55,736 nt of DNA, from the NCBI GenBank assembly GCA_020852515.1, contig JADZAS010000019.1, positions 1 through 55,736 on the forward strand, written 5' to 3'. Source of the DNA: Phycisphaerales bacterium. GTDB lineage: Bacteria > Planctomycetota > Phycisphaerae > Phycisphaerales > UBA5793. The translations under genes were made by a program, and so were the position numbers. This document shows positions 1 through 55,736 of the stretch, piece after piece. Each line of letters begins with the position of its first letter. The first letter of the stretch is position 1. The notes beneath the pieces are model-generated. The model saw nothing but the letters and a program-made list of their open reading frames with translations. It made no database searches and had not been told where the DNA came from.

Positions 1-87
1 CAGACAGACGAGAAGGCCCGACAACGTTTCCTTGTAGCGTTCCCGGGCTTTGTGTTGGAATGAGATGTTGTTATGGCAGATCGAGTT

Positions 88-236
88 ATGGCGACATCGC
101 GGCGTCTATCGCATGGCCATCTTCGATAATGACGGCGGCTACCATTCGTCGTTGGTGAGGCGGACGGCGGCGGCGCTGGCTCTTGGAGCACACGTTTCGG
201 CCGCGCGGCCGGCCGCGGAAGGCGGTAGCGGCATGA
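88..236 (+). pseudogene. RAYT (REP-associated Y1 transposase) remnant, left copy
   Basis: The plus strand, read with a frame change near 170-200, gives HRGVYRMAIF..DGGYH, then an LVRR stretch, then a GRPRKA-like basic tail ending at TGA 234-236. A basic ...HTFRPRGRPRKA tail is typical of REP-associated IS200/IS605-family transposases in planctomycetes (family knowledge). The catalytic HUH region and the catalytic tyrosine are missing, so this cannot be an active transposase. The same N-terminus-to-C-terminus junction (DGGYH followed by LVK/RR) recurs at 54417-54608, which suggests the deleted form itself was copied. An ATG overlaps the TGA (ATGA) and leads into the motif at 245. Confidence 0.6.
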
Positions 237-281
237 GCAGACCTGATAAACGTTCCTGTCCCGTTTTCTTGCCCGCAGGGC
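132..281 (+). repeat. Long inverted repeat, left arm (pairs with 55591-55736)
   Basis: This stretch matches the reverse complement of the last ~146 bp of the window with only scattered substitutions and one 3-bp indel. It contains the RAYT C-terminal remnant and one copy of the ~27 bp motif. A third, more diverged copy lies at 54380-54520. Confidence 0.85.
245..273 (+). repeat. RAYT-associated motif copy 1
   Basis: Contains AAACGTTCCTGTCCCGTTTT, one mismatch from the consensus AAACGTACCTGTCCCGTTTT. It directly follows the RAYT remnant. Confidence 0.8.
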
Positions 282-342
282 GAGTCAGTTGGCGGTGCGT
301 GGTTTCCATGAGGAGCACACCGCATGCACCGGAGAGAAGGCC

Positions 343-993
343 ATGGCCAACAAACGTACCTGCCCCGTTTTCCTGCCCTGCCTCGTAGGCTATTTGTGCG
401 CAATTGTGACGCTGGGCGCTGTCACAGCGATATCCGTCTCCTGGATGATGGCCGTAATGGTCGACCCGATCCACACACGTTCGACCATCTCCACCTTCAC
501 GTATTACCAGCGGGCGGAATGGACAATAGATGAATTCCGGAATGTTGCACACCGAGGTATTATGGTAAGCTGCGTGGTCAAGTATGCGAAGGCGCCTGGC
601 ATGCAGGAGCGACCGCCAGCACAACTAGTGCCACGTTGGCTCGCTGGAAAGATAAGTATTATTCAGCCCGGAAAGCAACCGGCTGGGCTGTTCATCGAAA
701 CGACCGGTTGGCCGTTTCAATGTTTGTCGGCCTTTCATGAACTGTACGTCGGCGCGAATTACGAAAGTGCGCGAATGAAGAGCGCCGGCGGTATCGTGCT
801 ATGGGAACCGGGATGGACGAGCGATTCGGAGCCGAACATCGCTCCGATTACTCTGCCATATCACCCTATCTGGCCCGGACTGATTTACGACGTTCTATTC
901 TATTCATTGCTATGGTGCCTTGTGTTCGGGGCGATGTGGTACCGGAGAACAATCAGGCATTGTAGCACGATTCGACGAAGTCTGGAGCTTTGA
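343..993 (+). CDS. Membrane protein, related to the 53.6 and 54.9 kb proteins, zinc ribbon lost
   Basis: 216 residues from ATG 343, which has GGAGAGAAGG just upstream. The first codons (ANKRTCPVFLP) are encoded by repeat motif copy 2, so the repeat has donated the N-terminus. A membrane segment follows at residues ~13-37. Next comes an extracytoplasmic-looking region containing GWPFQCLS, and then a second membrane segment after HPIWPGLIYDVLFY. The two landmarks GWPxxCL and PxWPG..xxxxxF are shared with the proteins at 53644-54420 and 54915-55580. Unlike those, this protein stops soon after the last helix and lacks the CxxCG...CxECG ribbon; an inverted motif copy begins 33 bp after the stop. 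Function unknown. Base composition is less GC-rich than the neighbouring core genes. Confidence 0.6.
   Translation: MANKRTCPVFLPCLVGYLCAIVTLGAVTAISVSWMMAVMVDPIHTRSTISTFTYYQRAEWTIDEFRNVAHRGIMVSCVVKYAKAPGMQERPPAQLVPRWLAGKISIIQPGKQPAGLFIETTGWPFQCLSAFHELYVGANYESARMKSAGGIVLWEPGWTSDSEPNIAPITLPYHPIWPGLIYDVLFYSLLWCLVFGAMWYRRTIRHCSTIRRSLEL
349..377 (+). repeat. RAYT-associated motif copy 2
   Basis: Contains AAACGTACCTGCCCCGTTTT, one mismatch from consensus. It lies inside the first codons of the membrane-protein gene starting at 343. Confidence 0.8.
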
Positions 994-1025
994 GCGTCTC
1001 TCGAGCCGTGGTTCACTTTGAACAG

Positions 1026-1055
1026 GGAAGAAAATGGGACTGGTACGTTTATTTG
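1026..1055 (-). repeat. RAYT-associated motif copy 3 (inverted)
   Basis: The reverse complement contains AAACGTACCAGTCCCATTTT. It faces copies 1 and 2 across the membrane-protein gene, so the gene is bracketed by inverted motifs. Confidence 0.75.
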
Positions 1056-1809
1056 GGATGATCAACGAGAGCAATGGCCGAATGTGGTGACCGCGCCACG
1101 CGGCGACGCGGCGGCGCGAGGGATTGCAGCGACCTATTGAGCCATTGCGGAGACGAATTGATCCGGTGCGAGAGCGATCGGGGCCGTTGCGGACGCTTAG
1201 AGAGGCGCCGGCTTTGTCCTTTCCGTCTATTTTCTCGCGGAATGAGCCGGGGAGAAGCGCACCGCAACGGAGGTCGTTGCCGGATCACTCGCTGAACGGG
1301 CGAAGGCGGCGGTTCCTTTCGCAAAGACGCTGACTCGCCGCGCAATATCACCCGGGCATCAGGCGTCTGCGCTGCCTGAGATTGCTCTTGCAACCGTTCC
1401 TTTTGCCAAATCCCCCGTTCACTCCCGGGTGTGGCGCGGGGACTCCCGGGCGGGACGGTTCGGCTCTCGGATTGGGCTGGATCACGCGGCGGGGGCGCAG
1501 CGCGGCGACTGCAGCGGCATCTCTGACGCCCCGTGTGGGCTGGGGCACTGCCGATGCTCGTGGCGCCACGCCTGGCGAAGACGAGATGACTTGCGGCGCG
1601 GGCCGGCGATTCTCGAACTTGAGCTGAAGCGCAGCGCGTTATTGGCCGACAACGCGAATGGGGCTGCGGCGCTCAGCGATGGAGTGGCCGCCGACCGAAG
1701 ATTTGGCTGCTGCTGTTGCATGCGTGCGCTCAGAACCGCCTCCAGAAGCGCGAGCCTCGTCGGCCGCAGGCGCGGCCTGTTTTTCACATCGACATGAAGA
1801 GGGCCGGAC
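1056..1809. other. Region without a convincing gene
   Basis: About 750 bp of GC-rich sequence with several overlapping open frames on both strands, all rich in Arg/Ala/Ser/Pro. None has a good ribosome-binding site or recognisable domain. It could be eroded coding or mobile-element sequence. The end leads into the weakly preceded ATG at 1810. Confidence 0.5.
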
Positions 1810-2541
1810 ATGGCACGAAAGTTCATTCGCGATTCGGACCGCGGCTTTGCGCAGATGGCGCGGAACTTCTCGGACGGCGTCAGCAGATCGCCTGAGCGTT
1901 ACTTTCTGTCGCAAGGCGATGCGGAGATCATCAGCCGCGCGGTGACGGAGTTTCGTCATCGGCTGGCGCTGGCGACCTGGCCGCGCACGCGCACGACGCA
2001 GGCGATCCGAGAGAAGGATGCGGCCAGGGCGCGGGCGGAGCGCATCGTGCGCAAGTACGGGGCGTTGATTCGAGCGAACACCGAGATCGATTCGACGGCG
2101 AAGATGTCGGTGGAGATGCGCGAGCAGCCGCGCCGGGCGCGTCGGCGACCGTGCCCGCAGCAGGGGCCGTATCTGCGCTACGTCCGATCGGAAGGCGGAG
2201 CGCACGTGATCGAGTTCCGCGAGCAGTTCGGCGCGCGCAGCCGGGCCAAGCCGCGCGGAGCGGCGCGGCTGGAGTTGTTCATCGAGATGATCGAACCGGG
2301 CCGGCCGATTCCGCGCCTGCCCGGTGAGCGGCCGTGGTATCTGCGGTCGTTCACGAGCAGCCCCATGCGGGTGGAGTTTCCGCTTCCCGATGGGCCGCGG
2401 ATGATTGTGTACTGGGGCCGCTGGGCGGATGCGACCGGCGAGGTCGGCCCGTGGTCGGACCGGTGCGAGGCGCGCGTCGAGGGGTGGAGCGCGGCGGCGG
2501 CGAATACACGCTCGGGTGAAGCGGCAAAGCGTGCCGCGTGA
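1810..2541 (+). CDS. Conserved hypothetical protein (planctomycete/acidobacterial type)
   Basis: 243 residues. The order of landmarks is: an N-terminal MARKFIRDSDRGF..MA segment; TRTTQAIREKDAARARAE at ~60-77; IRAN..I in the helical middle; a SRAKPRGAARLELF stretch at ~145-160; and a YWGRWAD...GEVGPWSD segment near the C-terminus. I recognise this pattern as a recurrent uncharacterised family in which an N-terminal helical part precedes a fibronectin-III-like or carbohydrate-module-like half; the fold is inference. No signal peptide is visible. It stands alone between two gene-poor gaps, and the start is not backed by a strong Shine-Dalgarno. Confidence 0.6.
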   Translation: MARKFIRDSDRGFAQMARNFSDGVSRSPERYFLSQGDAEIISRAVTEFRHRLALATWPRTRTTQAIREKDAARARAERIVRKYGALIRANTEIDSTAKMSVEMREQPRRARRRPCPQQGPYLRYVRSEGGAHVIEFREQFGARSRAKPRGAARLELFIEMIEPGRPIPRLPGERPWYLRSFTSSPMRVEFPLPDGPRMIVYWGRWADATGEVGPWSDRCEARVEGWSAAAANTRSGEAAKRAA

Positions 2542-2880
2542 GTCATGGCGCGCGGCTGAGTGGTCGCGGCGCGCCATGAACGGCCGGCGCCGGCAGCGAT
2601 GCGCCGCTGGGCGAACGCCGCGGCCGTGTACTCGGACCTTGGAAAACCGCCGCGATCCCTGCGTCGCCGATGCGAACCATCTACTATGGGAGGTGGTGGG
2701 ACAACGCCGATAGACAGCGTAACTCTTCGCTGCCGGTGCGAGGCGGATTCCGGCTCGCTGCGTGGGGGGCCCGGGCTGTTGGCGATCGTTGCGGACCACG
2801 GCGGGCCTCCGGGTCGGCCGCGGTCGTGGTTGACGGAGCGCATGAACTGAGCGAGTCGTTCGCAGGAATGTCCAGACAGG
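2542..2880. other. Intergenic region, nothing recognised
   Basis: About 340 bp of GC-rich sequence ahead of the ABC/secretin gene. It presumably carries that gene's promoter, but I see no clear -10/-35 pair, hairpin with a T-tract, or tRNA. Open frames here are antisense or out-of-frame shadows. Confidence 0.4.
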
Positions 2881-5800
2881 ATGAACCGCGAGACAGAGAA
2901 GCCGACGGACCTGGGAGGCGGTCGCCTGACCGATCTGCTCCGTCCGCATGCCAGGCGCCTGGCGCTGGTCGTCGTGCTGCTCTCGCTGCTGGTGGCGACG
3001 AATCTTGCGCTGCCATACGCGGTCAAGCTGCTCATCGACGACGTGTTCCCGCACGAAGACGGCACGGGCGGCAACTGGACGCTGCTGTGGGCCATTCTGC
3101 CGCTGCTGGGCCTGATCTACGTCATTCGCAATGCGCTGTTCTATCCCAGCCGCATGCTCTCGGTTCGCGTGAGCGAGGACGTGTGCTTCTCGATGCGCAA
3201 GCGGCTGTTCGAGTACCTCCAGCAGCTGAGCCTGCGCTTCTACAAGGCGCAGCAGCCGGGCAAGGTCGGCTCGCGCCTGCTCGATGACACGTTCAAGATC
3301 CAGTTCTTCATCCAGGACAAACTGCCGACGCTCCTGCTCAATGTCCTGATGGCGCAGGTGCTGCTGATCATTCTTTATGCGGTCAACTGGCGACTGGCGC
3401 TGGCGAGTTCGATCGTGCTGCCGCTGCACTTCGGCACGTACTGGTTCTTCAAGCGGCCCATCAAGCGGCGGCACACCGAGGCGCAGGAGAACATCGCCGC
3501 GGCGTACGGCAACGTGATCGAAAAATACCTCGGCGTGGAAGTGGTCAAGGGCTTTACGGGTGAAGGGCGCGAGAAGGCCCAATTCCACCGCGCCATCGAC
3601 GCCAGCCGCCACAGCCAGATCGGCACGCAGCGCTACGAGTTCATGCAGAAGGTGGTGGGGGACCTGTTCGTCGGCGTGGGCACGGTGTTCCTGTTCGGCT
3701 TCGGCGCCTGGCAGGTGATGAAGGGCCACATGACCGGCGGCACGTTCATCATGTTTTTCGGCTACGTCGGCATGTTGTATCCCGCCATGCAGGAAGTCAT
3801 CAGCGGCACGAGCCACCTCTCCAAGACCACCGCCTGCGTCGATCGCGTGTTCGAGATGCTCCACCAGCCCGATGCCGAATCCGACAGCGTGCCGGCGGCG
3901 TCCGGGCAGGTCGCGGCGGCCCCGCTGCTCGGGGCGATCGAGTTCCGCAATGTCTCCTTCGCCTTCGGCCATGGCCGCACCATCCTCAAGAACATCAGCC
4001 TGACCATCCGGCCCGGCGAGCGCGTGGCCATCACCGGCCCCAGCGGTTCGGGCAAGAGCACGCTGCTCAACCTGCTGCCGCGATTCATCGATCCGACCTC
4101 GGGCCAGGTGCTGGTGGATGGGCACGATGTCCGCTCCGTTCCCATCAACAAACTGCGCAGCGCCATCGGCATCGCTTTCCAGGAGGTCTTCCTCTTTGAC
4201 GCGTCCATTTCGGAGAATCTGCGCTATGCGCGGCCGGATGCGACGGAAGAAGAGTTGGCCGACGTCTGCCGCCTGACCGGCGCGGATCGTTTCATCGAGA
4301 AGAGGCCCGACGGCTATGACAGCCGCATCGGCCCCAACGGCAGCGACTTGTCGCGCGGCGAGCGGCAGCGCATCAACCTGGCCCGCGCCCTGCTCAAGCA
4401 GCCTCTCCTGCTCGTGCTCGACGAGGCGACGGCGTCGATCGACAATCGATCATCCGTCACCATCATCCAATCGATCCTCTCCCGGTTTCGCACTCGAACG
4501 GTGGTCATGATCACGCACAAGCCCGAACTGCTCGAACTGGCGGACCGCGTCGTGGTCATCCGCGACGGAAGAGTGGCCTTTGACGGCCCGCCGGGCGAAT
4601 CGGCGCTGCTCGATCTGCGAGAGACCCCGTTGCGCGGCGCGGGAGACACGCCGCTGCGCTCGCCCGTTCCGGACCGGCTCATCACCACGGTTCGCGATGG
4701 AGCGAAGACCGATATGCCGACGGAGGAGAAAGAGGAGGCGTCGCCCGTCAGTTCCGAGAAACCCGTCCAACAGAGAGCCACCGTGGAATCAAAGCCGCAC
4801 CTCCAGGTTCCTCGAACCACCATCACATCCATCCTCATCGTCGGCTGGGCGCTGCTCGGTCTGTTGAACCCCGGGTGCGTTTCGGAGAGCACCTCGACTC
4901 GGACATACGGCATCGAATCGGCTCGCGCCAGCGGCGGACTGCTCGTCGCCGATCCAGCCGAAGCGGATGCGCTGCGCCTTCGCGACGCGATCGAAAGCAG
5001 CGAGAGCGAGCAGGGGCCGTTGCGGCTTGTGGACCCGGGCGGGCGGCTCTCACCCACGCGCGAAGACATCGCTTTCGCGCAGTCGATTGCAGGGGGCGAG
5101 CCAGAGCGCGTGTCACTGGCCGAGCGGCAGGTCGAAGCCGCGCTGGCTCAGCCCGAATCGGCGGCCCCGGCGCTGCCGCCCGATGCCGGCAAGCTGATCA
5201 CCGTGCCGCGCCTGAGCAGCACCGAACTCGGCGAGATGATCCGAAGCCTGGCCCTGGCCTTCGAAACCGAACAGGGCTACAGCGAAGTGACCGCCGATTC
5301 GATCGAAGGACTACCGCCTCTGCCAGAGGAGATCAATTATCTCACGGTGCTCGGCAGACATGCGGCCGACGGCACGCAGAGCGTTCTGGCGCTGGGGTAT
5401 CGCACGTCCCTCTCCCAGCCGCCGCAGGTCTGGGCTGTCGGGCTGCAGCGGACGGCGGCCGAGGCGCCCTGGGCGGTGAACCCGGATCTGGCTCAGGTGC
5501 AGACACGCACGGAAGCGCTCGTCGCCGGCCTCGACGCCATGCGGACGAACCTCACCCCGGAGAATCTCAGCCGAAACGTCATCCAACTCAGTTACATCGA
5601 CGCGACCGGTGCGCTGACGGCGCTGCAGGGGCTGGGCGTCAACGTAGTCGCCAATGCCGCGCAGGTGCCCCAGCAGATCGAGTACGCCAAGCTCCCGCTC
5701 GTGGTGCAGTTGCCTTCGCCGACTCCGGAGCAGACGGGCTTGGTTGGCAGTTCGGGAACGGTGCAGGGCAACTTCGGCGTCACCGTGCTGCCCAACACCG

Positions 5801-7593
5801 CCGCGCCGCTCTCGCCCGATCTCGTTTCTTCGCCTTCTTCGCGGCTGCTGGTGCTCTATCACCCCGCGAACCCGCAGCAGCTGGCCCGGGTGCGCAATCT
5901 GCTGACGGACTACATCGACCGGCCGGCGCGGCAGATCTTTGTCGAGGGCATGGTGCTGGAGATCAGCCAGGACGGGCTGGACGATCTCGGCATCGAGTGG
6001 CAGTTCCGCGAGGGCCCGATCGACCTTGTCCTGGGCAAACTCGTCGCCGGCGGTCTTGAAGACACGCTGGACTTCTCGCGCGTCGATTCGCGCGATGTGC
6101 CGCGCGACTGGTCAGCGCGCATCCGCGCCCTGGTGCGCGAGGGCAAGGCGGAGATCCTCTCGCGTCCCAGCGTGCTGACGATCGACAACCGCCAGGCGAC
6201 GATTCGCGTCGGCGAGGACATTCCCATCGCCACGAGCCAGGAAGGCACGGCCACCGGCTCGAACAAACTCTCGTTCAGTTTCCAGTACATCCCGACGGGG
6301 ATCCTGCTCAACGTCCGGCCGCGCATCACCGAGCGCGCCGACGAGATCAGCATGCTCATCGACACGGTCGTCTCGGCGGTGGTGCCCGGCCGCGATCTGG
6401 AGATTCGCTCCACGGATGGGGACCTGCTGGCGACGGCTCCGACGATCTCGACGCGGCGGGTGCAGACCTACGCCCGCATCGACAACAACACGCCGTTCAT
6501 CATCGGCGGGCTGGTCAGCCGCGATCTCACCATCACCAAGGACAAAGTGCCGCTCCTGGGCGATCTGCCGCTTGTCGGCCTGCTCTTTCAGGCTCAGCGG
6601 ACGCAGCGGCTCAAGCGCGAAGTGATCATCGTGCTCACACCCTACGTGCTGCCCGAGGACATCTACGTAGCCGGGCCGATGCCCAAGGATGAAGACCTTT
6701 TCGACAGTTTCGGCAACAAGCTGTTCCGCGACTCGTATCGCCTGCGCGCCGAAGACGTGTTTGATCTGCGCTTCCTGCCCGAGAATCGGCGCATGGTGAC
6801 GTACAGCAGCCTCGCGGCCCGGGCGGTCCGCCAAGATGCGCGCCTGGCCAACGTCGAGCCGTTCAGCGAGTTCATCCACGGCCGCATCCCCGGCGAAGAC
6901 ATCCTTGTCCATCGCATGATCTACGAACTCATCAAGCGGCTGGACGTGCGCGGCACCGAGCACGACCTGAGCAAGCAGATCCAGATCGAGCGGCTGATCT
7001 ATCTCGAATCCGAACAGTTCGGCGGCTACTCGGTTCAGTTCCTTGAGAACGCCATGTCCAGGTTGGGCAAGGGCACGGACTACGCCTCGTTCTTCAAGCA
7101 GAATCCGGACAAGGCGCTGGTGCTGACCTACCACTACGACCGGGAGTCGGATGATCCACTGCACCTGGGCACCGAGCCCATTCCGGAGTTGGCCGTTTAC
7201 GACTGCCCGGATCGCAAGGCATGGGGGAAGCTGCTGTGGGAGTTGAACCAGGCGCTGCCGGATGGCCGCAAGCGGTTCAGCGTCGTTCTCAACGATGAGT
7301 CCGATCTCGTGCGGCTCCGCCGCGCGATCATGCTCAAGAAGGTGATCGCCGCCAACGGCGGACAGAGCCAGTCCACGCTGGCGAACTTCAGCGTCGGCAA
7401 GGTGCTCATGATGCCCGAGACCAAGGAAGGGCAGACGAACATCCTCGACGCTGATGTCGCCCGGCTCTTTTTCCACACCGAGCACTACTACTCGGCGGCG
7501 ATCAATGAAATCGAGGAACGCATCGCCGAACTCGACGCGGCCCTGCGATCGCCTGAGATCAGGCCGCTGCTCGATGGGGCGGAGCTGCCCTGA
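2881..7593 (+). CDS. ABC exporter half-transporter fused in frame to a secretin-like protein
   Basis: One uninterrupted frame of 1570 codons. Residues ~20-320 form a six-helix ABC exporter membrane domain. Residues ~353-590 are the nucleotide-binding domain: Walker A GPSGSGKST at 386, signature LSRGE at 490, Walker B with D514/E515, H-loop H546. A charged linker (~590-645) leads to a hydrophobic segment at ~648-662 followed by Cys666, resembling a lipoprotein signal. Residues ~667-1010 look like secretin N-domains. A secretin core follows at ~1015-1265, with VPLLGDLPLVGLLF at 1223-1236 as its hallmark. The last ~300 residues are unassigned. If made as one chain, the NBD is cytoplasmic and helix 648-662 would place the secretin in the periplasm and outer membrane. 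An internal ATG at 4714 (GGAG 11 nt upstream) or a GTG near 4783 could also give a separate secretin, but the ABC half has no stop of its own. A lost stop codon or assembly error remains possible. Substrate unknown. Confidence 0.9.
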   Translation: MNRETEKPTDLGGGRLTDLLRPHARRLALVVVLLSLLVATNLALPYAVKLLIDDVFPHEDGTGGNWTLLWAILPLLGLIYVIRNALFYPSRMLSVRVSEDVCFSMRKRLFEYLQQLSLRFYKAQQPGKVGSRLLDDTFKIQFFIQDKLPTLLLNVLMAQVLLIILYAVNWRLALASSIVLPLHFGTYWFFKRPIKRRHTEAQENIAAAYGNVIEKYLGVEVVKGFTGEGREKAQFHRAIDASRHSQIGTQRYEFMQKVVGDLFVGVGTVFLFGFGAWQVMKGHMTGGTFIMFFGYVGMLYPAMQEVISGTSHLSKTTACVDRVFEMLHQPDAESDSVPAASGQVAAAPLLGAIEFRNVSFAFGHGRTILKNISLTIRPGERVAITGPSGSGKSTLLNLLPRFIDPTSGQVLVDGHDVRSVPINKLRSAIGIAFQEVFLFDASISENLRYARPDATEEELADVCRLTGADRFIEKRPDGYDSRIGPNGSDLSRGERQRINLARALLKQPLLLVLDEATASIDNRSSVTIIQSILSRFRTRTVVMITHKPELLELADRVVVIRDGRVAFDGPPGESALLDLRETPLRGAGDTPLRSPVPDRLITTVRDGAKTDMPTEEKEEASPVSSEKPVQQRATVESKPHLQVPRTTITSILIVGWALLGLLNPGCVSESTSTRTYGIESARASGGLLVADPAEADALRLRDAIESSESEQGPLRLVDPGGRLSPTREDIAFAQSIAGGEPERVSLAERQVEAALAQPESAAPALPPDAGKLITVPRLSSTELGEMIRSLALAFETEQGYSEVTADSIEGLPPLPEEINYLTVLGRHAADGTQSVLALGYRTSLSQPPQVWAVGLQRTAAEAPWAVNPDLAQVQTRTEALVAGLDAMRTNLTPENLSRNVIQLSYIDATGALTALQGLGVNVVANAAQVPQQIEYAKLPLVVQLPSPTPEQTGLVGSSGTVQGNFGVTVLPNTAAPLSPDLVSSPSSRLLVLYHPANPQQLARVRNLLTDYIDRPARQIFVEGMVLEISQDGLDDLGIEWQFREGPIDLVLGKLVAGGLEDTLDFSRVDSRDVPRDWSARIRALVREGKAEILSRPSVLTIDNRQATIRVGEDIPIATSQEGTATGSNKLSFSFQYIPTGILLNVRPRITERADEISMLIDTVVSAVVPGRDLEIRSTDGDLLATAPTISTRRVQTYARIDNNTPFIIGGLVSRDLTITKDKVPLLGDLPLVGLLFQAQRTQRLKREVIIVLTPYVLPEDIYVAGPMPKDEDLFDSFGNKLFRDSYRLRAEDVFDLRFLPENRRMVTYSSLAARAVRQDARLANVEPFSEFIHGRIPGEDILVHRMIYELIKRLDVRGTEHDLSKQIQIERLIYLESEQFGGYSVQFLENAMSRLGKGTDYASFFKQNPDKALVLTYHYDRESDDPLHLGTEPIPELAVYDCPDRKAWGKLLWELNQALPDGRKRFSVVLNDESDLVRLRRAIMLKKVIAANGGQSQSTLANFSVGKVLMMPETKEGQTNILDADVARLFFHTEHYYSAAINEIEERIAELDAALRSPEIRPLLDGAELP

Positions 7594-7660
7594 TCGCGGC
7601 GGCGCGACCCGACTCGGGTGCGCTCCGTTTATCAAAACGCATTCCGACGGAAGCTGCGCA

Positions 7661-7694
7661 CAAAAAAAGACCTCACCCTCGAAGGAGGGTGAGG
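7661..7694 (-). terminator. Rho-independent terminator of the 7736-8728 gene
   Basis: A perfect 10-bp stem (CCTCACCCTC / GAGGGTGAGG) with a 4-nt loop. On the minus strand it is followed by a short T-rich run (the A-run at 7662-7668 on plus). It lies ~40 bp past the minus-strand stop. It may also slow plus-strand transcription leaving the ABC/secretin gene, but lacks a T-tract in that direction. Confidence 0.85.
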
Positions 7695-7735
7695 TCGAGA
7701 AGTCGAATCACATCAGCAGGCTGACCGGCCGATGA

Positions 7736-8728
7736 TTACGGAACCTGGGCGACGGTGCTGGTCTGGCAGGGATTGCCGATTGCGACGAGCTGCACGAAGC
7801 CGCCGCACGCGCCCTGATTGGCGTTTGCGTTCACGTTGCCCGAGCCGTTGGGGCCGGTGCCGATGGTGTTGTACAGCTGAAGCTGGTTGGTGCCGAGGCC
7901 CAGCTGGGTGCCCATGCACGGGCCGTTGGGAACCACGAATGAGCCGGTGTTGCGGGCGAACACGATGCCCTGCTGGGTGCTGGGCGGAGCGCCGTCCCAG
8001 GCGAGGTTGACCTGGCCGGGGCAGGTGCCGGTGATCGTGCAGGTGTAGCCGCCGCCGCCGCCGCCAAGACCCGTCACCGCGCAATCATCCCAGTACGTGG
8101 AAGTACCGGTGGTGTACAGGTCGAGGTTCTTGATCTCCGCGGCGCCGCCGCGAATGAAGAGCTGGCCGGTGGAGACGAGCGTATTGCCGTAGTAGCAGCT
8201 GATCGTGTCTGCGTCGATGTCCACTTCGCAGCGCACTTCGACCCAGGTATCAAACTGGATCGGCGGGAAGTTCGTTTCGGTGCGGAAGTCATCGGCAACG
8301 GTGCCGGGGCCACCGCCCGAGTCGCCCTCGAAGTCGAAGCAGAGTTCGATGCACCACTGGTAGGGGCCGCCGTGGTTGTACTCGTTCTGCACGATGTAGA
8401 ACGTGTCGGCCACGAACTGCGAGATCGGGATGTACACCCAGGCGCTCATCGTGCCCGAACCGCTGGTGAGACCCTCGAACGTCTGGATGGCATCATCGGA
8501 GCCCTCGCAGAGCATGCTCTTCGTGCCGCCGTGGGCACGAGCCGTCGTGCAGCTACCAGCGACGGCCTGGCTGTCATCCCAGCCACTCCAGCCTCCGACG
8601 TGATAGAGCACCTGCCCGTTGGTGTAGCTCTCGAAGTTGTCGGACCAGTCCTGGGCCATCGCCGAGGTGGCCAGGCCCGTCAGGCCGACTGCCGTGGTCA
8701 GTCCGAGACAGAAAATGCTGCGTTTCAT
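7736..8728 (-). CDS. Secreted protein with lectin-like domain and C-terminal Cys module
   Basis: 330 residues; AAGGAG sits 8 nt before the ATG. A Sec signal peptide (MKRSIFCLGLTTAVGLTGLATSAMA) is followed by a domain rich in beta-type segments: NFESYTNGQVL, GTMSAWVYIP, TWVEVRCEVDIDADTI and YYGNTLVSTG. This is typical of the LamG/concanavalin-like jelly-roll family. A glycine run (GGGGGG) links to a ~95-residue C-terminal domain with paired Cys (CPGQVNLAW, GPCMGTQLGL, ACGGFVQLV, NPCQTSTVAQV). The same module ends the protein at 32544-33071 and, less closely, other exported proteins here. Role unknown; probably carbohydrate or surface binding. Monocistronic, with its own terminator. Confidence 0.85.
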   Translation of the reverse strand: MKRSIFCLGLTTAVGLTGLATSAMAQDWSDNFESYTNGQVLYHVGGWSGWDDSQAVAGSCTTARAHGGTKSMLCEGSDDAIQTFEGLTSGSGTMSAWVYIPISQFVADTFYIVQNEYNHGGPYQWCIELCFDFEGDSGGGPGTVADDFRTETNFPPIQFDTWVEVRCEVDIDADTISCYYGNTLVSTGQLFIRGGAAEIKNLDLYTTGTSTYWDDCAVTGLGGGGGGYTCTITGTCPGQVNLAWDGAPPSTQQGIVFARNTGSFVVPNGPCMGTQLGLGTNQLQLYNTIGTGPNGSGNVNANANQGACGGFVQLVAIGNPCQTSTVAQVP

Positions 8729-9126
8729 CGAATCCGCTCCTTCTGAAAAACTGAGATCTTCCTTTCAGTTCGGAACCTGCCGGCCAACCCCGGCCCGCAG
8801 GCGCCCGCAGAAACACACATTCTGCCGGCGCGCGACATTCGCGCCCGACGACCGAACGTAGTCCGCGCACTGAGATTCCTGGGGGAGTTCGAAGGCACCG
8901 TCAATCCGATCCCGACCCCCTCGGAATCACCATTGCCGACGTTCCCCATCAGAATAACCGATCTTGATTGCGATTGGAACCCCAATTTTGAAAAAAAGGG
9001 GAATATCGGCCCCCATTTGTCGGGCCTCAGCGCCATCTGGCCCGGATACGGCATGGGTAGCGTCGTGCCGCCCCCACAGGCCGGGGGAGAGTCGAGGCTG
9101 CTGAGAAGGTCCGCCGGTCGCCTGCC
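8729..9126. other. Intergenic region upstream of the 8728 gene
   Basis: About 400 bp between two minus-strand genes. It has an AT-richer patch near 8960-9000 that includes a seven-T run on the minus strand after a weak GC hairpin (GGGG...CCCC). This could be a terminator for the metallophosphoesterase, with low confidence. The promoter of the secreted-protein gene should lie between ~8750 and 8900, but I cannot pick it out. Confidence 0.35.
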
Positions 9127-9888
9127 CTAGGCGCCAAGCCGCAGGCGGTGGGCCAGGAAGTTGGGCAGACCCGCCTCGATAATCGCCGCCTGGGTCTGCT
9201 CGACCGGGTACGCCACCCGGTGGACCGTGAAGGTCCGCTGGCTGACGTCCAGGATGCCGAAGCTCGCATCCGGGTTGCCATCGCGCGGCTGGCCCACGCT
9301 GCCCGGATTCATGATGTAGCGGTAGCGGCAGTCCAGCCGCAGGGGCAGGTTCGGCGGAAGGAACGCGACGCGCACGTTCTTCGGCTCGACCGCGGCATAA
9401 CCGATTTCGGGCGTGCCAAACGCAATGGGGATGTGCGTGTGCCCGACGAACAGGCAGTGATTCGTGAACCCGCCGTAGGCGAGCGCGGCAATCTGCTGGT
9501 CGTGAATGTAGTCGCTGCAGCCATCGCTCACGGGCGAAGCGTGGCACATGGTCACATCATCGAGATCGGCGATGCGCGGCATCGCGGCGATGAGTTCGCG
9601 GTGCGATTCGCTCAACTGTTCGCGCGTGAATTCAAGCGACAGGCGCGCGGTAGGGTTGAACCGGTGGGCCTCGACGTCATTGATGATGCTCAGATCGTGA
9701 TTGCCCTGAACCGAAAAGATGTCGCGCTGGGCGATGAGGTCGAGGCACTCGGCGGGATTCGGGCCGTAGCCCACCACGTCCCCGAGGCAAAGCGTGGCGT
9801 CCACGCCCCTTTCGTCAATTGACCGCAGCACGGCCTCGAGGGCCTGGAGATTCCCGTGTACGTCCGAGATAAATGCGAATCGCGCCAA
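9127..9888 (-). CDS. Metallophosphoesterase (YfcE/MJ0936-like)
   Basis: 253 residues. All five calcineurin-like metallophosphoesterase motifs are visible in order: DVHGN (residues ~9-13), GDVVGYGPN (~36-44), GNHD (~61), a histidine in MCHASP, and GHTHIP. They would bind a dinuclear metal centre and hydrolyse phosphodiester or phosphomonoester bonds. The GDVVGYGPNP form is common in bacterial members of unknown substrate that resemble diadenosine tetraphosphatases and cyclic phosphodiesterases. No signal peptide, so cytosolic. It lies 126 bp downstream of infC on the same strand and could be co-transcribed. Confidence 0.9.
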   Translation of the reverse strand: MARFAFISDVHGNLQALEAVLRSIDERGVDATLCLGDVVGYGPNPAECLDLIAQRDIFSVQGNHDLSIINDVEAHRFNPTARLSLEFTREQLSESHRELIAAMPRIADLDDVTMCHASPVSDGCSDYIHDQQIAALAYGGFTNHCLFVGHTHIPIAFGTPEIGYAAVEPKNVRVAFLPPNLPLRLDCRYRYIMNPGSVGQPRDGNPDASFGILDVSQRTFTVHRVAYPVEQTQAAIIEAGLPNFLAHRLRLGA

Positions 9889-10014
9889 GCGGAACGGTCC
9901 CCACGCTGGTAGTCCTGACGCCCTCTTGTACGGGTTCCATATCGGTTGTTTGCAGCCACGCTCCTGTGTAAAACGAAAACGACGCGGGCATCTTGCACGA
10001 TCCGGCCGAATCCC

Positions 10015-10638
10015 TCAGTTTGATTCGTCTTCGCTGGTTTCCGCGGCGGCCGGGGCGTTCTCCGGCTGCTTGCCGGGGTGCGCCTTTTTGTAGGCCAGGA
10101 TCTTGGAGCGGTCTCCGGCGATGATCATGATCACCGCCCGACCCGTAAACTTGGCCGGCATCTCCACCTTGCCGATGTCCGCAAAACGCTGCTCGATTTC
10201 CTTGAGACGCGCGATCCCCTGGTCGCGATATTGAAACTCGCGGCCGCGCATCGGCTGGACGAACTGCACCTTGTGCCCGTCGAGGATGAAGCCCCGAGCC
10301 TGCTCGACGCGGATCTCCACGTCGTGCGGATCGATCTTCAGCGATCGACCCAGCCGGACTTCCTTGAGTTCGCTCTTCTTTGAACCGCCCGCCGAGCGCT
10401 TTTCCTTCTTGGACTGCTCGTACTTATAGCGGCCGAAGTCCATGATCTTGCACACGGGCGGCCGCGAGTCGGCAGAGATCTCAACGAGATCAAGCCCTGC
10501 TTCCTGCGCGAGGCGCTTGGCCTCCTCGAGCGGGATAACCCCGAGCTGTTCATTGTCAGGACCGATCACCCGCAGCGGCGAGAATCGGATCATGTCATTG
10601 ATGCGCTCCCTGCGAAACTGCTGGTCGCGAGGGTTCAT
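10015..10638 (-). CDS. infC: Translation initiation factor IF-3
   Basis: 207 residues. The N-terminal domain carries RERINDMIR and NEQLGVIPLEEA; the linker region has PVCKIMDFGRYKYEQ; the C-terminal domain has KEVRLGRSLKIDPHD, RGREFQ and KFTGRAVIMII. It binds the 30S subunit, blocks premature 50S joining and checks initiator tRNA pairing. The start is an ATG, not the rare AUU used for autoregulation in E. coli, and no obvious Shine-Dalgarno precedes it. A short acidic tail (AAAETSEDESN) extends the usual C-terminus. The common partners rpmI and rplT do not follow; a metallophosphoesterase does. Confidence 0.97.
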   Translation of the reverse strand: MNPRDQQFRRERINDMIRFSPLRVIGPDNEQLGVIPLEEAKRLAQEAGLDLVEISADSRPPVCKIMDFGRYKYEQSKKEKRSAGGSKKSELKEVRLGRSLKIDPHDVEIRVEQARGFILDGHKVQFVQPMRGREFQYRDQGIARLKEIEQRFADIGKVEMPAKFTGRAVIMIIAGDRSKILAYKKAHPGKQPENAPAAAETSEDESN

Positions 10639-10978
10639 GAAACGTCGATGTGCGATGGGACGTACTCCTTCGATCCGGATGCGTTCACGTCGATCGACCG
10701 TTCCGGCGGCGGCGGATCGAGAACAACTGCACGAGGCAGAACAGAAAAGCGACAGGTGGAGATGTCATACAGCCGGAGCCGAGGTCACGCAGCGTTGTAG
10801 CGCCAAGGGAAGGGCGTCCCTCATGGCTGGATCTCCGTTATCGCGAGGCGCGCCCTCGGCTCTTGGGCCGCGAAAAGGGACACCGTCGCGCACTCACAAG
10901 ATAGACGTATCGGACAGAGCCGGCAACCGGATTGCCGCCGGTTTCGCCAAATCGGCACATCGTTGAGGCTTTTGCCGA
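10639..10978. other. Leader/intergenic region between queA and infC
   Basis: 340 bp upstream of infC on the minus strand. It could hold the infC promoter and leader. I see no clear terminator for queA, no ribosomal-protein-like pseudoknot I can assert, and no convincing gene. Several short GC-rich inverted repeats are present, but nothing specific. Confidence 0.35.
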
Positions 10979-12070
10979 TCACGCCTCCGGACGCGCCGGC
11001 AGGATCAGCATGCAGTCGCCGTAGGAGTAGAACCGGTAGCCGCGATCGATCGCCTCGCGGTAGGCGCGCAGCAGTGCCTCGACGCCGATCATCGCGGCCA
11101 CCAGCGCCATGAGCGACGATCGGGGCAGGTGGAAGTTCGTCAGCAGCCCGTCCACTCTGCCAAACTGATAGCTTGGGGTGATGAGCAGGCGTGTTGCGAC
11201 GCTCTCGCCCGCGGCCGGCAACGACGAACCGACGCTCTCAAGAGCCCGCACCGTGGTGGTGCCGATGGCCACGAGCCGGCCCGAACCTGGCCGCCCACGC
11301 TGCAGCAATTCAATCGTGGCCTGCGGCACGGAAAACCACTCCTCGTGGATCGGGTGCTGCTCGACGAATTCGCACTCGACCGGCTTGAACGTGCCCGCCC
11401 CGACGTGCAGCGTCACGAACCCGGTCTCGATCCCGCGGCTCCGGCACGCTGCAATCAGTTCAGCCGTCAGGTGCAGCCCGGCCGTGGGGGCGGCCACGGC
11501 TCCATCCGGGCCGGCGTATACCGTCTGGTACTGCTCGCGATCCTCGGGCCGATCGAGAGCAGTGTCTCCACCCAGCCGGCGCTGGCGGAGGATGTAGGGC
11601 GGCAGCGGGGCGTGTCCGGCCCGATCGAGCATCTTGCGCCACGAGAGCGGCCCGTCCAGCCGCACCAGCCAGTGATCGTCCACGCGGTCGAGGATCGTGA
11701 GCACGACCCCCTGCACGTCACCGCCTGTCGCCTCGACGGCATACTGCTGACCCGGTCGTACGCGATGGCCGGGGCGCAGCATCGTGGCAGCGACATCCGC
11801 TCCTCCCGCGGAGTGAAGGAAAAGTCCTTCGACATGCCCGCCCGTGTCGAGCCGGCGTGCGACGTAGCGGGCCGGAATCACCCGTGAGTTGTTCATGACC
11901 ATCGCATCGCCCGGCTGCAGGTAGTCAGGCAGGCTCGCGACCGTCTCATGGGCGACAATTTTGCCGCGGCGATCGAGCACCATCATCCGCGCCGCATCGC
12001 GCCTGGCCGCGGGCTCGGTGGCGATCAGGTCGGGCGGCAGGTCGTAATCGAGAAGATCGGTGCGGAGCAT
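10979..12070 (-). CDS. queA: S-adenosylmethionine:tRNA ribosyltransferase-isomerase
   Basis: 363 residues from ATG 12070 (MLRTDLLDYDLPPDLIA). The family usually starts exactly at this motif, so I reject the longer frame beginning at 12241. Diagnostic segments are ATEPAARRDAARM, MNNSRVIPAR, APTAGLHLT, LHVGAGTFKPV, GTTTVRALES and LLTNFHLPRSSLMALV. The enzyme moves the ribosyl part of SAM onto preQ1 in tRNA to form epoxyqueuosine, the penultimate queuosine step. No other queuosine gene is in the window. Confidence 0.97.
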   Translation of the reverse strand: MLRTDLLDYDLPPDLIATEPAARRDAARMMVLDRRGKIVAHETVASLPDYLQPGDAMVMNNSRVIPARYVARRLDTGGHVEGLFLHSAGGADVAATMLRPGHRVRPGQQYAVEATGGDVQGVVLTILDRVDDHWLVRLDGPLSWRKMLDRAGHAPLPPYILRQRRLGGDTALDRPEDREQYQTVYAGPDGAVAAPTAGLHLTAELIAACRSRGIETGFVTLHVGAGTFKPVECEFVEQHPIHEEWFSVPQATIELLQRGRPGSGRLVAIGTTTVRALESVGSSLPAAGESVATRLLITPSYQFGRVDGLLTNFHLPRSSLMALVAAMIGVEALLRAYREAIDRGYRFYSYGDCMLILPARPEA

Positions 12071-12239
12071 GTGGAAGCCGGTCACAGGGGCGTCGCATCG
12101 GGGCAACATCAGGCGCAGACCGACTGAAGCCCGCCGGCGAAGACGAAGGATAGGGGGCCTCAGCAGCGCTGCAGGACCGACATTATCGCCCGCGGGCCTC
12201 AAAGGCATCGGCGGCTTGGCGCGTGCTTCCTTGCGAGCC

Positions 12240-12812
12240 ATGCGGGTTGACTCGCCGGCTGTCCATCATCTCTTCCGCCTGGGCCCGATTCGCCGGGTCT
12301 GGCGCCGGGCTTTGCCGCCGCCACCGCCGCCGTATCGCGCCGTGCGGCCGCGACCGATCCGCCTGCTGCTCCGCCTGCCGCGCAATGTCGCGATCCGCAT
12401 CGGCCCCGATCTGCTTGCGCTGCGGCGTGAACGCATTGTCGGCCGCGTGCTGCTTGATCGAAGCGCCCGCGACTGTTTCACGCCGACGACCGACAACCCG
12501 CGCCCGCGCGTGTACGACATCCACGCCTCCTGCGATGCCCCGCCGGCAGGCTGCATCCGCCTCGAGCGGCTGCTCGCGCAGACTCAGCGGGATCTTGAGG
12601 TAGCCGAGGCGAGGCTTGAGAAGTGTCGCGGTAGAGTGGAGAGCCCGGCAGGATCAACCGCTGGCCCGGCGTGGCAGGAGCCGGTGGGCTATGCGTATCA
12701 CTGGCAGCCGCCTGCGGCGAGCCAGTCGGGAGGGGTGCAGGTCGTGCATGTGCCGGGCGTGGTGCGAGCCTATGTCTCGCCGGCGGGTCGGCTCGTCGAC
12801 GTTCTGATGTGA
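12240..12812 (+). CDS. Hypothetical protein
   Basis: 190 residues from ATG 12240 if real. The second half has protein-like codon use with mostly G/C third positions. It shows IRLERLLAQTQRDLEVAEARLE (a helical, possibly coiled-coil stretch) and ends with a Gly/Val-rich VVHVPGVVRAYVSPAGRLVDVLM segment. The first third, with a six-proline run, is less convincing. An antisense frame at 12183-12524 also has acceptable composition, but I favour this strand. No family recognised; start uncertain. Confidence 0.4.
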   Translation: MRVDSPAVHHLFRLGPIRRVWRRALPPPPPPYRAVRPRPIRLLLRLPRNVAIRIGPDLLALRRERIVGRVLLDRSARDCFTPTTDNPRPRVYDIHASCDAPPAGCIRLERLLAQTQRDLEVAEARLEKCRGRVESPAGSTAGPAWQEPVGYAYHWQPPAASQSGGVQVVHVPGVVRAYVSPAGRLVDVLM

Positions 12813-12813
12813 A

Positions 12814-13059
12814 TCAGCAGGAACTCTTCTTCTCGCCGGCTCGCAGCAATCGCTCGCCCTGCTCGGGGGTCATCGAGCCTTCGGCGATGTAGGCGGCTAT
12901 CTCCCGCCGCGTGCGCTCGCGCGAGACGGACTTGAAGAGTTCGACGACCGACGCGAAGGCAACCCAGATGACGCCGCCGCCGATGAGAAACGACATCACC
13001 ACGACATGCTCGTTCCTGCTGAGGAACTCGAGTATCGCCTGAAGGTCGGGATCAACCAT
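12814..13059 (-). CDS. Small membrane protein with SHOCT-like C-terminus
   Basis: 81 residues; AAGGAG is placed well ahead of ATG 13059. There is one strong transmembrane segment at ~residues 19-42 (VVVMSFLIGGGVIWVAFASVV). The cytoplasmic tail contains RREIAAYIAEGSMTPEQGERLL, which resembles short helical oligomerisation motifs (SHOCT-like) in small bacterial membrane proteins. Function unknown. It reads toward the hypothetical at 12240 and away from the M3 peptidase gene, sharing an upstream region with it. Confidence 0.7.
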   Translation of the reverse strand: MVDPDLQAILEFLSRNEHVVVMSFLIGGGVIWVAFASVVELFKSVSRERTRREIAAYIAEGSMTPEQGERLLRAGEKKSSC

Positions 13060-13262
13060 GGCTGTGTCTCCTTCGCGGCCGGTGGATCATGCCCGCCTGC
13101 CAGATTGTTGGGGCGCCGGACGCCGCGGTTTCACGAGAAACCGGTCCGCCTCTATTGTGGCACGAAAAGCGGCCGCGGCTTGTCCCTATTCAATCCCTGG
13201 TGGGACATGCAGCACCCCAACCGCGCCTACGGTTGAAAAACACCCTCGTCCCGGAGATTGCC

Positions 13263-14969
13263 GTGCCCACGTCCGCTATCGACACCTCGTTCGTTCCCGC
13301 TCACATTGACTGCGGCGACTGGTCGCAGATCGAGCCTTTGACGCGCGACCTGCTCGAGCGGCCGCTTGATACGGCCGAACAACTCGAGCGCTGGCTGCTC
13401 GACCGCAGCGAACTCGAATCGGCCATCAGCGAAGCCCAGGCCAACCGCTACATCGCCATGACCTGCGACACCGAGAGTGAAAGCAAGCGCAAGGCCTTCC
13501 TCCAGTTCGTCGAGGAGATCGAGCCGAAGTACAAGCCGATCGCCTTCGAACTCGACAAGCGGCTCATCGCCTCGCCCGCGGTGGGCCAGCTGGATGCGCA
13601 GCGCTACGAAGTGCTCGTGCGCGATGCAAGGCGCGATGTGGAGATGTTCCGCGAGGCCAATGTGCCCATCGAGGTGGAACTGGCCAAGCTCGATCAGCAG
13701 TATCAGGAAATCTGCGGCGCGATGACCTGCGAGTTCGACGGGCAGACGCGCACCTTGCCGCAGATGGCGCGCTATCTCGAGGAGACGGATCGCTCGCAGC
13801 GCGAGGCGGCGTGGCGGGCCATCGGCGATCGCCGGCTGCAGGACGCCGAGCGGATCGATGACATCTTTGACAAGATGATCGCGCACCGGCACCAGATGGC
13901 GCGCAACGCCGGCTACGACAACTTCCGCGACTACCAGCACGACCGCATGCGGCGCTTCGACTACACGCCGCAGGACTGCTTCGCATTCCACGAATCCGTC
14001 GAAAAGCTCGTCGTGCCGCTGATGCGGGCGCTCGACCGCCAGCGGCGCGAGGGACTCGGCCTGGATCGGCTGCGGCCGTGGGATCTGGCGGTGGATGTCA
14101 AAGGCCGCGATCCGCTGCGGCCGTTTGAAGGCGTGGATCAATTCGTGCAAGGCACCGAGCGCATCTTCCAGAAGATGGACCGCGACCTGGGCGCCATGTT
14201 CGCCCGCCTGCGCAAGCCTGACTGCCTCGATCTCGATTCGCGCAAAGGCAAAGCGCCCGGTGGCTATCAGTACAACCGCGACCGCATCCGCCAGCCATTC
14301 ATCTTCATGAACGCCGCGGGTCTGCACCGCGACCTCATCACGCTGCTGCACGAAGGCGGCCACGCGTTCCACTCCATGCTCTGTGCGGATGATTCGCTGC
14401 TGCACTACCGGCACTACCCGATGGAGTTCGCCGAGGTCGCGTCGATGAGCATGGAACTGCTCGCGCACCCGTTCCTCGAAGAGTTCTACGACCAGCACGA
14501 GGCGAACCGCGCTCGCAGGCAGCACCTCGAAGGCATCATCGGGATTCTGCCTTGGATCGCCACGATCGACGCCTTCCAGCAGTGGCTCTACACGAACCCC
14601 ACGCACACCCGCCAGCAGCGCACGCAGATGTGGCGCGACCTGGACCGGCGCTTCGGGCACGAGATCAATTGGTCGGGCCTCGACGCCTATCTCGATCGCG
14701 GCTGGCAGCGGCAACTGCATCTCTTCGGCGTGCCGTTCTACTACATCGAGTACGGCATCGCCCAGATCGGCGCGCTGCAGATGTGGGTGAACTACCGGCG
14801 CGACGCGAAGCAGGCGGTGCAGAAGTACCAGCAGGGCCTGGCGCTGGGCGGCTCGCGCCCGCTGCCGGAACTGTGGTCCACCGCCGGGCTGGCGTTCGAC
14901 TTCGGCCCTGACCGCATGTCCGGCCTGATGCACGAGGTCGAATCGGAGTTGACGGCGCTGCCGGCGTGA
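13263..14969 (+). CDS. M3-family oligoendopeptidase-like metallopeptidase
   Basis: 568 residues from GTG 13263, chosen because GGAG lies ~8 nt upstream and no in-frame ATG fits better. The zinc site is HEGGHAFH at residues 363-370, with the downstream glutamate in the EFAEVASMSMELLA helix, as in thimet oligopeptidase/PepF (family M3). The N-terminal half (~1-250) is helical, as expected. There is no signal peptide, so it likely trims cytosolic oligopeptides of roughly 5-20 residues (family knowledge). It converges on the aminotransferase gene, with 4 bp between the two stops. Confidence 0.92.
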   Translation: MPTSAIDTSFVPAHIDCGDWSQIEPLTRDLLERPLDTAEQLERWLLDRSELESAISEAQANRYIAMTCDTESESKRKAFLQFVEEIEPKYKPIAFELDKRLIASPAVGQLDAQRYEVLVRDARRDVEMFREANVPIEVELAKLDQQYQEICGAMTCEFDGQTRTLPQMARYLEETDRSQREAAWRAIGDRRLQDAERIDDIFDKMIAHRHQMARNAGYDNFRDYQHDRMRRFDYTPQDCFAFHESVEKLVVPLMRALDRQRREGLGLDRLRPWDLAVDVKGRDPLRPFEGVDQFVQGTERIFQKMDRDLGAMFARLRKPDCLDLDSRKGKAPGGYQYNRDRIRQPFIFMNAAGLHRDLITLLHEGGHAFHSMLCADDSLLHYRHYPMEFAEVASMSMELLAHPFLEEFYDQHEANRARRQHLEGIIGILPWIATIDAFQQWLYTNPTHTRQQRTQMWRDLDRRFGHEINWSGLDAYLDRGWQRQLHLFGVPFYYIEYGIAQIGALQMWVNYRRDAKQAVQKYQQGLALGGSRPLPELWSTAGLAFDFGPDRMSGLMHEVESELTALPA

Positions 14970-14973
14970 ACAA

Positions 14974-16170
14974 TCAGCGGGACATCGCGCTCGCGACTTT
15001 CGTCACCGCCTGGGCGATCTGATCCAGTTGCGTCAAAGTCAGATCGTGATGCACCGGCAGGCAAAGCGCCTCGCGGGCCAGCATCTCGCTGATGGGCATC
15101 GGCTCGCGCTCGGGCACGAGTTCGGCGATGATCGGCTGATCCGAGATCGCGCGCGGGTAGTGCGTGGCTGATCCGACGCCTTCAGCTGTGAGCAGCCGGG
15201 CGAATTCATCGCGGTCGCAGCGCAACTGATCCACCTGAACGCGGATCGTGTACTGGTGGTACACGTGGCCGGCGCCTTCGGTGGCGACAGGCGTGAGCAC
15301 CGCGGGCACATCCTTGAGCAGGTTCGTCAGCCGCGCGCCATTGGCCTGCCGCCGCGCCGTGCGCTCTGAGAGTCTGGCCAGTTGAGCTAGTCCAATCGCC
15401 GCGGCGACGTCGGTGAGGCGATAGTTGTAGCCCAGCGCGACGTGGTGATAGCGCTTGCCCGGCTCCATGCCGTGGTCGCGCAGCAGGGCGATGCGCCGGG
15501 CCAACTCCTCATCGTTGGTCGTGATCATCCCGCCTTCGCCGGTCGTCATGTTCTTCGTCGGGTAGAACGAATAAGTCGTGGCGTGGCCGAAAGCGCCGAT
15601 GCCCTCGCCGCGCCACGTGGCCAGGTGCGACTGCGCCGCGTCGTAGATCACGCTCAGGCCATGGCGGTCGGCGAGGTCTTCGACCGCGTCGATGTCAGCC
15701 GGGTTGCCATACAGGTGCGTGGCGACGATGGCGGTCGTGCGCGGCGTGAGTCGCTGCTCGGCGTCGGCGGCGTCGAGGTTGAACGTGCGCGGATCGACAT
15801 CGCAGAATACCGGGCGCGCGCCGCGCGCGATGATCATCGAAGCCGTGGCGATGAAGCCGTACGCCGGGCAGAGCACGTCGTCGCCCGGGCCGATGATCGG
15901 CTCGTACGCCAGTTGTAGCGCCGTCGTTCCGTTGCAGGTGGTCAGTGCAAAGCGAGCGCCGGTGGCAGCAGCGAACGCCGCTTCGAATTCGATGCACTTT
16001 TTTCCCTGCCGCAACTGCCCCGACCGCAGGACTTCCACGGCGGCGTTGATCTCATCCTCGCCAAGCCGCGCCGAGACCACCGGGATCAGGTCGCGGCAGA
16101 CGGGAACGCCACCCTCGGCCGCGAGGCGGTCGGTGGGCGCAGGTGCAGAGCGTGCGGGTGCGTGTGCCAT
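14974..16170 (-). CDS. DegT/DnrJ/EryC1/StrS-family PLP aminotransferase
   Basis: 398 residues. Lys206 in YPTKNMTTGEGG is the expected PLP Schiff-base lysine, and Asp177 in YDAAQ contacts the pyridine nitrogen. Other family landmarks are GQLRQGKKCIEFE, CNGTTALQLAY, GDDVLCPAYGF, HLYGNPADID and a C-terminal LPVHHDLT. Such enzymes aminate keto-sugars for polysaccharide or glycoprotein synthesis, or dehydrate them. No sugar-nucleotide gene flanks it, so the substrate cannot be assigned. The DUF3467 gene lies 12 bp upstream on the same strand. Confidence 0.92.
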   Translation of the reverse strand: MAHAPARSAPAPTDRLAAEGGVPVCRDLIPVVSARLGEDEINAAVEVLRSGQLRQGKKCIEFEAAFAAATGARFALTTCNGTTALQLAYEPIIGPGDDVLCPAYGFIATASMIIARGARPVFCDVDPRTFNLDAADAEQRLTPRTTAIVATHLYGNPADIDAVEDLADRHGLSVIYDAAQSHLATWRGEGIGAFGHATTYSFYPTKNMTTGEGGMITTNDEELARRIALLRDHGMEPGKRYHHVALGYNYRLTDVAAAIGLAQLARLSERTARRQANGARLTNLLKDVPAVLTPVATEGAGHVYHQYTIRVQVDQLRCDRDEFARLLTAEGVGSATHYPRAISDQPIIAELVPEREPMPISEMLAREALCLPVHHDLTLTQLDQIAQAVTKVASAMSR

Positions 16171-16182
16171 GGCCGGCTCGAC

Positions 16183-16488
16183 TCAGCGCTTTGACGCTTC
16201 GGCGAGGCGCTGCTCGCGCTGGGCGATGACCTGCTGCAGTGCGGCGGCAAAGCGCATGGCGCTGTTGGGCGAGAACACGATCCGCGCCCCGACCTGGAAA
16301 CTGATCGCCTGCTGGTTGCCCATCATGCGCGGCACCTGCACGCCAAGATCGCAGATGATTTCATCCTGCCCGGCGTTCATCTGCCACGCGTTGGCGTAGG
16401 TCGTGTGCGCGTGCGTTTCGTCGACGTGAACCATCACCTGCCCGGGGCCGGCCTGCTGCTGCTGGGGATTGGGATTGACTTCGGCCAT
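16183..16488 (-). CDS. DUF3467 family protein
   Basis: 101 residues with a good AAGGAGAG ribosome site before ATG 16488. The pattern YANAWQMNAGQDEIICDLG, then a basic stretch, then SFQVGARIVFSPNSAMRFAAAL matches DUF3467 (PF11950), a small soluble domain seen near DNA and RNA functions in many phyla. Role not known. It sits 12 bp upstream of the aminotransferase, so the two are probably co-transcribed. Confidence 0.85.
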   Translation of the reverse strand: MAEVNPNPQQQQAGPGQVMVHVDETHAHTTYANAWQMNAGQDEIICDLGVQVPRMMGNQQAISFQVGARIVFSPNSAMRFAAALQQVIAQREQRLAEASKR

Positions 16489-16625
16489 GTCTCTCTCCTT
16501 GAGCCGCGTGGCTCGATGGAAGTGCGTTTTGGGGGAAGACGAGGATGATAGCAGCCGGGGGCGTGCACCACCGACCGCCTGCGTTCCGCAGCGCCGAATC
16601 GGGACTTCACCCGTCGCAGGTGGGG

Positions 16626-17657
16626 TCAGGACCAGCGCAGCACGATCTTACCGAACTGCTCGCCCGCCTCGAGCCGTTCGTAGGCTGCCGGGGCGTCGGC
16701 GGCGTCGAAGACCTGATCGATGACCGGCCGCAAGGCTCCCGCTCTGAAGAGCGCGGTCACCTGGGCGAACTCGTCCATGTCACCCATGGTCGAACCGAGG
16801 AGGCGCAACTGGTTCCAGAAGATGCGCGTCAGGTCCGTGGTCGCGGCGGGGCCGGAGGTGCAGCCGGGCGTGACGAGTGCGCCGCCGCGCGCCATCGACT
16901 TGATGCATGACAGGTGCACGGCCTTGCCGACGGAGTCGAGCACGACATCCACGCCGCGCTTGCCCGTCAGGCCGCGCACGGCGCGCGACCAGTCCTCACC
17001 GGTGTCGAGAACGCCGTGAGCCGCACCGAGTTCGGTTGCCTTGTCCAGTTTCCACTGGTGCCGGCTCGTGACGATGACCGGACAGCCAAAGTGCCGAGCG
17101 ATCGCAAGGCCCGCCAGGGCCACGCCACCGCCGATGCCGGTGATGAGCACGGTCTGCCCGGCCTGAAGCTCGGCCCGAGTGATGAGGCAGCGCCAGGCCG
17201 TGAGAAACGTCAGGCCAAATGCCGCCGCTTCGGTTGGATCACCGTCGTTCCCGACGTCGAGCAGTTGATTGACCGGTGCGACGAAGCGCTCAGCGTTGGC
17301 GCCGTTGGTGTGCTCGCCGATCATGCTGATATCGGCCAGCGCCGGCCGCGCATCGGGGTGAGCCGCCGCGGGCAGGGGGGTGGCGGCGTTCATGATGACC
17401 CGCCGCCCGAGCCACGCCTCATCCACTCCCGGCCCGATGGATTCGACCATGCCGCAGCCGTCTGAGCCGCCGATGCGTGGAAATGTCTCGACGCCAGGCA
17501 GGCCGCGGCCGACCCAGAGATCGAGATGGTTCAGCGCCGACGCCTCGGTGGCGATGACCGCCTCCCCGGCCGCAGCGCGCGGCTCGGGCCAGTCGTCCGC
17601 GAAACGGACATTGCGATGGACCGGTGTTCCCTGACGCTCGACGAGCACGGCGCGCAT
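16626..17657 (-). CDS. MDR-superfamily oxidoreductase (zinc-ADH/quinone-reductase-like)
   Basis: 343 residues. The N-terminal GroES-like domain (GEAVIATEASALNHLDLWVGRG, IGGSDGCGMVESIG) is followed by a Rossmann domain with the nucleotide-binding GIGGGVALAG near residue 175 and a DVVLDSVG segment. The four-cysteine structural zinc loop of classical alcohol dehydrogenases is absent. It ends FGKIVLRW, typical of quinone-oxidoreductase-like members that use NAD(P)H. Substrate unknown; no pathway neighbours. Confidence 0.88.
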   Translation of the reverse strand: MRAVLVERQGTPVHRNVRFADDWPEPRAAAGEAVIATEASALNHLDLWVGRGLPGVETFPRIGGSDGCGMVESIGPGVDEAWLGRRVIMNAATPLPAAAHPDARPALADISMIGEHTNGANAERFVAPVNQLLDVGNDGDPTEAAAFGLTFLTAWRCLITRAELQAGQTVLITGIGGGVALAGLAIARHFGCPVIVTSRHQWKLDKATELGAAHGVLDTGEDWSRAVRGLTGKRGVDVVLDSVGKAVHLSCIKSMARGGALVTPGCTSGPAATTDLTRIFWNQLRLLGSTMGDMDEFAQVTALFRAGALRPVIDQVFDAADAPAAYERLEAGEQFGKIVLRWS

Positions 17658-17748
17658 GCGATCTCCTTGTTTCCGCGCGATGTTGGATGCGCCGAGATCG
17701 TAGACCCCGCGGCAGGGACCGCGAGCCGTGAGGGGGTGTCGCCGTGAT

Positions 17749-17893
17749 GAAGGGGTGAAGGGGTGACCCGTGAAGCCGTGTTCGCGCCTGATTCACTTGG
17801 CGCCAGCCGCGCTGGCCGCCATTCGTGAGCCACGTCAAACAGCCGAGCAGGAGAGCATCCGCGCGTGACAACCACTCACCCCTTCACCCCCTC
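17749..17893. repeat. Inverted repeat flanking a 110-nt spacer
   Basis: GGTGAAGGGGTGA near 17754-17766 is mirrored by TCACCCCTTCACC near 17877-17889, with further G-rich and C-rich extensions. It lies between divergent genes (MDR oxidoreductase and VOC protein). No T-tract, so it is not an obvious terminator. Confidence 0.55.
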
Positions 17894-17940
17894 AGGCCCC
17901 GGCCTCACCCATCACGCAACGCCGCGACTAGACTCGGAAC

Positions 17941-18390
17941 ATGACCATCAAACGACTCGATCACATCAGCGTCGTTGTGGAAGACCTCCCGGCCGCGATC
18001 GACTTCTTCACCGCGCTGGGCATGGAGATCGAAGGCGAGGCGCCGATCGAAGGCCCCTGGGTGGACCGCATCAATGGGATCAAAGGCATCAAAGTGCACA
18101 TCGTGATGATGCGAACCCCCGACGGCCACGGCCGGCTGGAGCTTACCAGGTTCCACCATCCGCCGCTCGTCGCGATCGAGCCGGCCGCCGCCCCGCCCAA
18201 CGCAGCGGGTCTGCGAAGCATTATGTTCGCGGTCGAGAACGTGGATGACGCCGTCGCCCGACTCCGCGCCAAAGGCGGCGAACTCATCGGCGAAGTCGTC
18301 CAGTACCAGAACCTCTACCGGCTCTGCTACATGCGCGGCCCCGCGGGCATCATCGTCGCCCTGGCCGAGGAACTCGCGTCCGGGACTTAA
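17941..18390 (+). CDS. VOC (glyoxalase/dioxygenase fold) protein
   Basis: 149 residues. Two beta-alpha-beta-beta-beta halves are visible: DHISVVVEDLPAAIDFFTALG at the start, and FAVENVDDAVARLRAKGGELIGEV then YLCYMRGPAGIIVALAEEL at the end. Candidate metal ligands are His8 (LDHIS), the Glu in RLELTRF and the final Glu in ALAEEL. The family includes glyoxalase I, methylmalonyl-CoA epimerase and fosfomycin-resistance proteins; the sequence does not decide among them. Confidence 0.85.
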   Translation: MTIKRLDHISVVVEDLPAAIDFFTALGMEIEGEAPIEGPWVDRINGIKGIKVHIVMMRTPDGHGRLELTRFHHPPLVAIEPAAAPPNAAGLRSIMFAVENVDDAVARLRAKGGELIGEVVQYQNLYRLCYMRGPAGIIVALAEELASGT

Positions 18391-18447
18391 GTGAGTAGGT
18401 CAGTGAGTACGTCAGGTGCAACCTGACTGTTGGGCGTGTGTTGGAGC
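18391..18447 (-). repeat. Dispersed palindromic repeat, copy 1
   Basis: Right after the VOC stop. The core GTCAGGT-GCA-ACCTGAC (18411-18427) is a 7-bp hairpin. On the minus strand it is preceded by CTCCAACACACGCC, the same context as copy 2 at 52257-52300. A third copy is at 53598-53640. Confidence 0.8.
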
Positions 18448-18520
18448 GATGGCGTGGGCGCGTGGATGGGCCCGGAGGGCAACGACCTCCGGTTGCCGGT
18501 CGCAGCCTGAGCACGGCCTC

Positions 18521-19897
18521 TCAGCCGCTGGTTTCGCCGGCCTTGATCAGGCCCAGGCGCAGGAGAATGGGGCCGAAGCATTCGAAGATGGCGATCGTTG
18601 CCAGCAGCAGGCTCGACAGGCTGGCGCTCCAGGTGAAGTCGCGAAAGAGGCTCTCGATCGTGGTCGCCAGAGCCAGCGAGACGCCGGCCTGCGGGATGAA
18701 CGCAGTCCAGATCCAATTCCGCGCGGGGCTGGGCATGCGAAACACGCGGCTGCCCAGGGTGATCCCGCCCCACACGGCCGCCGACCGCAGCGCGACCAGC
18801 GCCAGCGCGAGCGGCCAGAGTTCGCCCAGGGCCGCAAGATCGATTTTCGCCCCGGCCATGGCGAAGAAGATGCAGTACACCGGCAGGGAGACTTCATCGA
18901 CGGAGTGGAAGAGTTCTTCGCTCTGCTCGGGCCAGAGGTTCGAAAGGATGAACCCGGCCGAGAGGGCGACGAGCAGCGGCTCGAAGTGAGCCGACTCGCT
19001 CACGAGCACGATGCCCAGCGACATGGCGAGCACGAACAGGAGCATGTGCCGGCTGAGGCGATGCAGGACGGTGGACATGAGCGCGCCCAGCAGCGCTCCG
19101 CCGCCGATCGAGCCCAGCAGGTGCCACGCGAGATCTTTGATGATCGTGCCTTGCGACGCCGCCTCGCCGCCGAGCAGGATGCTCACGCCGATGCCGCTGG
19201 CGATGGTGAAGAGCACGACCACGACGAGGTCTTTGACAACCGTGACGGCGAGGCTTGTTTCAGACATCGGGCCGCTGCTGCTCAGTTCGCTGAGCATGGC
19301 GACCAGCACCGCAGGCGAGTTGGACGTCGCGAGCACCGCAGCCATGAGGCAGACGACGATGAGTTCAGCACGCGGCAGTTCGCCCAGAAAGCCCAGCAGG
19401 CCCCGGCCCAGAAACAGCCCGATGAAAACCATGGAAAGCACGGCGACGATGACGATGGTGAGCATCCCCAGCACCCTGCCCAGACCGCGGCGGAGCAGTT
19501 CGATCTTGATCTCGCCGCCCGCAGTCAGGCCGATCAGGACGATCGCCAGCGAACTGAAGACGCGCAGGTGTTCCATCTGCGGTTTGGGGAGGATCGGCCG
19601 GATGTCGGCGGTGAAGAGCGTAATGAACGACGGGCCAATGAGCAGGCCGAACGCGAGATAGCCGGTGATGCGCGGCAAGTGGAGGAGTTTGAAGACCTTG
19701 CCCGTCAGCCACGCGCCGATGAGGATGAACGCAAGCGTGGTCGTCGTGGCCACGAGGTCGTACTCGGGCGCGGAAAAGGGCCGGTTCATCGCGTCGAGGT
19801 AGCGCGCCGACGCGTAGCCGGGCGTGAAGTGGCGCAGCACGCCGATGGCCAGCAGCAGCATGAGCAGAACCGCGAGCAGGCGTGCGAGGGTCTTCAA
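18521..19897 (-). CDS. CPA2-type cation:proton antiporter (second of pair)
   Basis: 458 residues from TTG 19897, which overlaps the upstream gene's stop (TTGA). An upstream ATG at 19960 is possible, but it would add a charged leader and overlap 67 bp. About 12 hydrophobic segments are present. Family landmarks are LPRITGYLAFGLLIGP at ~residue 70, an AVLATSNSPAVLVAM helix, and an SAGFILSNLWPEQS region. These match Kef/NhaA-type antiporters that exchange K+ or Na+ for H+. The TrkA regulatory domain of Kef proteins is absent; regulation may come from the EIIA and PII-like genes in the same operon. Confidence 0.88.
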   Translation of the reverse strand: MKTLARLLAVLLMLLLAIGVLRHFTPGYASARYLDAMNRPFSAPEYDLVATTTTLAFILIGAWLTGKVFKLLHLPRITGYLAFGLLIGPSFITLFTADIRPILPKPQMEHLRVFSSLAIVLIGLTAGGEIKIELLRRGLGRVLGMLTIVIVAVLSMVFIGLFLGRGLLGFLGELPRAELIVVCLMAAVLATSNSPAVLVAMLSELSSSGPMSETSLAVTVVKDLVVVVLFTIASGIGVSILLGGEAASQGTIIKDLAWHLLGSIGGGALLGALMSTVLHRLSRHMLLFVLAMSLGIVLVSESAHFEPLLVALSAGFILSNLWPEQSEELFHSVDEVSLPVYCIFFAMAGAKIDLAALGELWPLALALVALRSAAVWGGITLGSRVFRMPSPARNWIWTAFIPQAGVSLALATTIESLFRDFTWSASLSSLLLATIAIFECFGPILLRLGLIKAGETSG

Positions 19898-21228
19898 GAC
19901 GGCGCTCCTGCAGCCTCGGGGCGCGGCGACGGCGCCGTCGAGGACTCTCCGCGCCACCATGAAAAGGCGAAAGGCAGCAGCTCGCTCAGCGCGCCAACGA
20001 GCAGCACGACGGTGAGCAGTTCCTGGTTGAATGGCGAAGGTTCATCCACCACCACGGCTACGCCCAGCGCCACCGCCACCAGCGACTGACGCATCGGCGC
20101 CAGATACAGCGGACTGGCCGCGGGCAGCGCCGTCCGCTGCCCGCGCAGGCTCCAGCGCATGAGCGGCGACTTGACGGCCAGTCGGCTGAGCACCAGCGCC
20201 GCCACAAGCAGCCAGCCCCACACGCCGATGCGCGGATCGACGAACACGCCCGCCAGCAGCGCAAAGAGAATCGCCACCGTCTGCTCGGCGCGGAGCACGA
20301 AGCGGTCGAACTCGCGCAGTTTGGGTCCGCCAAGATTGGTGATCACGACGCCGCAGATCATCGCTGCAAACAGGGGGGACACGCCCAGTTCCGACGCGAT
20401 GCCGCTCATCAGAGCGATCATCGCGATGTAGACGACGAACATCTCGCGCCGCTCGCGCCCCGCCTGCTGGAGCAGGAAGCGGCCGATGATGCCCATCGTG
20501 CTGGCAAGCAGGACCGTCGCCAGCAGCCGCAGCGCGCTGGTGGACAGAGAGAATCCCAGTTCGCCGATGTTGTTTCGCGTGGGAATGAGAATGAGCAGGC
20601 CGTGCAGCGCCACAGCGGTCATGGCCGCCAGACCCGCGCCCGCCTGCACGAGCACCGCCAGATGCATGCCCGAAGCCTTGCGCTCTTCGCCCAGCGAGCG
20701 CGTCTCCGCGGCCCAGCCGATGCCGGCGGTGATGAGCAGGCCGATGGGCGCCACCCACCATGCCGGCGCCGTGTGGACGAGGAAGAAGGCCAGCACGAGT
20801 GCGCTCAGGCCGCCGATGAGGATGATCGCGACGAGCGAATCGAACAGCACCCAGCGGCGCACGTTGGCAGGGACGGCTCGCATGAGCGCTCCGCGCGCCT
20901 GCAGGCCGATGATCGCGCCGATCCAGCCCAGGCCGAAAGTCAGCGCCGGCCGCACTTCGAGGAGCATGTCTTCGGTGACCACGTTGGCGCCCCACCGGCC
21001 GAGCAGAAAGCCGATGAGCACGGCGAGCCAGCCCCCGCTGAGGTAGCGCGCGGTGAGGCGGTGGCGCTGAAAGCGGTAGAAGGACTTGCTCGTCGCCGCC
21101 AGGGCGAGCATCGACAGCACGAGCATGGCCGCGAAGATGCGCAGCGCGCCGCTGTCCGCGCCTGCTTCCGCGGCGAGGCAGAGCGCCGCACACCACTGCT
21201 GTTGGTCGATGGGCATGGATGCGTGCAT
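19894..21228 (-). CDS. CPA2-type cation:proton antiporter homologue (first of pair)
   Basis: 444 residues with ~12 hydrophobic segments, including FGLGWIGAIIGLQARGALM, VLAFFLVHTAPAWWVAPIGLLITAGIGWA and FAAMICGVVITNLGGPKLREFDRFV. It resembles the sodium/hydrogen exchanger family but is more diverged than the downstream partner. It ends in a short Ser/Pro/Glu tail. It sits 15 bp after the PII-like gene and overlaps the next antiporter by 4 nt. The two antiporters may form a heteromeric complex (inference from coupling). Confidence 0.8.
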   Translation of the reverse strand: MHASMPIDQQQWCAALCLAAEAGADSGALRIFAAMLVLSMLALAATSKSFYRFQRHRLTARYLSGGWLAVLIGFLLGRWGANVVTEDMLLEVRPALTFGLGWIGAIIGLQARGALMRAVPANVRRWVLFDSLVAIILIGGLSALVLAFFLVHTAPAWWVAPIGLLITAGIGWAAETRSLGEERKASGMHLAVLVQAGAGLAAMTAVALHGLLILIPTRNNIGELGFSLSTSALRLLATVLLASTMGIIGRFLLQQAGRERREMFVVYIAMIALMSGIASELGVSPLFAAMICGVVITNLGGPKLREFDRFVLRAEQTVAILFALLAGVFVDPRIGVWGWLLVAALVLSRLAVKSPLMRWSLRGQRTALPAASPLYLAPMRQSLVAVALGVAVVVDEPSPFNQELLTVVLLVGALSELLPFAFSWWRGESSTAPSPRPEAAGAPS

Positions 21229-21243
21229 GTCCAGATCACCTGC

Positions 21244-21585
21244 TCAGGTTCGAATCGGACCCCACGACTCATCCACCGGCAGCGAGATCGCGATCGGCTG
21301 CTGGTCCGGCTCCATGTCATCCACGTAGCGGCGCAGTTCCGCAATTTCGTCGAGATTGGTCAGCGAAATGACCACGCGGCTGCCCGTGTGCTGCGGTAGC
21401 AGGGCGGCGAGGCCGGCGAACATCGGCATGTCCTGCCGCAGAATCGCGCCCAGCCCCTTGGACTCGACCACCGTTGCGCCGGTGATGCCCACGTCGAGCA
21501 TGCCGGTGACGAGTTCGTCGAGCGCCGCCTCGGTGCGCGCAATGAGGATGAGCAGTCGCACTTTGGACTTGCCGTCTTCATCCAT
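21244..21585 (-). CDS. PII-like signalling protein
   Basis: 113 residues from ATG 21585. KVRLLILIARTEAALDELVTGMLDVGITGATVVESKGLGAIL has the ferredoxin-like beta-alpha-beta pattern of PII-superfamily proteins, including the GATVVESKG segment that precedes the T-loop region in GlnB and SbtB relatives. It lacks the uridylylated-tyrosine T-loop sequence of GlnB/GlnK. It may sense a nucleotide or ion and act on the adjacent antiporters (inference). The start overlaps the EIIA gene by 8 nt. Confidence 0.7.
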   Translation of the reverse strand: MDEDGKSKVRLLILIARTEAALDELVTGMLDVGITGATVVESKGLGAILRQDMPMFAGLAALLPQHTGSRVVISLTNLDEIAELRRYVDDMEPDQQPIAISLPVDESWGPIRT

Positions 21586-22042
21586 GCGAGCGATCCTCTG
21601 CGAGCAGGCTCTCGTAGAGTTGGTTTGCATCTTCCGACGATCGAAGGCGGTTGCGGGCGGGCTCGGCACGGACGATCCGCGCCAGCCGCGCAAGCAGGCG
21701 CACGTGGTCCCAGGGGTCGCTCGTCGGGCCGAACATGCAGAAGATGAGATCCGAGACCGGGTGATGCGCCACGCCGAAACTCACGCCCGGCTTGAGCAGC
21801 GCCACGGTCACCATGGTCTTGTCGATCTCGGCCGCCAGCGCGTGCGGAAAGGCGACGCCTTCGGGAGTCGAAGTCGGCATCTGCTTCTCCCGCGCGATGA
21901 GCCGCTGCACCAGCGCTTCGCCGCGCAACGCCGGAATCATCGAATCGACCGCCCCGGCCAGGCGCCGAAACAGGTCGTCGCGCGACTCAACGTCGTCAAA
22001 GATGAAGGTCAGTTCAGGACGGATATAGGGCTGCAGCGCCAT
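21578..22042 (-). CDS. PTS EIIA domain protein (fructose/nitrogen type)
   Basis: 154 residues from ATG 22042. REKQMPTSTPEGVAFPHA places the candidate phosphorylated histidine at 67, as in the EIIA-Fru/EIIA-Ntr family (PF00359). It is followed by GVSFGVAHHPVSDLIFCMFGP and HVRLLARLARIV, also typical. No PTS permease, HPr or EI is in the window, so it probably regulates rather than transports sugar. As first gene of the antiporter operon, it suggests phosphorylation-linked control of ion transport (inference). Confidence 0.88.
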   Translation of the reverse strand: MALQPYIRPELTFIFDDVESRDDLFRRLAGAVDSMIPALRGEALVQRLIAREKQMPTSTPEGVAFPHALAAEIDKTMVTVALLKPGVSFGVAHHPVSDLIFCMFGPTSDPWDHVRLLARLARIVRAEPARNRLRSSEDANQLYESLLAEDRSHG

Positions 22043-22138
22043 GGCAGGGCAGCATAGCGTCCTGGCGGTGATTTGAACAGTTCCCTTGGCTTGCGGCGCT
22101 GTGCCCGGCCGCGCTGGCCGCGATACTGTCCTGCGAAG

Positions 22139-23026
22139 ATGATCGACATCGTCCACGACGACAACCTCCGCTTCCTCCAGGGCTGCGCCGACGGATCGTT
22201 CAATCTCATCTACATCGACCCGCCGTTCAACACCGGCGCCAGCCGCTCGCACGCGCGGATTCGAACCGTGCGCGATGAGCAGTCCGGCGACCGGATCGGC
22301 TTTGGCGGACGCCGATACCGCACGCAGACCAGCGCGCGGACGTCGTATGAAGACGCGTTCGACGATTACCTCGGGTTCCTCGAGCCGCGATTGATCGAGG
22401 CGCGGCGGGTGCTGGCCGCGGACGGGTCGCTCTTTGTGCATCTCGACGCGCGCGAGGTGCACTACGTCAAGGTGCTGCTCGACGGCATCTTTGGCCGCGA
22501 ATCGTTCATGAACGAAATCATCTGGGCCTACGACTACGGCGGCCGGTCGAAGCGGCGCTGGCCGGCCAAGCACGATTCGATCCTGTGGTACGCCCGCGAC
22601 GAGGCGAACTACACGTTTGAATACGATGCGATCGATCGCGTCCCGTACATGGCGCCCGATCTCGTGGGCCCCGAGAAGGCCGCGCGCGGCAAGACGCCCA
22701 CCGACGTCTGGTGGCACACCATCGTCCCCACCAACAGCCGCGAGCGCACCGGCTATCCAACGCAAAAGCCCGTGGGCCTGCTCGAACGCGTCGTGCGCGT
22801 GCACTCGCGCCCAGGCGATCGGTTGCTGGACTTCTTTGCCGGCAGCGGAACGCTGGGCGAGGCGGCGCGGCGCCACGGCCGGCGCTGCACGCTGGTCGAC
22901 TCCAACCCCGCAGCCATCGAGATCATGCGCCGCAGGTTCGCTGCCTGTCTCGATGCGCCAGCGCCCACGGTGCAGGTCAGTGCGGCTGGCGCCAACTCGC
23001 TCGCCGCGGAAGGAGAATCGAAGTGA
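22139..23026 (+). CDS. DNA adenine methyltransferase, beta-class, orphan
   Basis: 295 residues from ATG 22139. Catalytic motif IV DPPFN is at residues 27-31 and the SAM-binding motif FFAGSGT is near the C-terminus; this order marks the beta class of N6-adenine (or N4-cytosine) methyltransferases. YPTQKPVGLLERVV is the usual segment before motif I. No restriction endonuclease or specificity subunit is nearby, so it is likely a solitary or regulatory enzyme. The stop overlaps the GTG start of the next gene (GTGA). Confidence 0.92.
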   Translation: MIDIVHDDNLRFLQGCADGSFNLIYIDPPFNTGASRSHARIRTVRDEQSGDRIGFGGRRYRTQTSARTSYEDAFDDYLGFLEPRLIEARRVLAADGSLFVHLDAREVHYVKVLLDGIFGRESFMNEIIWAYDYGGRSKRRWPAKHDSILWYARDEANYTFEYDAIDRVPYMAPDLVGPEKAARGKTPTDVWWHTIVPTNSRERTGYPTQKPVGLLERVVRVHSRPGDRLLDFFAGSGTLGEAARRHGRRCTLVDSNPAAIEIMRRRFAACLDAPAPTVQVSAAGANSLAAEGESK

Positions 23027-25356
23027 ATTCGCGTCAAAATGTCCGGCGCCTCGCATTCGCGCTCTGGCTGGTCGTCGCCGCGCCCTGCCTGATGGCACAA
23101 ACAGACTTGCGGCCCCTCGCGGAGCAGCCTTTTCACGGCCTGCTCGTGCGCGATGATCCGGCGGGGCTGCTCGTCGGCTGGATCCTGCCCGGCCCGCTCA
23201 ATGGTCATGGTTTCACTTCCGACGTCGTCAACCGCGGCGATCTCATCCTGGCCGTCAACGGTCAGAAGATGGATCGCGGTGCATTCGAGCAGTTCATGCT
23301 CGACGCGAGGCCGGGCGATCGCGTGGAGCTGCACGTGCGGCGCACGGCGGGCAATCCAGAAACAGCCGTGCCTGCCGCCGGCGCGGGTGGCGAAGAGGCG
23401 GACTACGAGATCACGCTCGCATCGCGCGCGGAATGGTCGGGGCCGGTTGCGCACGTGCAGCCTGAAGCGCCGCCTTTCGAACCCGACAAGGTCGTGCCGG
23501 AGACGGCGCAGAGCGGCATTCTCGAGAACTACATTCGCGCGCGGGTACTGGAGCACGACCTGACCGAGCCGATCGACCAACTGCTCGATTATTTCCGCAC
23601 GACCGTTGAGAAGAACGCCGGGGCCAACATGCTCTCGCGCGTGCGTTACGGCTTTCACCGGCCGGGCCGGCTCGCCGAACTGCAGCGGACCATCACCGCC
23701 CCGCTCAGCGCGCTGCCCAATGATCCCGCGCTGATTCTCGATCAGGCGGCTGCGAATCTCGATTGTCCGCCGCCGCGCCCGCCGCTGCCGGTTGATTGCG
23801 GCGATGTGCAGCAGACGCTCGATCTCGCCGCAGGGGCCATCGAACAGGCGAACCTCCACCTCGAAACCGCCTTCGGCGGCATTGATTACACCCTGCGCGA
23901 ATCGCTGCCAGTGACGATGATCGACATCACCGACACGGTCGCGCACGACCTCTACATCCACGGCCATCCCGAGGCCAAGCGGCTCATCGGCGGCCTGCGC
24001 GCCAGTCTCAGCATCGATTACCACGCGTTGCTGGCGGCGGCGTCGAACTTGGCCGGCTTCATGCAGCCCGGCAACACCGCACCTGCGGATGCGGCGAGAG
24101 TGCCCGTGCCTGATGCCCTCGCCGGCGCCGTGCAGGGAGAGATTCTCGGCGCGCGACAGGTAGGCGAAGAATGGATCATTTACGGCGGCCCGAACGCCAA
24201 TTCGTACGACATGACGCGCATCGCCGCCGTGATCGACCTGGGCGGCAACGACTCGTATCGATGGCCGCAGGAAGCGCGGCCCGATGCACAACTGATCGTG
24301 GACTTCGCCGGCGATGATTCATACGCGAGCCCGGCTCGCGGCCCGGCCAGCGCGCTGCTTGGCGTGAGTCTCATCGTGGACCAGGTGGGCAACGACCTTT
24401 ACGAAGGCGCTGAGCGCTCATGCGGCGTAGGCGTCATGGGCGTCGGCCTGATTGTCGATAAGGCCGGCGCGGATACGTATCGCGGCACGCGCTGGTCGAT
24501 CGGCGCCGCCTTCTACGGCCTCGGCGCCATCATCGACGGCGGCAACGAGAGCGACACCTACATCGCCGAGTTGATGAGCCAGGGTGTCGGCGGGCCGCGC
24601 GGCTTTGGCGCCATCATCGATCAGAACGGCCGCGACCTCTATCGCGTGAACGGGCCGGCGCCATCGGCGTACGGCACGCCCGCCGTGTTTGTCGGTTTCA
24701 GCCAGGGTGTGGGCGTCGGCGTTCGGCTCTACGACTCGGGCGGCATCGGCGTGATCTCCGATCTCGGCGGCGATGACCGCTACGAAGGCGGCGAGTTCTG
24801 TCAGGGAGGCGGCTACTACTGGGCCCTGGGCATCCTCCACGACGCCGGCGGCAACGACCTTTACTACGGCAATCGATACGGTCAGGCGTGGGCGGCCCAC
24901 CAGGCGCTGGGCATCCTCGCCGATGATGCGGGCGACGACACCTACTGGTCAATGACGGCCGCGAGCCAGAGCGGTTCGTGGGACATCAGCGCCACGCTGC
25001 TGATCGACCGGGCCGGCAACGATTCCTACCAGGCCGACGGACTGGCCCAGGGCGGAGCATCGCAGCAGGCCATCGCGTGGCTGGTCGATCTCGATGGGGT
25101 TGATCGCTATGTCGCGCCCGCCGGCGCCACGCGCGGCCAGTCGGGCGGCAACGACTATCACTTCGCCGAGACCGGCTGCTACAGCTGGTCAGTGTTCCTC
25201 GACGCCGGCGGCACGGAAGATTTCTACTCTGCCGAGCGGTCCAACGGTCAAACCGAAGCCACCGGCAGCCCGAATCACGAAACCCCCCAGGCCAGCCCGC
25301 TGCACGGCCTGTTCATCGACACGAACGAACGAGTGATGCTGGAATTCAAGTGGTAA
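23023..25356 (+). CDS. Secreted protein: PDZ domain plus GxDxY repeats
   Basis: 777 residues from GTG 23023, which has AAGGAG upstream and overlaps the methyltransferase stop. A signal peptide (~1-26, ending LMAQ) is followed by a PDZ domain at ~38-125 (GLLVGWILPGPLNGHGF, RGDLILAVNGQKMDRG). A helical middle leads to a long C-terminal repeat region (~400-740). Units there have the form (G/A)GxDxY, about ten times, for example GGNDSYRW, AGDDSYAS, VGNDLYEG, GGDDRYEG, AGNDSYQA. They alternate with (L/I)xxIxDxxGxD and QGxG segments. The Asp/Asn-Gly pattern recalls Ca-binding beta-solenoids, but is not the RTX nonapeptide. Confidence 0.8.
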   Translation: MNSRQNVRRLAFALWLVVAAPCLMAQTDLRPLAEQPFHGLLVRDDPAGLLVGWILPGPLNGHGFTSDVVNRGDLILAVNGQKMDRGAFEQFMLDARPGDRVELHVRRTAGNPETAVPAAGAGGEEADYEITLASRAEWSGPVAHVQPEAPPFEPDKVVPETAQSGILENYIRARVLEHDLTEPIDQLLDYFRTTVEKNAGANMLSRVRYGFHRPGRLAELQRTITAPLSALPNDPALILDQAAANLDCPPPRPPLPVDCGDVQQTLDLAAGAIEQANLHLETAFGGIDYTLRESLPVTMIDITDTVAHDLYIHGHPEAKRLIGGLRASLSIDYHALLAAASNLAGFMQPGNTAPADAARVPVPDALAGAVQGEILGARQVGEEWIIYGGPNANSYDMTRIAAVIDLGGNDSYRWPQEARPDAQLIVDFAGDDSYASPARGPASALLGVSLIVDQVGNDLYEGAERSCGVGVMGVGLIVDKAGADTYRGTRWSIGAAFYGLGAIIDGGNESDTYIAELMSQGVGGPRGFGAIIDQNGRDLYRVNGPAPSAYGTPAVFVGFSQGVGVGVRLYDSGGIGVISDLGGDDRYEGGEFCQGGGYYWALGILHDAGGNDLYYGNRYGQAWAAHQALGILADDAGDDTYWSMTAASQSGSWDISATLLIDRAGNDSYQADGLAQGGASQQAIAWLVDLDGVDRYVAPAGATRGQSGGNDYHFAETGCYSWSVFLDAGGTEDFYSAERSNGQTEATGSPNHETPQASPLHGLFIDTNERVMLEFKW

Positions 25357-26897
25357 TGACGCTCATGCAGCAGTCCCAGACCCGCGATGGAATCACGATC
25401 ATCGATCCGCTGCATCAGGTGAGCTTCGGCGAACCGCCGGAGATTCAGGGATTTGCGTTCGACCCAGGTGGCGGCAGCGCCATCCTGCATCTCCACGGTC
25501 CGTCGATTGACCTGTGGGACGTGCTGCTGCACTTCAATGGACACGCCGCGGGTATCGTGGGCGGCCTTGGCTCGCTGCTCGTGCTCATCGTGATCTGGCG
25601 TCGATACCGACATCCGCAACAGGTCGGTCGCAGGTACTGCCGCAAGTGCAATTACGATGTCTCCGAGCAGTTTGAGTCCCATGGTCCATCTTTGTCGAGT
25701 TCACCCGCGCGGTGTCCAGAGTGCGGTTCATTATGCGACAGGCGGGGGATCCGACTCGGGCAGACTCTTGCAAGACGCCTGCTGGTTCCGGTGGGGTTTC
25801 TGCTGCTGCTTGCAGCAGGATCAGGGACGTTCTATGCACTGCGGCAGCCATTGCGAGCTGCAGCCGCTGACTGGTTCAGCTGGCCGTCCGCCGCGCTGAC
25901 CGAGCGTTCACAAAAGCCAAAATGGGCATGGCTCACGCAGTTCAAGCGGCAGGGTGATGTGCTGATGCGATTCGACCTTGCCACCGGAACGCAGACGCAA
26001 ATGCTCTACGGCTCAGATGCCGCCACATACGGCCCACTCATTGCCAGTTCAGATTTCTCCGTCGTGTATCTCGCCGGATGGGATGGGCCTGTAAGCATCT
26101 CCACACGCGACGGGCGCGTCGTCGACTGCCCCGATTCCTCCCTTGCCGTCAGCAGCGACCTCGGTGCTCCTCTCGTCGTGCATCAGGAGCCGGAGACCGG
26201 AGCGGTGTACTGCTTCGGCCTCACTGGCAATGAGAACGTACTGTTGCGCTGGAACACGTCCACGGGGCGAATCACGCGCGTCTTCGGGCATACAGCCTAC
26301 GAATACCGGCCCGGTGAACCAGTTGAGCGCACCCTGCAGCGCCTCGCGCCTGGCGGTCCGGCTGCATGGCTCTCGGCCCCGACGTTCATGGAATCGTACA
26401 ACCGCAAACAGGCCATTCTCTACCTGCTTGACGAGGACGGGAAGGAGGTGCGCTCGATCGATCTTGGCGAATCAATCGATTACGGCGCTTATCCGGCCGT
26501 AACCGCCGATGGAACTCGCGCCTTCTTTCCTACCACATTCGGTAACGGCGTGCGCGGCGTCGACCTGACGACCGGCGAGTCGCTCGGCGTGTTGCGACTG
26601 CCGGGCTGGGCCCCTTCGCACACATGGTGCGTGATTCTCTCGCCCGGCGGGCGGTATCTCTTCGTCGCGAACGACTCCGTCTGGGTGCGCGATACGAGCA
26701 CCGGTCGCTGGGTCGCCCGGCTGAACATTCCGTCGAATCTGTACGGGATCAGACTGTGCGTTTCACCCGATGGCCGCTGGTTGGGAGCGACAGCTCAGCG
26801 TGACCCGAATGCCGCCGAAACGGCGCCGGGACTGCAATACGCTCATGACCTCGTCATCTGGGATCTCTCCTCGCTGCCGATAGACTCGCGGCCGTAG
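25356..26897 (+). CDS. Membrane-anchored zinc-ribbon beta-propeller protein
   Basis: 513 residues if started at ATG 25356, whose A is the last base of the previous stop (TAATG); a GTG at 25350 is the alternative. A first TM segment lies at ~residues 66-83 (AAGIVGGLGSLLVLIVIW). Next is a zinc ribbon, CRKCNYDVS ... CPECG, with an unusually long spacer. A second TM segment is at ~143-162. The remaining ~330 residues contain repeats of the type LLRWNTSTGRI, GVDLTTGESLGVL and VWVRDTSTGRWVARL, as in WD40/YVTN-like propellers. Coupled to the GxDxY-repeat gene, so perhaps one complex. Function unknown. Confidence 0.75.
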   Translation: MTLMQQSQTRDGITIIDPLHQVSFGEPPEIQGFAFDPGGGSAILHLHGPSIDLWDVLLHFNGHAAGIVGGLGSLLVLIVIWRRYRHPQQVGRRYCRKCNYDVSEQFESHGPSLSSSPARCPECGSLCDRRGIRLGQTLARRLLVPVGFLLLLAAGSGTFYALRQPLRAAAADWFSWPSAALTERSQKPKWAWLTQFKRQGDVLMRFDLATGTQTQMLYGSDAATYGPLIASSDFSVVYLAGWDGPVSISTRDGRVVDCPDSSLAVSSDLGAPLVVHQEPETGAVYCFGLTGNENVLLRWNTSTGRITRVFGHTAYEYRPGEPVERTLQRLAPGGPAAWLSAPTFMESYNRKQAILYLLDEDGKEVRSIDLGESIDYGAYPAVTADGTRAFFPTTFGNGVRGVDLTTGESLGVLRLPGWAPSHTWCVILSPGGRYLFVANDSVWVRDTSTGRWVARLNIPSNLYGIRLCVSPDGRWLGATAQRDPNAAETAPGLQYAHDLVIWDLSSLPIDSRP

Positions 26898-27028
26898 GCG
26901 AGAACGAGTGATCGGACGTGCCTGTGCAGCGCCGAAGCGCAGGATTTGGGGCTGGCACCGCAGTAAGAGCGTGTATACTGAGGCGGCCGCAAGGCCCGAT
27001 CTCCGCAACCTCATCGCACGGAGCCGTC

Positions 27029-28285
27029 ATGAACAATCGCTGTCTTCGTACGATCACCCTTCTGCTCGGATTCACGAGTTCCGTTTCTCCCGCTCTGGCT
27101 CAACCTGGATCGCACACACCTCACCGGAGCGACGGCGTGGCGCCTGTCTGGCCGGAACTCAGCCGGCCGCGCGTGCCGGCGGGCAGCCCGCTGCCGCCTC
27201 GCTTCGCGCCGCAGGGGCAGCGTCCGATCATCATGCTCACGGGCTACTGGCCGCCGTCGAACGAGGCGCTGCGCCGCTTCAGCACCAATCCGGATCAGAA
27301 TCCCGACGGCTGGGTCGGATCGAACTGGGAGAACAGCGGCTACGACGTGATGTCCTACTTTCCCGAGTTTGTCCCGCCGAACTGCAACAACTGCGGTCGG
27401 GGCATGGGCGATCTCGAAGTCGATTACCAGGACACCTCCGAAGACTTCTGGCGCATCGCCGATTCGCTCAAGCCCATCGCGATCATCACCTTCAGCCGCG
27501 GGCAGATCGACCTGAGTTGGGAGGTCGAGTTCAACCAGTACAACCGCCTCGTGTGGATCAACGACTACACGCCGCCGTATCAGCCGACGCCCGCACCTCC
27601 GGATGGCTCGGTCCCGGCGAATCACTTGCGGACATCGAAACTGCCCGTCGAAGAGATTGCCACGGCCGTGCGCAACGCCAACCTCGGCCTGAACGCGTTC
27701 GTTTGTTATGCGCACGATGGCGGCGGTTTTCTCTCCGAGTTCGAGGCGTATCACGGCGTGTGGTACCAGGCGATTCACAACTCGCCCGCCGACCCGGATT
27801 GGTGCATCGCCGCCGGTCATGTGCACGTGGGCGGCTTGATCTCCTGGGAGACGGCGCGGCTGGCCGCGGAGGTCACGCTGCGTGAAGTGATCCGCCGCGT
27901 CGATGATGTCGTGGCCACGACGGTCGTGCAGGAAGACATCGGCTACGGCGGGCCGGGCAGCGCCAGGCTCACCGTCGCGGGCGATGCGCTCGGGCCCGGC
28001 GGGCTGGCGGACCTGATGATCTATGACGCGCCGGCGAACGCCGAAGTGGTCGTGCTGGGCTCGCGACACTTCCACCCACGGAACTACGCGGGCGGGATGG
28101 TCGTGCCGACCCCGCCAAGCATCGTCAAGCGCGTGACGACGGATGAGAACGGCCGCTACTTCCGTCCGGAAATCACCGGCGGCCGTGGGCCGTATTCGTT
28201 CTACCTCCAGGCCATCTGCAACGACCCCTCTCAACCGCAAGGCAAGGCAATCACCAACGCGGTGCGGCTGGAGTTTCTACGCTAA
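27029..28285 (+). CDS. Secreted protein, possibly pyroglutamyl-peptidase-like (C15) with C-terminal module
   Basis: 418 residues from ATG 27029. There is a signal peptide (~1-25, ending ALAQ). RPIIMLTGYWPPSNEA near residue 70, FVCYAHDGGGF in the middle and AAGHVHVGG later echo the GFxPF, YxCN and GFxHxP landmarks of C15 peptidases. The match is remote and I do not see an unambiguous Glu-Cys-His triad. The last ~100 residues (ADLMIYDAPANAEVVVLG ... YLQAI ... ITNAVRLEF) resemble the SNVV-type C-terminal module of other exported proteins here. A TATACT box at ~26976 could be its -10. Confidence 0.6.
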   Translation: MNNRCLRTITLLLGFTSSVSPALAQPGSHTPHRSDGVAPVWPELSRPRVPAGSPLPPRFAPQGQRPIIMLTGYWPPSNEALRRFSTNPDQNPDGWVGSNWENSGYDVMSYFPEFVPPNCNNCGRGMGDLEVDYQDTSEDFWRIADSLKPIAIITFSRGQIDLSWEVEFNQYNRLVWINDYTPPYQPTPAPPDGSVPANHLRTSKLPVEEIATAVRNANLGLNAFVCYAHDGGGFLSEFEAYHGVWYQAIHNSPADPDWCIAAGHVHVGGLISWETARLAAEVTLREVIRRVDDVVATTVVQEDIGYGGPGSARLTVAGDALGPGGLADLMIYDAPANAEVVVLGSRHFHPRNYAGGMVVPTPPSIVKRVTTDENGRYFRPEITGGRGPYSFYLQAICNDPSQPQGKAITNAVRLEFLR

Positions 28286-28451
28286 GCGGCCGCGCTTCGG
28301 GGCAGCAGCAAGACTGGGTAAGCCGTACGGGTTGAGCGAACAATCTCGGCGGCTCCAGAGTATCACTCATGCAGCCGCCCGCGGCGCTTCCCAATAATGG
28401 AGGGACCAGCGCCTCAAGGGCCGATGGTGCTTTCCAGAGGTTCACTCATCC

Positions 28452-29135
28452 ATGATCTTCGATCCCATGTACTTCGTGTTTCTGGCGCCGGCCATGATTC
28501 TCGCACTGTGGGCGCAGGCCAAGGTGAGCAGCGCCTACGCGAAAATGAGCCGCGTGCCGGTGAGCAGCGGGCTGACGGGCGCCCAGGCGGCCCAGCGCGT
28601 GCTGCGCGACGCCGGCTGCTTTGACGTCGGCATCGAGATGACCCAGGGCATGCTCAGCGACCATTACGATCCCCGGCACAAGGTGCTGCGCCTCAGTCCG
28701 CAGGTGTACTCCGGCCGGTCGATCGCGTCGGTGGGGGTGGCGTGCCATGAGGCCGGCCACGCGCTGCAGCACGCGGCCAACTACGGGCCAATGGCCATCC
28801 GCAACGCCATCGTTCCCGTCGCCAGCATCGGCAGCGGCCTGTCGTGGATTCTCATCATCGCCGGCATGTTCATGGCCGTCACCGGCCTCATCTGGGCGGG
28901 CATCGCGCTCTTCTCTTCGGTCGTGGTCTTCCAACTCGTCAACCTGCCCGTGGAGTTCGACGCGAGTAAGCGGGCCCGCGTGGAACTGCTTCGAACCGGC
29001 ATCGTTTCGCACGCCGAAGACGCACAGGTGGGCAAGGTGCTCAACGCCGCGGCCATGACCTACGTTGCGGCCACGCTCACCGCCGTGCTGCAACTGCTCT
29101 ACTTCGTCTCGCTGGCCAGCGGCCGGCGCGATTGA
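28452..29135 (+). CDS. YugP-type membrane zinc metallopeptidase
   Basis: 227 residues. HEAGH at residues 99-103 is the zinc motif, within VGVACHEAGHALQHA. GQMLSDHYDP-type residues (GMLSDHYDPRHKVLRL) precede it. Hydrophobic segments occur at the N-terminus, at ~120-165 and at the C-terminus. This layout matches the Zn_peptidase_2 family (PF04298; B. subtilis YugP), membrane proteins with cytoplasmic or juxtamembrane active sites. Substrate unknown. Confidence 0.92.
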   Translation: MIFDPMYFVFLAPAMILALWAQAKVSSAYAKMSRVPVSSGLTGAQAAQRVLRDAGCFDVGIEMTQGMLSDHYDPRHKVLRLSPQVYSGRSIASVGVACHEAGHALQHAANYGPMAIRNAIVPVASIGSGLSWILIIAGMFMAVTGLIWAGIALFSSVVVFQLVNLPVEFDASKRARVELLRTGIVSHAEDAQVGKVLNAAAMTYVAATLTAVLQLLYFVSLASGRRD

Positions 29136-29187
29136 GCAGGCGCTCCCATCGCTGCCCGAATCTCCCACAGTCGACTACCATCGCCGC

Positions 29188-30291
29188 ATGAGTGAGCCCT
29201 CCAGGACTCGCCCGCGCCGCCGGAGATGGATCGCGATCGTGCTTGCGGCGCTCGGGGTGGCGCTCGGCTATCTGCTGCTCTGGCCCATCGACGTGGACCC
29301 GCTCGCGTGGCAGCCGCCGACCGGCCCGCCGCTTGCCGGTGCGCAGTCGAGTGAATTCGATCTCTCCGCCGTCGAACTGCTCGGGCAGGACGCCAGCGAC
29401 GGGCCCGAGGACGTGGCCATCGACGAACTGGGGCGGCTCTACGCCGGCATGCTCGACGGCCGCATCGTGCGCTTCGATCGCGACGGCCAGAACGCAGAGA
29501 TTCTCGGCGACACGGGCGGCCGACCGCTCGGCCTCGATTTCGACCCCGAGGGTCATCTGATCGTCGCCGACGCATACAAGGGGCTGCTTTGTATTGACCC
29601 CAGCGGCGCCATCACCGTCCTGGCTGTCGAGCACGACGGCGTGCCCTTCATGTTTACTGACGACGTAGATGTGGCGCCCAGCGGGATGATCTACTTCACC
29701 GACGCCTCGAGCCGGCGCGGGCTCAATGACTACGACATCGACTTCATCGAGCAGCGCGGCTCGGGCCGGCTCATGCGCTACGACCCCGCGACGAAGCAGA
29801 CCGAACTGCTGCTGGGCGAACTTAACTTCGCCAACGGCGTCGCGGTGTCTCCCGATGAGTCATTCGTCCTCGTCAACGAGACGGCGCGTTATTGCATCCA
29901 TCGCGTGTGGCTGACGGGAGCGCGCGCCGGCGAGTCGGAGATCTTCATCGACAATCTCCCCGGCTTTCCGGATGGCGTTTCGTGCAACGGCACGGATCGA
30001 TTCTGGGTGGCGATCGTCTCGCCGCGCTCGCCGGTGCTGGATTTTGTGCATCCGCGGCCGTGGCTCAAGCGGGCCATGTGCCGCCTGCCGCGCTCGATGC
30101 TGCCCAAGCCGCAGCACAGCGGCCTGGTGCTCGGACTTGATCTCGATGGCGCTCCGGTCGAAATGCTGCGCGATCCGTCTGGCGAGCACTTCTCGCTGAT
30201 CACCAGCGTTGAGGAGCATGACGGCATGCTCTACCTCGGCAGCCTCTCGCGGCCGAACTTCGCGCGGGCGCCGCGCCCCGAGCCGAAGTGA
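29188..30291 (+). CDS. SMP-30/strictosidine-synthase-like beta-propeller protein
   Basis: 367 residues from ATG 29188. A TM or signal-anchor segment (IAIVLAALGVALGYLLLW, ~14-31) precedes a six-bladed propeller: GPEDVAIDELGRLYAGMLDGRIVR, GLDFDPEGHLIVADAYKGL, YFTDASSRR, NFANGVAVSPDESFVLVNE, GFPDGVSCNGTDRFWVA. The fold matches strictosidine synthase and APMAP relatives, which hydrolyse lactones or esters at a central metal site. The physiological substrate cannot be told. Confidence 0.88.
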   Translation: MSEPSRTRPRRRRWIAIVLAALGVALGYLLLWPIDVDPLAWQPPTGPPLAGAQSSEFDLSAVELLGQDASDGPEDVAIDELGRLYAGMLDGRIVRFDRDGQNAEILGDTGGRPLGLDFDPEGHLIVADAYKGLLCIDPSGAITVLAVEHDGVPFMFTDDVDVAPSGMIYFTDASSRRGLNDYDIDFIEQRGSGRLMRYDPATKQTELLLGELNFANGVAVSPDESFVLVNETARYCIHRVWLTGARAGESEIFIDNLPGFPDGVSCNGTDRFWVAIVSPRSPVLDFVHPRPWLKRAMCRLPRSMLPKPQHSGLVLGLDLDGAPVEMLRDPSGEHFSLITSVEEHDGMLYLGSLSRPNFARAPRPEPK

Positions 30292-30326
30292 CGATGGCGC
30301 GGCCGCCGCGTAGAGTTGCCCAGCCT

Positions 30327-30414
30327 GGTGAGGTGCCCGAGCGGCTGAAGGGACCGGTCTTGAAAACCGGTGTAGGACTTGTTCTTACCGTGGGTTCGAA
30401 TCCCACCCTCACCG
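30327..30414 (+). tRNA. tRNA-Ser(TGA)
   Basis: Acceptor arms GGTGAGG (30327-30333) and CCTCACC (30407-30413) with G discriminator. Anticodon arm CCGGT-CTTGAAA-ACCGG gives anticodon TGA. A long variable arm is present, as in class II tRNAs, and the T-arm GTGGGTTCGAATCCCAC is perfect. No encoded CCA. Confidence 0.97.
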
Positions 30415-30576
30415 TTGTCTGAGGCGGTCCAAGTGCGGCCGCAAAATCAGAGTCGATGCCGCGCTGGTTGCCCGGTCCGTTCCGGCCGGGACAATGCCAG
30501 TGGGAGGGAACGTGGCAAGGGGCGCTCCGGCGCGTTGCGTGGATGCGGCGGCGCTGCTCCCAAGAGGAGAGAGAAC

Positions 30577-32394
30577 ATGATGCAGTGCATCCCGCAAAAG
30601 CGCCGACTGGCGGCGCTGGCTGTAACCGCCGCCTCGCTGAATCTGGCCCTCACCGGCGTGGTCCATGCGCAGATCACCTCGCGCTACCGCGTGCAGGAGA
30701 TTCCAATCATCAGCAACCACGACGCGAACCGCGCGCTGGCGATCAACGACTTCGGCGTAGTCACGGGCTACCACGCCACGGCGTTCGACGTGCGCGCCGC
30801 GTTTCGCTATCGCGCGCACACCGGCCAGTCCACGCTGCTCGATCCGCTCCCCGGCGACTTCGAGACCGAAGGCTTCGACATCAGTTACGTCGGCACCGTC
30901 GTGGGCGTCTCCGATATCGAGCCCGCGCGATGGATCGGCTCGAACTCGAGCGCCACGGCCATGGGCGGCTCGACCCGTTCGGCCGAAGGAATTAACCGCC
31001 TCGATCGCATCACCGGCTATCGCGACACCGCTAACGGGCCGCGCGCCTACCTGTGGTCGTCCTCCGGCGGATTTGTCGATCTCCCGACGCTCGGCGGCAA
31101 CCAGGGCTTCGGCTACGACGTGAACAACAGCGATGTCGTATGCGGCGGCGCACGCATCCTCAACAGCAGCACCCTGCACGCGTTTATCTGGAGCAGCGGC
31201 GGGGGCATCACCGATCTCGGCACGCTCTCGCCGTTCACCGATTCCGTCGCCAACGCGGTGAACGAACACAATCAGGTCGCCTGCGATGCGTTCAACTTCA
31301 ACGGCTTCGCGGACGAGCGCGCGTTTCTCTGGGACAGCGGCGTGCGCACCAATCTCGGCGTTCTGCCCGGCGGCGCCTCCGTCAGGGCCAACGACATCAA
31401 CGACGACGCCGTCATCGTCGGCGACTGCTACTTCAACGGCTCAGGCAGCCGGGCCATCATGTGGTACCGCGGACAGATGACCGATCTGAACGACCTCATT
31501 CCGCTCAACTCCGGCTGGACGCTGCAGGTGGCCACCGGCGTGAACAACCTCGGCGAAATCTGCGGCTACGGGCAGAAGAACGGCCGCACGCAGGGCTTCG
31601 TGCTCATCCCCAACTACACGCGCGGCACGATCATGTGCAACAACTCCGACGAAGACCGCATGTACGTGCTCAACCCGGATACCGGCGACTTCCTGCGCAC
31701 GTTCGATACCGGCTTTGCCGACGACGGCGTCGAGATCATCGACGATGATCTGAGCCCGCTGCAGGGCGGACTGCTGCTGCTCGCGGATCGGGCCTCGGGC
31801 TCCATCTTCAAGATCCAGGAAAACGGCGATCTGTTCGGCACGTTCGGCACGATTCCCTCTGGACAGTTGCGCGGGATCGCCACGTCCTTTGGCGACTACA
31901 TCGTCGGCGCCACTTCGACCGGCTTTCGCGCCTGGAACCGTTTCGGCACGCTTCAAACTGATACGGTCAGCGGCAACTTCTACGACGTCTTCCTGCTCGC
32001 GCTCGGCGGCAACCACAAGTATTACGTCATGAGCGAGATCAACGACGACGCCATCGAGGGCTATCGGCTCAACCTGCGCTTCTTCGGCCGCACGACCCCG
32101 GGAGGCATCGACTTCCCGCAGCAGATCACGACCATCAACAACAACAATCAGTATGCCGTCGCTGCATTCAACGCCGGGCGCATTCAGAAGATCCGCGTCA
32201 CCACGGGTCAACTGCAGGGATCATTCGCCGTCAACGGCTCGCCGCGCGGCGTGATCCAGTTGCCCTCTGGGAACCTGCTGGTGAGCACGACCACGGGGAT
32301 TCACGAATACCAGGTCAACGGAACGTTCGTGCGAACGGTACTGGCCGGGGGCGGGTACCAGTACCTGAGCAAGTGCTACAACTTCGATCCCTGA
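30577..32394 (+). CDS. HAF-repeat secreted protein with C-terminal propeller
   Basis: 605 residues from ATG 30577, preceded by AAGAGGAGAGAG. The signal peptide ends near VVHAQ. Residues ~40-360 hold tandem HAF-type units (AFRYRAHTGQSTLLDPLPG, AYLWSSSGGFVDLPTLGG, AFIWSSGGGITDLGTLSP, AFLWDSGVRTNLGVLPGG), a family of exported proteins without known activity. Residues ~365-605 are a different beta-propeller (YVLNPDTGDFLRTFDTG, GGLLLLADRASGSIFKI, GIDFPQQ, GNLLVSTTTGIHEYQVNG). That half is clearly homologous to the whole protein at 42188-43003. A strong terminator follows. Confidence 0.88.
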   Translation: MMQCIPQKRRLAALAVTAASLNLALTGVVHAQITSRYRVQEIPIISNHDANRALAINDFGVVTGYHATAFDVRAAFRYRAHTGQSTLLDPLPGDFETEGFDISYVGTVVGVSDIEPARWIGSNSSATAMGGSTRSAEGINRLDRITGYRDTANGPRAYLWSSSGGFVDLPTLGGNQGFGYDVNNSDVVCGGARILNSSTLHAFIWSSGGGITDLGTLSPFTDSVANAVNEHNQVACDAFNFNGFADERAFLWDSGVRTNLGVLPGGASVRANDINDDAVIVGDCYFNGSGSRAIMWYRGQMTDLNDLIPLNSGWTLQVATGVNNLGEICGYGQKNGRTQGFVLIPNYTRGTIMCNNSDEDRMYVLNPDTGDFLRTFDTGFADDGVEIIDDDLSPLQGGLLLLADRASGSIFKIQENGDLFGTFGTIPSGQLRGIATSFGDYIVGATSTGFRAWNRFGTLQTDTVSGNFYDVFLLALGGNHKYYVMSEINDDAIEGYRLNLRFFGRTTPGGIDFPQQITTINNNNQYAVAAFNAGRIQKIRVTTGQLQGSFAVNGSPRGVIQLPSGNLLVSTTTGIHEYQVNGTFVRTVLAGGGYQYLSKCYNFDP

Positions 32395-32398
32395 TGCG

Positions 32399-32436
32399 GC
32401 TCAATATGGCTGAACGTCAGCCTTCCAGGCTGAATG
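32399..32436 (+). other. tRNA-Gly D/anticodon-arm-like fragment
   Basis: GTCAGCCTTCCAGGCTGAAT here differs by one base from the anticodon arm of the real tRNA-Gly at 33301, and CTCAAT upstream also matches its D-arm region. Acceptor and T arms are absent. It abuts the terminator at 32433. It could be a partial tRNA duplicate or coincidence. Confidence 0.5.
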
Positions 32437-32469
32437 CCCGGGAAGGCGATTGCCTTCCCGGGCATTTTT
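32433..32469 (+). terminator. Rho-independent terminator of the HAF gene
   Basis: A perfect 15-bp stem (AATGCCCGGGAAGGC with its complement at 32452-32466), loop GATT, then a T-run (TTTTT spanning the stem end). Confidence 0.95.
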
Positions 32470-32543
32470 GCTCGTTGCAGCATCTCCGCAGCGGCTTTGG
32501 CCACTGCCTGGGCGCTATGGAGAGAGAGAAACGACGGCCAAGC

Positions 32544-33071
32544 TCACTGTCTGACGATCTCGACGACGTTGCTGGTTGAGCATGGGTTGCCGTCCTCCAC
32601 AATCATCTGGATGGCCGTGCCGCAAAGGGCCCCATGGTAGTTCCGGTTTATTCCGCCCGAGCCAGTTGAACCCGTGCGGCCCTGGTAAAGGAGTTGCAGT
32701 CCGCGGCTGCTCAGGCCAAGCCTGGTTCCGCCACACACGCCGCCTGGCAGAGTGAAGTTGCCTACGCCGTCAGCCACCGCAATCCCCATGCGCCGATACG
32801 GAGTAGCGTTTTGCCAGTTGATGCCCAGGCTCCAGCGGCAGTCGCCTCTCACGGAGAGGATCAGGCCCGCCGGGGTCTGTTCATCGTCTTTCCACAGAGC
32901 CACGTCGGACGCAGCAGGTTCTGCGATTCGGTCGATCGGGCCCGGTGCGCTGATGGCAGCGGCGACTTCGCCGCGCTCGATGCTCCCACTGTGAAACAGG
33001 GGATCCGCGGCGGCGCCGGCTCCCACCATTGCAGCGCTGGCAAGGCACAGTAGGTGACTGAATCGCATCAT
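32544..33071 (-). CDS. Secreted protein with C-terminal Cys/SNVV module
   Basis: 175 residues from ATG 33071 (GGGAGAG just upstream; ATGATG doublet). A signal peptide ends around GAGAAADP. The mature part is a short linker plus a domain with LILSVRGDCRWSLGINW, GVCGGTRLGLSSRGLQLLY and ALCGTAIQMIVEDGNPCSTSNVVEIV. Cys positions and the C-terminal NPC.TSNVV line up with residues ~235-330 of the protein at 7736-8728, so this is close to a free-standing version of that module. Function unknown. Confidence 0.75.
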   Translation of the reverse strand: MMRFSHLLCLASAAMVGAGAAADPLFHSGSIERGEVAAAISAPGPIDRIAEPAASDVALWKDDEQTPAGLILSVRGDCRWSLGINWQNATPYRRMGIAVADGVGNFTLPGGVCGGTRLGLSSRGLQLLYQGRTGSTGSGGINRNYHGALCGTAIQMIVEDGNPCSTSNVVEIVRQ

Positions 33072-33300
33072 GGTCTCTCCCTTTCGCAAAGCAACACTCG
33101 TTCAGGCTGATTTCTACGCCACGCCGGTATGATACCCGATGCCCTCGCAGTTTATCGCGGAAAACCCACCAAAAAAGGTTGGCGCCCGTCTGAGCGCCAT
33201 GCGACTCCGATGCAACCGTCAAGCGCGTGCCGCAACAACGTCGCTCCTTTGGCCTCTCGGCCGCATCCAGCGCTTCGAACAGCCCTATACTCCGCCGCCT

Positions 33301-33372
33301 GCGGGCGTAACTCAATGGTAGAGTGTCAGCCTTCCAAGCTGAATGTTGAGGGTTCGAGTCCCTTCGCCCGCT
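33301..33372 (+). tRNA. tRNA-Gly(TCC)
   Basis: Acceptor GCGGGCG (33301-33307) pairs with CGCCCGC (33365-33371), T discriminator. Anticodon arm TCAGC-CTTCCAA-GCTGA gives anticodon TCC. T-arm GAGGGTTCGAGTCCCTT is present. No encoded CCA. Confidence 0.97.
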
Positions 33373-33390
33373 CTTGACTTTCGACCCCAA

Positions 33391-34080
33391 TCAGTGCGAC
33401 GGCTCGCCGGGCAGGGCGGGTCGCTGCAGCGCCTCCGCGGCGGCTCTCGCGGCGGGTTCCATCGCTCGATCGGCTTCAGACCGCCGTCGAAGAGCGTCAT
33501 AGTCCTGCAGGGCGATGAGTTCATCCACGGTGTACTGCCTGCCGCATTCCGGGCAGGTGCAGTCCGTCTTGCCCACGAGCGAGTAGCCGCAGTCGGCGCA
33601 CTGCACGTTGACCTGACCGGCCAGCGTGTGAATCGCCCGCCCGCGCAGCCCGGCGTAGACGAGGCCGGCAACGTACACGACCGTTGCGGTGATGCCCGCG
33701 ACGACCAGCGCGCTGATCCACAGTTCATCGTTGGGCAAGCGGCTGGCGATGAACACCGCCATCAGAATGACAACGAACCACACCGCGGCGACCACGAACA
33801 GGCCGCGCAGCAGCGGCCCAATGACCGCGTGGCCGACCCACAGCCACGCCAGCAGCAGCACCCAGAGCAGCGCGCCGAACGCGAGGATCGACATCGCCAC
33901 CTCTTCCTGCACGCGATGGTTCGGCGCCGATATCGCGATGGCCACCAGGCACAGCGAGAGCGATGCGCCAAAGCCGCCACTGCTGAGCACGAGGCGGCCG
34001 AAGAACGACAATCGCCCGCGGCGAAAGTCGAGCCACATCGATCGTCCTTCGTCGGGCGATGGAAACAGGCTCCACGGCAT
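33391..34080 (-). CDS. Membrane protein with cytoplasmic zinc ribbon
   Basis: 229 residues; AGGAG precedes ATG 34080. There are four hydrophobic segments at ~30-50, 62-84, 88-112 and 122-148. A ribbon follows: CADCGYSLVG, then CPECGRQYTVDEL. An Arg/Ala/Glu-rich helical tail completes the protein. The CxxCGY...CPECG form is shared with five other proteins in the window, but here the ribbon lies inside a longer cytoplasmic tail. Function unknown; a protein or nucleic-acid binding role is plausible. Confidence 0.8.
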   Translation of the reverse strand: MPWSLFPSPDEGRSMWLDFRRGRLSFFGRLVLSSGGFGASLSLCLVAIAISAPNHRVQEEVAMSILAFGALLWVLLLAWLWVGHAVIGPLLRGLFVVAAVWFVVILMAVFIASRLPNDELWISALVVAGITATVVYVAGLVYAGLRGRAIHTLAGQVNVQCADCGYSLVGKTDCTCPECGRQYTVDELIALQDYDALRRRSEADRAMEPAARAAAEALQRPALPGEPSH

Positions 34081-34253
34081 GGGCCGCTCCTCTCGAAAGT
34101 GATCGAGTGCGTCGAAGTGAGATGCTCGAGATCGTATCAGGCTGCGCTGTCGCCTTCACTTCTCATTCGGAACCGCATAGCACCAGTTGCAGTCAACTCC
34201 TCGCCCGCGGCAGGCACTACTATTTGCCGGCACAACATGAAGGAGACGGACCA

Positions 34254-34856
34254 ATGACCAAGGTCGCCCGGCCGGACCATCCCATTCACGACCTGCTCAC
34301 GCGCCGCTGGAGCCCATACGCCTTCGACGACCGGCCCGTCTCGAAGGAAGACGCCTTGGCGCTGTTCGAGGCGGCCCGATGGTCGGCGTCGTCTTACAAC
34401 GAACAGCCTTGGCGATTCATCGCTGCCTTGCGCACCGACGAAGCGGGGTTCGATCGGATCCTCTCGTGCCTCGTCGAAGCAAACCAGCAGTGGGCCCGGC
34501 ACGTGGGGCTGCTCGCGCTGGGATGCATCCGCACCACCTTCAGCCGCAACGGCAAGCCCAACCGCGTGGCGCTGCACGACCTCGGCCTTGCCGCGGCAAG
34601 CCTGACCTTCGAAGCCACGGCACGCGGGCTGTACGTGCATCAGATGGCCGGCGTCGATCTCGACAAGGCGCGCCAGACCTTTAACGTGCCCGAAGGATTC
34701 GAAGTGGCGACGGGCATCGCCGTCGGCTATCGAAAGCCCGACGAGCAGATCACCGGCGACTACCGCGAGCGCGACACGGCCGAGCGGCCGCGCAAGGCGC
34801 TGCGCGAATTCGTTTTCGACGGCGGCTGGGAAACGCCCGCGGCCTTTCTCGACTGA
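34254..34856 (+). CDS. Nitroreductase family protein
   Basis: 200 residues from ATG 34254, with GGAGACGG upstream. RRWSPYAFDDRPVSKEDALALFEAARWSASSYNEQPWRFI is the FMN-binding N-terminal motif of the nitroreductase family. HDLGLAAASLTFEATARGLYVHQM is the second conserved helix, and GIAVGYRKP ends the core. Probably an FMN-dependent homodimer using NAD(P)H. Its stop is 3 bp from the convergent stop of the Asp-box protein. Confidence 0.93.
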   Translation: MTKVARPDHPIHDLLTRRWSPYAFDDRPVSKEDALALFEAARWSASSYNEQPWRFIAALRTDEAGFDRILSCLVEANQQWARHVGLLALGCIRTTFSRNGKPNRVALHDLGLAAASLTFEATARGLYVHQMAGVDLDKARQTFNVPEGFEVATGIAVGYRKPDEQITGDYRERDTAERPRKALREFVFDGGWETPAAFLD

Positions 34857-34859
34857 CGC

Positions 34860-37460
34860 CTACTGGAACGTGAACTGCACAAGATTGCTCACTCGGCACG
34901 TGGCCCGCTCCACCGACTGGATGCGCACGGTGCGCCCGGACGCCGCCTGAGGCACGTTGAGATCAAGCGCGGCCTCGCCGTTGCCATCGACAATCGCATC
35001 GCCGGCGATGGTCGGCTGGCTCATATTCACGACCACGCCGTTGCAGCCGGGCACGTTGGTCGTGCCGCCTCGCATGCTGTAGATGAAGTACACGCGCCGG
35101 CCCGAAGTGCCGTTGGTCGTCATGAGCCGGTTCATCTGGCCTGCGATTCCCGGCACCGGGTCGAGCAGGGTGATTTCAAGGCTGACGTCGGCGAGAAACG
35201 CGCCGCGGCCGTGCGTGGCCGCCACGAGCGTTGACGCATCTTTCCACAGCAGTTCGTCAATGGGAACCGTGCCCGGCCCCTGGGTCGAAGCCGACCACGT
35301 CGCGCCGCCATCAGTCGAGGTGAAGATGCCGATGTCGGTGCCGGCGTAAATCCAGCCGGGCATCGTCGGGTGCGCCTCGAGCGCACTGACGGGAGCGCTG
35401 GGCAGCGGCCAGTCGCCGCCCGTGCCGCTGATCGCCGTCCACCGGCTCTGGTCCACGTTGAATTGCCAGATGTTGTCCGCCTCCCATCCCATGAACGAGA
35501 CGTAGACCACATTGGGATTGGTCGGATCGACCACGATATGCGACACCCATCGCGCCGGCGGATTCGTGTTGCCCAGCGTGTCGATGCGCGTCCAGTCGGG
35601 CACGGCGTCCTGACCGTTGCTGGTCAGGTAGATCTGGCCATTGTTGTGCCCGACGTAGATGCGATTCGAATCGCCGGGCGCGACCGTGATGGTGCTGATG
35701 TTGCGCGGATCGTTTTCGGCAAAGTGATCCTGCGGCAGGGGGGTAGCGAACGGATCGGGCTCAGGGCCGAAGCCGATCGCCTGTTTGATCACCGTCCACG
35801 ACGGCGAGCCGGACTTGACGTTGTTCGTGCGCCACAGCCGCCGGCAGCCCGTGAGCATCCGGTTCGAGTTGTTCGGATCGAGGATAAAGTGGGGGATGAA
35901 GTTGCTGTTGGCGCGGTTCGTGTCGCTGATCCCGCTGTGGATGTAGGACCAGTTCTGTCCGCCGTTGGTCGAGCGGAAGATCTGTGAGTAGTAGATCTCG
36001 CCGTAGAGGTAATTCGGGTCAACCGGGTCGGCTGCACAGAATCCGCCATCGCCGCCGAACGTCATCTGCCAGGCCTGCGGATTGCCGGCGTAGCGCAGCG
36101 TCCCGTTGTCCTGCGTGCCGCCCACGACGACGCTGCCGTTGGCGCTGACGGCAACTCCGTAGAACTGCGTCACGCCCAGGTTGTTGTTCAGATCCGTGTA
36201 GGACGAGCCATACGCGTCGGGCACGCGGCTGATGCCGCCGTCGTGGCCGATGAAGAGCGTGCGGTTCGAAGATCCGTCGTAGCCGGGGTGGTTCACGACG
36301 ACGTGGAAGTCCGGATGCATGCCGCTCCAGACCCGCGATGAGGACGTCCCGCCGTTCGTCGAGCGATAGATGTAGATACCGCCGACCACGAGCGTGTCAG
36401 AATTGAACGGATCAACCCAGATCGTGTTGTTGTATCCGGAATAGGTGCCGATGCTGCTGCCGCGCAGCGCGTAGCTCGCGCCGCCATCGGTCGAGCGGTA
36501 GATGCGGATCGTGCCGCCGTCGCTGACCGAGGCGTAGACCATGTTCGGCGTGGCCGGCGCGTAGGAGAGTTCGACGCGATCGGGCGCGGGAATGCCCGTA
36601 GCAGTCTGCCACGTCGAGCCGCCATCGGTTGAGTAGTACGGCCCCGGAGCGTGATGATCGCCACCCGCCACCAGCCGCGATGAATCGTTCGGGTCAATGC
36701 GGATGTCGAGAGCTGCGAAAGTGGCCGTCCGCGTCCACGCTCCGCCGCCGTCGGAGCTGCGGTAGATCCCGCTGGCCGTCGCCGCGAACACCGTGTCCCG
36801 GTCTCGAGGGTCGACAGCTATGCGGTTGACGAACGACCAGTCCTCGTCGGCGGTGGCGGGCAGTTGGTTCCACGTGGTTCCGCCGTCAGTGGTCTTGAAG
36901 ACGCCGGCCCCGCGAATGGCGGCGGTGTTCGACGTGCCGTCGAGCGCGTCAAAAAACCCTTCGCCGGTGCCGGCATAAAGCACGCTCGGATCGGTCGGAT
37001 CGATGGCCATGCAGCCGATGGAGAGCGACGGCATGAAGTCATCAAGGGGGAACCACGCGGCGCCGCCGTCGGTGGTCTTCCAGATCCCGCCGCTGGCGGA
37101 GCCAACCCACATCGTGTTCGGATCAACCGGATGAATGATGATGGCGCGCAGCCGGCCGCCGATGTTGCCCGGCCCAAGCCAGGTCCATGCGTCGGGAGAG
37201 ATGCCGGCGCCATCCATGGGATTCTCGAGCAGGTGATCGCGCTGGCCTTTGGCCCGCATCAGTGCGTTGGCCGGCACGGTGCCGTCTTCGCTGAGCCGCT
37301 GCTGGTAGCGGAAGCGAGCGGCCGCGAGCGGCTCGTCGTGTTTGAGGCCTCCTTCCCGTTCGGCGGACCCGACCGACCCCTCCCAGCTGGCGCAGCCGGT
37401 CCACACAGCCAGGACCGAAACGAGAATGGCACTCAGACCGACGCGGCGACGATGGAGCAT
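34860..37460 (-). CDS. Asp-box (BNR/sortilin-like) propeller lipoprotein
   Basis: 866 residues from ATG 37460, with a strong AGGAGGAGG. The N-terminus (LSAILVSVLAVWTGCAS) has a lipobox-like WTGC, so it is probably a lipoprotein. Many SxDGGxxW-type Asp boxes follow (TTDGGAAW, TTDGGTTW, STDGGSTW, STNGGQNW, STDGGATW), spaced as in two stacked seven-bladed propellers of the VPS10/GH74/sialidase kind. No catalytic residues can be assigned. The last ~95 residues form the C-terminal module (VYFIYSMRGG ... TCRVSNLVQFTF) seen in neighbouring exported proteins. Divergently transcribed from the TIGR03790 gene. Confidence 0.88.
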   Translation of the reverse strand: MLHRRRVGLSAILVSVLAVWTGCASWEGSVGSAEREGGLKHDEPLAAARFRYQQRLSEDGTVPANALMRAKGQRDHLLENPMDGAGISPDAWTWLGPGNIGGRLRAIIIHPVDPNTMWVGSASGGIWKTTDGGAAWFPLDDFMPSLSIGCMAIDPTDPSVLYAGTGEGFFDALDGTSNTAAIRGAGVFKTTDGGTTWNQLPATADEDWSFVNRIAVDPRDRDTVFAATASGIYRSSDGGGAWTRTATFAALDIRIDPNDSSRLVAGGDHHAPGPYYSTDGGSTWQTATGIPAPDRVELSYAPATPNMVYASVSDGGTIRIYRSTDGGASYALRGSSIGTYSGYNNTIWVDPFNSDTLVVGGIYIYRSTNGGTSSSRVWSGMHPDFHVVVNHPGYDGSSNRTLFIGHDGGISRVPDAYGSSYTDLNNNLGVTQFYGVAVSANGSVVVGGTQDNGTLRYAGNPQAWQMTFGGDGGFCAADPVDPNYLYGEIYYSQIFRSTNGGQNWSYIHSGISDTNRANSNFIPHFILDPNNSNRMLTGCRRLWRTNNVKSGSPSWTVIKQAIGFGPEPDPFATPLPQDHFAENDPRNISTITVAPGDSNRIYVGHNNGQIYLTSNGQDAVPDWTRIDTLGNTNPPARWVSHIVVDPTNPNVVYVSFMGWEADNIWQFNVDQSRWTAISGTGGDWPLPSAPVSALEAHPTMPGWIYAGTDIGIFTSTDGGATWSASTQGPGTVPIDELLWKDASTLVAATHGRGAFLADVSLEITLLDPVPGIAGQMNRLMTTNGTSGRRVYFIYSMRGGTTNVPGCNGVVVNMSQPTIAGDAIVDGNGEAALDLNVPQAASGRTVRIQSVERATCRVSNLVQFTFQ

Positions 37461-37757
37461 GGGAAAATCCTCCTCCTGGGCGACCGCATTGCCGCGGCCG
37501 GACGCAGGAAGGCTCATCATAACGGATTTTGAATCCTGACGAGGACCATTGTGTGAAAAACCATCCGAGGCGGAACTCGGACGACTGGCGCGTTGGCCGC
37601 CGCGGGGTGGGGTTCAGCGCGGGCACAAGTGCACAATCGTGTCGAAAAACAGGCATTTGCTGATGCAGCACAGGGCAAATGCGTGTATCTTGTTCTTGCC
37701 GCCGCCGAAGCTGGGGCGCACGGGCGACGGCCAAACGATCTGCAGGGGAGGGGAGTC
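37461..37757. promoter_or_regulatory. Divergent promoter region
   Basis: About 300 bp separating two exported-protein genes that read outward, so it must contain promoters or leaders for both. It has AT-richer patches (around 37545 and 37640) but no -35/-10 pair I can name with confidence. The plus-strand gene has GGGGAGGGGAG just ahead of its ATG. Confidence 0.4.
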
Positions 37758-40073
37758 ATGGGCTGGTTCAGTCGCACGCGGGTCCGATATGTCGTAAGCG
37801 TGATGGCAGTGGGGGCCGGGCTCGCCATGGCAGGGCTTTCGCCTTGCCTGGCGTCGGGCGGCGCGGAAAATGTCCTGCTCATCATCAATCCCATGGACAA
37901 AGACTCGCTGCTGGTGGGCAATTACTACCGCCTCCGCCGCGACATCCCCGCGAGCAACGTCCTCTACCTGACGGCGGCGACGGCCGACTACCAGCAGTTC
38001 GCCGATGAGAACGTGCGCGCGTTGCTCGGCTCGCTGGCCAATCGCCAACTCGAAGACCACATCGACTACATCGTCGTCGCGCCCGGGAGCAACTTCTTCG
38101 TCACTGCGCCGGGACTGGTGAGCGATTCGTGCTCGCCGGTGACGCGCTTTGCGACGAGTTCGGCGTTCACCATGGCCCACATCACCGATTCGGTCCGGGC
38201 AGGGGGCAACTTCTCCACGCGCACCAATCGCTACTTCAGCGCCACCAACATCCCGCTCGGGTTCGACAGCAACATCGCCTGGTTCAGCGGCGAGCCCAGC
38301 GACCGCTCAGACGCGGAACGCTACTTCATCGGCGCGATGCTCGGTTACACCGGCACGCGCGGCAACACGGTGAGCGAAGTGCTCGACATGATCGATCGCA
38401 GCGTCGCCGCCGACGGCACGCATCCGCTGGGCACGTTTTATTTCATGAAGACCAACGACGTCGCGCGCAGCGGGCCGCGCGATGGGCTGTATCCGATCAT
38501 TGTCAGCGAGATCCTCGCGCGCGGCGGCCAGGCGGAGAACCGATGCTGCGATCCGCTGCCCACGGGCGAGCAGGATGTACTGGGCCTGCTGACCGGCGCC
38601 GCCACACTCGACATCGAAGGCGCCAACATGACGATCCTGCCCGGCGCTTACTGCGATCACCTGACGAGTTACGCCGGCACGTTCGACAACGGCTCGCAGA
38701 CCAAGATGTCGCGCTGGATCGCCAACGGCGCCAGCGGCACGACCGGCACCGTCGAAGAGCCGTGCAATTATCCGGGCAAATTCCCCCAGGCGCGGATGCA
38801 ACTGTACTACTACCAGGGGCTCACGCTGGGCGAGTCCGTGCTGCGCAGCGTGGCGTACATCCCGTACCAGTTGCTCCTGCTGGGCGACCCGATCACGCAG
38901 CCGTTCACCTACATTCCGCAGGTCGATGTCGTCGATGCGCCCGTCGATCCGGTCTCCGGCGTGATCACACTCACGCCCAGCGCCACGACAAATCATCCGA
39001 CGGCTCGCATTGATCATTTCGACCTGCTGCTCGACGGCGTGCTCGTTCAATCCGTCGGGCGCAATCGGACGTTCTCACTGGACACGCGCCGGTACGCGGA
39101 CGGCTACCACGATCTGCGCGTGCTCGCCTACGACGACTCAGACGTGCGCGCGACGGGCCGGTGGGTGGGCAGCATCATGATCAACAACAACATCCGCAAT
39201 GCATCGATCAGTTGCAACCGCTCCGCGGGCAACTACGACAGCCGGTTCAACTTCACCGTCGAAGGGTTTGGCACGCCGATTGCCGAGTTCCGCGTCATTC
39301 TCAACGGCCGCGTGCTCGGCGCCACGACTCAGCCTCTCGAACCGATTCTCATCTACGGCGCCACGCTCGGCGCCGGCGACGTGTACGTGCAGGGCGAGGT
39401 GCTCTACACCGACGGCCGCAAGGTGCGCACCGAGCCGCTGCACGAATTTGTCTGGGACGATCCGGGCGCGCCCACGGTCATCGCACCCGTCGCGCACAGC
39501 TACACGAAATATGTTCTTGCCGGCGAGCCGTTCCTGCTCGAACTGCCCGGCACGTTCAATCAGTTCTCGCCGAGTCTGGGGTTCGAAGTCCTCACGCCGC
39601 CGAGCCAGTCCACGATCATCTCGACCACGCCCGGGCCGTACCGCGTCTGCGAGGCGAGCCCGAACGCGACGGGTACGGATTCGCTCACGTTCCGCTGGAC
39701 GCATCCGAATGGCGACTCGAACACGGCAACCGTCACGCTGATCTACGAGGAGTGCAACCTCGGCCAGCCGCAACTCGCCGTCAGCCGCCTCGTCGGCGGC
39801 CAGAGCGGCCGGTTTACGGTCACCTGCGCCTGGCCCAACGAGCAGACCCATCTGGGCTATAGCCTGCAGGGCCTGGGAAGCACGTATGTGCCTCAACTCA
39901 ACGTGACCATTGGCCTGCGAAACCCGACCCAGGCGGGCAGCCCGAAGACGACTGATGCCAACGGCAGCGTGACGTGGAACCTCCCGATCCCGAACATCAA
40001 CCCAAGGACGGTCTGGTTCCAGGCAGCCCAGCGGGCCGCGGTGAGCAACGTCGTGGAAACGCAGATCGAGTAG
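37758..40073 (+). CDS. TIGR03790-family exported protein
   Basis: 771 residues from ATG 37758, with a GGGGAG Shine-Dalgarno. A signal peptide (~1-32) precedes VLLIINPMDKDSLLVGNYYRLRRDIPASNVLYL, the hallmark of TIGR03790, a planctomycete-enriched family of unknown function. The core ends near residue 400 (LLGDPITQPFTY). Ig-like segments with DHFDLLLDGVLVQSV and YADGYHDLRVLAYD follow. A final ~100-residue module resembles the SNVV module of other proteins (VWFQAAQRAAVSNVVETQIE), but without its Cys pair at the end. Probably surface-exposed or secreted. Confidence 0.85.
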   Translation: MGWFSRTRVRYVVSVMAVGAGLAMAGLSPCLASGGAENVLLIINPMDKDSLLVGNYYRLRRDIPASNVLYLTAATADYQQFADENVRALLGSLANRQLEDHIDYIVVAPGSNFFVTAPGLVSDSCSPVTRFATSSAFTMAHITDSVRAGGNFSTRTNRYFSATNIPLGFDSNIAWFSGEPSDRSDAERYFIGAMLGYTGTRGNTVSEVLDMIDRSVAADGTHPLGTFYFMKTNDVARSGPRDGLYPIIVSEILARGGQAENRCCDPLPTGEQDVLGLLTGAATLDIEGANMTILPGAYCDHLTSYAGTFDNGSQTKMSRWIANGASGTTGTVEEPCNYPGKFPQARMQLYYYQGLTLGESVLRSVAYIPYQLLLLGDPITQPFTYIPQVDVVDAPVDPVSGVITLTPSATTNHPTARIDHFDLLLDGVLVQSVGRNRTFSLDTRRYADGYHDLRVLAYDDSDVRATGRWVGSIMINNNIRNASISCNRSAGNYDSRFNFTVEGFGTPIAEFRVILNGRVLGATTQPLEPILIYGATLGAGDVYVQGEVLYTDGRKVRTEPLHEFVWDDPGAPTVIAPVAHSYTKYVLAGEPFLLELPGTFNQFSPSLGFEVLTPPSQSTIISTTPGPYRVCEASPNATGTDSLTFRWTHPNGDSNTATVTLIYEECNLGQPQLAVSRLVGGQSGRFTVTCAWPNEQTHLGYSLQGLGSTYVPQLNVTIGLRNPTQAGSPKTTDANGSVTWNLPIPNINPRTVWFQAAQRAAVSNVVETQIE

Positions 40074-40125
40074 AATCAGGCGGGCCGATCAGCGGGAAGC
40101 CAAGGGGTGGGTCAGCGTAAGCACT

Positions 40126-40143
40126 GTAACATCAGCATGTTAC
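40126..40143. repeat. Perfect palindrome, operator- or terminator-like
   Basis: GTAACAT-CAGC-ATGTTAC, 7-bp arms with a 4-nt spacer, 53 bp after the TIGR03790 stop and ~50 bp before a TATAAT. No T-tract. It could be a transcription-factor site for the next promoter. Confidence 0.5.
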
Positions 40144-40195
40144 TGGTGCATTGCGGCCGCCACCCCCGCCGTTTCCGCCCCCATCCATATCGTCC

Positions 40196-40201
40196 TATAA
40201 T
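40196..40201 (+). promoter_or_regulatory. Candidate -10 box for the 40344 gene
   Basis: A perfect TATAAT in an AT-rich island of an otherwise GC-rich gap. No good -35 hexamer at 16-18 bp. It would give a ~135-nt leader that contains two hairpins (40234-40283). Confidence 0.45.
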
Positions 40202-40233
40202 GCATGTTATGTTAAACACAGGCGGCTCTGGGA

Positions 40234-40283
40234 CCGACGCATAGCGTCGGCTGGCTTTGCCTTTCGGGCCGGACTGCAAAGCC
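40234..40283. repeat. Two consecutive hairpins in an intergenic leader
   Basis: Hairpin 1: CCGACGC-ATA-GCGTCGG (40234-40250), perfect. Hairpin 2: GGCTTTGC ... GCAAAGCC (40253-40283), 8-bp arms around a 15-nt loop. The loop and 3' part (CTGCAAA) superficially resemble a tRNA-Cys anticodon arm, but no tRNA can be folded. Could be a structured leader or a dispersed palindromic repeat. Confidence 0.6.
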
Positions 40284-40343
40284 GGTAGGCTCGACCCTGC
40301 CGTATACTCGCCGCACGTCCGGTCTGCCCGTTGAGGTTCGTCG

Positions 40344-41408
40344 ATGAAATTCACCTCCAGGGTCGCGTGCGTCGTGCTGCTCGCCTCGTTCGTGTCGCCG
40401 CTGCACGCGCAGCCCAGCGGCCCTTCGGCGCCGTCCAGCGATCCGGCGCGGTTCGATCTGCGCGAAAGCTCGTTCATCGACCTGCACTTTTACATCCGGG
40501 CCCAGGGTGACGAGCCGGCGTACTCGCGCGGCGAGGCGTTCGCAGATGCCCACGCCCTGGCCGCGCTGAACGCCGCAGTCGACGCGGCCGAGCGACTCCA
40601 ATCAGATCTCGGCGGCGAGCGCGGCTGGGGCCTCATCGAGCCGCTTTTGGCTCAATGCACATCAGCTGCGGATGCCGTGGCGGCGTGCGGCAATCTGCCC
40701 GAGTCTTTCAAGCCCGCATCCGGCGGCGAGGTGCGCTTGCGCGATGGCGCCGTGGCGCTCGCCACTGCCTACAGCGCGATCGAACCCGCATTCCTGGAAA
40801 CCGTCTGGCCGCGCCATCGCGAGCAGATCGAGCGCGCACGGCTGGGCCTCACCCGCGATCTTCTCAAGAAGCAGGACCAGTGCTTTGAGTTCATCACCAC
40901 CTCTCTGGCGATGAATGTGAGTGATCTGACCGTTCCGGTCTACCTCGTGGCCGAGTCGCCCGCCCCCGGGGGATTCACCCACCGCCAGCGCGGCGGAGGC
41001 GGTGTGTGTTTCATCGGCGTCGAGCATGCGAGCGGCTCGCTGCTCGATGAAGTCGTGCTGCACGAGTCGATTCACGTGCTTGATCTCGCCACGCAATCGC
41101 AGGACACGGTTCTGCAGGTGCTGCGCCGCAAACTCGTCGAAAACGGCGTGCCGCGCACGGATGCAGCATGGCGCGACCTGCCGCACACGCTGATGTTCGT
41201 GCAGGCGGGCGAAACGGTGCGGCGTCTGCTCGACGAGAGTCACCGAGACTATGGCGAGGTCGCGGGCTACTACGACAAGGCTCCCGAAGCGGCCGCGTGT
41301 GTTCGGCCGGCCTGGCGCCACCATCTGGAGGGCGCCGCAGCGGCGCCTGAAGCGACCGACGAGATGGTCCGGGCGCTGCTGGCGCGGCGGGAGCAGCCCG
41401 AGCCCTGA
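40344..41408 (+). CDS. Putative secreted zinc metallopeptidase (HESIH)
   Basis: 354 residues. The signal peptide (~1-22) ends PLHAQ. A long helical region follows. HESIH at residues 240-244, in LDEVVLHESIHVLDLA, fits the gluzincin HExxH pattern, with hydrophobic residues in the right places. A later Glu in SHRDYGEVAGYYDKA could be the third ligand (inference). Preceding text has YLVAESPAPGGFTHRQRGGGG. I do not recognise the family. Activity is unproven, and the HExxH could be fortuitous. Confidence 0.65.
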   Translation: MKFTSRVACVVLLASFVSPLHAQPSGPSAPSSDPARFDLRESSFIDLHFYIRAQGDEPAYSRGEAFADAHALAALNAAVDAAERLQSDLGGERGWGLIEPLLAQCTSAADAVAACGNLPESFKPASGGEVRLRDGAVALATAYSAIEPAFLETVWPRHREQIERARLGLTRDLLKKQDQCFEFITTSLAMNVSDLTVPVYLVAESPAPGGFTHRQRGGGGVCFIGVEHASGSLLDEVVLHESIHVLDLATQSQDTVLQVLRRKLVENGVPRTDAAWRDLPHTLMFVQAGETVRRLLDESHRDYGEVAGYYDKAPEAAACVRPAWRHHLEGAAAAPEATDEMVRALLARREQPEP

Positions 41409-41412
41409 TTCA

Positions 41413-41430
41413 GCCCGCCCAGTGGCGGGC
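41413..41430. repeat. Short GC hairpin after the 41408 stop
   Basis: GCCCGCC-CAGT-GGCGGGC, a perfect 7-bp stem 4 bp past the stop. There is no T-run, so it could be a weak terminator or a REP-like palindrome. Confidence 0.55.
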
Positions 41431-41459
41431 CTACGATCGCCCCTGCTGTTCAGACTGCG

Positions 41460-42005
41460 ATGCCCCAGCCAATCCGCCAGGTAACCGTCTACTGCGCCTC
41501 GAGCCAGGACCTCGATCGCGTCTATTTCGACGCGGCCGAACGGCTCGGCCGGGCCATTGCGCACGCGGGCCTGATGCTCGTGTACGGCGGCGGAAGTTTC
41601 GGCCTGATGGGATGCGTCGCCGACAGCGTGCACCGCCATGGCGGGCGCGTACACGGCATCATCACCGAAAAACTGGCAGCGCTCGAATACGCCCGCGAGA
41701 CCTGCGATGAACTCGAGATCGTGCCCACCATGCGCATTCGCAAGCAGCGGATGGAGGAACTCGCCGACGCGTTCATCGCGCTGCCCGGCGGCGTGGGCAC
41801 CTACGAGGAACTCTTCGAGATGCTCGTTGCTCGCAAACTGCGCGATCACGACAAGCCGCTTATCGTCGTCAACGTCAACGGGTACTTCGATCCTCTGATT
41901 GCGATGCTCCAGCGCGGCGTGGATGAAGGCTTTATGACAGCCGATGTCGTTGCCCTGCTCGACGTCGTCAGCGAGCCCGAGCAGGCCGTGGAGCGCCTCG
42001 GCTGA
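41460..42005 (+). CDS. LOG family protein (nucleoside-monophosphate phosphoribohydrolase)
   Basis: 181 residues. The N-terminal VTVYCASSQDLD and VYGGGSFGLMG form the nucleotide-binding part. MRIRKQRM followed by ALPGGVGTYEELFE is the signature PGGxGTxxE of the LONELY GUY family, which releases free adenine-type bases from cytokinin riboside monophosphates or AMP. In bacteria it is often annotated as lysine-decarboxylase-like by mistake. Cytosolic. Confidence 0.93.
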   Translation: MPQPIRQVTVYCASSQDLDRVYFDAAERLGRAIAHAGLMLVYGGGSFGLMGCVADSVHRHGGRVHGIITEKLAALEYARETCDELEIVPTMRIRKQRMEELADAFIALPGGVGTYEELFEMLVARKLRDHDKPLIVVNVNGYFDPLIAMLQRGVDEGFMTADVVALLDVVSEPEQAVERLG

Positions 42006-42060
42006 TGCACTTTTCTGCCCGGTTCCGGCGAATTGGCCCGCCGGCGGCCCTCGCTTCCTG

Positions 42061-42066
42061 TATACT
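42061..42066 (+). promoter_or_regulatory. Candidate -10 box for the 42188 gene
   Basis: TATACT preceded by TG-poor GC-rich sequence; no convincing -35. It is placed ~120 bp before the start codon. Confidence 0.35.
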
Positions 42067-42187
42067 GGCTCTGTAGTCCCCGAGCCGAGCGCCTGTCAAT
42101 CAAGCGCCTGCCTGGCCGTGCTGAAGGGCAGCACGAGCAGGCGCAGCACGCGCGACTTGGGGAGACACAGAAGGAGTTGTGGAAGAT

Positions 42188-43003
42188 ATGTTCAACCGCA
42201 TCACACGAGGACTGGTCGCGGCCGCGTTCACGTTCGCGGCCGGCTCGGTCGCCTCGGGCCAGGTAATCCTCATGAACGACGCAACGGCCGACACCGTGCA
42301 GGTGCTCGACCGCACGACCGGCGACCCGCTCGGCACGTTTGACGTGAGCTTTTCTTCGCTGGGAATCGCCGTCATCGACGGCCCCGGGGGCACGCTGCTG
42401 ATGAGCGACCAGTCCGGAGACACCATCTGGCATATGAACGCCAACGGCTCGCTTATCGGCCAGTACATCAGCGCCCCCATCGACAACCTGCGCGGCATCA
42501 ACCTGCTGCCCAACGGCTACGTCGTCGGCGCTGCCGCCTCAGGCATCTTCGCCTGGGACCGCAACGGCGACGTGCTTTCGCAGAACATCCCCGGCGATTT
42601 CTTCGACGTCTTCTACGTGCAGAACCGGCTCGTCGCCAGCGACCTCGGCGATGACACGGTGGACGTCTACAACCTGAGCGGCCAACTCATCGGCGGCCTG
42701 CCCAACGGCACGATCGACTTCCCCGAGCAGGCCACGCTGATCAACACGACCAATGGCCCCCGCGTGGCCGTTGCCGGGTTCACCGCGCAGAGCGTGACCA
42801 TCATCACCCCCAGCGGCACCGTGGAATCGACGTTCCCCATCACCGGATCGGGACGCGGCATCATCCAGGCCGGCAACGGCAACCTGCTCGTTTCGAGCAA
42901 TTCGGGCCTGTATGAATACGGTCTGGACGGCACGCTGATCCGCACGATCATGACGGGCAGCGGCTTCCGCTACCTGCACCTGTCGCGCAATTACGCTCCG
43001 TAA
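42188..43003 (+). CDS. Secreted beta-propeller, paralogue of the HAF protein C-terminus
   Basis: 271 residues from ATG 42188: AAGGAG is 11 nt upstream, whereas the in-frame GTG at 42179 is too close to it. A signal peptide (~1-24, ending ASGQ). The mature protein consists of short propeller blades: VLDRTTGDPLGTFDV, GGTLLMSDQSGDTIWHMN, GIFAWDRNGDVL, TIDFPEQATLINTTNG, GNLLVSSNSGLYEYGLDG. Landmarks and order match residues ~365-605 of the protein at 30577-32394. Function unknown. A strong terminator follows. Confidence 0.85.
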   Translation: MFNRITRGLVAAAFTFAAGSVASGQVILMNDATADTVQVLDRTTGDPLGTFDVSFSSLGIAVIDGPGGTLLMSDQSGDTIWHMNANGSLIGQYISAPIDNLRGINLLPNGYVVGAAASGIFAWDRNGDVLSQNIPGDFFDVFYVQNRLVASDLGDDTVDVYNLSGQLIGGLPNGTIDFPEQATLINTTNGPRVAVAGFTAQSVTIITPSGTVESTFPITGSGRGIIQAGNGNLLVSSNSGLYEYGLDGTLIRTIMTGSGFRYLHLSRNYAP

Positions 43004-43031
43004 TCCTCGCGCCGCGACTATCGATCATCCG

Positions 43032-43059
43032 GGGGGCCGGCCCAGCGCCGGCCCCCTTT
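43032..43059 (+). terminator. Rho-independent terminator
   Basis: Stem GGGGGCCGGC / GCCGGCCCCC (10 bp, perfect), loop CCAGC, then TTT. It lies 28 bp after the stop of the propeller gene. Confidence 0.85.
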
Positions 43060-43091
43060 CATTGATGCTCCGCCGGTCGCTAACATTGCAC

Positions 43092-43937
43092 ATGAGTGAG
43101 CAAGAGCCGCTCGAGAGCATCGGCCTGATCGCCGGCCAGGGCAGGCTTCCCCTGCTCGTGGCCGACGGCATTCGCGCTGCAGGTGGGCGCGTCGCGGCCA
43201 TCGGGCTGGCCGGTCAGTTCGACGCGGCTCTGCCCGAGCGTTGCGATTCGTTCCGCGAAGTCGGTCTGACGAGCCTGGGCCGGTGGATTGCGACGTTTCA
43301 CAGGTGGCAGGTGCGCGAAGCGGTGATGGTCGGCCGCGTCTCGCAGAAGCGGAAGTTCGCTCGTCTTCAATTCCTGCGCCACCCGCCGGATTGGCGGGCC
43401 ATCATGCTGTGGTATCGTTACCTTCGCCACGACCGGCGCACGCCGGCCGTGCTCACGGCGTTGGCGGATGAACTGGGCCGCAATGGAGTCACGCTCATCG
43501 ACAGTCGGACCTACATTTCGGATCATCTCGCGTCGGCGGGCCTGATGGCGCGCACCTCCCCCACTGCAGAACTGCAGCGCGACATCGACTTCGGCTGGCC
43601 GCTTCTCGAACAGGTGCTGGCGCTGGGCGTGGGGCAGGCGATCGCGGTGCGCGGCCGCGACGTCGTCGCCGTGGAAGCCGCGGAAGGAACCAACGGGATG
43701 ATTGAGCGAGCCGGCGCCATCTGTGACCGCCGGCCGTGGGTGCTGCTCAAGGCGTCTGCCCGCGATCACGACATGAGGGCCGACGTAGCCACCATCGGCG
43801 TGGAGACGATTGAGCGCTTCCACGCCGCAGGCGGGCGGGCCATCGCGCTGGGCGTGCGGCGCGTGATCCTGATCGACAAGCCGCAGGTCATCGCCGCCGC
43901 CGAGCGGCTCGGCGTGTCCATCATGGGAATCGAGTGA
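43092..43937 (+). CDS. lpxI: UDP-2,3-diacylglucosamine pyrophosphatase LpxI-like
   Basis: 281 residues from ATG 43092. IGLIAGQGRLPLLVADGIRAAG at the start, VGRVSQKRKFA, then DIDFGWPLLEQVLALGVGQAIAVRGRDVVAVEAAEGTN and the C-terminal VGVET-like TIGVETIERFHAAGGRAIAL are diagnostic of LpxI (DUF1009). It cleaves UDP-2,3-diacylglucosamine to lipid X in lipid A synthesis, so the cell probably makes a lipopolysaccharide-type outer membrane. The TlyA-like gene follows after 6 bp. Confidence 0.92.
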   Translation: MSEQEPLESIGLIAGQGRLPLLVADGIRAAGGRVAAIGLAGQFDAALPERCDSFREVGLTSLGRWIATFHRWQVREAVMVGRVSQKRKFARLQFLRHPPDWRAIMLWYRYLRHDRRTPAVLTALADELGRNGVTLIDSRTYISDHLASAGLMARTSPTAELQRDIDFGWPLLEQVLALGVGQAIAVRGRDVVAVEAAEGTNGMIERAGAICDRRPWVLLKASARDHDMRADVATIGVETIERFHAAGGRAIALGVRRVILIDKPQVIAAAERLGVSIMGIE

Positions 43938-43943
43938 GGCGTC

Positions 43944-44555
43944 GTGTCTGACAGGCCTTACGTCGGGCGCGGCGGACTCAAACTCGAACACGCGCTGCGC
44001 GAGTTCAAGTTGGATTGCACCGGTCTGATTGCGGCGGATTTCGGCTGCAACGTCGGCGGATTCACCGACTGCCTCCTGCGACACGGCGCCCGCCGCGTCT
44101 ACGCCGTGGACACCGGCTACGGCATGCTCGACTACAACCTGCGGCGGGATGATCGAGTCGTGGTCATGGAGCGCACCAACGCGCTGCACGCCGCGCCGCC
44201 GGACGAAGCCGTTGACCTCGTGGTAATCGACGCGGGCTGGACGCCGCAGCGGCTCATCGTGCCCGCGGCGCTGCGATGGCTGGGTGGACGAAGTGAGGGG
44301 CGGATCATCACGCTCATTAAACCCCACTACGAGCAGTCCGCAAGCGGCCAGCAGCGCGGCGCCAAACCCTTGGATCGCGGCGTGCTCGAAGATGATGCAG
44401 CCGAGCGCATCGCCCGGCGCGTGGCGGATGACCTGGCCGCGTCCGTCGCGCCGGTGCTCGGACTTGTCGTCTCTCCCATACGTGGCGGTGCGTCGAAAGG
44501 CCGGTGCGGCAACCTCGAGTTTCTAGCGTTCCTCGCCGGTCGCGGCGCCGTCTGA
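43944..44555 (+). CDS. TlyA/FtsJ-like rRNA methyltransferase, no S4 domain
   Basis: 203 residues from GTG 43944. It starts almost at the linker that follows the S4 domain in TlyA (PYVGRGGLKLEHALREF). The SAM-binding ADFGCNVGGFTDCLLRHGA, DTGYGMLDYNLRRDD and IKPHYEQ segments then follow. TlyA 2'-O-methylates C1409 of 16S and C1920 of 23S rRNA in mycobacteria. Without the S4 RNA-binding domain, the target here may differ. The gene overlaps neither neighbour but is 6 bp from lpxI. Confidence 0.85.
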   Translation: MSDRPYVGRGGLKLEHALREFKLDCTGLIAADFGCNVGGFTDCLLRHGARRVYAVDTGYGMLDYNLRRDDRVVVMERTNALHAAPPDEAVDLVVIDAGWTPQRLIVPAALRWLGGRSEGRIITLIKPHYEQSASGQQRGAKPLDRGVLEDDAAERIARRVADDLAASVAPVLGLVVSPIRGGASKGRCGNLEFLAFLAGRGAV

Positions 44556-44695
44556 GTGAGCCGTTCGCCGGGGCAAAGGCGCAAGCCACGTACAGCGAAA
44601 AACTGAGCCGCCGGGCCTATCATTCATGAGCCTGCGCCTCCCGTCGCGGGCACTGGTTTTCAGGTCCAGAAGCGACCGATCGAGGCCCCCCATTC

Positions 44696-47281
44696 ATGGC
44701 TGAAACCCCCACCGCTCCCCTGCTTCCCGACCAGCCGAATCCGGATCAGATCGTCGATCTGAACATTGAACGGGAACTGCAGGACTCGTATCTCACCTAC
44801 GCGATGAGCACGATCATGGACCGGGCCCTGCCCGACGCCCGTGACGGTCTCAAGCCTTCGCAGCGGCGCATCCTCGTCGCAATGAACGACCTCAATCTTG
44901 GCGCTCGCGCCAAACACCGCAAGTGCGCCAAGATCTGCGGCGACGTGAGCGGCAACTACCACCCGCACGGCGAGGCGGTCATCTACCCCACGCTGGTTCG
45001 CTTCGCCCAGGACTGGGTGATGCGCTACCTGCTCGTGGACAAGCAGGGCAACTTCGGGTCGATCGACGGCGATCCGCCGGCCGCCATGCGATACACCGAA
45101 GCCCGCATGACCGAAGCCTCGGGCGACATGCTCGAGGACCTCAAACTCGACACCGTCGCTTTCAAGGCCAACTACGACGACACGCGCCAGGAGCCGGTCG
45201 TCCTGCCGAGCAAGTTTCCCAATCTGCTGGTGAACGGCTCGACGGGCATCGCGGTGGGCATGTCGTGCTCGATCCCGCCGCACAACCTCGGCGAGATCTG
45301 CCGCGCCATCGAGGCGGTCATCAACAATCCTGAGATCTCGCTCAACGAGTTGATGGAGATCGTGCCCGGCCCGGACTTCCCTACCGGCGGGTTGATCTGC
45401 GGCCGCAGCGGCATCCGCGCCGCCTATGCCACCGGGCGCGGCCGGGCCGTGGTGCGCGGCGTGGTGCACGTGGAGGATCGGCCCGGCGGCCGGCAGCAGC
45501 TCGTCATTGACGAGATCCCCTACCACCTCGTGCAGAACTCGCTCATCGAGAAGATCACCGACGCGGTCAAGAACGACCGGATCAAGGACATCTCGTCGAT
45601 CCGCAACGAGTCGGGGCGCAAGAGCCGCACGCGCGTCGTGCTCGAACTCAAGAAGGGCGCCGACCCCGCGATCGTCGAAAATCAGCTCTACCAGTTCACG
45701 CCGCTGCAATCGACGTTCTCGATCATCAACATCGCGCTGGTCAACCACCAGCCGCGCACCCTCACGCTGCGACAGATGATTGACTGTTACGTGGATCACC
45801 GGGTAGAGGTGATCCGTCGCCGCACGTCGCACCTGCTCAAGGAAGCGCGCAAGAAGGCTCACATTCTCGAGGGCCTGATCTACGCCGTGTGCGACATCGA
45901 CGAGGTGATCCGGCTCATTCGCAGCAGCGCCACGCGAGACGAAGCCATCGAGGGGCTCATGGATCGGAGCTTCCGCATCGCGCCCGATCACAAGTACGCG
46001 CCGCGCATCCCGCAGCGACTGCTGGCCCGCGCCGCCGACGGTGTGGCGCTCACCCGCGTCCAGGCCGAAGCAATCGGCCGCCTGCAACTGATCCAGCTGG
46101 TCGGACTCGAGATCGAAAAGCTCACCGGCGATTACACGGCCATCGTCAGCGAGATCGAAGGCTACGAAGCGATCCTCGCCGACCACCGGCTCGTGCTCGA
46201 CATCATCCGCGAAGACGTGATCGAGATGCGCGAAAAGTACGGCGACGCGCGTCGGAGCAAGATCGTCGAGTCCGCCGAGGACATCAACGACGCCGATCTC
46301 ATCGCCGTCGAAGACGTCGTCCTCACCATCAGCCATGAAGGCTACATCAAGCGCCTGCCGGCCGACACGTACCGCGAGCAGGGCCGCGGCGGGCGCGGCA
46401 TCAAGGGATCCGAAAAGAAGGACAGCGACTTCATCGAGCATCTCTTCGTCGCCTCCACGCATGACGACCTGCTCTGCCTGACCGACACCGGGCGCATGTT
46501 CAAGATCAAGGTGTACGAAGCGCCGGAGATGGGCCGCACGAGCAAGGGCCGCCCGATCGTCAACTACATCGACCTGCGCGAAGGCGAGCGCGTCCGCGCG
46601 TTCATTCCCGTCAAAGACTTCGAGCAGCGCGAGGACTACCTCGTCTTCGCCACGGCCAACGGCACGGTGAAGCGCACCGCGCTCAAGGACTATCGCAACG
46701 TCAACCGAAGCGGCATCATCGCCATCGGCCTGCGCGAAGGCGATGAACTCATGAGCATGGTGCTCACCTCGGGCGAGAATGACCTGCTGCTGGCCACGGC
46801 CAATGGCATGGCCATCCGCTTCAGCGAGCAGGACGTGCGCGTCATGGGCCGAACCGCCGCCGGCGTGCGCGGCATCAACCTTGAGGAGGGCGATCACGTC
46901 ATCGGCCTCATTATCGCCGACGATTCGTGCGATCTGCTGACGGTGACCGAGTTTGGTTACGGAAAACGGACCGCGATGGCCGAATATCTGGTTCAGTCCG
47001 ACGACGGCACCACGCGTGTGCAGTCGCGGGGCGGCAAGGGACGCCGCGACATTCGGGTCTCGCAGCGCAACGGCAGGAGCGTGGCTATCCTGGCCGTGCG
47101 CGAAGAAGACAGCGTGCTGCTGGTGACCGAATGGGCGATGGTGGTGCGGATCGCGGCCAGGTCGATCAGCCGCATCGGGCGCAACACCCAGGGCGTTCGC
47201 GTCACGAACCTCAAGGAAGGCGATCGCCTGATCGCCGTGGCGAAGGTTGTGGAATCAGACAGTGAGGACGACGAAGGCTGA
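44696..47281 (+). CDS. gyrA: DNA gyrase subunit A
   Basis: 861 residues. The catalytic tyrosine is Y133 in [10 protein letters not shown]. The quinolone-binding helix reads [12 protein letters not shown] (residues 89-100), so the E. coli Ser83 and Asp87 positions are Ala94 and Pro98. The GyrA box [10 protein letters not shown] starts at Q562, and six C-terminal beta-pinwheel blades follow ([65 protein letters not shown]). An acidic tail (ESDSEDDEG) is present. The GyrA box separates it from ParC. gyrB is not adjacent. Confidence 0.96.
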
Positions 47282-47330
47282 CAGTCCACGCTGACTTGCC
47301 GCCCGAGCGAAACTCCAGACAAGGTTTGGC

Positions 47331-47681
47331 ATGGCGATTCTTGAGTGGTCGGAGCAGGTTCTGGTGGTCGATCTCCAGAACGAACCGCTCCTGAGCGATG
47401 ATCTTCTCGTGCTCGCCGAGCGTCTCGAAGCGCACGTTCAGCAGCGCGACGTCGTGCTCAATTTTCTCGCGGTGGGGTTCCTGAACAGTTCAAACATCAG
47501 CCAGTTGCTTCGCGTGCGCGAAGCGGCGCGCCGCCGTGGCGGCCGGCTGTGCCTGTGCTCGATCAATTCCAGCATCGCCTCCGTGCTTGAGGTCACCCAC
47601 CTCGACCGCCTCTTCCACCAGGAAGAAGACACCGCCAGCGCGCTCGCCGCCCTCCAGCTGGCGGCCGACGCTGAGTCGTGA
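47331..47681 (+). CDS. STAS-domain (anti-anti-sigma-like) protein
   Basis: 116 residues. VVLNFLAVGFLNSSNISQLLRVREAARRRGGRLCLCSINSSIASVLEVTHLDRLF matches a STAS domain. The usual DSSG phosphorylation motif is NSSN here, keeping the serine(s) but replacing the Asp. It could act in a partner-switching pathway with a serine kinase, but none is visible nearby. It lies 49 bp after gyrA. Confidence 0.85.
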   Translation: MAILEWSEQVLVVDLQNEPLLSDDLLVLAERLEAHVQQRDVVLNFLAVGFLNSSNISQLLRVREAARRRGGRLCLCSINSSIASVLEVTHLDRLFHQEEDTASALAALQLAADAES

Positions 47682-47745
47682 GGTGAGCGTCCGATTCTCA
47701 GGCCGCGCCGAACCCCGGCCCCGCTTCGCCGGTACACTTGGCAGA

Positions 47746-48549
47746 ATGTCGCTTCATTCATCAAACGGAAACGGCCGGGCCGAACCAGACGGCCGCGAGA
47801 TCATCGCGAACCTCTCGGGCCTGACCAAGACCTACTACAAGCCCGACGGCTCCGTACTCGTCGAAGCGCTCAAGGGCCTCGATCTCGAAGTGCAGCGCGG
47901 CGAATACGTCGCCATCATGGGTTCATCCGGCTCGGGCAAATCCACGCTCATGAACCTCCTGGGCGCCCTCGATCGCCCCACCTCCGGCCGCTACGTCCTC
48001 GATGGTGAAGACGTCGCCAAACTTGATGACATCGGCTTGTCCACGATCCGCGGCCGCAAGATCGGCTTCGTGTTCCAGGCGTTCAATCTCATTCCCGCGC
48101 TGACCATCCTCGAGAACGTCGAGGTGCCGCTCTTCTACCAGGGCATTCCTCCAGCGGAGCGCCATCGGAGATCGAAAGACAAGCTCGAACTCGTCGGCCT
48201 GGCCGACCGCCTCCACCACCGGCCCAGCGAACTCTCCGGCGGGCAGCAGCAGCGCGCTGCCATCGCCCGCGCTCTCGTCAACGAGCCCGCCATCATCATG
48301 GCCGACGAACCCACCGGCAACCTCGATTCCAAAACCGGCGAGACCATTCTCGACGTCCTGCAAAATCTCCACGAACGCGGCCTGACCATCTTCCTCGTCA
48401 CCCACGACGACAAGGTAGTCAGCCGCTGCGAGCGCATCGTGCGCCTGCGCGATGGCCGGCTCGAGTCCGACGAAGTGCTGCGCCGGAGCGGAATCCTTCG
48501 CGATCAGCAGCCGGCCACGCGCAGCAACGAGCCCACGGCCGTATCGTAA
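47746..48549 (+). CDS. LolD/MacB-type ABC transporter ATP-binding protein
   Basis: 267 residues from ATG 47746. Walker A GSSGSGKST, Q-loop VFQAFNLIPALTILENV, signature LSGGQQQR, Walker B IIMADEPTGNLD and H-loop VTHD are all present. The FQAFNLIPALT and DEPTGNLDSKT forms are those of the MacB/LolD/FtsE-like group. No permease gene is adjacent; ruvC follows after 6 bp. It presumably pairs with a permease encoded elsewhere. Confidence 0.92.
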   Translation: MSLHSSNGNGRAEPDGREIIANLSGLTKTYYKPDGSVLVEALKGLDLEVQRGEYVAIMGSSGSGKSTLMNLLGALDRPTSGRYVLDGEDVAKLDDIGLSTIRGRKIGFVFQAFNLIPALTILENVEVPLFYQGIPPAERHRRSKDKLELVGLADRLHHRPSELSGGQQQRAAIARALVNEPAIIMADEPTGNLDSKTGETILDVLQNLHERGLTIFLVTHDDKVVSRCERIVRLRDGRLESDEVLRRSGILRDQQPATRSNEPTAVS

Positions 48550-48555
48550 AGGCGC

Positions 48556-49059
48556 ATGCGGATCATCGGCATCGATCCCGGGTTGAGGCTCACGGGCTAC
48601 GGCTGCGTGGAGATCACGCCCGGCCGCGCCGAACCCACGCTCATCGAAGCCGGCGTCATCCGCCTCACCGCCTCGGAGCCCGTCTCCAGCCGGCTGCTCG
48701 AACTGCTCACCGACCTCGGCTCAATCCTCGATCAACTCAGCCCCGACTGCATGGCCGTGGAAAAACTCTACGCCCACTACGCGCACCCCACGACGGCCAT
48801 CAAGATGGGCCACGCGCGCGGCGTCATCCTCCTCGCCGCCCGGCAGCGCAACATCGACATCGACGAACTCGGCGCCACCGAGATCAAAAAGTCCATCACC
48901 GGCAACGGGCACGCCAGCAAACGACAGATGCAGATCGCCGTGCAGGCGCAGTGTCGGCTGCGCGAGATGCCCCACCCGCCCGACGTGGCCGACGCGATCG
49001 CCATCGGCCTGTGCGCCGCCCGCCGCATGTCCGGCCGCCGGTCCGCGGCCCTACTCTGA
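48556..49059 (+). CDS. ruvC: Holliday junction endonuclease RuvC
   Basis: 167 residues. Catalytic acids D7 (GIDPG), E69 (VEKLY), D143 and D146 (PPDVADAIAIG) are all present, as is the HPTTAIKMGHARG segment. It resolves Holliday junctions with RuvAB, whose genes are not in the window. Starts 6 bp after the ABC ATPase and 8 bp before ruvX. Confidence 0.96.
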   Translation: MRIIGIDPGLRLTGYGCVEITPGRAEPTLIEAGVIRLTASEPVSSRLLELLTDLGSILDQLSPDCMAVEKLYAHYAHPTTAIKMGHARGVILLAARQRNIDIDELGATEIKKSITGNGHASKRQMQIAVQAQCRLREMPHPPDVADAIAIGLCAARRMSGRRSAALL

Positions 49060-49067
49060 GACTCATC

Positions 49068-49529
49068 ATGCGCTACCTCTGCCTCGACATCGGCGACAAG
49101 CGAACCGGCGCGGCCCTCGGCGACGACGAGACCTGGATCGTCAGCCCGCTGGGCATAATCGAAGTCGCCGCCGAGAGCGCCCTGCTCGATCGCCTCGCGC
49201 TGCTCATTGAAGAGCACGAGCCCGATGAACTCGTCGTCGGCCTGCCGCTCAACATGGATGGCACGCGCGGCCCGCAGGCGAAAAAGATCGCCGCCCTGGT
49301 CGAGCGCCTCGCCGAAGCGGTGCTCCTGCCCATCCATCTCCAGGACGAGCGCCTCAGTTCCTTCGCCGCCGACGAAGCCATGGCCCGCACCGGCCTGACG
49401 CACAAGCAGAAAAAGCAGCGGCGCGATGCCCTCGCCGCCGCCGCCATCCTTCGCGGCTTTTTCGAATCCCGCGGCGCCGCCGCCTCGCGGACGGATCGCG
49501 ACGCCCCCCCTACCCTTGGGCCGACATGA
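49068..49529 (+). CDS. ruvX: RuvX/YqgF RNase H-fold nuclease
   Basis: 153 residues from ATG 49068. CLDIGDKRTGAALGD, VVGLPLNMDGTRGPQA and LQDERLSSFAADEAM are diagnostic for YqgF. The last acidic position lies in RRDALAAAAILRGFFES. Bacterial YqgF processes the 16S rRNA 5' end or acts on nucleic-acid junctions. It overlaps the next gene by 4 nt (ATGA). Confidence 0.93.
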   Translation: MRYLCLDIGDKRTGAALGDDETWIVSPLGIIEVAAESALLDRLALLIEEHEPDELVVGLPLNMDGTRGPQAKKIAALVERLAEAVLLPIHLQDERLSSFAADEAMARTGLTHKQKKQRRDALAAAAILRGFFESRGAAASRTDRDAPPTLGPT

Positions 49530-50056
49530 AGCGCCTCCTGCTCCAGCTCACCGTCTCCAATCTCCTCCTGCTCGCCGTCGTCATCGTCTGGGGCCACTTC
49601 ATCGCCCGCGATTCGTCCTGGAGCCGGCAGTTCGACCTGCTCGTCGGCATGGCCGGGCTCTTTTCCCTCACCGTCCACTCCATCATCTACACCTACTTCA
49701 TCGTCAGCGGCAAGTTCGTGCAAAGCGCCATCGAAGAGCACGGCTACCGCGACGCCACCGCACGCCAGCGGGCCCGCTCGTACAAACTCAAGGCCTTCCG
49801 CTACGGCTTTATCGCCATCGTCTTCACCTCCGTTGCCATGATGCTCCACTTCTGGTCCGGCGCCTCGGCCGGCGAGGGCGCCATCTGGCGCGGCTGGGCC
49901 GCCATCAGCGCCTGGCTCGCCCTGCTCGTCAGCCTCTACGCCGCCAAAATCGAATGGAAATACATCGGCGCCAGCAGCGTCTTATCCGAAGAGATCCTCG
50001 ACGCCCTGGGCGACCGCACGCACACCGCGCCGGCCGCCCCGGCAGGATCGCGATAG
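49526..50056 (+). CDS. Hypothetical membrane protein
   Basis: 176 residues; its ATG overlaps the ruvX stop. Four hydrophobic segments are visible: ~5-24, 37-60 (FSLTVHSIIYTYFIVSG), 90-110 and 120-140. A conserved-looking cytoplasmic loop (FVQSAIEEHGYRDATARQRARSYKLKAFRYG) lies between the second and third. This pattern resembles an uncharacterised planctomycete family often found next to ruvX or lolA-like genes, but I cannot name it. Confidence 0.8.
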   Translation: MKRLLLQLTVSNLLLLAVVIVWGHFIARDSSWSRQFDLLVGMAGLFSLTVHSIIYTYFIVSGKFVQSAIEEHGYRDATARQRARSYKLKAFRYGFIAIVFTSVAMMLHFWSGASAGEGAIWRGWAAISAWLALLVSLYAAKIEWKYIGASSVLSEEILDALGDRTHTAPAAPAGSR

Positions 50057-50071
50057 CAAAGGAGCCGCATC

Positions 50072-50869
50072 GTGGCGTGGTTTGCATCCATTCTCTTCGC
50101 CATCGCGCTGGTCGGCGCGCAGCCGCCCGCATCCAGCACCGCAGGCGAGCCCCCCGCCGCGACGCCATCCTTCGCCACCGCCGAGCAACTGCTCGACGCC
50201 GTCGCCGCCTCCGACGCGAAGATCGACACGCTGCACACCACCATCCGCTACGAGACCGTGCAGGACCTCCTCGATGACAAGCAGGTCCGCAAGGGCACCG
50301 CCGTGCTGCACATCTCCCCGGACCGCAAACTCAAGCAGTTCCGCGTCTCGTTCACGCAGTTCATCAGCAGCCGCGGCCTCGAAGAGCAGAGCCGCGACTA
50401 CATCTTCGACGGCCGCTACCTCGTCGAACGCCTCAACGACGAAAAGCAGTTCATCAAGCGCGAGGTCGTCCGCCCCGGCCAGGAGATGGACCCCATGGCC
50501 ATCGACGGCCCGCTGCCGCTTCCCATCGGTCAGGGCCGCGAATCCATCCTCAAACGATTCACCGCCGAACTGCTCGAACCCGAAACCGATGAGGCCGACC
50601 GCCTCAAGGGCTATTACCGCCTGCGCCTGACCGCTCGCAACGCCGACGATGATCTGGAGATGGTCGATCTCTGGTACGACCCGCAGACCCTCCTGCCCGG
50701 CCGGGCCCTGATCACCGAGCGCGGCGGCGATACCGTGCAGGTGGACCTGGCGAACACGACGATCAACGACGCCGAGGTGGATCCCGCTGAGTTCAGCACC
50801 GAGTCGCCGTCGCTCGATGACGGCTGGCGCATCGACATCCGCATGCTCGAAGACGACCCGGCGCTCTGA
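50072..50869 (+). CDS. LolA-like exported protein
   Basis: 265 residues from GTG 50072, with AAGGAG upstream. A signal peptide (~1-17) and a Pro/Ala/Ser linker are followed by AEQLLDAVAASDAKIDTLHTTIRYETVQDLLDDK and then strands (KGTAVLHISPDRKLKQFRV, YIFDGRYLVERLNDEKQFIKREV, RLRLTARNADDDLEMVDLWYDPQTLLPGRALI). This is the half-barrel pattern of LolA/LolB-type lipoprotein carriers. It may bind lipids or lipoproteins in the periplasm; it is not close enough to call lolA. Confidence 0.8.
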   Translation: MAWFASILFAIALVGAQPPASSTAGEPPAATPSFATAEQLLDAVAASDAKIDTLHTTIRYETVQDLLDDKQVRKGTAVLHISPDRKLKQFRVSFTQFISSRGLEEQSRDYIFDGRYLVERLNDEKQFIKREVVRPGQEMDPMAIDGPLPLPIGQGRESILKRFTAELLEPETDEADRLKGYYRLRLTARNADDDLEMVDLWYDPQTLLPGRALITERGGDTVQVDLANTTINDAEVDPAEFSTESPSLDDGWRIDIRMLEDDPAL

Positions 50870-50926
50870 GCGAGGGCAATCACGGAGCGCATTGGGTGCC
50901 GTGGTCTGCAGGGAGGCTCGGCGACC

Positions 50927-50995
50927 GGAAGGCCACGCCGTTCGCGCGAACGACGCTCAACGTGGTCTGAACCTCGCGCTATCGCGTGGCCTTCC
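50927..50995. repeat. Inverted repeat in the 50870-51043 gap
   Basis: GGAAGGCCACGC (50927-50938) and GCGTGGCCTTCC (50984-50995) pair perfectly around a 45-nt loop. No T-run. It lies between convergent genes, so it may be a bidirectional terminator-like or REP-like structure. Confidence 0.6.
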
Positions 50996-51043
50996 CTCCC
51001 AGAACCTCGGTCAACCCAGGGCGCCCGCCCCGCTTTCTTCCGC

Positions 51044-51535
51044 TCAACTCTCTGCTGCCTGACCTGAGCCCCGTCGAAGGCTCGCCTCTCCCGACGCCGC
51101 CGCGCCGCACTCAGGGCACACGGCGTGGTTCGCTCCTCGTAAGTCGTAGCCGCACTTGGAACAGAGCCCCACTTGCTTCGAGCGATCGCCGCGCCAGAGC
51201 CAGATCGTCGGCGTTGCAGCTAGTACGACCAGCGCCCAGATCGGAATAACGACGAAGGTGTGCGTGAGCCCGCCCCGTGTGTCTCTGAACCCATCGAACC
51301 ACCACGAGAAAGGAATCGCATGTCGCTGCGGACGCCGTGACCAAACGTCCACGGGGATCATTGACCAAGGCTCATTCCAGCCGATGCAGACCACGCCTGC
51401 GTGTACCTGAAAGAGCCCCATAGGCAAGCGCACGAAGCTCGCCCTCCACCACGCACTCCCGATCCACACAACCAGCAGCAGCACAGTCGCCGCCGTGCAC
51501 GCCCACTTCAGGATGCTGCGCCCGCGCCGCTTCAT
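51044..51535 (-). CDS. Membrane protein with C-terminal zinc ribbon (tandem copy 2)
   Basis: 163 residues from ATG 51535, which overlaps the stop of the upstream paralogue (ATGA). TM segments at ~12-30 (AATVLLLVVWIGSAWW) and ~95-115 flank an exported region. The cytoplasmic tail has CSKCGYDLRGANHAVCPECG. It shares N-terminus, TM1 and ribbon with its upstream neighbour, pointing to tandem duplication with a fast-evolving middle. Function unknown. Confidence 0.8.
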   Translation of the reverse strand: MKRRGRSILKWACTAATVLLLVVWIGSAWWRASFVRLPMGLFQVHAGVVCIGWNEPWSMIPVDVWSRRPQRHAIPFSWWFDGFRDTRGGLTHTFVVIPIWALVVLAATPTIWLWRGDRSKQVGLCSKCGYDLRGANHAVCPECGAAASGEASLRRGSGQAAES

Positions 51536-51999
51536 GTTCTCCTGTTCAATTCTCGTGGCGCCGCCGCGCCGCACTCAGGGCACACCGCGTGGTCCGCTCC
51601 GCGCAGGTCATAGCCGCACTTGATGCACAGCCCCGGAGCGCGATGACGGTCGCGGTACCAGAACCAGCCGGCCGCCGCACCCGCCGTTGCCACTGCCGTC
51701 CAGAGAGGAATCTCAATTCCGCGAAATCGCGTTCCGCTATACGTCGTGGTCGCATCAAACACAAACGACCATTGCATTTCGGGCCGCTGCGGCGGACTGC
51801 CGTGGATCGACCACGCCGTCGTCGGAACGGCGGGATCGCGCCAGACGACGGTGAAAGTCCCAAACCGCAATGAGATAATGCCATTCGGGTTGCTCACGAT
51901 CGTAACAACCCACCACGCACTCCCCACCCACACAACCAGCAGCAGCACAGTCGCCGCCGTGCAGCCCCACTTCAGGATGCTCCGCAGCCGCTTGCGCAT
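51532..51999 (-). CDS. Membrane protein with C-terminal zinc ribbon (tandem copy 1)
   Basis: 155 residues. RSILKWGCTAATVLLLVVWV is nearly identical to the same part of the downstream copy, as is CIKCGYDLRGADHAVCPECG. The exported middle (~35-95) is diverged. Four-nt overlap with the next gene suggests a two-gene operon. Such ribbons are thought to bind zinc through the four Cys; the partner is unknown. Confidence 0.8.
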   Translation of the reverse strand: MRKRLRSILKWGCTAATVLLLVVWVGSAWWVVTIVSNPNGIISLRFGTFTVVWRDPAVPTTAWSIHGSPPQRPEMQWSFVFDATTTYSGTRFRGIEIPLWTAVATAGAAAGWFWYRDRHRAPGLCIKCGYDLRGADHAVCPECGAAAPRELNRRT

Positions 52000-52372
52000 C
52001 GCCCGATCATATCACGCGATGCGCCAACTCCCCCCGCCCCACTCGCGCACACCAAGCCCGGCGCAGGAAGCGCCGCCGAGCCACAGCAAAGCGCAACCCG
52101 CGGAACATAAACGGTGGTGCCGTAGTCAAGCGAGGCTCCCTGGCCTGAGTTCGATCAGACTCAGGCCAGCAAGCCCACCTCTGGACCACGGCATCCGCTG
52201 CCGCCCGAAGCCAAGTTATGAAAAAGCAACTTCGCGATCCACGATCGACCCCACGTCTCCAACACACGCCTAAATGTCAGGTTGCACCTGACCTACCAAC
52301 TTTCCCGTGGGGCGAATACCATTGCGTGAAAGCGTTCGGGCCCACCGCTCTTCGCCTTCCCACGAGAGCCCC
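52000..52372. other. Intergenic region with hairpin and dispersed repeat
   Basis: Between divergent genes. It holds a perfect 10-bp hairpin at 52141-52168 (TGGCCTGAGT ... ACTCAGGCCA, 8-nt loop) and copy 2 of the GTCAGGT palindromic repeat at 52257-52300. No convincing gene on either strand. Confidence 0.6.
52257..52300 (+). repeat. Dispersed palindromic repeat, copy 2
   Basis: CTCCAACACACGCC, then the core GTCAGGT-TGC-ACCTGAC (52276-52292). Same arrangement as 18391-18447 (other strand) and 53598-53640. Confidence 0.85.
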
Positions 52373-53305
52373 ATGCCTACCCCAGAACGCACCGCCGCCT
52401 CGACCTTCAACCGCGTGGCGATCGATCTTGCCCATGACCCGTTCCCCGAGCTGGCGGGCGCGATCCGCGGGCGGATTGACCCGATCCTTAAGCACTGGCG
52501 CGAGGTCAGTCTTACGGCGATGCCTCACCTTGATGCACTGACGCTCAAGGAGTTCGAGAACAGTATCGGCGCCATTCTCTCCGCCGCCGCCGATGCGTTC
52601 GCGTCCGCGGAGCCGCGGAAACTGCTCGGCGTCATGCAGGTGTCGCCCTGGCACGGAGTCGCCCGGTTCGTGCAGGAGTACGGCCTGCTGGACCTCTTTG
52701 AGGAAGTGCGCATTCTCAGAGGCGTCGTCATCCTCGAACTCGCTCAGGAGATGAAGCGGCCGCTCAATGTCGACGAGTCCGCCACCTTCCACGCCATCTT
52801 CGACATCATCATCCAGCAGGGCGTCATGGCGCTCGTGCAGCGGCACGATGAGCAGATGCTCCTGGCATCAGCGCGCCAGAATGAACTGGCCGCGATCGTT
52901 GAATGCTCCGACGACGCCATCATCAGCGAGGATCTGAACGGCAACATCACGACGTGGAACAAGGGCGCCGAGCGCCTGTTCGGGTTCACCGTGGAAGAGG
53001 CGGTCGGGAAACCGATCACGATGCTGATTCCCGAAGATCGCCTCTGCGAGGAGCCCAACATTCTCGGCCGCATCCGTCGCGGAGAGTCGATCGATCACTA
53101 TGAAACGGTCCGCCGGCGCAAGGATGGCACGCAAGTGAACATCTCGCTCACGGTGTCGCCCCTCCGCGACGCGAAGGGCCGCGTCACTGGAGCGTCCAAG
53201 ATCGCCCGCAACATCACTGACCGCGTGAGCATGGAGAAGCAGATCAAGGAACAGGCCGAAGCGCTGCGCTCCCTTCGAGCGATCGCGCGGGCCGCAAGCC
53301 CCTGA
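52373..53305 (+). CDS. PAS-domain protein without output domain
   Basis: 310 residues from ATG 52373. The N-terminal ~160 residues are helical (PELAGAIRGRIDPILKHWREV, LLDLFEEVRILRGVVILEL, HAIFDIIIQQGVMALVQRH), reminiscent of RsbRD-type sensor domains. A PAS/PAC domain follows at ~168-285 (ELAAIVECSDDAIISEDLNGNI, GAERLFGFTVEEAVGKPITML, RKDGTQVNISLTVSPLRDAKG). A short coiled coil (SMEKQIKEQAEALRSL) would normally lead into a histidine kinase, but the frame stops 10 residues later. The repeat-rich right end begins just after it, so truncation is possible. Confidence 0.85.
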   Translation: MPTPERTAASTFNRVAIDLAHDPFPELAGAIRGRIDPILKHWREVSLTAMPHLDALTLKEFENSIGAILSAAADAFASAEPRKLLGVMQVSPWHGVARFVQEYGLLDLFEEVRILRGVVILELAQEMKRPLNVDESATFHAIFDIIIQQGVMALVQRHDEQMLLASARQNELAAIVECSDDAIISEDLNGNITTWNKGAERLFGFTVEEAVGKPITMLIPEDRLCEEPNILGRIRRGESIDHYETVRRRKDGTQVNISLTVSPLRDAKGRVTGASKIARNITDRVSMEKQIKEQAEALRSLRAIARAASP

Positions 53306-53372
53306 TCGACGCGACCCTCACCGGGGCCGCGACGAGTGGTTCGACTGCGTCCATGCCCTTGATATCTTGCCC

Positions 53373-53398
53373 AACAAACGTACCTGCCCCGTTGTTTG
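53373..53398 (+). repeat. RAYT-associated motif copy 4
   Basis: AAACGTACCTGCCCCGTTGT, 29 bp before copy 5 in the same orientation. Confidence 0.75.
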
Positions 53399-53401
53399 TT
53401 G

Positions 53402-53430
53402 CAACAAACGTACCTGTCCCGCTTTCTTCT
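53402..53430 (+). repeat. RAYT-associated motif copy 5
   Basis: AAACGTACCTGTCCCGCTTT; with copy 4 it forms the distal, inverted bracket of the 53644-54420 gene. Confidence 0.8.
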
Positions 53431-53597
53431 CGATGCTGCCCCCGGAACTTTCGACCCCGGCGGGGTCAGAGAATGTAGCCACGCGTGAAGCGCCGCCGCG
53501 CCGCGGCGGAGCGCAACCCGTGGAAAGCATCAAAACACGATCAGAGCCCCAAAGGGGCGAGAGAAGCGCCCGGCACAACCGAAGCGCCACGCCACTG

Positions 53598-53640
53598 CTC
53601 CGACACATGCCAAAATGTCAGGTTCCACCTGGCCTACCAC
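53598..53640 (+). repeat. Dispersed palindromic repeat, copy 3
   Basis: CTCCGACACATGCC, then GTCAGGT-TCC-ACCTGGC (53617-53633), one mismatch in the stem. Confidence 0.75.
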
Positions 53641-53643
53641 TTC

Positions 53644-54420
53644 TTACGAATCCGCCCGAGATGGCTGGGCATATCGCGATCCGCACTCGCTGCATGCTCC
53701 CGAAGCTGTTGCGATCAATACGTACCCACAAGAAAGGCACTGCCCGCGATGCCGGCGCAGCGATGTAATGCACTCTCTCCGAATAGTTGTCACGACGTAT
53801 GCCAGCATCGCATAAAATATAACATCGCCGATCGCTCCAGGCCACACTGGTTTGCTCGGAAGCAATATATATGGCCTTTCGTTTGCTCGTCGCGTCCAGA
53901 ACGCGTCGTCAATAATGGTTTGTGCTGACAATCCAATTAGCAAGCAGCCCCTGCCGAAATCGATTACCTGCTCGCCCGTCGTATACGCCAGAGGATCCGA
54001 TACGCTATTCCACCTCGACTCCCATATCTCCATCTGCATGCACTGCCATGGCCAGCCGCGTCGATCTCGAACTCGCCGGATTGCATAGCGATCCTCGAAC
54101 GGCGGGAGGGCGGAATCAACAGGTGGCTGTTGAACATAATCTGGAAACTCGTATTCATCATCAACTTGCCGAAATGCGCCTGACTGAAATGCGATAGTGC
54201 TCGTTTCATTCCAATATGCGCTCTCTTCGTGGTTTATGTACACAAACAAGGCACACACAACCGTGCTAATGATGGTCATGATGAGTCCGGCCGCCGTGAA
54301 GCGCAGTAGGTGACCTGCTATCCGCCACGTCGGAATATCGCGATGCAGTCGTTTTGTGTCAGTTGCTTGCATTCGCCTGGGCAAGAAAACGGCACAGGTA
54401 CGTTTATCAAGTCCGCTCAT
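53644..54420 (-). CDS. Membrane protein with zinc ribbon, in a RAYT-flanked cassette
   Basis: 258 residues from ATG 54420, which overlaps the stop of the RAYT remnant (ATGA); its first codons (SGLDKRTCAVFLP) are encoded by motif copy 6. A start at ATG 54372 is the alternative. A TM segment lies at ~38-62 (GLIMTIISTVVCALFVYI). Next is an exported part with GWPWQCMQMEIWE, then PSKPVWPGAIGDVIFYAMLAYVV. A ribbon CLSCGYVLIATASGACSECG closes the protein. Landmarks match the proteins at 343-993 and 54915-55580. Less GC-rich than core genes. Function unknown. Confidence 0.7.
   Translation of the reverse strand: MSGLDKRTCAVFLPRRMQATDTKRLHRDIPTWRIAGHLLRFTAAGLIMTIISTVVCALFVYINHEESAYWNETSTIAFQSGAFRQVDDEYEFPDYVQQPPVDSALPPFEDRYAIRRVRDRRGWPWQCMQMEIWESRWNSVSDPLAYTTGEQVIDFGRGCLLIGLSAQTIIDDAFWTRRANERPYILLPSKPVWPGAIGDVIFYAMLAYVVTTIRRECITSLRRHRGQCLSCGYVLIATASGACSECGSRYAQPSRADS
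54381..54409 (-). repeat. RAYT-associated motif copy 6
   Basis: The reverse complement contains AAACGTACCTGTGCCGTTTT. It lies between the RAYT remnant and the membrane-protein gene and encodes the latter's first residues. Confidence 0.8.
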
Positions 54421-54608
54421 GCCGCTGCCGCCTTCCGCGGCCGGCCGTGCGGCCGAAACGTGTGCTTCAGACCCAGCGCCGCCACCATCCGCTTGACCAA
54501 CAAGAAATGGTAGCCGCCGTCACCGGCGAAGGTGCCCATGCGATCGACGCCGCGATGGAGCACGTGGCAGGCGTGGCCGCCAAAGGTCGGTCGAGCGATG
54601 CGAGGCAA
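54417..54608 (-). pseudogene. RAYT transposase remnant with internal deletion, middle copy
   Basis: An intact 63-codon frame: an N-terminus of RAYT type (MPRIARPTFGGHACHVLHRGVDR) runs straight into DGGYHFLLVKRMVAALGL and the basic C-terminus HTFRPHGRPRKAAAA. The catalytic centre (HUH and Tyr) is gone. The same join exists at 88-236. Either it has decayed or it persists as a small non-transposing protein; its ATGA overlap with the next gene is striking. Confidence 0.65.
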
Positions 54609-54914
54609 GAGAAGTTCCAGCCGCGCCGCCCGCGAAGAACAGCGCTCTAGCGAAAATAAACGTACCTGTCCCGGTTTCTTCCCCGGATGCCAGTTTCACC
54701 GTGGCTTGACGGGCATGAGCGGCCAATTTCACAGTTAATCGTCGAGAAGTGGCTTGGCCAGGACCTTGCACCGCACGGCCATCGGCAATCCACGTGTGTG
54801 TTAGAGATTCGTACTCATAGGGCTTGCTGAAGCCGGTACCGAAGGCACACTTAGTGAGGGCGTTGTTGCGAGCATCGTTTGCCGTGACCAGTATGATTCA
54901 AGCAGGCCGAAAGG
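54609..54914. other. Intergenic region with possible gene debris
   Basis: Holds motif copy 7. On the minus strand, from about 54905 to 54750, there is a protein-like frame without a start (it includes FGTGFSKPYEYESLTHTW) that I cannot assign; it may be a gene fragment. Confidence 0.4.
54654..54683 (+). repeat. RAYT-associated motif copy 7
   Basis: AAACGTACCTGTCCCGGTTT, inverted relative to copy 8, the two bracketing the 54915-55580 gene. Confidence 0.8.
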
Positions 54915-55580
54915 CTAAGGCTGCGTCCCTAGAGTTTTGGGCCGCAATGGCGATCCGCATTCTGTACAATTGGAACAACTTCCCACTGGATACCCGCAAG
55001 TCTCACACCGGCCCATATGACGACGGCGCCTTGTATGCACGCAACGATAGATAGACGCCAGAAGTAGCATACCTGACCCAAAGACAATCGTGTTGATACC
55101 CAGCCCCAGCCACATTGGCTCAATGGGCAAGAGTATTTGTTCGTGATATCCAGTATTATGTCTTCTTTCAATGAGCCAAGCACCCCGCAGTGTCCTGTCA
55201 TAACCCAATGGATCCCGCAAGCTACGTCGCCACACCTGTGCGGATAAGCATTTTAATGGGAATCCAGATTCGACCCGGATCGCAGTCTGCGTTGCCATGC
55301 CGTGCTCTTCGGGCTGCCACGTGAGAGAAATAGCGCGAAGTCCAACTCTAGTCTCGTAGTGGGCGGCGGCTGTTGGATACCTTGCATATCCTGACGGGAC
55401 ATGTGATGTCCACCAAACTTTCTCGTGTCGTCCTACAGGCAAGAATCGGCCTTTCTGCCAATTGGGTGGAGCATACATTGCGCAAGACATCGCAATAAGT
55501 ACACTAATAACTGTTCCAAGCAGCAGGCAGCAAATGGCCACTCTCGCGCTGTCGGCTGAGAATATGAAGTCACTGCGCAA
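54915..55580 (-). CDS. Membrane protein with zinc ribbon, in a RAYT-flanked cassette (right copy)
   Basis: 221 residues from a TTG at 55580; no in-frame ATG exists upstream because of stops, so the start is uncertain. A TM segment lies at ~14-33 (AICCLLLGTVISVLIAMSC). Next is an exported part with VESGFPLKCLSAQVW, then PIEPMWLGLGINTIVFGSGMLLLASIY. A ribbon CETCGYPVGSCSNCTECG is near the end. It is noticeably richer in A/T than core genes. Same family landmarks as 343-993 and 53644-54420. Function unknown. Confidence 0.65.
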   Translation of the reverse strand: MRSDFIFSADSARVAICCLLLGTVISVLIAMSCAMYAPPNWQKGRFLPVGRHEKVWWTSHVPSGYARYPTAAAHYETRVGLRAISLTWQPEEHGMATQTAIRVESGFPLKCLSAQVWRRSLRDPLGYDRTLRGAWLIERRHNTGYHEQILLPIEPMWLGLGINTIVFGSGMLLLASIYRCVHTRRRRHMGRCETCGYPVGSCSNCTECGSPLRPKTLGTQP

Positions 55581-55595
55581 CCATTGTCCCCTGTG

Positions 55596-55624
55596 GCAAG
55601 AAAACGGGACAGGTACGTTTATCA
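55596..55624 (-). repeat. RAYT-associated motif copy 8
   Basis: The reverse complement contains the exact consensus AAACGTACCTGTCCCGTTTT. Confidence 0.85.
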
Positions 55625-55631
55625 GGTCTGC

Positions 55632-55736
55632 TCATGCCGTTGCCGCCTTCCGCGGCCGGCCGCGCCGCCGAAACGTGTGTTCCAAGAGCCAGCGCCGCCG
55701 TCCGCTTGACCAACGACGAATGGTAGCCGCCACCAC
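55632..55736 (-). pseudogene. RAYT remnant, right copy, cut by window end
   Basis: The minus strand reads ...LLEHTFRRRGRPRKAATA then TGA at 55634-55632: a RAYT-type basic C-terminus. The 5' part lies outside the window, so I cannot tell whether this copy is full length or carries the same internal deletion. Confidence 0.6.

Follow-up and report, generated by a model that had tools for sequence, protein, structure and literature searches.

Does the unbroken reading frame that joins an ABC exporter to a secretin in a Phycisphaerales bacterium represent a real gene, and what would become of its product? The DNA analysed here, referred to as the window, is a stretch of 55,736 nucleotides, and the frame in question occupies positions 2881–7593 on the plus strand, the strand of all window features given below. 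It encodes 1570 residues without a stop and comprises an ABC half-exporter, a linker, an internal signal and a secretin. Residues 28–299 (2962–3777) form the exporter transmembrane domain (Pfam PF00664 ABC_membrane, 6.8e-35) and residues 369–518 (3985–4434) the nucleotide-binding domain (PF00005 ABC_tran, 1.7e-32). Walker A (residues 386–394), the signature LSRGE (490–494), Walker B (509–516) and the H-loop His546, which lies slightly past the domain match, were all located. With both Pfam domains and these motifs in place, the exporter half belongs to the type IV ABC exporters, and the complete half-exporter described in the first-pass annotation of the window was recovered; its closest solved structures are P-glycoprotein, TM_0288 and Sav1866.

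Behind the exporter, the frame continues through a variable linker of about 80 residues (571–647; 4591–4821), which is charged as had been predicted (K/R/D/E at 25 of 83 residues). It is followed by a hydrophobic segment at residues 648–666 (4822–4878) that resembles the h-region of a signal peptide and ends in a lipobox-like LNPG-C666. The secretin core or outer-membrane barrel, residues 1083–1257 (6127–6651), was matched by PF00263 (2.3e-42; 144.9 bits compared to a gathering score of 27.5) and carries the secretin motif VPLLGDLPLVGLLF at residues 1223–1236. Both the hydrophobic, Cys-containing segment and the motif-bearing core were thus found where they had been placed. The nearest relative of the core among the PDB matches is GspD (E 5.5e-38), and alignment with pIV by VIA-align gave a Z of 13.2. 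The fused protein as a whole did not reach the cut-off of any of the 25 NCBIfam families shown.

The joined frame might result from an assembly or sequencing error, or from the recent chance loss of a stop in one genome. The window genome is a draft, and one relative, G005 (L045/L070), has a fused gene with a frameshift in the ABC part near residue 320, representing either a pseudogene or a sequencing error. However, when 60 relatives were searched, each of the four further species of the genus proved to have the same unbroken frame, at 76–94% identity, and continuous frames were also found in several other families within the order. Named genomes were scanned as well and yielded 80 loci. By six-frame inspection, a single frame encodes both ABC exporter and secretin at many of these; at about twenty, the two are encoded by neighbouring genes, the one for the ABC exporter lying directly upstream. 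In an order-wide sample of 400 genomes, this secretin was present in 70, and 41 of these, as counted from the listed open frames and including the frameshifted G005, have the fusion in one frame of at least 1310 residues. In the remaining secretin-bearing genomes the genes are separate or cut by contig ends. Fused frames also occur in records titled as chromosome or complete genome (L119, CP066225; L120, CP087563; L076, CP070772), and the linker displays a dN/dS below 1. Relatives with the identical continuous frame rule out a misassembly, and the probability that we assign to an artefact of any kind is negligible. We therefore regard the ABC-secretin fusion as real and conserved: all five species of the genus keep the frame, as do many other genera. 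The outcome that the first-pass annotation had named as evidence against the fusion, a stop between the two halves in relatives, does occur in many of them, while many others keep the fusion, so that fused and split states both persist among relatives.

A few loci deviate from these arrangements. At L048 (G023) the order is reversed: the ABC gene is separate and follows the secretin gene, and the ABC match contains one TGA. At L075 the secretin frame has no ATG ahead of the signal, only TTG candidates, and does not lie in the frame of the upstream ABC gene, which points to a frameshift or an unusual start. At L046, a portion of the secretin tail is present a second time near the fused gene, at 4915–5181 on the minus strand (50% identity over 89 residues).

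Of the loci tabulated, 36 are fused, and the junction was analysed in these. The coding frame of the linker is open in all 36, whereas each of the other forward frames is open in 13 of 36. When the window is compared with L060, its nearest relative, dS and dN of the linker are 0.31 and 0.14 (dN/dS 0.44), and over all pairs of measurable length its dN/dS ranges from 0.26 to 0.58. The values for the two domains are lower (0.02–0.19 where measurable). Because dN/dS is 0.26–0.58 wherever it could be measured, we concluded on comparative grounds that the linker is translated, which agrees with the earlier description of a frame that crosses the linker without a stop.

A hydrophobic stretch follows the nucleotide-binding domain and the linker in all 36 fused proteins. 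In 23 of them it runs into a lipobox-like Cys with A, G or S at position −1, an arrangement seen in 0.4% of all 20-residue stretches of these proteins. Such a Cys is absent from the remaining 13, which carry instead a candidate signal-peptidase-I site of the AxA type, picked by eye (for example PALA|QD, PAFA|QN, TAHA|QD and SVLA|AD). The AxA pattern occurs by chance in 39% of 25-residue stretches, and its use as proof of signal-peptidase-I sites was dropped for this reason; the evidence for these sites rests on position, appearance and agreement within clades. Among the fused proteins with candidate signal-peptidase-I sites (L112, L119–L121, L124, L126, L127 and L129), the residue behind the predicted cut is frequently Gln (A|Q), recalling the Q-rule of Bacteroidetes (PMC5837995).

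Stand-alone secretins were inspected for their N-terminal signals, which are mostly of the type found in the fused members of the same clade: lipoprotein-like in L064–L069, L071–L073, L077–L082 and L095, and signal-peptidase-I-like in L114, L115, L118, L128 and L038. The internal segment of the window protein reads NPGC-VSESTSTRTYGIESARASGG, a motif shared with the N-terminal signals of stand-alone secretins, and the motif that follows the Cys of the latter, GCTHSQQQTRTIELETPQISGG, equals that inside the window protein, NPGCVSESTSTRTYGIESARASGG. Since the stand-alone signals share both the clade type and the post-Cys motif, the segment at residues 648–666 is most simply interpreted as homologous to an N-terminal signal peptide that was retained after fusion.

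In the window genus, the lipobox is degenerate: position −2 is Pro, and position −3 is N, Y or P (NPGC, NPGC, YPGC, PPAC and PPAC in the five species). Examined at the homologous Cys, the proteins of this genus do not fit the PROSITE lipobox core, while the other fused proteins of the lipobox type pass, giving by inspection strict lipoboxes at this Cys in 18 of 23 proteins. A regular-expression search returned 20 of 23, but reached L060 and L061 via an earlier Cys. About 0.85 Mb of the source genome yielded 21 lipoprotein-like signals with A, G or S before the Cys, only one of which, LAPGC, is comparable. To judge from these residues, cleavage in the window genus may be less efficient.

The signal-like segment raises the alternative that the secretin is initiated at an in-frame start ahead of it, the read-through fusion being a by-product. 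Candidate starts do exist. In the L098–L109/L125 group a Met (MKHP...K) stands exactly at the expected start of the signal peptide, and L119–L121 and L126 have an ATG near the segment. All five species of the window genus have a GTG ahead of the segment, accompanied by GGAGG in L062 and by GAGG in L061. The separate-gene relatives show ATGA overlaps, a layout typical of translational coupling. In the window itself the possible starts are a GTG at residue 635 (4783–4785), which has no Shine-Dalgarno match there, and an ATG at residue 612 (4714–4716), which is not conserved in the genus (Ala in L040). However, the 45 codons before the segment contain neither ATG nor GTG nor TTG in L085, L111 and L124; internal initiation therefore cannot serve all fused genes, and a universal internal start is excluded. 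Few candidates have a Shine-Dalgarno match, and none does in the MKHP group. The linker is, moreover, under purifying selection and always in the ABC frame, neither of which is needed by internal initiation alone. Internal initiation may operate in the L098–L109/L125 group, as its Met suggests; as a general explanation of the fused frame we consider it unlikely.

Instead, we favour with reasonable though limited confidence a polyprotein: one chain that signal peptidase II or I would split into an exporter and a secretin or liposecretin, the two probably forming a two-part export route. The protein would be translated as a single chain, its type IV ABC half-exporter would insert into the inner membrane, and the nucleotide-binding domain and linker would stay in the cytoplasm. 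The internal signal peptide at residues 648–666 would then route the C-terminal half of 900 residues through Sec. This topology, with the N terminus inside, one membrane crossing and the C terminus outside, is the one that the first-pass annotation had proposed. In the group of the window, signal peptidase II would cut after lipidation of Cys666; in the other group, signal peptidase I would cut behind the segment. The freed secretin, a lipoprotein in the window's group, would reach the outer membrane and form multimers there; the exporter would dimerise in the inner membrane. The fusion would thus provide 1:1 co-synthesis, and cleavage would release the partners for differing stoichiometries. 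Both steps that this model combines have been described elsewhere: in LtaS of S. aureus, the signal peptidase SpsB cuts behind a polytopic membrane domain (PMC10865820), and the liposecretin HxcQ needs no pilotin to reach the outer membrane (PMC3542185).

The same frame and topology would also suit a single-chain device in which one membrane-crossing helix keeps exporter and secretin covalently linked, as originally proposed for this locus. The conserved frame is compatible with such a device, and the degenerate lipobox makes the window genus the best candidate for reduced cleavage. Against this stands the appearance of the junction, a short segment followed by cleavage-type features in 36 of 36 fused proteins, as well as the separation of the halves in many relatives. 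An ABC exporter is a dimer and a secretin ring has 12–15 subunits, a stoichiometry that would argue for separation. The periplasm would, in addition, have to be spanned by a variable stretch of low confidence, the AF2 pLDDT of the region behind the signal segment being below 50 in places. An uncut chain across both membranes is thus unsupported, since residues 648–666 resemble an internal signal peptide with cleavage features throughout the clades, and we rate it as somewhat less probable still than internal initiation. Because lipobox-like Cys residues or candidate signal-peptidase-I sites persist across clades, that is, because the cleavage features are kept in two forms, the sequences suggest that the polyprotein chain is meant for separation.

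The AF2 model of the exported half (residues 648–1570) reached a pLDDT of 75.7 and comprises a periplasmic domain, N-domains and the secretin barrel. Barrel and N-domains gave VIA-align Z values of up to 13. The N-domain at residues 896–947 (5566–5721) aligned with the XcpQ N-domain (4e9j) at Z 7.0, and the last N-domain preceding the barrel was delineated by AF2 and VIA-align at residues 987–1035 (5839–5985). The domain at residues 766–890 (5176–5550) is weakly BamC-like or helix-grip-like; its Z values of 6–9 are near or below the level at which a mere common arrangement is possible, and too weak to name the domain. The C-terminal 297 residues (1274–1570; 6700–7590) were modelled with high confidence as an alpha/beta fold (pLDDT 90.2) and are well conserved across 66 relatives. 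This domain has no Pfam match in the window protein and no clear match in the PDB (best E of 0.22 by Foldseek, best Z of 2.9 by VIA-align), which does not prove a new fold. It may define this secretin family.

Several lines of evidence suggest that exporter and secretin work together. Pairwise distances of the ABC and secretin halves were strongly correlated over 56 loci (Mantel r 0.924; none of 2000 permutations as high), and relatives that encode the two separately have the genes side by side, in many cases with an ATGA overlap. Across the set of loci, no other gene is conserved beside the pair, be it an adaptor, a pilin or a T2SS gene. A conserved HlyD-type adaptor is likewise absent from the loci, an HlyD-family cluster occurring in 8 of 84 only, and neither the window nor the locus set has a conserved substrate gene adjoining the fusion. 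The source genome has eight secretin places and 17 places with PF00437; all 17 lie outside the window contig, C19. As no PF00437 occurs there and no such gene is conserved at related loci, a role of the secretin as a component of a T2SS or pilus was rejected. Co-divergence, adjacency, the lack of any other conserved neighbour and the lack of PF00437 on the contig together argue that the pair is probably a system of its own, with the exporter delivering to the secretin. From gene arrangement and sequence divergence, a two-part ABC/secretin export route is likely; the partnership is based on genetic linkage and co-divergence, the latter also being expected of co-inherited genes. In some pairs of the L098–L109/L125 group, such as L099 and L108, the ABC halves differ by 6% and the secretin halves by 46%, indicating recombination or replacement of the secretin within fused genes. 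The source genome also encodes a giant multi-ring secretin of 3563 residues (G000:C13, L153:7245–17936, minus strand), in which 33 Pfam Secretin_N stretches precede a C-terminal secretin core.

In other loci, the same secretin family adjoins a different membrane protein. Genes of one sequence cluster lie downstream of the secretin in L083, L084, L086–L090, L093, L097 and L132 and upstream of it in L137–L139, in records titled Verrucomicrobia and some others. The members of this neighbour cluster that were tested by Pfam (L083, L086, L093 and L137) have an MscS-channel domain, two of them together with a cNMP-binding domain. Because the same secretin adjoins a gene of this cluster in these loci, its inner-membrane partner has been exchanged between lineages, ABC exporter for MscS channel or the reverse, and such an exchange would suit a secretin that acts as a general exit. 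On an unrooted tree of 83 secretins, the fused label required eight changes, at least five of them forced by well-supported branches; fused versus separate-ABC labels required three changes and the signal type, as assigned by inspection, four. The tree, whose root is unplaced, fits an ancient fusion followed by several splits as well as several separate fusions.

Taken together, we infer cleavage, assembly in the outer membrane and a direct partnership of the two products. The ATP-driven exporter and the secretin exit channel would form a two-part route in which the periplasmic domains of the secretin replace a separate adaptor. In its widest form, an adaptor-free trans-envelope route of ABC exporter and secretin made from a self-splitting polyprotein, with the secretin as a general exit that different lineages have coupled to an ABC exporter or an MscS-type channel and the C-terminal domain perhaps serving in docking or assembly, this proposal is tentative, and we hold it to be somewhat less than an even chance. 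If it is true, a secretin and a single ABC exporter would constitute a much simpler export route than the machines in which secretins are known, those of type II and type III secretion, type IV pili and phage export, and secretins would have a wider role. By virtue of its internal signal peptide, the protein would clearly exemplify a bacterial polyprotein whose two parts go to two different membranes, by means of signal peptidase II in some lineages and signal peptidase I in others. The fused and split forms in related bacteria offer a natural series for comparison. To our knowledge, the parts and the mechanism are known individually but their combination in one gene is not. The open-access literature searched contained no description of an ABC-secretin fusion or of a secretin-MscS pair, in keeping with the earlier view that the fusion is undescribed.

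Compared to known systems, the putative route resembles type I secretion in that a type IV ABC exporter is the pump and an outer-membrane channel would complete the passage. However, type I secretion uses a TolC-like channel, in place of which a secretin is fused in the frame of the exporter here, and an HlyD-type adaptor, which is not conserved beside the fusion loci. With the half-exporters MsbA, Sav1866 and TM287-288 the fused protein shares architecture and motifs, but it is extended at its C terminus by a signal peptide and a secretin. GspD and HxcQ have the secretin core and preceding N-domains in common with the window protein, and its lipoprotein-like candidate signal resembles that of HxcQ. 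The core is related to GspD, although the fused protein scored 177.9 bits against the GspD NCBIfam cut-off of 351.35, and the window secretin differs from both by its C-terminal domain of 297 residues without known relative. Unlike in the T2SS, no T2SSE ATPase is encoded on the window contig, and the partner of the secretin is an ABC exporter here and an MscS channel in relatives. The closest parallels for the predicted processing are LtaS and the cytochrome b/c1 precursor FbcH of Bradyrhizobium, in which a polytopic membrane part and an exported part are made as one chain and a signal peptidase cuts at an internal site. In contrast to these, the product released here would be an outer-membrane secretin, and the predicted cut would be made by signal peptidase II or I depending on the clade.
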